NCBI GenBank assembly: GCA_016933395.1
Contig: JAFGBA010000246.1
Span: 1 to 32,481, forward strand
Reading direction: 5' to 3'
Length of the DNA: 32,481 nt
DNA from: Sedimentisphaerales bacterium
GTDB lineage: Bacteria; Planctomycetota; Phycisphaerae; Sedimentisphaerales; SM23-30
The position numbers and the translations under genes were made by a program. The notes under the pieces are model-generated. The model worked only from the letters and a program-made list of their open reading frames with translations. It was not told the origin of the DNA and did not search any database. Positions within the stretch are counted from its first letter, which is position 1. Each line of letters begins with the position of its first letter. Positions 1 through 32,481 of the stretch are shown piece after piece.

Positions 1-193
1 GGCAGCATGGCCTTCATCCGCTCGTACAGATTCTCCGGCATCAGCCGTGCTATTACTCGATGAACCGACTTTATTATGGCATACTGATTTATACCACATG
101 CGTTCACTGGTTGCCGTAGCGACCGACATTACTGGTTTCCCGACAGGTTGCACTTCAATTCATTACATATGTTATAAATAAGGAAGAGAAATC

Positions 194-2440
194 ATGGTTT
201 ATCGATGGCGTAATCGCCGTTTCGTATCTGAGAGGGTTTTTTCTCGAAAACATTCGTTTACTGCTGGTCTGATTCTGGGATTGATGCTTTTAACGGCCAG
301 GGCTGCATTAGCGGCAGAGGTTCGCTCAGCGGAGCCGCTGAAGGTTATCGAACGGTGCGGGCGCGGGGCGCTGTTGGATGCGGGCGGTACGCAAGTGCTG
401 CTGCTGGCGGGAAGCCCCTATGAAATGGGGTATCAGCAGGGATACCTGTTAAAGGATCAGGTTCGCACAGTGGTGAAGACAACGCTGTTGATTACGCGCG
501 CGGCGGATTCGCAACGTTACGATGATTTCTTCAACGGCAGTATTGAAAAGGCGTTTGCTCGGACGCGCCCTTTTATCGATAAACGCTACCTGGAGGAAAT
601 GCAGGGACTGGCGGATGGCGCCGATTTGCCGCTGGAGGATGTACAGCTTGCCAATATTTTCCCGGAATTGTTTCATTGCAGTGGTTTTGCACTAATGGGC
701 AAATCGGTCAAGGGTGAGCGGCTGTATCACGGGCGCATTCTGGATTACATGACCGAAGTGGGTTTGCAGAATCAAGCAGTGGTCACGGTGTATAAACCGG
801 AGGGTCAGAATGCCTTTATTACCGTGGGATATGCGGGGTTTCTGGGCAGTGTGACGGGAATGAACGAAAAGCAGGTGGCGATTGGGGAGATGGGCGGCCG
901 GGGGGAAGGACAGTGGGATGGGATGCCGATGACGTTTCTGGTGCGGAAGGCTCTGGAGGAATCCAGTACGCTTCAGGAGGCGATGGAGCTGTTTCGCAGC
1001 ATGCCGCGCACCTGCGAATATTACTATGTGATTTCGGATGGGAAAATTCCGGACGCGCGGGGGCTGGCATGTACGCCGGAGCGGTTTGAGGTTATTGTAC
1101 CGGGAGAGGCTCATCCGCAGCTCCGCCATGCCATAACCGACGCTCTACTGATGAGCGCCGGCGAGCGATATAAGCATTTGGTCCGGCTGGTGCAGGATCA
1201 GTACGGGAAAATAGGCGTCGAGGAAGCGCTGGATCTGATGAATCGTCCGGTGGCGATGAAAAGCTGCCTGCACCGGGTGCTGTTCACACCGGAAACCTTA
1301 GAACTGTGGGTTGCCAATGCCGCCGATACCAGCGAAGCGAATTATGCCGCTTGTTATCAGCCGTATTATCATTACAGTTTTGCGGACCTGCTGGCGCGGG
1401 TTCCGGAGAAAATGCCGTCGGACGCCAAGATGATTCCGGAGCCCAGCCGGAAAGTTTTAAGTGATGCTGATTCTGAAACAAGCGCTGATACTGCTGAAAC
1501 GAAGGAACGTTCCGTAATTACCGGAACAGTGCCGGCGGATTGTTGTCGGATTATGCCGCCCTCGAATGACCCGAAGCAGCAAACCTGGCTTGGATTATAC
1601 GACGTGCCCATGGCGGCGTTTGATTATCAGATGACTCGAAAATATTTGCTGGCGGGATATGAGGTTTTTGAGGTGCGTTTCCCTTCGCCGTGGCAAACCG
1701 TTTTTCCGGAAAACAATACGGTCTATTGTGAGTATTATCGGTCGCGGAGTGAGAACGTCCGGCCGGCGGTTATTATTCTTGATATTCTCGATGGGTCGAT
1801 GACCATTTCGCGACTTATCGCGAACGCCTTGGCCGGCCAGGGGGTCGATGCCTGCATCCCGGTTTTACCGCATTATGGTCCGCGACGTTCTGCGGATATG
1901 CAATTCATCGTTGACGCCCCGAATCATTTGGTGAAGGCGGTGCAGCAGGCCGTGGTTGACGTTCGCCGGACGGCTCGGTGGCTGGCGAGTCAGGAGTTGG
2001 TTGACTCCACGCGTATCGGATTGTGCGGGACCAGTCTGGGTGGATTTATCGCGGCGTTGACGGCGGGTGTGGATGGGACCTTTCCGAGAGTGGGATTGAT
2101 TCTGGCGGGAGGCGACCTTGTTAGCGTACTTACCACGGATAGTTCTGAAGTCCGGCGATTGAAAGCCGAGATAGAGAAACGCAACATCACTAAAGAACAG
2201 CTTGAAACATTTCTGGAGTCCATTGAACCGCTTCATTTTGCGAATCGACTAAAAAACTGCAAGGTGCTTATGATTAATGGATCAACCGATGCCATTGTGC
2301 CGCCGGAATCCGCCCGCCAACTCGCCGACGCGACCCAGGCTGAGATCGTGTGGTATCCGACGGATCATTATGGGATGGTGCGTTACCTCATCCCTGCACT
2401 CGGCAAACTATGCGGGCACTTTCCGATGACAAAATGGTAA
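194..2440 (+). CDS. Secreted C45-family (acyl-CoA:isopenicillin N acyltransferase-like) autoproteolytic hydrolase fused to a C-terminal alpha/beta hydrolase domain
   Basis: 748-aa ORF; N-terminal hydrophobic signal (GLILGLMLLTARAALA); C45-like block ELFHCSGFALMGKSVKGERLYHGRILDY with candidate nucleophile Cys near residue 162; C-terminal GTSLGG nucleophile elbow near residue 614 and late NGSTDAIVPPE / DHYGM Asp/His motifs. Confidence 0.8.
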   Translation: MVYRWRNRRFVSERVFSRKHSFTAGLILGLMLLTARAALAAEVRSAEPLKVIERCGRGALLDAGGTQVLLLAGSPYEMGYQQGYLLKDQVRTVVKTTLLITRAADSQRYDDFFNGSIEKAFARTRPFIDKRYLEEMQGLADGADLPLEDVQLANIFPELFHCSGFALMGKSVKGERLYHGRILDYMTEVGLQNQAVVTVYKPEGQNAFITVGYAGFLGSVTGMNEKQVAIGEMGGRGEGQWDGMPMTFLVRKALEESSTLQEAMELFRSMPRTCEYYYVISDGKIPDARGLACTPERFEVIVPGEAHPQLRHAITDALLMSAGERYKHLVRLVQDQYGKIGVEEALDLMNRPVAMKSCLHRVLFTPETLELWVANAADTSEANYAACYQPYYHYSFADLLARVPEKMPSDAKMIPEPSRKVLSDADSETSADTAETKERSVITGTVPADCCRIMPPSNDPKQQTWLGLYDVPMAAFDYQMTRKYLLAGYEVFEVRFPSPWQTVFPENNTVYCEYYRSRSENVRPAVIILDILDGSMTISRLIANALAGQGVDACIPVLPHYGPRRSADMQFIVDAPNHLVKAVQQAVVDVRRTARWLASQELVDSTRIGLCGTSLGGFIAALTAGVDGTFPRVGLILAGGDLVSVLTTDSSEVRRLKAEIEKRNITKEQLETFLESIEPLHFANRLKNCKVLMINGSTDAIVPPESARQLADATQAEIVWYPTDHYGMVRYLIPALGKLCGHFPMTKW

Positions 2441-2998
2441 ATCTGTTTTTTCCAGCAACTTCTGATAATAAGCAAATCCAAGAGCCTGAGTATGCCTGGA
2501 TGGAACGTTTTACAGACATTTTTAAGGCAAAAGTGTTATTTTGTGCAAACGCAAACGTGGCGTGGCGGCGAAGTGGCCCGTATTCGGCATTCTAAAGGAT
2601 CAGGACGTGGTTTGCGTCGAAGTGGTCAGGGACATACAGGGGGCATGTATTTACAAAACAAGTAATTCGGTAAGTCGTTTGTTTGCAATCACTTAGCGTT
2701 ATTCGCATTAAAGAACCTCGGCCTCTCCTGTTTTTTGGATTGTTTAGTAAGTTTCCTAAAATTAGTATTTCTGAACTGTTCCAGGCTTTTTGGGGGCCGG
2801 GGTATAAAATGTGTATGAAATGAAGGGGGGAATGCTCTTTTTAAAAAAATTACTGGCAATCATTACCTATATAATATAAGTGTTTATAGGATTATAATAT
2901 GTAATTATTAATCGAACATGTAAGACGATATGGATTGGATCATTATAACTGACAAGAAAAAGTTAACAATACTGATGGTTGATTTAACAGTAAATAAT

Positions 2999-3026
2999 AG
3001 GGCGATATTCTGCAAAATATCGCCTT
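2999..3026. terminator. Hairpin GGCGATATT-(CTGCAA)-AATATCGCC followed by an AT-rich stretch; terminator-like or 5' leader structure upstream of the MoxR operon
   Basis: Perfect 9-bp inverted repeat 3001-3009 / 3016-3024, followed by TTAATTTTAT. Confidence 0.45.
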
Positions 3027-3103
3027 AATTTTATATGCCGGTATTACTTACCGAAATAAACTCCAAATAATGTAGTATTTAAAGTTCAAGGGAGAATTTC
3101 ATT

Positions 3104-4093
3104 ATGGCGACGGATGTTAAGCAAATCGGCAATCTGGTTCAGGAAAAAAGTGAGTTTGTACGAATATTATTCGGTGAAATTGATAAAGTGATTGTCGGTC
3201 AGCGGTATATGTTGGAACGGATGCTGATCGGTTTATTAGCGAACGGACATATTTTACTGGAAGGCGTACCAGGGCTGGCCAAGACGATGGCGGTGACCAC
3301 CTTATCCCGGGCTATTGACGCTGATTTTCGACGAATCCAGTTCACGCCGGACCTGCTTCCCGCCGACTTGATCGGCACTCAGATTTATCGTCAATCGGAT
3401 GGTGATTTTTTCACCCGCAAGGGGCCGATTTTCGCCAATATCATCCTAGCTGATGAAATCAACCGAGCACCGGCCAAAGTCCAGAGTGCTTTATTGGAAG
3501 CCATGCAGGAAAGGCAGGTCTCCATTGGAGATGAGACTTTCGCGTTGCCTAGTCCTTTCCTGGTTTTGGCCACACAAAATCCCATTGAACAAGAGGGGAC
3601 TTATCCATTGCCGGAAGCCCAGCTTGATCGATTTATGATGAAACTCAAGATTGACTATCCTAATAAAGAAGAAGAACGTCAAATACTGGACAGGATGGCT
3701 CAGACGAATAAAACGTTCGACGTGAAAGCTGTCATCCGCCCTGACCAGATTGCCGAGGTGCGCGGCGTTGTTGATGAAATCTATATCGACGAAAAGATTA
3801 AGGATTATATTGTTGATATTGTGTGCGCCACCCGCGATCCGGTCAAGTATGGCATCGATATGGGTAATTTCATCAGTTACGGCGCCTCACCAAGAGCCAC
3901 CATATATCTGGCCATAGCGGCCAAAGCCCACGCTTTTATTCAACAAAGGGGATATGTAACGCCTCAGGACGTGAAAAGCATCGGCCTGGATGTATTGCGG
4001 CATCGAGTCATCGTTAGTTACGAGGCCGAAGCGGAGGATAAAACCAGCGAAGATATCATCAGGACGATTTTTGATAATATCGAAGTGCCGTAA
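3104..4093 (+). CDS. MoxR-family AAA+ ATPase
   Basis: 329 aa; Walker A GVPGLAKT; Walker B ILADEINRAPAKVQSALLEAMQERQ; ATQNPIEQEGTYPLPEAQLDRF, characteristic of MoxR. Confidence 0.95.
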   Translation: MATDVKQIGNLVQEKSEFVRILFGEIDKVIVGQRYMLERMLIGLLANGHILLEGVPGLAKTMAVTTLSRAIDADFRRIQFTPDLLPADLIGTQIYRQSDGDFFTRKGPIFANIILADEINRAPAKVQSALLEAMQERQVSIGDETFALPSPFLVLATQNPIEQEGTYPLPEAQLDRFMMKLKIDYPNKEEERQILDRMAQTNKTFDVKAVIRPDQIAEVRGVVDEIYIDEKIKDYIVDIVCATRDPVKYGIDMGNFISYGASPRATIYLAIAAKAHAFIQQRGYVTPQDVKSIGLDVLRHRVIVSYEAEAEDKTSEDIIRTIFDNIEVP

Positions 4094-4136
4094 AATTGCT
4101 TTGTGTTTGGTAATCGTCTTTATGTGACATGATGCC

Positions 4137-5012
4137 ATGATACCCCAGGAATTAATTAAAAAAATCAGGCAGATTCAGATATACACCTCAAGAACGGTGG
4201 ACGCCAGCTTTGCCGGCCAGTATGAAAGCGTTTTCAAAGGCCGCGGCATGGAGTTTGATGAAGTTCGTGAATATACTCCCGGTGACGATATTCGCACGAT
4301 TGATTGGAATGTAACCGCACGTACGGGGAGGCCGTATATAAAACGGTTTGTTGAAGAACGCGAGATGACGGTTATTTTTGCGGTTGATCTGAGCGCTTCG
4401 GGTGATTTCGGCACGGTTAACAAGGCAAAGAACGAATTGGCGGCCGAATTTTGTGCGGTTATGGCTTTCGCCGCCGCAAAAAACAATGACAAAGTAGGCT
4501 TGCTGGTCTTTTCCGATCAGATTGAGTTGTATATCCCTCCCAAAAAGGGCATCAACCATATGCTGCGCCTGGTTCGCGAGCTGTTATTTTTTCGCATGCC
4601 TAGAAGAAAAACGAACATCAGTCAAGCGTTGGATTATCTTGCCAAAATTCTGCACAAGAAAGCAACCGTATTCCTGGTGTCCGATTTTATTGAGTCCAAT
4701 TTCAGTAAACCTTTGAGTCTTTTGAATCGACGCCATGATGTAATCGCCGTTTCGGTGCGTGATCGAGCGGAAATTCAACTCCCGAATATTGGACTGGTTG
4801 AACTGATTGACGCGGAAACGGGTCAAACAATGCTTGTTGATACATCCAGCCGCCGTTTCAGAAACACCTACAAAAACACCAGCACCGAGCAATTTGACGA
4901 TTTAAAGGGTATGTTAAGACGAATCAATATCGATTGTATCAATATCAGTACGGATAAACCGTATATACGGGATTTAGTAAGATTTTTTCACATGCGTCAC
5001 AGGCGTCAATAA
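4137..5012 (+). CDS. DUF58 domain-containing protein (VWA-like fold)
   Basis: GRGMEFDEVREYTPGDDIRTIDWNVTARTGRPYIKRFVEERE signature, followed by VDLSASGDFG. Confidence 0.93.
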   Translation: MIPQELIKKIRQIQIYTSRTVDASFAGQYESVFKGRGMEFDEVREYTPGDDIRTIDWNVTARTGRPYIKRFVEEREMTVIFAVDLSASGDFGTVNKAKNELAAEFCAVMAFAAAKNNDKVGLLVFSDQIELYIPPKKGINHMLRLVRELLFFRMPRRKTNISQALDYLAKILHKKATVFLVSDFIESNFSKPLSLLNRRHDVIAVSVRDRAEIQLPNIGLVELIDAETGQTMLVDTSSRRFRNTYKNTSTEQFDDLKGMLRRINIDCINISTDKPYIRDLVRFFHMRHRRQ

Positions 5013-5058
5013 ACAATAACCGTTTCGCGATAGGAAATTTTATACGAGAGAATAAGTT

Positions 5059-6459
5059 ATGGAAGAAAAACTAAATTTCTCACTGCCTGAAAAAAAGCAA
5101 AAAACATCGCTTACGACCAAAATATCCGTCCTGTTATTATTCGTTTTAGTTGTCTTGATGCTGATCAATTTATTTAGACCTTTTCATCAAGGGTCGCGGC
5201 CGGAAAATTCAAATTCTCCTCTCGCAATTAATAAAATCAAGGAACTGGCCGTTAAACTGTCTGATCGCAATTTGTCCGCCCGGGCGGCCCGAGTTTGGCA
5301 GGAGTATTTATCCGCCGCCGATAATATATCTGATGTTGAACGAGCCAAGGTCCTTTACCAGATTGGGGTGCTTCTGGAAAAAACCGGTAGTTACGAAGAT
5401 GCGATTGAATATTTCTATCGCAGCGAAATGACCGCCGGCTTGTCCGAACTTGAATCCCAAATCAATACCCATGTCAAGGAATGCTTTGAAAAACTCGGTC
5501 AATTTTCAGCCTTGCGCTATGAATTGATGGATCGCACCAGCATGGATAAGTCCCGGCAGGCGGGTGATAAAATCGTGGCGGAAATCGGCCCGGAGAAATT
5601 TACCGAGGCCGACCTGGATTCAGTTATCGAGAAGGCCATAGATAATCAGCTTTCCGGCATGGCGGCGTTTATGACGACAGAACAACTCCATGAACAGAAA
5701 AAGAAAATATTGGATCAATACAAGGATCCGTCAGCCAGGCTGGATTTTCTCCGGTCGTGGCTTGCCGAGGAAGTATTGTATCGTCAGGCGTTGGCGGATA
5801 AATTGTCCGAACAGCCCGATGTCAAAAGCGTTATCGATGATGTGGTTCGCAGCGTACTCAGCCGGCGATTCATGGACAACGAACTGGCGGATAAAATCAA
5901 CATCACCGAAACCGATCTGCAAACATACTATCAAGCCCATAAAGATGAATATATGGAATCCGCCAAGGCGAGCATCAGCCATATTCTCGTCGAGAGCAAG
6001 CAGCAAGCGAATGACCTGAAGGATCGCCTTAAAAACGGCGACGATTTTAATGAACTCGCCAAAGAATTTTCCACGGATTCGGCGACGAAAGATAAAGGCG
6101 GGGAAATTAAAGCCGAGGTGGCGGAGGGAACTTATGTGTCAGGAATCGGCGAATTTGAAGAACTTAATCGCAGGATATTCGCCGCCAATGCCGGAGATAT
6201 TTTAGCGGAGCCTTTCAAGACGGACAAAGGCTGGGAAATTATCAAAGTGCGCGAGAAAACCGCAAAACGGCAAAAGAAATTTGATGAAGTCCGTCAACAG
6301 GTCATTACCGAATTGTTGAGCCAAAAACGCCGGGACGTTCAGGCCGGCCTTATTCAGCAGATGATGGACAGGTACAATGTTATCGTACACACTTCGGCAT
6401 TTAAGGGTGCAGAGCAGAATAATGCGGAACTTCCGGATAATACATCCGCCGGGAAATAA
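5059..6459 (+). CDS. Membrane-anchored PpiC/parvulin-type peptidyl-prolyl isomerase with TPR-like N-terminal part
   Basis: N-terminal TM segment ISVLLLFVLVVLMLINLF; TPR-like repeat (VLYQIGVLLEKTGSYEDAIEYFYRSE); rotamase region ASISHILVESKQQANDLKDRLKNGDDFNELAKEFSTDSATKDKGGEI. Confidence 0.85.
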   Translation: MEEKLNFSLPEKKQKTSLTTKISVLLLFVLVVLMLINLFRPFHQGSRPENSNSPLAINKIKELAVKLSDRNLSARAARVWQEYLSAADNISDVERAKVLYQIGVLLEKTGSYEDAIEYFYRSEMTAGLSELESQINTHVKECFEKLGQFSALRYELMDRTSMDKSRQAGDKIVAEIGPEKFTEADLDSVIEKAIDNQLSGMAAFMTTEQLHEQKKKILDQYKDPSARLDFLRSWLAEEVLYRQALADKLSEQPDVKSVIDDVVRSVLSRRFMDNELADKINITETDLQTYYQAHKDEYMESAKASISHILVESKQQANDLKDRLKNGDDFNELAKEFSTDSATKDKGGEIKAEVAEGTYVSGIGEFEELNRRIFAANAGDILAEPFKTDKGWEIIKVREKTAKRQKKFDEVRQQVITELLSQKRRDVQAGLIQQMMDRYNVIVHTSAFKGAEQNNAELPDNTSAGK

Positions 6460-6462
6460 CAT

Positions 6463-7521
6463 ATGTCGAAATTGGATATAAAAAATTCGACTATTTTTAT
6501 TATGTTGCTGTATGGCGGCCTGCAATTGTTTTGTTCAGGTTGTGAAAAAAACTCGGAGAAAAAACAGACCGTAACCTTTGAAATTGACAAAGAATATCAA
6601 AAAGGTCCTTTGACCGTTCACGTGCGTGTGGATAAATCCAAGCTGATGATTGCCGATACGTTGCTGTTGGAATTTGAAGCAAGTGTTGAGCCGGATTATG
6701 AAGTTAAAATGCCGGGTGTGGATGGGCTACTGAAGGATTTTGGTATTGTTGATTGGAATAATCCGGGCAGCAAGCTGGATGAAAATCATCGTGTGGTCAA
6801 TACTTATCGTTATCGGCTTGAGCCTTTTCTGTCAGGCACATTTTCCCTTCCCGCTTTTACCTTTGAATTTCACGGCGTTAACGATTCTAATGAACAAAAG
6901 CATGAATTGACCACGGAGCCGTTCGATATTGAAGTGACGTCGATTTTGGGAGAGCGGCGCGCCGATCTGAAAATAGCCGATATTGAGGGAGTTGTCGGCG
7001 TTCCCGCCAAGTCGTCGTATGGCTGGATTGGCATATTTTGCATTGTCGGTGTGGTTGTAGGGGGTTTCGTGTGTATTTATCTTATCCGTCGGCGGCCTCA
7101 CGAAGTGGTTAAGATTTTCAAGCCGGCCCATGAAATCGCATATGAACGGTTGCGGGATCTGGTGGAGCAGGACCTGATAAACGCCGGCAAAATAAAGGAA
7201 TTTTATGATCGTGTCAGTGATATTCTCAGGCATTATATCGAGCATCGATTTGATTTCAGAGCGCCAGAGAAAACCACGGAAGAATTTCTGGCCGAGATTC
7301 CATCGGCAAACGTGCTGTCTTCGCCGGATCAGAATCGCCTGGGTGAATTTCTTCAGCACTGTGATCTGGTGAAATTCGCCAGATACAGTCCCACAACCGA
7401 TCAGATTCAAAAAACCTTCGATTTGGTCAAGAATTTTATCGAAACAACCAAATCGGAGGAGAAAAAGATAGATATGGCGACAATAGCGTCTGATAAGAAG
7501 CTTGAAAGCGTAAGTGTATAA
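6463..7521 (+). CDS. BatD-like beta-sandwich membrane protein with DUF4381-like C-terminal segment
   Basis: N-terminal signal/possible lipobox (LFCSGC), beta-rich ectodomain, one TM (WIGIFCIVGVVVGGFVCIYLI), cytoplasmic AYERLRDLVEQDLINAGKIKEFYDRVSDILRHYIEHRF; position in Bat operon. Confidence 0.65.
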   Translation: MSKLDIKNSTIFIMLLYGGLQLFCSGCEKNSEKKQTVTFEIDKEYQKGPLTVHVRVDKSKLMIADTLLLEFEASVEPDYEVKMPGVDGLLKDFGIVDWNNPGSKLDENHRVVNTYRYRLEPFLSGTFSLPAFTFEFHGVNDSNEQKHELTTEPFDIEVTSILGERRADLKIADIEGVVGVPAKSSYGWIGIFCIVGVVVGGFVCIYLIRRRPHEVVKIFKPAHEIAYERLRDLVEQDLINAGKIKEFYDRVSDILRHYIEHRFDFRAPEKTTEEFLAEIPSANVLSSPDQNRLGEFLQHCDLVKFARYSPTTDQIQKTFDLVKNFIETTKSEEKKIDMATIASDKKLESVSV

Positions 7522-8613
7522 ATGGAATTGTATTCTCCCTGGGTATTATTGTTGTTTTTGCTTTTGCCGGCGGCAGGCTATCTGAAGCGGCGTCGGCGAA
7601 CATCGGCGGCGATACGATTTTCCAGCTTGAATAATGTTCGGCGTTGTCCGGTTTCGTGGCGGCAACGTTTGCGACCCTTGCAGCATATAATGCGTTTTTT
7701 CTGCATGGCGTTATTAATCCTGGCCATGGCGCGGCCCAGGAAAGGCACCGTGCTTTCAGAGATTTCGACGGAAGGCGTCGCCATTGAAGTTGTGGCGGAT
7801 CGTTCCGGCAGTATGCAGGCGGAAATGGACTATTTCGGTGAAAAGCCGGACCGTTTTGAAGTGGTGAAAAGAGTATTTTCCGACTTTATTTCCGGCGACA
7901 AGAAAGGCTTAACAGGTCGGGGCGGCGATCTGGTCGGTTTGATTACCTTTGCACGTTATGCGGATACAACCTGTCCGTTGGTGCTGAGCCACAATGTACT
8001 GCTTGAATTTCTGAAAAAGACTCAAATTGTCAGACTGCGCAGTGAGGACGGCACCGCCATTGGCGACGCCATTGCTCTGGCGGCGGCAAGGTTGAAAAAG
8101 GCCGAAGAAGAGATACAACAACGCAAAGTCCGTCTTCTCGAAACGGGTGAAAAACAACCGAATAAGCAGGAAGCCGGCTTTACCATCAAGAGCAAAGTAA
8201 TTATTCTGCTTACTGACGGTATGAATAACGCCGGTCGGTACGAGCCTCTTAATGCCGCCAAACTCGCCGAAGAATGGGGCATAAAAATCTACACCATCGG
8301 CATCGGTTCCGCACAGGCCTATACGACCATTCAAACGCCGCTGGGAACATATAAAATGCCGACCGGGCAGTATCTTGACGAAAATCTGCTTAAGGCCATC
8401 GCGGAAAATACCGGCGGATTTTACGGTCGGGCCGACAACGCGGAGACATTACTTCAGATTATTGAGAAAATCAACGATTTGGAAAAAACCGAAGTTAAAT
8501 CCATCCAGTATGCACAGTATTCGGAGCGTTTTGGACCGTGGACTCTGGGGGCGCTAATATTGTTGACGCTGGAAATCCTGGCTGGATGCACCTTGTTTCG
8601 CAAGATTCCTTGA
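7522..8613 (+). CDS. batA: VWA domain-containing BatA-type protein
   Basis: N-terminal TM segments, MIDAS-like motif DRSGSM, ILLTDGMNNAG, C-terminal TM; ATG immediately follows the upstream stop. Confidence 0.82.
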   Translation: MELYSPWVLLLFLLLPAAGYLKRRRRTSAAIRFSSLNNVRRCPVSWRQRLRPLQHIMRFFCMALLILAMARPRKGTVLSEISTEGVAIEVVADRSGSMQAEMDYFGEKPDRFEVVKRVFSDFISGDKKGLTGRGGDLVGLITFARYADTTCPLVLSHNVLLEFLKKTQIVRLRSEDGTAIGDAIALAAARLKKAEEEIQQRKVRLLETGEKQPNKQEAGFTIKSKVIILLTDGMNNAGRYEPLNAAKLAEEWGIKIYTIGIGSAQAYTTIQTPLGTYKMPTGQYLDENLLKAIAENTGGFYGRADNAETLLQIIEKINDLEKTEVKSIQYAQYSERFGPWTLGALILLTLEILAGCTLFRKIP

Positions 8614-8631
8614 AAAGGACTTGACCATTTT

Positions 8632-9645
8632 ATGAATTTGGGAAACGACAGAGCGTTGTGGTTGTTATTTGCCGTGCCAACCATTTTGGCGCCCCTATAT
8701 CTCTGGTGTTTCTGGCGAAAAGCCCGTGCTTTAAGGGTATTGGCCAGCGTCGATTTGCTTAAAAAGATTAATATTTCCACAAGCCTGCAAAAGCAGATAT
8801 TCAAGGCCATACTGCTGGTGATGGCGTTTATTAGTATCGTCATGGCATTAACACAGCCTCGTTGGAATCCTCAGGCTCAAAAAATAAAACGTCAGGGTCG
8901 GGATGTCTGTATTTTGCTGGATACGTCCCGTTCCATGCTGGCCGAGGACATCAAACCCAACAGGCTGGAACGGTCCAAAATAGCCATACGGGATCTCATG
9001 GAAACCTTACAGGGAGACCGAATTGCGATTGTCACGTTCGCCGGAAATGCGACGGTAAAATGCCCCCTGACTCAGGACTATGCCTTTGTACGAATGGTGT
9101 TGGCGGACATCTCAACGGAAAGCACAAGTCGAGGGGGCACCATGATCGGCGACGCCATCCGTAAAGCCGCCGAAGACGTTTTCGACAAACAAAGTCGTGA
9201 ATTTAAGGATATTATTTTGATCACCGACGGCGAGGATCATGATAGTTTTCCGGTGCAAGCCGCGGAAAAAGCCGGCAAAGAAGGTATTCGAATCATCGCC
9301 ATCGGTCTGGGGGATGAAAATCAGGGCTCTCGGATTCCCATTACAGGCCCGAACGGTGAAAAAACGTTTATGAAATACAAGGGGGAGGAGATTTGGTCCA
9401 AGCTGGATGCGGACACCCTCCGCCAGGCGGCGTATGCAACCGAAGGTGGAAAGTATTTATCGGTGGAACCGGGAACAACCCTGGACCTGGGTCAGATTTA
9501 CGAGGAACTGATCGTTTCGGCGCAAAAGCGTCAACTTGAATCGGCCACCATGATGCGATATGATGAAAAATTCCAGATTTTCCTTACTTTGGCATTGGCA
9601 TTGGTTATATGGGAGTATCTGACGAGTGACCGCAAGAAGACATAA
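8632..9645 (+). CDS. batB: VWA domain-containing BatB-type protein
   Basis: MIDAS motif DTSRSM, LITDGEDHDSFP, two N-terminal TM segments plus C-terminal TM (FQIFLTLALALVIWEYL). Confidence 0.82.
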   Translation: MNLGNDRALWLLFAVPTILAPLYLWCFWRKARALRVLASVDLLKKINISTSLQKQIFKAILLVMAFISIVMALTQPRWNPQAQKIKRQGRDVCILLDTSRSMLAEDIKPNRLERSKIAIRDLMETLQGDRIAIVTFAGNATVKCPLTQDYAFVRMVLADISTESTSRGGTMIGDAIRKAAEDVFDKQSREFKDIILITDGEDHDSFPVQAAEKAGKEGIRIIAIGLGDENQGSRIPITGPNGEKTFMKYKGEEIWSKLDADTLRQAAYATEGGKYLSVEPGTTLDLGQIYEELIVSAQKRQLESATMMRYDEKFQIFLTLALALVIWEYLTSDRKKT

Positions 9646-10783
9646 TATTATCATAACCCTGCTTTGTCTGATCGCGCTTGGTCGTGTAGCTAAAGCGGAT
9701 TCCTTGCACAATCTGGTGCATGAGGGAAACGCCCTGTATGATAAAGAACATTTTAATGAGGCAATCAAAGCCTATGACCAGGCTCTTGTTGACAACCCGC
9801 AATCACCAGAACCAAAATTCAATAAAGCTAATTGCTATTTCCGGCTGGATGACCTGACGAAGGCGGTAGATCTCTATAACGAAGCGGCCGCTGAAAGCAA
9901 GGATATGTCGTTGGTGGAAAAAGCCAAATATAATCTGGGTAATTGTCATTTTGAGCGGGGCGTCAAGCAAAAAGACTCCGATCTTCAGAAAGCCGTGGAG
10001 GATTTGCAGGCGAGTATTAGATGCTGGAGAGGTGTTCTGGAAATCCGCCCCGAAAATGAAAAAGCCGCTCAAAATATCGAAGTGGCCCGCCTGATAATCA
10101 AGGATATTATCGATCAAATCAACAAACAAAAGGAACAACAACAGCAACAGGCTCAAAAACAACAACAATTGCAGGAACAGCTTAAGGCCCTTGCCGAACA
10201 GCAAAAAGCCTTGGCCCAAAAAACACAACAAACGAAGGAACAGGCGGATCAGGGACAAATCAATTCCCAACAAGCCGAACAACGTTATCAGCAGCAATCT
10301 CAGGAACAAGATCGGATTAAAGATGAGACCGAACAGGCATTGCAGCAAGTTCAGCAGCAGGGAGCAAATGCGAACCAGACACAATCCATGCAACAGGCCG
10401 GCTCTGAGCTTGAGCAGGCGATAAATAATCAGGCAAAGGCACAATCCGATCTGAACGCTTTCCAAGGCGATCAAGCCGTTGACTCCCAGAACAAAGCTGT
10501 CAAACACCTTGAAAATGCCTTAAAAGCCTTGTCTCAACGGGATTCGTCGGGTCCGCAACAAAATCAGGAACAACAAGGACAGCAGCAAAAACAACAATCG
10601 TCTCAGCCACAACCATCTGACCAAACGAATGAAGAGGAAAAATCGCAGCAGCAAAACAAACAGCAGGCTGCCGCCGCTGCTGCCGCCACGGCGCAGGAAA
10701 TTCTGGATAAGGAGCAACAGGAGAAAAAACAGCGTCAGATTCTTCAACACGGCGGTTATCAGAATGTCGAGAAAGACTGGTAA
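9626..10783 (+). CDS. batC: TPR protein with long Gln-rich low-complexity region (BatC-type)
   Basis: GTG start overlapping the batB 3' end by 20 nt; signal peptide IIITLLCLIALGRVAKA; TPR-like HNLVHEGNALYDKEHFNEAIKAYDQAL; extensive QQQQQ tract. Confidence 0.75.
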   Translation: MTARRHNIIITLLCLIALGRVAKADSLHNLVHEGNALYDKEHFNEAIKAYDQALVDNPQSPEPKFNKANCYFRLDDLTKAVDLYNEAAAESKDMSLVEKAKYNLGNCHFERGVKQKDSDLQKAVEDLQASIRCWRGVLEIRPENEKAAQNIEVARLIIKDIIDQINKQKEQQQQQAQKQQQLQEQLKALAEQQKALAQKTQQTKEQADQGQINSQQAEQRYQQQSQEQDRIKDETEQALQQVQQQGANANQTQSMQQAGSELEQAINNQAKAQSDLNAFQGDQAVDSQNKAVKHLENALKALSQRDSSGPQQNQEQQGQQQKQQSSQPQPSDQTNEEEKSQQQNKQQAAAAAAATAQEILDKEQQEKKQRQILQHGGYQNVEKDW

Positions 10784-10784
10784 T

Positions 10785-12602
10785 ATGAATACCGGTGTTA
10801 AAATCTTTACACTATTGCTTTCAGTACTCCCATTCGGAGTCGTCCAGGGAGCTGTCAGAATTATCGCTCAGGTGGATACGTCCAAGGATATTTATGTTAA
10901 TGAAAATTTTGCCTATTACATTCTTATCGACGGAGACAACAAAGCGGGTGAGGTTGATCTCTCTCCTTTAGCGAAATATCATCCGCAAAGCGCCGGCAAC
11001 AGAGATGTATCGCAGACATCCATCAGTATTATTAACGGCAGAACAACAAAAACCGCCACCAAGCAGTATGTTATGAGCTATTCTTTAAACGTTGATCATC
11101 CCGGTCTCATACGCCTGCCGCCGGTTACCGTAACCCTTGATGGAAAAGATTATCAAACAAATCCCGTGGATATTACCATTCTTCAACCGGGCACAACCGA
11201 TCAATTGGATCTGGAAGTAACCTTATCAGAACAACGATGTTATGTCGGCCAGCCGATTATTATGACGGTTAATTTCTACATTTCCGCAAATATTGGCGAT
11301 TTTCAGTATAATATACCCATTTTTGACGGCGACGACTTCTATATTGAAGATGCGGATGTTTCCGATCAGCCGTTTAAGGAATATAATCTCGGCAACGGCG
11401 CCATCGCCCGCATCGCTCAATCTCGTACAACTCATCGCGGCAAGGATTCGATTCTGCTGTCCTTTAGCAAAGTTTTGATTCCCAAACAGTCCGGAGATAA
11501 GGTCATTCCGCCGGCTTGCGTTTCCGCCGATGTCGTTGTAGGTTACGATCGTACTCGCGACCCTTTTGACGTTTTCGGGTCGGCGAAAAAATACAAGCGG
11601 TTTATGGTCGGTTCAGAACCCTTGAAACTAACCATATTGCCGCTTCCGGAAGCAAACAAACCCAGTGGGTTTTATGGCCTGGTCGGTCAATATTCCATTT
11701 CGGCCTCCGCCCAACCCACGGAGGTCAATGTGGGCGATCCCATTACGCTGACGATAAAAATAGGCGGAAGTAAATATTTAAATCCGATCCAGTGGCCGAA
11801 TCTGGAGCAGATTTCGGAATTGGCGAATAACTTCAAAATTCCTTCGGAGAAGGCGACGCCCGCAATTGAAGACGGTTATAAGGTTTTCACCCAGACCATC
11901 CGGGCCGCTAACGATAACGTTGCTTACATACCATCTATACCGCTTGCCTATTTCGACGCCGATAAAGGTGAGTATGTCGTGGCTAAGACCGATCCTATAA
12001 AACTTAAGGTGTCGCCCACGAAGGTGCTTACCAGCGCCGATGTGGAAGGCGGAAGCACGGCGCGTTTAAATAAGGAAGTGGAAGCGATAAAAAAAGGACT
12101 TTCCGCCAATTACGAATCCTTTGACGCCCTGGTTGATCACACCTTTTCTCCCCTTGTTGTGGTAATCACCCCTGGTTATGCCGCCATCTGGGCCGCCCCT
12201 TCGTTTTTATTGCTGGTCAGTGTCATCGTCAGGCTCATTACCCACAAAACTCCGGGAAAAACGGCTTTACGTCGTAAACGAAGCGCCGCCGGCCGGTCTG
12301 TCCGTCTGCTCAAACAGATTTCTTCCGCTAAATCCGAATTGCGTCCTGAACAACTCGCTTCGGCGATGAAACAATATTTGGGCCGTCGCTTTGATAAAAC
12401 GGCAGGGTCATTGACATCCAACGATTGTTTTGAAATTATCATTCATGCCACAGAGAACAAGGACCTTGCCCAATGCTTCAGGGATATTATAGCTGAATGT
12501 GAAGCCGCCAGGTACGCTTTGAAAACAAACGATATTAATGAAACAAAGGTTTCTGAAGTGGTCAAACTTATTCGTGATATTGATAAAAAATCCAAAATGT
12601 GA
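10785..12602 (+). CDS. batD: BatD/oxygen-tolerance-like membrane protein
   Basis: In-frame ATG at 10785, one nt after the batC stop, followed by a signal peptide (MNTGVKIFTLLLSVLPFGVVQGA); several beta-sandwich repeats; TM near the C-terminal third. The ORF track start (10629) is a 52-codon extension inside batC. Confidence 0.8.
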   Translation: MNTGVKIFTLLLSVLPFGVVQGAVRIIAQVDTSKDIYVNENFAYYILIDGDNKAGEVDLSPLAKYHPQSAGNRDVSQTSISIINGRTTKTATKQYVMSYSLNVDHPGLIRLPPVTVTLDGKDYQTNPVDITILQPGTTDQLDLEVTLSEQRCYVGQPIIMTVNFYISANIGDFQYNIPIFDGDDFYIEDADVSDQPFKEYNLGNGAIARIAQSRTTHRGKDSILLSFSKVLIPKQSGDKVIPPACVSADVVVGYDRTRDPFDVFGSAKKYKRFMVGSEPLKLTILPLPEANKPSGFYGLVGQYSISASAQPTEVNVGDPITLTIKIGGSKYLNPIQWPNLEQISELANNFKIPSEKATPAIEDGYKVFTQTIRAANDNVAYIPSIPLAYFDADKGEYVVAKTDPIKLKVSPTKVLTSADVEGGSTARLNKEVEAIKKGLSANYESFDALVDHTFSPLVVVITPGYAAIWAAPSFLLLVSVIVRLITHKTPGKTALRRKRSAAGRSVRLLKQISSAKSELRPEQLASAMKQYLGRRFDKTAGSLTSNDCFEIIIHATENKDLAQCFRDIIAECEAARYALKTNDINETKVSEVVKLIRDIDKKSKM

Positions 12603-13411
12603 TGAAAAAATATAATATATTACTTCAATTCCTGTTATGGTTGTCAACAACGTCAATGGCCAAGGCCGAATTGTCAAAGGATGAAATCAATACGCTCTAT
12701 ATTGACGCGAATCATCAGTTCAGGCAGGCTAATGAGGCCGTGGATTCCGAACAGGCCAAACGGTACTATCAAAAAGCAATACTCGGTTTCGAGCGAATTA
12801 TTAATGAAGGTGATGTTCATAATCCTAAATTATATTATAATTTAGCCAATGCGTATTTACTCCGGGGACAACCGGGCGGGGCCATACTGAACTATCGCCG
12901 GGCCCAAAAACTCGATGGCGCGGACGAAAATATCCGGAAAAATCTGGCTTTCGCCCGCAGTCAACGAATCGATAAAATTACTCCAAAACCTGAAAAACGC
13001 ATTCTTCAGACGCTGTTTTTCTGGCATTATGATTTTTCTTTAAAAACCAGATCATTATTAACGTGTATATTTTGGGGAATGGCATGCCTCTGTATAACTG
13101 GTATGCTTTGGTTTGGCCGTTCCACTCCCTTAAAAGGATTAGCGGTTATTTCCGGTATTTTGCTGTTTTGTTTTTTAGCGTCGGTGCTTGTTGAATATAG
13201 AGCTTTCGCCCACGATGTTAACGGCGTCATTATCACCAAAGAAGTTATCGCTCGTCAGGGAGACGGCGTTAATTACCCTCCCAGTTTCAAAGAACCGCTT
13301 CATGAAGGAACAGAATTTTATCTGATTGAAAAAAGGCCGGGATGGTTGCATATACGCCTTTCTGACGGAAGTGATGGCTGGATAGTCGATGATAGTACTG
13401 ATTTAATTTAA
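12599..13411 (+). CDS. batE: BatE-type TPR protein with C-terminal bacterial SH3-like domain
   Basis: Signal peptide, TPR (PKLYYNLANAYLLRGQPGGAILNYRRAQKLDGADENIRKNLAFAR), two TM segments, SH3-like KEVIARQGDGVNYPPSFKEPLHEGTEFYLIEKRPGWLHIRLSDGSDGWI. Start GTG 12599 or ATG 12602, overlapping the batD stop. Confidence 0.8.
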   Translation: MMKKYNILLQFLLWLSTTSMAKAELSKDEINTLYIDANHQFRQANEAVDSEQAKRYYQKAILGFERIINEGDVHNPKLYYNLANAYLLRGQPGGAILNYRRAQKLDGADENIRKNLAFARSQRIDKITPKPEKRILQTLFFWHYDFSLKTRSLLTCIFWGMACLCITGMLWFGRSTPLKGLAVISGILLFCFLASVLVEYRAFAHDVNGVIITKEVIARQGDGVNYPPSFKEPLHEGTEFYLIEKRPGWLHIRLSDGSDGWIVDDSTDLI

Positions 13412-13701
13412 CGCTGCGTTCAGAAATAATTATTGCAGCACATTTATAAACGTCCATTTTTCGAGGCGCATACCGGCGATACTTTCATTTCATCCGGTTT
13501 CTATTGCCGAATTGCGGCAAAGCCGATTAACCTATCGTGAGCATCTGCTGCATCTTTCGATAAGCACAATTCACCGTTACGTTGCTACGGATCATTTGCT
13601 TTGATTTATTAGCTCAAACTGACTGAGTCTTGACCGTAAAGTTATGTAAGTCATTGTTCAATAGATGTTTATGTGGCCATTAGAAATAGTTTAAATTAGC
13701 C

Positions 13702-13718
13702 ATCCGCCGCAGGCGGAT
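13702..13718. repeat. Short perfect palindrome ATCCGCC-GCA-GGCGGAT in an AT-rich intergenic region
   Basis: 7-bp arms, 3-nt loop, read directly. Confidence 0.75.
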
Positions 13719-13946
13719 ACCACAATTTTGCATTTTTCATTTTGATTTTTGCATTCTTAAACTAACCATCGGTCAGTTTGTGTAAATTATAAAGGATTAT
13801 GAACGAAATTTTCCAACACAATCTTAATATACCGACAAGCTATATGGAATACAAGCATGAAATATATTTCTTTTCCTTAATATAAGCTTTAAAGCAGTTC
13901 AACGATTTTGGTTAAGATTCAATATTTATCAAGCGATGGGCTTGTT

Positions 13947-14987
13947 TTATGATGTCGGTGAATCGGTTTCCTCGTGCATTTGGCCGAGTTTGGCGGCGAG
14001 GTTATCAAGGCGGCGGGCGGTGTCGGTGTGTTTGGCAAGGGCGTTGTTGAGGTGTTTGCCGACGAGGGCGAAGTCGGCCTGGACGCCTTCCAGGTCGCCG
14101 CCCAGGCGAGTGAGTTGGCGGCGGATATCCTGGGCGTTCTTTTCGATTTGCAGGCCCCGCAGGCCGGCGGCGACGACCATCAGGTAGGCATAAAGCGTGT
14201 TGGGTGAGACCGGCACAACCTTTTTCGCACGGGCGTAGGCGCAGGCGTCCAGGTCCGTCCCGACGGAGAGCAGCAGTTCATAATAGACATTTTCCGCCGG
14301 GACGTACATCAAGGCAAAGTCCAGCGTGCCTTCATCCGGCAGGATGTACTTTTCGGCGATTTCGTCAACACGACGGCGAACATCCCGCAGAAACGTTTTT
14401 CGTAGTTTGCCCCGTTCTTCTTCGCTATCGGTTTCCAGCATCGCCTGAAAATTGGGCAGCGGAAACTTGGCGTCAATGGCCACACCGCCCTGTGCCAAAA
14501 TCACCCACCCATCAACAGTCGCTCCGCTTTGAAAACGGTGCTGCAACTCGTAGTGTGCCCGCGGCAGAACTTCCGCGAGCAGGTTTTCCAGCGACCACTC
14601 ACCCAGTCCGCCGCGTAGCTTGGGGCTTTGGAGAATGTCCTGCAACTTCCGCACATCAGTGCCCACCTGCAAAATCTGCCTTGCCGCCTGGCCCAGTTCG
14701 CCCAGTTGGCCCTTTACGTCGCCGATGGTCTTGCCGGTGGCGTCCAGACGCTGGTTGATGTGGGTATTTAGGTTGCTCAGGGTTTGGGTTAGTTGTTCGT
14801 TAAGGTGGGCCAACCGCTGATCCTGTTGCTGGGTGGCGCCAAGCATCTGTTGGCTTAGCAATTGCATTGAATCGCTCGGTGCTGTCCGCCCCAGCCGCCG
14901 CCAGATCAGCAGCACCGCCAAGGTCAACACGCCCAACAATACCAACACAACGACAAGCAGCAGTGTTAATAGTGAAGATTCAGGCAT
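13947..14987 (-). CDS. rmuC: RmuC family protein (DNA recombination/rearrangement limiting)
   Basis: N-terminal TM (LLTLLLVVVLVLLGVLTLAVLLIW), coiled coil, RGGLGEWSLENLLAEVLPRAHYELQHRF, DAKFPLPNFQAMLE, DFALMYVPAENVYYELL. ATG at 14987 preferred over the track's TTG at 15008. Confidence 0.93.
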   Translation of the reverse strand: MPESSLLTLLLVVVLVLLGVLTLAVLLIWRRLGRTAPSDSMQLLSQQMLGATQQQDQRLAHLNEQLTQTLSNLNTHINQRLDATGKTIGDVKGQLGELGQAARQILQVGTDVRKLQDILQSPKLRGGLGEWSLENLLAEVLPRAHYELQHRFQSGATVDGWVILAQGGVAIDAKFPLPNFQAMLETDSEEERGKLRKTFLRDVRRRVDEIAEKYILPDEGTLDFALMYVPAENVYYELLLSVGTDLDACAYARAKKVVPVSPNTLYAYLMVVAAGLRGLQIEKNAQDIRRQLTRLGGDLEGVQADFALVGKHLNNALAKHTDTARRLDNLAAKLGQMHEETDSPTS

Positions 14988-15316
14988 GAAGGTAGTATAT
15001 GCCAACAAAAGTGTTTATTCCAGTAAAAAGGCTTAGCCCCCGACGATCGAGGCTGTGTTGTAATTATTGGATTCGACGAACAATGATAAACATAGTATCC
15101 TTTTGTCAGCATCAGTCAAGGAGCCGTGGCGCCGGGGATTTGGCGCCCCTGGATCAGGACGGCGTGGAAATAGTCTCTATCATCCGGGGCTAAGGAACGC
15201 GGGCAGGATGCCCTCGCCACGTTTCCGCAAGAAGATACTGGTTAAAACACCTCAAGCGAAATAACTCCCGGCATCAAAAACGAACATGACAGCCGAATGG
15301 TTCTGGGAAAAAGGAG

Positions 15317-16015
15317 CTATTTTCCGTAAATTTCAACCTCGACGTAATGGCTATTGTCGTTTTGATTGTTGCCCTGACTGTAAAGGCGGATATAGCGGGC
15401 CTTGACACCCTTGGCGTCGATGAGTTTGCCTGCGGCCTTATCGATGTAGTTCATATCCCGGCCTACGCCCAAACCTAATGAGTTGTCATGGTCGTTATTG
15501 AATAACGTGGTTACGTCCGTGATAAAATCCGGATCATTGGAAACCTGCACGACAACGTCCTTGTAAACCCGCGCGGTCTGGTGGTAATGCCAGACGACAA
15601 TAGCGTAAAGCTGATATTCGTTTTCCAGATCAATCTGGACCCATTGTTTGAAGGGGCCTAATTCAACCAGGCTGCTTTCGGCGGCGTCTTTATCGCCATC
15701 GACGATCATGTCCGGGCGGCCTATAGTCGGATCCATATCGGAACTGGTTACGGGTTTTCCCTGGGCGAGATTTTTTACTCCGGGAGGGGCCAGGAAGGGA
15801 GGCCGATCCTGTTTGGTGTCCGGTTCCAGGTTAGGAATGCCGGCAAGGTTTTCCGGAGTTCCCACAAACATCGCTTTGGGTAATTTCAAGGGGATGGGAA
15901 CCAGGTTTTCCTGTGAATTTTTCGGCGGTTCCTGCGTCGTTGGTTTTTTGCAGCCGGCGGAACCAAGGAAAATCAGGATCGCGAATATCAGTGTTAAGGT
16001 AAGGTAATGTTTCAT
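15317..16015 (-). CDS. Discoidin (F5/8 type C)-like lipoprotein, copy 1
   Basis: Lipobox FLGSAGC; NLAQGKPVTSSDMDP and WVQIDLENEYQLYAIVVWHY ... ARYIRLYSQGN, typical of discoidin-like carbohydrate-binding folds. Confidence 0.75.
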   Translation of the reverse strand: MKHYLTLTLIFAILIFLGSAGCKKPTTQEPPKNSQENLVPIPLKLPKAMFVGTPENLAGIPNLEPDTKQDRPPFLAPPGVKNLAQGKPVTSSDMDPTIGRPDMIVDGDKDAAESSLVELGPFKQWVQIDLENEYQLYAIVVWHYHQTARVYKDVVVQVSNDPDFITDVTTLFNNDHDNSLGLGVGRDMNYIDKAAGKLIDAKGVKARYIRLYSQGNNQNDNSHYVEVEIYGK

Positions 16016-16104
16016 TTGTTATTACTCCTGATTCAAAAAACTCATTCTACATATTCTTTATCATTTTGTCAATATTCGATTAAATTAATGGATTCCCTTC
16101 GGTC

Positions 16105-16782
16105 TTATTTTCCGTAAACTTCAACCTCGAGGTAATGATTCAAGTCATTATCGGTATTGCCTTGGCTATACAAGCGGACATAGCGAGCCTTTATTCCTTT
16201 GACGTCAACAAGTTTGCCTTCGGTAGTGTCGAAATAATGCTGATCCTGACCTGCGCCCAGACCCAATGAATTGTCGATGTCATTATTAAATAACGTTGTA
16301 ACATCGGTGTTGAATTCCTTATTATTGGAAACTTGCACAACGACATCATAATAGATTCTCAGGGTTCGGTGATAATGCCAGAACACAATTGCGTATAACT
16401 CATATTCATTTTCCAAATCCACCTGCACCCATTGTTTAAACGGTCCAAGTTCAACGATGTTTTTCTCATATGACTCCTTGACGCCGTCAACAATCATTTC
16501 CAGGTTGCCAATGATGGGGTCTAATTCCGAACTGCTTACAGGTTTATTCCTTGCCACATTTTTGACACTCTTCGGGACAAAAAATGGAGGTCGCTTTGTA
16601 ATCGGCTCGATATTGGGAGGCAATTTTGGGTGACTATGGTTATAAATAATCACTGTTGTAGGCAATTCCAGCGGCAAAGCAATTAAATCTGATTCAACTG
16701 TGTCGTTACTTACCGTTGATGGATTATTGCAGCCATTGATTAATACGAACAACGAAATTAAAATGACTACAAAACTTTTCAT
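16105..16782 (-). CDS. Discoidin (F5/8 type C)-like lipoprotein, copy 2 (paralogue of 15317-16015)
   Basis: Lipobox VLINGC; long colinear similarity with the neighbouring gene (VELGPFKQWVQ[IV]DLENEY, VTTLFNND.DNSLGLG.G, KAR[YV][IV]RLYSQGN). Confidence 0.75.
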   Translation of the reverse strand: MKSFVVILISLFVLINGCNNPSTVSNDTVESDLIALPLELPTTVIIYNHSHPKLPPNIEPITKRPPFFVPKSVKNVARNKPVSSSELDPIIGNLEMIVDGVKESYEKNIVELGPFKQWVQVDLENEYELYAIVFWHYHRTLRIYYDVVVQVSNNKEFNTDVTTLFNNDIDNSLGLGAGQDQHYFDTTEGKLVDVKGIKARYVRLYSQGNTDNDLNHYLEVEVYGK

Positions 16783-16831
16783 ATCTATTTCCGGAATTTA
16801 TATAAATTACTCGATATTATCCTGAGACATT

Positions 16832-18007
16832 TTAGATTAATCCCAAAATGATTGCCAATACGGCCAGTACGATACAGGCAGGCAATAATAATTTCAGGCT
16901 TTTTTGAATCGATGCGCCTTTGGCGATGTTCCCCATCATTTTGGGAATAATGACGGCGCCGGCCAGGCCGACGGCGAAAATAATTCCGAAAATACTGCCA
17001 TAAACTTCGGAGGAGAATTTTGAAAAGGTTACACCGACGGTGGTGGGGAAACAAGGTGCAAAGGCGAGGCCGGCCAGAATCGCCAATAAAGCAGCGTTTG
17101 ATCCTTTGGTGCATATCATCATGAAAAATATCACAACCACGGCGATAATCGCCGCTCCCGCGATCACCCAGCCGCCAATGGCGGTTAAATCCACATTCAA
17201 GCGTCCCGGAAGAAGACTCGTCGCCAATCGACCGACCATCATGGCGATGGCAAAAAAGGAAAGCAAACGTTGGCCGGAAGCGTCCGCCGTCGCGGCTTCA
17301 ATGCCAGGTTTTTCTTTTTGCAGCACTTCCTTGCCAAAAGAAGGCAACCAGTTACAAAATGAAGCTTCCAGGGCGATATAACAGAATAATACAAACGCAG
17401 CAACCAGCACCGCGGGCTGAGTCAAAAGTTTAGTTGTGGCTGCAATATTGAGCCCAGCTTTACTTTCAGGATATCCTTTGGCTAACAGGGCGATAATTAC
17501 CGGTAATAAGATAATGACTCCTAAAACAGTCACGGCAGCCTCATAGCTTGTTTTGCGGAACAGATAACTAACAATCAAAGGTGTTAGAAATAAGCCTAAC
17601 CCGAAAAACACATTGGCCAAATTACTTGCAGCAGCAGGATCTTTGCCTTCGAAGAGAACCTGCGGCGCCATGACATTACCTGCCGTGTTTAACGCCATTG
17701 CTCCGATTCCCAGCAAAATACAAGGAAACATAACGGTTCCATAACTTTTTCCCGTCGCCAGGATAAAGATACAGACCGCCGTGGCGATAAAACCTATCAA
17801 CGCGACCCATTTAAAGCCAATAGTATCGCTTATGACACCGATAATCAGAGATGAGACCAGGCAGGAAAACATGAAGGCTGATATTAATGTGCCGAATTTC
17901 CCTGCGTCCATATTTACTCGGGGCATCAATTTGACACTGATGGAACCCAGTAAAACAAAGCACATTCCCAATCCAAAAACGCACATTAATGCTACTGCTG
18001 ATACCAT
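16832..18007 (-). CDS. MFS transporter (FucP-like sugar permease family)
   Basis: 391 aa with about 12 hydrophobic segments; MFS-like loop GVISDTIGFKWVALIG; in a sugar-catabolic operon context. Confidence 0.8.
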   Translation of the reverse strand: MVSAVALMCVFGLGMCFVLLGSISVKLMPRVNMDAGKFGTLISAFMFSCLVSSLIIGVISDTIGFKWVALIGFIATAVCIFILATGKSYGTVMFPCILLGIGAMALNTAGNVMAPQVLFEGKDPAAASNLANVFFGLGLFLTPLIVSYLFRKTSYEAAVTVLGVIILLPVIIALLAKGYPESKAGLNIAATTKLLTQPAVLVAAFVLFCYIALEASFCNWLPSFGKEVLQKEKPGIEAATADASGQRLLSFFAIAMMVGRLATSLLPGRLNVDLTAIGGWVIAGAAIIAVVVIFFMMICTKGSNAALLAILAGLAFAPCFPTTVGVTFSKFSSEVYGSIFGIIFAVGLAGAVIIPKMMGNIAKGASIQKSLKLLLPACIVLAVLAIILGLI

Positions 18008-18083
18008 GTTAAATCCTTTCTTGTTTTGAATAACAGATTTTCAGTTATCCTTGCGAAGCAACATATATCATTTTTGGTTTCTT

Positions 18084-21000
18084 TTAATCCTGATTACCCG
18101 CGTCGATTAACAGACCGGGAACAGGATTACCGTTCTCATCCGTTACTTTCAGGCAAAATTTCCATTCGCCCGCCTGTTGGATCACTTTTACCAGGATTTG
18201 GTTCGATCCTTTCTCCAGAGACACCCTGATCTTATCCTCTCCCATACGAAGAGGTCTGGCGGCGTTATTGGCGTGAATCAATTGGCCGTTAAGCCAGACC
18301 TTAACGCCGTCATCGCTGCCGATCTCGAAAACGGCCGGGGCGGCCTTATCCAGGATTAGTGTTGTTTTGAGGTAGGCCACCCGGTCATCATCCTGAGCCA
18401 GGTGGTTGAGGTTCATTACTTTTGCATCGGCCTTCGACTGCAATCCTATGGCATCCCGCCATTGGCCCTGCTCAGGATTTTTCTCCGGAGCAAACTCAAC
18501 ATCGAACAAGGCGTTGCCATTTTTCCCCTTGGATGTATATGGGCCTGAAACTCGCCAATCCAGTACGAATCCCTCCAGATCAATAATCTTTTCAAACATT
18601 TCCCGTGCCTGTTTTTTAACCGATTCATTGGTGCTGGTATTCTTGAGACGCTGTACAACAGGTTTGATTACTGAAGGATTTCGCGTTAATAGTTTTTCGC
18701 TTATTTGCACCAGGCTGACTTCGGCCTCCGCCTGCAAGGACGGTTCGGCGAGTTTGGCTTCGACAAAATCCAGCGCTCGGGCATTTCCATAATGACCGAG
18801 GACGCCGATAATAATTTTCCGCTCATCCGCCCGTTCGGCCATAGGATAAGCGGCGATTAGTTCGTCAACGATTTGTCGTTGGTTTTGATCCTGGGCGGAA
18901 TCATCCAACATGCGAATATAGGCGCGAAACGCCAATATTTTGGTTTTCGCGTCAGAACCGGTTTGGGCCAGGGATTTCATCTGTTTGAGAAAATCGCTTC
19001 CCGGCCAGTCCGTCATCGCCCGAAAGGCCGCCTGCCGAAGGTTTTGATTGGATGAAGCAAATTCTTTTTCCAGCAACGGGACGGCATGTTTATCGCCGAT
19101 TTTACCCATCACGCTTAATGCGGAAATCCGGGATTTTTCATCTTTGATTTCCGGATATTTTTGCAGCAACGCGTTGGCGCGTTGATCGCGGTCATCCAGC
19201 TTTTCCGCGACCACGACGATGGCGTTTTCCGTGGTCGAATTGGGTTTTTCGATCAATAAGTCAACGAAATTCGGCAAATCATCGGGCGTCGCCAGCGACT
19301 GCAAGGCTTTGACCGCTTCGGAAGCTGTTTTTCGATCAGCCGTTTTGGCGACGGCGAACAAGGCCGGAACCGCCGCCGTGATCTGCCGCTCCGGGCAGGA
19401 TTTGACGAACTCCAGGGCGGTGTTTTCCTCGATTTGGCCGCCGGGTATAAATTTGATTCTTTCGATAATGGTTTGATTGGCGTTTGTGTCTGATAAACGG
19501 TAAAGAGCATTTCTGGCTTCGTTTTGTTCGGAGCGATCGGAAGCTCCGGCCGCTGCCTGAGCCAGTAAAATGGCGCTATTGGCGTCACCCAGTTCGACCA
19601 GGGCGCGATAAGCACTTATGCGAACGGCCATTTCCGAACTTCCTGTTAAGGGCTCCACTTGCTGTCTGCCGATTTTCAAGGGATTTTTCGCCAGGGCGGT
19701 AACGAGTTGTATCTGGGTGGAAGGCGAAAGCCGGGATATCTGGTCGGCGATTTTCTGAAGTTGAGCTTTATTGTCCAAACCGGAAACGGCCTGCGAGGCG
19801 GCTCGTTGCAATATGGCATTGTCAACGTTGGTAGCTTGAAGGATCAATTCCTGGGAATCTTCCACTTTCAATCCAATCAAACCCATTAAAGCGCCGGCTT
19901 GAATAACATCATCATTATCGGTGTTATATAGTTTACGATAGATGTTTTCCGCTTTGCTGTTTTGCCCGTTGGCCGTGAAGGACTGCGCACAACTCAGCAG
20001 GGCGTCCTGAACGCGGTTTTGCAGGGATTCGGATTTAATATTCAATAGTGTCTTGCTTGCCGAATCGCCGCCGATATATCCTAAAGCCTGAATGGCCGCC
20101 GCCGCGATCTCCGTGGAAGGATTTTCCGCCAAAACAGCCAAACGTCCGACAGCGCTCTCCACCCGCCGCACGCCCAGGGTGGTGATAACGCCGGTCTGAA
20201 TCTCCGGATCATTCGTTTGTTCCAGTTGCGTCAATAAAACGTTATCGACCTCCGGACCGGGGATATTTTCCAGGGCATATCGGGCCGGATTGGTGGTGGG
20301 GGGATCGGTCAGCAGTTTCGCCAGTATCGGGATTGATTTTTCAGAACCAATCACGGCCAGCTTGCGACAAATATAATCCTGGGCCGCCGGGGACGGTTTG
20401 GCATTCAAGGTGTCTAGAAGTTTGTTTTCAATAATATCCGCGGCGGCGGGTATGGCGGCGTGGGTGTTAATCAATTCATTGAGTTGATATAACGGGGCCG
20501 GGCTTTTGTCCCAGTCATGTTCCTTTAATTTTTCGATGAGAACATCAAGAGTTTCCAGATGGCCTCCTTGAGGCGTATCGTCCGCCGGCAAATCGCCCAG
20601 GGCGTATTGTATGCCGGCTAGATAATGCTCCAACACCGGCGTGGTCCAGGTCAGGTGGTGATTGTGGCCCAAGGCGCAATAGAATAACCGACCTTTGCCG
20701 ACGGATTTTATCCAGCTTATGCCGGTATCCATGTCCGCGGCGGTGATGCCCTCGGCATTTTTTGTATTCGCGTCGGACATGTCCAGGCTCATCAGCACCC
20801 GCTGATTAAACCGCGAGTATTGCGGCGGGGACGTTCGGTAAATTTCGTCATTAACCTGGAATCCTTTGCCGCCAAACGGCCGCATCAAAGGATGGCTCGG
20901 GTCGTCAAGCTTGATCGCCCAGACGCCATTGGCGTACCACGGATGGCCGTTAAAGAGTCCGCCCATCATCATCGTTCCTTCGGGCCAGTTGTAAAAATTA

Positions 21001-21422
21001 TCCGTCGCCGCATGAATGCCTATGATGCCTTTGCCGCCTTTAATAAAATTCATCAGGGCGTTTTGTTGCGCCTCATCGGGCGTCAGTCTGGTGGTGTTAT
21101 TGAAGCAGATGGCGTCGAACGCCTGCAAATCCTGAGCATTAATGATATTCATGTCAACGCTATGGACCACTTTGAAAGCCCCGGTTTTTTCGCTCATCAC
21201 ATCAAGCGCCTTGTTCCAATAGGGGATGCTGCTGTGCTTGTAGCCGTTACATAAGCTAAAAACCAGCAGAATACGTTCTTTGGCCGGTTGCACGACGGGC
21301 TTGTCAGGCATGGCCTCGGTGATTTTTTGAATTTCCTGCTCGGATATCGCACGGGCGCTTGCCGTAAAAATGAGCGAGATAACAAGAGTCAACCGATATA
21401 TTTGAAAAACTTTATATTTCAT
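18084..21422 (-). CDS. Secreted multidomain protein: ThuA-like domain + HEAT repeats + C-terminal beta-sandwich (PA14/CBM-like)
   Basis: Signal peptide; ThuA-like ERILLVFSLCNGYKHSSIPYWNKAL ... GKGIIGIHAATDNFYNWPEG ... GRLFYCALGHNHHLTW; many HEAT-like repeats; C-terminal AVFEIGSDDGVKVWLNGQLIHANNAARPLRMGEDKIRVSLEKGSNQILVKVIQQAGEWKFCLKV. Confidence 0.85.
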   Translation of the reverse strand: MKYKVFQIYRLTLVISLIFTASARAISEQEIQKITEAMPDKPVVQPAKERILLVFSLCNGYKHSSIPYWNKALDVMSEKTGAFKVVHSVDMNIINAQDLQAFDAICFNNTTRLTPDEAQQNALMNFIKGGKGIIGIHAATDNFYNWPEGTMMMGGLFNGHPWYANGVWAIKLDDPSHPLMRPFGGKGFQVNDEIYRTSPPQYSRFNQRVLMSLDMSDANTKNAEGITAADMDTGISWIKSVGKGRLFYCALGHNHHLTWTTPVLEHYLAGIQYALGDLPADDTPQGGHLETLDVLIEKLKEHDWDKSPAPLYQLNELINTHAAIPAAADIIENKLLDTLNAKPSPAAQDYICRKLAVIGSEKSIPILAKLLTDPPTTNPARYALENIPGPEVDNVLLTQLEQTNDPEIQTGVITTLGVRRVESAVGRLAVLAENPSTEIAAAAIQALGYIGGDSASKTLLNIKSESLQNRVQDALLSCAQSFTANGQNSKAENIYRKLYNTDNDDVIQAGALMGLIGLKVEDSQELILQATNVDNAILQRAASQAVSGLDNKAQLQKIADQISRLSPSTQIQLVTALAKNPLKIGRQQVEPLTGSSEMAVRISAYRALVELGDANSAILLAQAAAGASDRSEQNEARNALYRLSDTNANQTIIERIKFIPGGQIEENTALEFVKSCPERQITAAVPALFAVAKTADRKTASEAVKALQSLATPDDLPNFVDLLIEKPNSTTENAIVVVAEKLDDRDQRANALLQKYPEIKDEKSRISALSVMGKIGDKHAVPLLEKEFASSNQNLRQAAFRAMTDWPGSDFLKQMKSLAQTGSDAKTKILAFRAYIRMLDDSAQDQNQRQIVDELIAAYPMAERADERKIIIGVLGHYGNARALDFVEAKLAEPSLQAEAEVSLVQISEKLLTRNPSVIKPVVQRLKNTSTNESVKKQAREMFEKIIDLEGFVLDWRVSGPYTSKGKNGNALFDVEFAPEKNPEQGQWRDAIGLQSKADAKVMNLNHLAQDDDRVAYLKTTLILDKAAPAVFEIGSDDGVKVWLNGQLIHANNAARPLRMGEDKIRVSLEKGSNQILVKVIQQAGEWKFCLKVTDENGNPVPGLLIDAGNQD

Positions 21423-21455
21423 GCCAATATCCTGTATGTGAAATATTCATCTTGA

Positions 21456-22793
21456 TTATAAATGCCACGAATTTCGATAGGGGCGCATTAAATATTGATT
21501 GGCGTCATCATCGCCGATAAACACTTCCTTTTTGGCGTCCCATTTTAATTTTCGGCCTGTCAACATGGCGATTTCGCCCAGGAGCCCGACGCTGATGGAT
21601 CGGTGGGCGACCTCCGCCGGCGCCACGGTTTCTTTCCGGGATTTTACGCACTCGATGAAATTCCGGCTATGATCGTTCGAGGTATAAAGTTGAATTTCAT
21701 TGGGGCCGATGGTTTCACGAAATATATTCGGTTCAGAAGCCGATGATCTCCTGCGATTCACATGGAGCCAGCCTTTATCGCCATACCAGCAAGCGCCCAT
21801 ACCGTGGGGAAGTTGTGATTCATTGGCGACGCGAAGTTGAATCCCGTTGGCATATTTACATAGGAAATCATAAGCATAAGGCGTGTTATAAATTCCTTCC
21901 TCCGGGTATTTCCCTTTACCCTCGATTTCCACCGGTCCGTCGTGATCCAATCCCAGTCCCCAGTGAGCAATATCAATATGATGTCCGGCCCAATCCGTCA
22001 ACTGGCCTCCGGAATAATCCATAAGCCAGCGCCAATCGAAGTGTGGACCGTTGCCGCCTTCGGAACCGAATTTGCCGTTAAAATTCTGATATGGCCGCCA
22101 CGGCGCCGGTCCCAGCCACATATCCCAGTCAATGGAATCGGGAGCCTTTTCCAAAACCGGTGTCGGTCCTTTCCTACCGTCCGGTAAACCAACTTCCACA
22201 TACTCAATTTTACCGATGCGCCCATTGCGAACCAGTTCCGCGGCGTGATGAAAATGCTGCACCGAACGCTGCCAACTACCCGTTTGCCAGATAAGTCCGT
22301 AACGTTTGATCGCATTGCACATGGCACGGCCTTCGGCGATGGTCCGCGCGAACGGTTTTTCACCATACATATCAATGCCCTTGCGGGCGCAGGCGATAGC
22401 GATGGTGGCATGCCAATGATCCGGCAGGGCATGGCTGACGCAATCCAATGGTTCCCGGTCCAGCAACTCGCGGAAATCGCGGTACGTGCGGCAGGCGTTA
22501 TTGCCGTATTTTTCATCAACCATTCTCTTGCTGCGATTGGCGTGCCCGTCATCCACATCACATACCGCAACGACCTGGACATCCTGGTTAGATTCCAGAA
22601 AGGAGCGAAGGTTTCCTCTTCCCATTCCTCCGCAGCCTAATTGGGCCATAATCAGCCGATTGCTGGGAGCAACAGTTCCGGCCTTGCCTAACGCGGAGGA
22701 TGGCACAATATAAGGAAAACCGATTACACCCGCTGTGATTCCTGCCGTTTTTTTCAAAAAACTTCGCCTGTTTACAGGTTTTTTCATATGCAC
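21456..22793 (-). CDS. Tat-exported Gfo/Idh/MocA family oxidoreductase
   Basis: Twin-arginine signal NRRSFLKKTAGITAGVIGFPYIV; nucleotide-binding motif AQLGCGGMGRGNLRSF; GEKPFARTIAEGRAM. Confidence 0.9.
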   Translation of the reverse strand: MHMKKPVNRRSFLKKTAGITAGVIGFPYIVPSSALGKAGTVAPSNRLIMAQLGCGGMGRGNLRSFLESNQDVQVVAVCDVDDGHANRSKRMVDEKYGNNACRTYRDFRELLDREPLDCVSHALPDHWHATIAIACARKGIDMYGEKPFARTIAEGRAMCNAIKRYGLIWQTGSWQRSVQHFHHAAELVRNGRIGKIEYVEVGLPDGRKGPTPVLEKAPDSIDWDMWLGPAPWRPYQNFNGKFGSEGGNGPHFDWRWLMDYSGGQLTDWAGHHIDIAHWGLGLDHDGPVEIEGKGKYPEEGIYNTPYAYDFLCKYANGIQLRVANESQLPHGMGACWYGDKGWLHVNRRRSSASEPNIFRETIGPNEIQLYTSNDHSRNFIECVKSRKETVAPAEVAHRSISVGLLGEIAMLTGRKLKWDAKKEVFIGDDDANQYLMRPYRNSWHL

Positions 22794-22812
22794 TCCTGCA
22801 ATCTCAGCGTGA

Positions 22813-23949
22813 TTATTGATAAATTTTATTAAAATAGTTACTGGCGTTAACGACCGCGCCCCTCATCATATCTTCAGCCTGGGCGGTTTGCCGTTTTTGG
22901 AGGCATTGCATCAACTCAACGGTGTCCAGTTCTTTGGCGGCTTTTTCGCACGCTTCCCAACTTAAGACGCTTCTTACCACTCTATCAACGGCCTGATTCG
23001 CATCATCGTAAGCACGCGGCTGCATGTCGTGACCTTTCCAGCGAGCGAAACCGGCGTTCTGGATAAGGCCGGCAATGGCGATATTCATGCCGTTGATTCT
23101 CGCGCCGTGGTCAATGTCATATTTACCCGGGCCGCCCAGGATAATACCGTCATTATAACCCTGGCTATTCAGGTGCATATGAACCATCGCGTCATTATCC
23201 AGTTCCTCCACCGTATCATAGACGTGATCCAGCCCGATCATTTCCGAGTGGCCGAATTCCTTGTTCACGCCTTTTTTATCACGAGGAATCCCAAACTCGT
23301 CTTCAAGTTTTCGCCAAAAGAGTAACGCGCTGGCGACTGTGGGTATCAGCATTGCCGGATGACCCTCATTGGGCTTCGGCTCGAATCCGATGAAAAGACG
23401 GCCGCCTTTTGTCTCCTCATAGCGGCATAAACCGGCTACGCTTTCCTTGAGATTTTGATACATCCATCGGATGCCGACCGTAGCGACGTCATAACCAAAG
23501 GATCCATTCCACAACACCAGCGTTGGCGCTTTGGCCGGGTCCAGGTGCCAGGCTTTCTTAAGAGGACCATAAGCCAAATCAACCGTGCGAGTCCCCAGGT
23601 TCTCAGCACTTGTTCTTTCTTTCTCGTCCAGCGACGCGATACCGCCATAGGCGAAATGGCTGTGCGCCCCGGGCGTAATCATCGCCAGGTGCAAGCCCGC
23701 ATCAACCAGGGCATCAGCTACACTTGCGGCCGTCTTGTCATCAACCTCGGCGTCATAATGTAACTCTATTCCCAATTCCACATGATCCGGCATTCGGGAG
23801 CCTATCTGTTCCTTAACCAGTTTAATCATGTCAACGGTGCTGAACGTTTCCCCGGCCCATTCCGGACGGATGTTGCCGGGTACAAATCCACCCTTGCCCG
23901 AATTAAATGTCCATCTGCATATACTATGTAGGGATTTATCAGATGTCAT
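22813..23949 (-). CDS. Xylose isomerase-like TIM-barrel protein
   Basis: 378 aa; GIELHYD, GFEPKPNEGHPAMLIPT, GLDHVYDTVEELDNDAMVHMHLNSQGYNDGIILGGPGKYDIDHG resemble the XylA family. Confidence 0.8.
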   Translation of the reverse strand: MTSDKSLHSICRWTFNSGKGGFVPGNIRPEWAGETFSTVDMIKLVKEQIGSRMPDHVELGIELHYDAEVDDKTAASVADALVDAGLHLAMITPGAHSHFAYGGIASLDEKERTSAENLGTRTVDLAYGPLKKAWHLDPAKAPTLVLWNGSFGYDVATVGIRWMYQNLKESVAGLCRYEETKGGRLFIGFEPKPNEGHPAMLIPTVASALLFWRKLEDEFGIPRDKKGVNKEFGHSEMIGLDHVYDTVEELDNDAMVHMHLNSQGYNDGIILGGPGKYDIDHGARINGMNIAIAGLIQNAGFARWKGHDMQPRAYDDANQAVDRVVRSVLSWEACEKAAKELDTVELMQCLQKRQTAQAEDMMRGAVVNASNYFNKIYQ

Positions 23950-23957
23950 GTGTCACC

Positions 23958-24950
23958 TTACTTATCGAATGCTGCGTCAAACTGAACCTTCGAGGGAGCA
24001 AAATCCGCCTTCCTCACGAATTCCAGGGCTTCAGTCGCGCCGTGAATCCGATCCATGCCGCAGTCCTCCCATTCCACCGACAGCGGACCGGTGTAACCGA
24101 TTTGATTCAAGGCACGTATGATTTCTTCAAAGTCAACGCCGCCCCGTCCCAACGACCGGAAATCCCAGCCGCGCTGCGGGTTTCCGAAGTTCAGATGCGA
24201 CGCCAGAATACCGCTATAACCGTCCAGTTGCAGTGCCGCGTCTTTCATGTGCACATGGTATATCCGGTCGGGAAACTCGCGGATAAACCTGACCGGATCA
24301 ACCATTTGCCAGTGCAGATGGCTCGGATCAAAATTGAACCCGAAGGCTTCCCGATGGCCGACGGCCTCCAAAGCCTTTTTGGCGGTGATAATATCGAAGG
24401 CAATTTCCGTGGGGTGCACTTCCAGGGCGAATTTGATCCCGCATTCATCAAAAACATCCAAAATTGGATTCCACATTTTGGCGAAATATTTAAATCCGTC
24501 TTCAATCATCTGGTCACTGACCGGCGGAAAACTATATAACATATGCCAGATGCTCGAGCCGGTAAAACCGTTCACCACCTTAACGCCCAGATTCTTTGCG
24601 GCTTTGGCCGTCGCTTTCATGGCCTTAACGGCCCAGTCGCGTTTTTTCTCCGCATCGCCGGCGCAGTCCTCCGGTGCAAACATATCCGAACGGCTGTCAT
24701 TATTCAGATCGCACACCAATTGACCCGCCAAATGGTTGCTGATGGCGAATAACTGAAGTTTGTTCTTTTCCAGGATGGTTTTTTGCTGCTTGCAATAGCT
24801 TGTATTCTCAGCCGCCTTGAAAACATCCATGTGGTCTCCCCAACACGCAAGCTCCAATCCATCGTAGCCGATTCCGGCCATCATCTTCGCCAATTCCGCC
24901 AGTGTTAAATCGGCCCATTGGCCGGTGAACATCGTTACGGGTCTTGCCAT
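23958..24950 (-). CDS. Sugar phosphate isomerase/epimerase (IolE-like TIM barrel)
   Basis: YDGLELACWGDHMDVF, FALEVHPTEIAFD, FGFNFDPSHLHWQMVDPVRFIREFPDRIYHVHMKDA, PLSVEWEDCGMDR. Confidence 0.88.
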   Translation of the reverse strand: MARPVTMFTGQWADLTLAELAKMMAGIGYDGLELACWGDHMDVFKAAENTSYCKQQKTILEKNKLQLFAISNHLAGQLVCDLNNDSRSDMFAPEDCAGDAEKKRDWAVKAMKATAKAAKNLGVKVVNGFTGSSIWHMLYSFPPVSDQMIEDGFKYFAKMWNPILDVFDECGIKFALEVHPTEIAFDIITAKKALEAVGHREAFGFNFDPSHLHWQMVDPVRFIREFPDRIYHVHMKDAALQLDGYSGILASHLNFGNPQRGWDFRSLGRGGVDFEEIIRALNQIGYTGPLSVEWEDCGMDRIHGATEALEFVRKADFAPSKVQFDAAFDK

Positions 24951-24977
24951 TTTATGGTCTCCTCTATTTTATGTGGA

Positions 24978-26150
24978 TTACTTCTTGAATTTGGTCCATT
25001 TCTGTTTGCTCTTGGCGCTGGTTACGAGGGTTTCCAGGAATAGCATTCCCCGCAAACCGTCCTCCACGCTTGGAAAATCCAGCATTAACGGATCCGGTTT
25101 GGCTTTCGCTATTCGAGCCATCACCGTATCCGCGAAATTTACGTAATTGTTGGCGAACGCTTCAATAAAGGCTTCTGGATGCCCCGAAGGCAGCCGCGTC
25201 GCCCGCCCGGCGGCCGCACTGTAACCAGACACATAGTCATTACCCCGCATCCAGACCTGCATCGCCTCTCCCATCGGTTTGACATACAGGTAGTTAGGAT
25301 GTTCCTGATGCCACTCCAGTCCTCCGGTTTCTCCATAAATCCAGATCGCCAGATTATTTTCCTCACCCACGGAAACCTGGCTGGCGTGGAGCACGCCGCG
25401 CGCGCCGTTATTGTATTTCACCAGGCAATTTACATCATCATCCAGCTTTCGCCCTTTAACAAAGGATGTCAATTCAGCGCATAAATCCGTCATTTTCAGG
25501 CCGGTAATGTACTCGGCGAGATTTTCCGCGTGGGTTCCGATGTCCCCGCCGCAGCCGGATGCCCCGCTTTGCTTGGGATCAGTCCGCCAGGACGCCTGTT
25601 GTTGGCCGGTTCTTTCCAATGCCGTCGCCAGCCAGCCCTGTGGGTACTGCACCACGATTTTGCGAATTTTCCCGATATCGCCGTTTTTCACCATATCGCG
25701 CGCCAATTTCACCATCGGATAACCGGTGTAGTTGTGCATCAGGCCAAAAATCCGACGTGTTTTTCGCACAATTTTCACCAATTCGCGGGCTTCTTTCGTC
25801 GTTACCGTCATCGGTTTTTCGCACATGACGTGAAATCCCGCCTCAAGACAGGCCTTGGCGATTGGGAAATGCCAGTTATTTGGCGTGCAGACCGAAATGA
25901 AATCCATGCGTTCGCCCGCGGGCAACTTGAGTTCCTTTTCAATCATTTCCCGGTAATCGCCGTAGCAGCGTTTCTTGTTCAAATTCAATATCGCCGCCAT
26001 CTTTTTGGATTTACGAGGATTAATATCAAATGCCCCGCCCACCAGTTCGATTCGGCCATCCATCCGAGCCGCTTTGCGATGCACTTCCCCGATAAACGCC
26101 CCCGGACCGCCGCCAACCATCCCCATTTTCAAGGTTCTTCCTATAGACAT
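24978..26150 (-). CDS. Gfo/Idh/MocA family oxidoreductase (cytoplasmic)
   Basis: GMVGGGPGAFIGEVHRKAARMDG; FISVCTPNNWHFPIAKACLEAGFHVMCEKPMTVTTKEA; no signal peptide. Confidence 0.92.
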   Translation of the reverse strand: MSIGRTLKMGMVGGGPGAFIGEVHRKAARMDGRIELVGGAFDINPRKSKKMAAILNLNKKRCYGDYREMIEKELKLPAGERMDFISVCTPNNWHFPIAKACLEAGFHVMCEKPMTVTTKEARELVKIVRKTRRIFGLMHNYTGYPMVKLARDMVKNGDIGKIRKIVVQYPQGWLATALERTGQQQASWRTDPKQSGASGCGGDIGTHAENLAEYITGLKMTDLCAELTSFVKGRKLDDDVNCLVKYNNGARGVLHASQVSVGEENNLAIWIYGETGGLEWHQEHPNYLYVKPMGEAMQVWMRGNDYVSGYSAAAGRATRLPSGHPEAFIEAFANNYVNFADTVMARIAKAKPDPLMLDFPSVEDGLRGMLFLETLVTSAKSKQKWTKFKK

Positions 26151-26171
26151 ACAGGCTCCTTTCGTGTGTCG

Positions 26172-26215
26172 TTGAAAACATATTTTACTTGAAAGTATAA
26201 GTAATGATGTATAAT
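26172..26215 (+). promoter_or_regulatory. Candidate sigma70-type promoter for the AraC gene, with a TACTT-N8-AAGTA inverted repeat overlapping the -35 region
   Basis: TTGAAA 26189-26194, 15-bp spacer, TATAAT 26210-26215; inverted arms 26186-26190 / 26199-26203, in the divergent intergenic region. Confidence 0.35.
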
Positions 26216-26259
26216 GTATCTACTAAAATTGAACATTGGTAAATTTTAAACAATTAATT

Positions 26260-27297
26260 ATGAAGCGAACGAATAATAAAACCCAACCGGCTGTTTTTTA
26301 TGATGTTGACGGAACCCATAAGGCGGATACCTGTGAGAATCTGAAAGCCGCCAAAAAACGAGGCGAGGTTTTTCACTCCGCTTTTGCTCATGGGTGTTAT
26401 CCCGGCGTCAAAATGCCTCCTAAAATGCTGCCGGAACTATGCGTAGCCTGTGTTTGGGATGCAAACAAGAACCAATCGTGGGGGCTTCCCATGCACCGTA
26501 ATGAGGGTATAGAATTCGGGTATTTAACCCGGGGAAAACTTGATTTTATTGTCGAAGGCGTTCCCTACAAACTCAAAGCCGGTGATTTAACGGTTACCCG
26601 CCCCTGGCAGCCGCACCAGGTTGGCAATCCTTTGATTTCTGCCAGTCGCATGCATTGGCTAATTTTAGACGTTGGCGTACGACGTCCCAACGATCCCTGG
26701 AATTGGCCCAAATGGATCAATTTCGCTCCCCACGACCTTCGCAAACTGACTCGGCTTTTAAGCCATAATGAACAGGTGGTCTGGCAAGGCAATAAACAGA
26801 TAGAAAAATGCTTCGAGAAAATTGCCGAATATATCCAGAACACCAAAAAACCGGAATCTATCCAGACGCGTATTCAGTTATATGTGAATGAACTATTTCT
26901 GGAAGTGTTCGAAATGCTGCAAAGCAGAGATATTAAACTCAATGCACGCTTGAGCAGCACCCAGCGTAGTGTCGAAATGTTTCTGGCGGGGTTGAAGGAA
27001 TATATCGATTATCCCTGGACGTTGGATAGTATGGCCCGCCACTGCAACATGGGCCGGAGTCGATTTGCTTATTATTGTCGAAAAATCACCAATATGAAGG
27101 TTACTGAATATTTAAACCATTGCCGCCTCGAAAAAGCCAAGCAGATGTTGGCCAACAGCCCGAATATGAATATTTTGGAAATCGCCTTGAATTGCGGATT
27201 TGAATCCAGTCAGTATTTTTCGACTGTTTTTAGAAAAAAAATGGGCCTGTCTCCTTCATATTTTAGAGAAAAACATGCTTGCCCGGCTTTATCCTGA
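26260..27297 (+). CDS. AraC-family transcriptional regulator with N-terminal cupin-like sensor domain
   Basis: C-terminal HTH DSMARHCNMGRSRFAYYCRKITNMKVTEYLNHCRLEKAKQML ... ILEIALNCGFESSQYFSTVFRKKMGLSPSYFREK; N-terminal cupin-like region. ATG 26260 preferred over the TTG at 26236. Confidence 0.9.
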   Translation: MKRTNNKTQPAVFYDVDGTHKADTCENLKAAKKRGEVFHSAFAHGCYPGVKMPPKMLPELCVACVWDANKNQSWGLPMHRNEGIEFGYLTRGKLDFIVEGVPYKLKAGDLTVTRPWQPHQVGNPLISASRMHWLILDVGVRRPNDPWNWPKWINFAPHDLRKLTRLLSHNEQVVWQGNKQIEKCFEKIAEYIQNTKKPESIQTRIQLYVNELFLEVFEMLQSRDIKLNARLSSTQRSVEMFLAGLKEYIDYPWTLDSMARHCNMGRSRFAYYCRKITNMKVTEYLNHCRLEKAKQMLANSPNMNILEIALNCGFESSQYFSTVFRKKMGLSPSYFREKHACPALS

Positions 27298-27371
27298 CAT
27301 TCAAAATAGATATAAAATTGATAAATTTACGTATATATACAGGGGAATATTTTGACTTTTACAAAAAAAGG

Positions 27372-27392
27372 GGAAAATTAGTTATATTTTCC
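27372..27392. repeat. Perfect inverted repeat GGAAAAT-(TAGTTAT)-ATTTTCC flanked by A-tracts
   Basis: 7-bp arms 27372-27378 / 27386-27392; preceded by AAAAAAA and followed by AAAAAAAA. Confidence 0.6.
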
Positions 27393-27443
27393 AAAAAAAA
27401 CGTAACAAAAAGGCGCCATTAGCAACTTATCTATAGGTGTTAC

Positions 27444-29399
27444 GTGATACTTGACAAAGCCGATATAGGTAATCTTGTCGCCCAGGCGCGGCAAGGCCAT
27501 GAGGAGTCACTCTCTCAACTCTCCTCTATGGCCGAGCCCAGGATTCGCGCCTACATTCATCGCGTCACGCTGGATCCGGAACTCACCGATGATCTGGTGC
27601 AAGAGACGCTGCTCCTAATGGTGAAATCTCTGGCGAGCCTGAAAAAAAAGGAGTCGTTTTGGCCTTGGCTCTATCGCATTGCCTTACGGGTCATCCAAAC
27701 CCATTATCGCAAATCGAGCCGCCAGCCGGCGTTTAATATGTCAGCCATTGATGATCAATTTCTGGATTACCAGCCCGCACCGGCAGAGGCAGAAGGGGTA
27801 GACCGCCTTATCGAGAAAGAGTTAGCCCGCAAAGTCTTCGTTTCCATGGGTCAGCTCAAGGAGCATTATCGGGCGGCGATAGCGCTGCGGTGTTTCGATA
27901 ATCTCTCTTATGAGGAGGTGGGCGAGGCCTTGGGTTGTACGGGTTTGACCGCACGGATGCTCTTCTTCCGGGCTAAAAAAGCACTCCAACGACGGTTGGC
28001 TCGGCAGGGAATCCGCAAGGCGTCGTTTATCCTGGCCCTGGGACTGTTCGGTCGTTTGACGGCGCCGGCGGAAGCGGCCGGAACCGGTTTGGTTGGCGGC
28101 GGCGTCGCGAGCGGTTCCCTGGCGGCCGGCGTCGGCGGATCAATATTGGTAGTGCTGACCAGCAAAATAACGATGGTGGTCACCAGTGTGGCCGCTGTAA
28201 TTATAGGTGGATGGGCAATAACCCGACCGACATCCTGGTTTCCCTTGTCCCTGTCCATGCCCAGCCGGGCTAACGTCATCAGTTGCCGCTTCACCGAGCA
28301 ATCCCAGCACCGCGGCAGCAATGTCCCTCGTAGTCTCAGCAAAGGTGCTTACGAACAATGGTTGTATTTCCCCGATGGTGTCGATGGCCCCATGCTTTCG
28401 CGGATGCAGCGCTGGACCGCTGATGAGAAGGGTAAGCTTTGTGCATGGCTGCAGGATGAATACGCCGATTATTATTATGAAAGCGGCACGAATACGATCT
28501 ATAACCTCAATTACAATCTTTTCCGCGGCGGTTTACGGGTGCGACAGTTGCCCTGCGACCCACCCGAAATGAAAACGTTTATCAACAAAATCGAAGGCGG
28601 CGCTACCGGCGTTGAATGGCATATCGATTGTTTGCGGGGGATGCCGATTTCCCGTATTGATCATCGTTTTGTCGATGTGCCGGATTACAAAACCACGTAT
28701 GAATACAATACGCTTACCGCGGATGATTTTATCTACGGCTGGGGCGATAATGTGCCGGTGAAGGATCATCGCGACGCCATGCACAAACGGGGCTGGATGC
28801 ACTACACGATTACCGGCGACTGGAACGGTCATACTATTGAGGCCGAAGGCTTCGCCCCGATCTATTACGCTAACTATTGCCGGCATCGCCCCTGGCTGAA
28901 AGTCGCCGTTGATGGCAAGCTTCGTTACCTCGACACGCCGCAGGGAGCATTGGCCCTGGACGAAGCCGGCAAGCTGAAAACAAGCTACGCTTCCAGCGCC
29001 TTTTTCGCCGGTTTGGGTCGGCCCTGGAGCGGATTACACGTGGTTGACACCGTTCGGCGGGATGGTGCATTGCGACAGTGTCCCTTCCTCACCACCTTCG
29101 ATGATAATTATACCGTCGCCGCTATCATCATCAGCGCCAAGGATTCCAGGTTGGGTGAATGTGAACTGATTTATGATATTAATCTCGACAACGATCTTAT
29201 CGAAGAGCTTCATCTGCGAACCGCGGATGCCAAAGGCTCACGTGAATGCGGCCGCCTGACTTTTACTTATATCGACGTTAATCCCACCCAAGCCAAGGTC
29301 GAACCGCCCGCACCGCCTGCCCTGCCCAAAGATATCGTTCCATCTCGCCGGCTGCAGGCAAGTCCCGGCCCGGCGTGGCTGCTCGATATGGCGATATAA
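27444..29399 (+). CDS. ECF-type RNA polymerase sigma factor with membrane-spanning linker and uncharacterised C-terminal domain
   Basis: Sigma70 region 2 (PELTDDLVQETLLLMVKSLASLKKKESFWPWLYRIALRVI) and region 4 (LKEHYRAAIALRCFDNLSYEEVGEALGCTGLTARMLFFRAKKALQRRL); then hydrophobic SILVVLTSKITMVVTSVAAVIIGGWAI and about 400 aa of unassigned sequence. GTG start. Confidence 0.85.
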   Translation: MILDKADIGNLVAQARQGHEESLSQLSSMAEPRIRAYIHRVTLDPELTDDLVQETLLLMVKSLASLKKKESFWPWLYRIALRVIQTHYRKSSRQPAFNMSAIDDQFLDYQPAPAEAEGVDRLIEKELARKVFVSMGQLKEHYRAAIALRCFDNLSYEEVGEALGCTGLTARMLFFRAKKALQRRLARQGIRKASFILALGLFGRLTAPAEAAGTGLVGGGVASGSLAAGVGGSILVVLTSKITMVVTSVAAVIIGGWAITRPTSWFPLSLSMPSRANVISCRFTEQSQHRGSNVPRSLSKGAYEQWLYFPDGVDGPMLSRMQRWTADEKGKLCAWLQDEYADYYYESGTNTIYNLNYNLFRGGLRVRQLPCDPPEMKTFINKIEGGATGVEWHIDCLRGMPISRIDHRFVDVPDYKTTYEYNTLTADDFIYGWGDNVPVKDHRDAMHKRGWMHYTITGDWNGHTIEAEGFAPIYYANYCRHRPWLKVAVDGKLRYLDTPQGALALDEAGKLKTSYASSAFFAGLGRPWSGLHVVDTVRRDGALRQCPFLTTFDDNYTVAAIIISAKDSRLGECELIYDINLDNDLIEELHLRTADAKGSRECGRLTFTYIDVNPTQAKVEPPAPPALPKDIVPSRRLQASPGPAWLLDMAI

Positions 29400-29432
29400 A
29401 CACGTATCGCAGCGGAAGATGCATTTATGAAA

Positions 29433-29472
29433 GGAAGGCGGGAGGAGGATGCCTTCCGACAAAGTGTTTTTT
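29433..29472 (+). terminator. Rho-independent terminator-like hairpin downstream of the sigma factor gene
   Basis: GGAAGGC-(11 nt)-GCCTTCC, 29433-29439 / 29451-29457, then a T6 run at 29467-29472, somewhat distal to the stem. Confidence 0.45.
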
Positions 29473-29566
29473 CGTGCGTTTTGGGGGAATATTTGTAACA
29501 TTCGTATTTGGATAGCGTTATAGATGGTGGAATAACCATAACTTATTGTCATTGCGTGAGGCCGGC

Positions 29567-30991
29567 GTGCGAAAACTGAAAATCATTCTGATCGTCATCG
29601 GGTGTATTGTCGGGGGGTTGATTGTGCTGGGCATGATGGGGCAAATGATGGTGGCCCGTCAGCAGGCGTTGGTTGAAACCCCCAAGGTGCGGGTGGAATC
29701 GCCCCGGCGGGGGGAACTGATCGAAGTCGTCGACGCCCCCGGGGAGGTGCAGGCCCGGCGGACGGTATCGATTGCCGCCAAGGTGTCGGCCCGCATTACG
29801 GAACTGCCTTACCGGGAGGGGGATAAGGTTACGGTAGGCGACCTGAACGCGAATCCGCCGGTTCCGCCGTCGGTGCTGGTGCGACTGGACGATACCGACC
29901 TGAAGGAAGGCCTGAAAGCCCTGGAGTCGGGGCGGGACGCCCAGGCCGCACAGATTGAAGTGCAAAAGACTTCACTGGAGGCGGAAATGGCCAATCTCGC
30001 CGCCCTGGGGGTGAGCCTGGAGCAGGCCCGGCGCGACCTTCAGCGGCAGGAGCAGTTGCTTGCCGGTAAGGATATCAGCGCCGCTGACGTGGAGGCCACG
30101 CAAAGCCGGGTGGAGGAATTGGCCAATCAGTTAATCGCCGCCCGGCGTAATCACGAAGCCTCCGAACTGGGCCTGCAGGTCAGCGAACACCGCCTGCGGG
30201 CGGCCGACGCCGATATTGCCCGCGCCCGCGACAGCCTGAGTTACACGACCATTGTGGCGCCCATTGACGGGGTGATTATCAAAATCTTCAAGGAGGTCGG
30301 CGAGGTGGTGACCGGGGCGATTAATTATGCCGGGACGGAGATTATGAAGGTGGCGGACTTGTCGGAGATGCTGGTGATCGCCCAGGTGAATGAGACCGAT
30401 ATTGCCAAGGTCAAGCCCGGCCAGAATGTGGAGGTTCGCATCCATGCCTATGGAAATGAGCCGTTCAAGGGCACGGTGGAATCGATTGCTTTAACGCATG
30501 TGCTGGACCGGTATGGGTCCAAGTGCTTCGAGACCAAGATCCGCCTGGCGCCCGATGAGCGGGTGATTCGCACCGGCCTTAGCGCCGATACGGAGATCGA
30601 GACCGTGCGGCATAAGGATATTTTAACCGTTCCCAGTCAGGCCGTGCTCTCCCGGCCGACGGATGACCTGCCGGCGGAGATTCGCAAGGACAATCCCAAT
30701 GTGGACATGAACAAGAATCTCGCCACGGTGGTGTATCGCCTCATTGACGGCAAGGCCGTAGTGACGCCGGTGGCCATCGGACCCAGCGATGCGACGCATA
30801 CGGTTCTCACCTCGGGCGTGAGCGAAGCGGACCAGATCATCGTCGGGCCTTATAAGGTGCTCGAAAGCATCAAGCACGATCAGACGCTGGAAGATGAGAA
30901 CAAAAAAGACGAGACGGAAACCGGGAAAGACGGTGAAGAAGTAGAGCCGAAGATTTCACAGAGAAACACGAATTTATATGTGTCATGCTGA
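29567..30991 (+). CDS. HlyD/MacA-type periplasmic adaptor (membrane fusion) protein
   Basis: N-terminal TM (KIILIVIGCIVGGLIVLGMMGQMMV), VDAPGEVQARRTVSIAAKVSARI lipoyl-like, coiled coil, SYTTIVAPIDGVIIKIFKEVGEVV. GTG 29567 preferred over TTG 29546. Confidence 0.85.
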   Translation: MRKLKIILIVIGCIVGGLIVLGMMGQMMVARQQALVETPKVRVESPRRGELIEVVDAPGEVQARRTVSIAAKVSARITELPYREGDKVTVGDLNANPPVPPSVLVRLDDTDLKEGLKALESGRDAQAAQIEVQKTSLEAEMANLAALGVSLEQARRDLQRQEQLLAGKDISAADVEATQSRVEELANQLIAARRNHEASELGLQVSEHRLRAADADIARARDSLSYTTIVAPIDGVIIKIFKEVGEVVTGAINYAGTEIMKVADLSEMLVIAQVNETDIAKVKPGQNVEVRIHAYGNEPFKGTVESIALTHVLDRYGSKCFETKIRLAPDERVIRTGLSADTEIETVRHKDILTVPSQAVLSRPTDDLPAEIRKDNPNVDMNKNLATVVYRLIDGKAVVTPVAIGPSDATHTVLTSGVSEADQIIVGPYKVLESIKHDQTLEDENKKDETETGKDGEEVEPKISQRNTNLYVSC

Positions 30992-31039
30992 ACGCATTTC
31001 GCCTTTAGCCCTGAGCGAAGCCGAAGGGGAAGCATCTTT
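30981..31039. repeat. Dispersed-repeat-like unit, copy 1 (TGTCATGCTGA...GAGCGAAGCCGAAGGGGAAGCATCTTTC)
   Basis: Shares the TGTCATGCTGA...GCGAAGC...GAAGCATCT framework with copy 2 at 31063-31092. Confidence 0.7.
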
Positions 31040-31062
31040 CTTTTTTCTAACCGCCAATGGCT

Positions 31063-31092
31063 TGTCATGCTGAGCGCAGCGAAGCATCTCTC
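31063..31092. repeat. Dispersed-repeat-like unit, copy 2 (TGTCATGCTGAGCGCAGCGAAGCATCTCTC)
   Basis: Direct comparison with 30981-31039. Confidence 0.75.
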
Positions 31093-31095
31093 TTC

Positions 31096-31193
31096 ATTCT
31101 GGCTTCTGACTTCTTGGTTCTGAATTCTATTTATAAACCACGGATTGGCACGGATTTGATATAAAATAGAATCAAGCCATCAGAAGTCAGAAT
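31096..31193. repeat. Imperfect long inverted repeat enclosing CCACGGATTGGCACGGATTT
   Basis: Left arm ...CTGACTTCT...ATTCTATTTATA pairs with right arm TATAAAATAGAAT...AGAAGTCAG... Confidence 0.65.
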
Positions 31194-31359
31194 AAAACTT
31201 TTACCGCGAATGACCTGTCATGGCGTTGTCGCAGACGAAGCCGGAAGCCGCGAAACTCGCGAATAAGATGTTTCATTCACTCAAGATACCACCGAAGTAA
31301 CGATGGGATCACTGGTTTTCAAGGAGCGTAGCGAGTTGAATATCAAGAGCATCTATTTG

Positions 31360-32016
31360 TTATAAGTTTTTCCCTAGATATAGTGGGCTTTCCCAATCAT
31401 TTTCTTCCAACCAATTTTTGTATCCATCGAGAATCCGCCCACCTAAGTTCATAGCGAACTCTACGCCGAAAAGCACCAGAATAATATACAGTTCATACCC
31501 CTTTGTATAAAGTAAGTCGTATTCATTAAGCACCTCAAATGTTTGGCCATTCTCTTTAAATATGGCATTTACAGGATATAGTGTTCGAAAAGTAAATGGC
31601 CAATCTTCTTTTCCGTAGTTGAATCGCACGAATTTTCTTAGCTCATCGATTTCAGGTTTTATGACGATCTCTTCATTCCAACCATTAACTTTCTGAGCGC
31701 ATTGCGCAAGTGCCTCAAGACCGACCTTACCAAGAAACCGACCCATTACTCGATAATCTGGTAATTCCGGTTTATCAGTATCTCCAAAATTTGGAATCTT
31801 TCCCTTTTTACTTGGAAGCTGTTTGTCATTTCTCAATAGTTTAAAGATCCCTGAAGATAGAACGGGTTTTTCAATTTCTCTACTAAAATAATTATTACAT
31901 TTGTCACACACAATACCAGGGGCAAGCATAGCTTCAATATTGCCAAGCGATTCAGGAAGAATATGTTCTGACGATACACATTCATTAGATGTATGTTTAC
32001 AAAAGATGCATTTCAT
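31360..32016 (-). CDS. HNH endonuclease-like protein (HNH_5-type zinc-binding motif)
   Basis: MKCIFCKHTSNECVSSEHILPESLGN ... GIVCDKCNNYFSREIEKPVL: CxxC...EHILPE...CxxCN arrangement. Confidence 0.78.
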   Translation of the reverse strand: MKCIFCKHTSNECVSSEHILPESLGNIEAMLAPGIVCDKCNNYFSREIEKPVLSSGIFKLLRNDKQLPSKKGKIPNFGDTDKPELPDYRVMGRFLGKVGLEALAQCAQKVNGWNEEIVIKPEIDELRKFVRFNYGKEDWPFTFRTLYPVNAIFKENGQTFEVLNEYDLLYTKGYELYIILVLFGVEFAMNLGGRILDGYKNWLEENDWESPLYLGKNL

Positions 32017-32377
32017 TTAAATATACATAACAAGTTATTAAATGGTTTTCCTGTCAATATCCATCACGATAGACAAAAAGTCGTTTTTGACAACAGAAAA
32101 CACCGAATCATACCTTTTCGCTAACTCGATAACATGCCAATAAAGGTAATAACAGTAAAACTCATCAAAAATAAAAAACAAGACCTTCGCTGATTCTATA
32201 CTTTACAGGATGCTAATCAAGGAGCAACCAGCGGAAAAAGACGCCGAGTAAATGGCCCATCGCTCGCGGCGATCTAATAGGGTCAACGACCCTCCCCGGT
32301 GGTTCGGAACAGACCCCATCGGGGATAAAACATAATATACCGGCAAGCCGGGAGGAAAACAATTGAAATCCATTTGC

Positions 32378-32481
32378 ACCACAGAGTCGCGAAGAACTTA
32401 GCGCGGCATAGCCGCAACCAAACTCTAAGCCCTAAATCCTAAACAAATTCAAATAGAAAAACTCAAAGGGCCAAAACGGAC
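32378..32481. repeat. Low-complexity dispersed-repeat-like intergenic tract (CACCACAGAG...CTCTAAGCCCTAAATCCTAAACAAATTCAAAT)
   Basis: Repetitive CTCTAAGCCCTAAATCCTAAAC wording, no ORF; runs to the window end. Confidence 0.4.

Follow-up and report, generated by a model that had tools for sequence, protein, structure and literature searches.

A predicted membrane-tethered ECF sigma factor with an order-restricted C-terminal domain in Sedimentisphaerales

How might an ECF sigma factor be controlled when it is continuous, in a single polypeptide, with a hydrophobic segment and a long C-terminal extension? The question is raised by a gene in contig JAFGBA010000246.1 of a Sedimentisphaerales bacterium, analysed here over a stretch of 32,481 nucleotides (the window). 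The fusion gene (27444-29399, +), defined by its reading frame, by Pfam and NCBIfam matches and by its relatives, is open throughout, begins with a GTG codon at the position where its relatives start and encodes 651 amino acids. Sigma regions 2 and 4, proposed in an earlier sequence-only reading, were confirmed by matches above the Pfam cut-offs to PF04542 (Sigma70_r2; residues 31-93, 27534-27722, +; E 6.5e-12) and PF08281 (Sigma70_r4_2; residues 135-181, 27846-27986, +; E 1.6e-7) and by a match to TIGR02937 (sigma70-ECF) above the NCBIfam cut-off. Both regions lie inside the first 185 residues. Neither database gave a match to sigma region 3, and the presence of regions 2 and 4 with region 3 absent places the protein in the ECF class (sigma70 family, group IV). 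Pfam and NCBIfam searches of the neighbouring window genes bore out the absence of an adjoining anti-sigma gene: the gene upstream of the fusion codes for an AraC-type regulator, and the one downstream for an HlyD/RND-type periplasmic adaptor.

Fusion relatives are encoded in 92 of 161 genomes of the same order, as judged by protein search; nearly all of their frames are open and measure 610-670 amino acids, sigma part included. When 392 genomes sampled from the phylum were searched with a profile, relatives turned up in three, all of this order, and in none outside it; the named relatives are from Phycisphaerales/Sedimentisphaerales MAGs, and none was found on viral contigs. The bacterium's own genome holds a second, distant family member on contig C319. 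Among 82 aligned members the succession of sigma part, conserved segment, transmembrane stretch and C-terminal domain is constant, and sigma-part identity between pairs of members correlates with C-terminal identity (Spearman 0.58), which fits joint inheritance of both parts. A tree of these 82 sequences separates clade I (29 members) from clade II (53); the window protein, a divergent member (end branch 1.15, identity to relatives at most 42%), falls within clade I in a well-supported subclade of 15, named Ic. A stand-alone gene for the C-terminal domain was considered and rejected: apparent cases stop at contig ends or, in L152 and L158, have lost part of the sigma region, and all such copies are read as truncated or damaged rather than as a separate gene. 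Locus L129 (2593-3921), from a genome of the same family, encodes a related 442-amino-acid protein with a sigma part, a transmembrane stretch and a different, shorter C-terminal domain; the sigma-transmembrane module may thus accept other sensors.

The hydrophobic segment is real and is found at the same place in 82 of 82 aligned relatives. Hydropathy of the window protein and of these relatives predicts a single transmembrane segment at about residues 234-260 (28143-28223, +), and scoring by a simple residue insertion scale puts the best helix of the extension within 222-275 in every member. In the relatives, the 60 residues that precede this segment are basic and poor in acids (mean 7.1 K/R and 1.2 D/E) while the 60 that follow are near-neutral (5.7 K/R and 6.1 D/E), a bias that fits an N-in/C-out orientation. 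The most economical interpretation of these data, a prediction, is that the chain crosses the membrane once and leaves the C-terminal domain outside. The stretch between region 4 and the membrane segment spans about 50 residues and is rich in Ala, Gly and Thr; residues 186-233 contain neither Cys nor His, and Pfam detects no anti-sigma domain of the IutY type behind region 4. Part of this stretch is conserved (residues 189-213; 28008-28082, +; G-x-x-K-...-LFGK/R-x-TA-...-AA), with the consensus G-L-G-K-x-x-LL-x-AL-x-LFGK/R-x-TA over the relatives. There being no room for a classical anti-sigma domain, inhibition would be exerted by tethering itself or by this conserved segment.

We favour the view, with a probability of roughly 0.6, that the fusion is a self-contained, tethered ECF sigma factor that senses the envelope, is freed on a signal and drives its own gene together with envelope genes; here the topology is predicted, and signal, fold and release are what we infer. 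A single transmembrane helix would anchor the sigma domain to the cytoplasmic membrane, on its inner face, with the order-specific domain of about 380 residues, perhaps LolA/RseB-like, monitoring the envelope from outside. A signal would make the sigma part available to RNA polymerase, most likely through removal of the outer domain and cutting of the membrane helix by proteases (regulated intramembrane proteolysis). Once freed, it would transcribe both its own gene and others that encode exported proteins, membrane proteins and lipoproteins, the candidate target in the window being the downstream HlyD-type adaptor gene. Release by proteolysis is suggested by the precedent of IutY (PMC5411451) and by the model proposed for ECF52 (PMC5826349). 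The bacterium's own genome encodes Peptidase_M50 (site-2 type) proteins. To our knowledge, however, M50 peptidases are near-universal. The one-component, membrane-tethered switch proposed at the outset from the sequence thus stands in large part, in view of the constant domain order, the single membrane segment, the lack of an adjacent anti-sigma gene and the signs of autoregulation and of a regulon (see below); the redox sensing by cysteines that went with it does not.

The sigma factor might instead stay tethered and uncleaved, active while membrane-bound, with an outside ligand inducing a conformational change that alters how available it is; ECF41/ECF42-type extensions have been proposed to act in this way. 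Conformational control by extensions is on record (PMC8999054), the short linker without Cys or His leaves a classical anti-sigma domain nowhere to fit, and the LFGK-x-TA segment lies directly behind region 4, positioned to act on it. We nevertheless judge this unlikely, though worth keeping in mind: IutY, a membrane-tethered ECF factor with a worked-out mechanism, is activated by proteolysis (PMC5411451), and a sigma factor held at the membrane would have restricted transcription reach.

Release of a tethered sigma factor, as favoured here, has its nearest parallel in IutY of Pseudomonas putida (ECF243), a sigma-anti-sigma fusion cut by Prc and RseP to free the sigma part (PMC5411451, PMC8999054). 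Like the window fusion, for which topology is predicted, IutY is a single polypeptide with a cytoplasmic sigma domain, a transmembrane segment and a periplasmic part (PMC5411451, PMC8999054). It differs in having an anti-sigma domain and in working with an outer-membrane receptor, whereas the fusion has no receptor gene next to it, no space for a classical anti-sigma domain and an outer domain with no relative detected outside the order. The same succession of sigma part, membrane segment and outer domain occurs in ECF48, ECF52 and ECF53 of Actinobacteria (e.g. SCO4117), which carry a zinc-finger anti-sigma domain, a transmembrane segment and a long extracytoplasmic extension, and for which autoregulation and proteolytic release have been proposed (PMC5826349). 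These belong to another phylum; in the fusion, Pfam finds neither a zinc finger nor, in the outer domain, a carbohydrate-binding module, and Cys and His are missing from the linker, as noted above. That C-terminally extended ECF factors are known in Planctomycetes, as the sequence-only reading had stated, is correct (PMC8999054). Those of the ECF57 type (WD40-like) and other extended planctomycete ECFs resemble the fusion in lacking an anti-sigma partner (PMC8999054), and several ECFs of Tuwongella immobilis were recovered in detergent-soluble fractions (PMC8567305). The fusion is set apart from ECF57 by the lack of a WD40 match in Pfam and by the position of its conserved cysteines, Cys150 and Cys165 (98% and 74% of relatives), both of which fall inside region 4, while ECF57 has one each in regions 2 and 4. 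Transmembrane-tethered ECF factors are therefore already known; judged against the descriptions of IutY, ECF48/52/53 and ECF57, three features are new here: an outer domain confined to one order, promoters and partners that differ by clade, and a predicted regulon of envelope genes.

The conserved segment behind region 4 bears on two alternatives to the single-crossing topology. Its hydrophobic stretch (about 192-204), lying ahead of the membrane segment, could form a hairpin with the latter, so that the C-terminal domain would be cytoplasmic and would sense an internal or membrane-surface signal. The earlier stretch, however, scores worse than the main one in 82 of 82 members on the insertion scale (median 5.8 vs 1.6), its core of about 10 residues is short and closes with a K/R (position 204) conserved in 71 of 82, and many neighbours and targets of the fusion are exported; a hairpin is accordingly improbable. 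The same segment (LFGK/R-x-TA-...-AxA) resembles a signal-peptidase region, save for the basic residue after the hydrophobic core. A signal-peptidase-like site at the AxA, splitting sigma factor and sensor constitutively after insertion, could account for the basic residues ahead of a short hydrophobic core and for the fact that 67 of 80 relatives have AxA at most 8 residues from the FGxxT motif, where composition predicts about 38%. Ala-rich linkers, on the other hand, readily yield AxA, and the conserved K/R comes right behind the core, where basic residues are unusual in signal peptides. We regard constitutive splitting as very improbable.

For a tethered factor freed on a signal, the C-terminal domain (residues 275-651; 28266-29396, +), predicted to be extracytoplasmic, would be the sensor. 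The extension had been described as unassigned and uncharacterised, and so it is: its approximately 380 residues gave no Pfam, NCBIfam or PDB sequence match when searched as a single sequence, and the family, searched as a profile or by its members, gave none in Pfam or PDB, the PDB profile search returning chance hits only. The structure search that had been recommended for it was carried out on two AlphaFold models built on three sequences only (the window protein and two relatives), with mean pLDDT values of 39.8 and 38.8. With the full-length model (mean pLDDT 38.8, TM-scores about 0.33), Foldseek ranked LolA-LolB (5.2e-4), MucB (9.4e-4), RseB (5.7e-3), LolA-superfamily and ependymin-type proteins at the top; the sigma part of the model retrieved structures of sigmaE and SigH, which serves as an internal positive control. 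The extension-only model gave LolA and VioE among its better hits, which were weaker and mixed with unrelated ones. Foldseek thus returned LolA-type matches repeatedly, albeit from low-confidence models, and comparison of profiles did not second them: hhalign of the family profile against LolA_like sets of the same planctomycete class gave a probability of about 1% or less, as compared to 91% for two LolA sets matched to each other, and a relation to LolA/RseB by sequence was rejected. The hits came without aligned ranges; the match possibly belongs to the strand-rich half of the domain (residues 450-611; 28791-29276, +; 11 predicted strands in the low-confidence models), which may be LolA/RseB-like. 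We treat such a fold as a lead with slightly less than even odds.

A LolA/RseB-like domain that binds a ligand or senses proteins is, on these models, a better guess than a cysteine redox sensor. The extension does contain the eight cysteines listed in the sequence-only reading (281, 333, 371, 396, 479, 546, 573 and 602), yet seven of them are private to the window protein, each occurring in 1-2% of the 82 relatives. The only widely conserved one is Cys333 (codon 28440-28442, +), found in 84%; the extension thus lacks a conserved cysteine pair, which leaves a disulphide switch unsupported. An extracytoplasmic redox- or metal-sensing domain using these eight cysteines is most improbable, even though metal sensing by Cys-rich extensions is known from CorE-type ECF factors (PMC8999054), since seven of the eight are found in at most 2% of relatives and Cys333 itself is absent from L138 and L139.

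Turning to what the tethered factor might transcribe, there are signs in the upstream sequences that the fusion sigma factors transcribe their own genes. Upstream regions of clade I share an ECF-type promoter, GTAAC-N16-CGTC, which precedes 10 of the 15 subclade Ic genes, mostly 48-51 nt upstream (0.001 expected per gene); in clade II, 13 of 55 genes (the 53 tree members and two short copies) carry another motif, GTCA-N19-ACTT, at -38 to -43, some genes in these counts being close relatives and hence not fully independent. Clade-specific motifs at a fixed distance are as expected from autoregulation by each clade's own sigma factor. The window gene has a candidate promoter 42 nt before its start codon (GTAAC-N16-CAACT; 27402-27427, +), with the -35 element and spacing of subclade Ic and a diverged -10 (CAACT). 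A candidate target promoter, GTAAC-N16-CGTTA (29495-29520, +), lies between the fusion gene and the HlyD-type gene; it is the only GTAAC-N16-CGT on either strand of the window, with a chance of about 0.002 of occurring in that gap. In a window-wide scan, a matrix made from the relatives' promoters did not single out the window sites above shuffled sequence. The two sites point to autoregulation and to the HlyD-type gene as a target, but are suggestive only.

The gene that follows on the same strand is generally close, with a median gap of 29 nt at the relatives' loci. In clade II, the next gene encodes a homologue of large, secreted right-handed beta-helix proteins in 44 of 55 cases. Taking all loci together, 44 of 75 next genes do so, compared with 9 of 292 control ORFs from those loci. 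Homology was used for this count because crude hydrophobicity of the next genes discriminated poorly (39% in the control). At loci such as L050, L154 and L190 the beta-helix gene (about 500-1200 aa) lies within a few tens of bases; several of its products carry a dockerin-like stretch towards the end, and several of the loci continue with a pseudopilin gene. We found no description of an operon of sigma fusion and beta-helix gene, with or without pseudopilin, such as is conserved in clade II. In subclade Ib (L043-L049, L053) a pseudopilin-type gene is directly next in 8 of 8 cases, in several overlapping the fusion's stop codon. Subclade Ic, to which the window belongs, often shows larger gaps and varied partners, many of them exported. 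Its partner in the window is the HlyD/RND-type adaptor gene (29546-30991, +, start codon uncertain), identified by TIGR01730 (RND_mfp, E 4.6e-37, above cut-off) and PF16576; no transporter partner for it appears before the contig end, near which lies an HNH_5 endonuclease-like gene (31360-32016, -). Elsewhere in the window a co-directional gene run (3104-13411) is headed by a MoxR ATPase gene (3104-4093), with no GTAAC-N16-CGT before it. Locus L040 (7337-11346, genome G044) carries two fusion genes in tandem, and G044 is also the genome richest in promoter-motif sites (19).

Genome-wide, the extended site GTAAC-N16-CGTCTA occurs 66 times in the 59 Mb of 13 subclade Ic genomes, as opposed to 3 times in the 36 Mb of 13 genomes of the order with no detected relative, a 13-fold higher density than in genomes without the family; the reversed pattern, used as a control, shows no such difference between the sets (0.88 and 1.02 per Mb). 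Among 48 sites inspected, 7 precede a fusion gene (6 flagged automatically and that of L222 found on inspection) and 30 a gene for a protein with a hydrophobic N-terminus, several of which are lipobox-like. Identified targets include phosphatidylserine decarboxylase (psd, accounting for two membrane-gene targets), MoxR ATPases, LRR proteins, aspartyl proteases and a PDZ lipoprotein. In a cross-check that was not part of the design of the motif search, several targets known from the motif only proved homologous to neighbours of the fusion elsewhere (MoxR, 64-74%; an LRR protein, 37% over 622 aa; a 180-aa family, 65%), with weaker homology for CarboxypepD_reg-type proteins of L039/L140. The bacterium's own genome, 70% complete, has two GTAAC-N16-CGTYTA sites, vs 8 for the reversed control; one exact site is located 88 nt upstream of the gene for a secreted CarboxypepD_reg protein, and there is none before its psd. 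A psd promoter site is also present at L248 in genome G020, where no fusion relative was detected; another sigma factor may share the GTAAC motif. Overall there are signs, at the level of promoter motifs, that the subclade Ic fusion controls exported, membrane and lipoprotein genes, psd and MoxR.

In E. coli, psd has been proven to be a target of sigmaE (PMC8138132). An envelope-directed regulon that includes psd, predicted here, and the resemblance of the low-confidence models to MucB, RseB and LolA folds liken the fusion to the sigmaE-RseA-RseB and AlgU-MucA-MucB systems. Those comprise three or more proteins, while the fusion is one and has neither an RseA-type anti-sigma domain nor LolA-like sequence similarity. 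By this analogy, the best reading of the fusion is as a one-protein counterpart of the sigmaE-RseA-RseB envelope-stress pathway. A fuller version, more speculative and in our estimate doubtful as a whole, would have that pathway condensed into one polypeptide whose outer LolA/RseB-fold domain binds lipids, lipoproteins or unfolded exported proteins, controls release of the sigma part and drives psd, lipoprotein, MoxR and surface-protein genes, each subclade having its own promoters and co-encoded exported partners.

Extended ECF sigma factors have been on record in Planctomycetes, with almost no mechanism given in the reviews consulted. The present family offers testable predictions: the promoter sequences of two clades, a list of targets, and exported partners, beta-helix proteins or pseudopilins, encoded right behind the sigma gene. 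If the proposed reading is true, sensing, tethering and transcription would be joined in one protein, and such a compact natural design would lend itself to studying how signals from outside the cell are passed to RNA polymerase.
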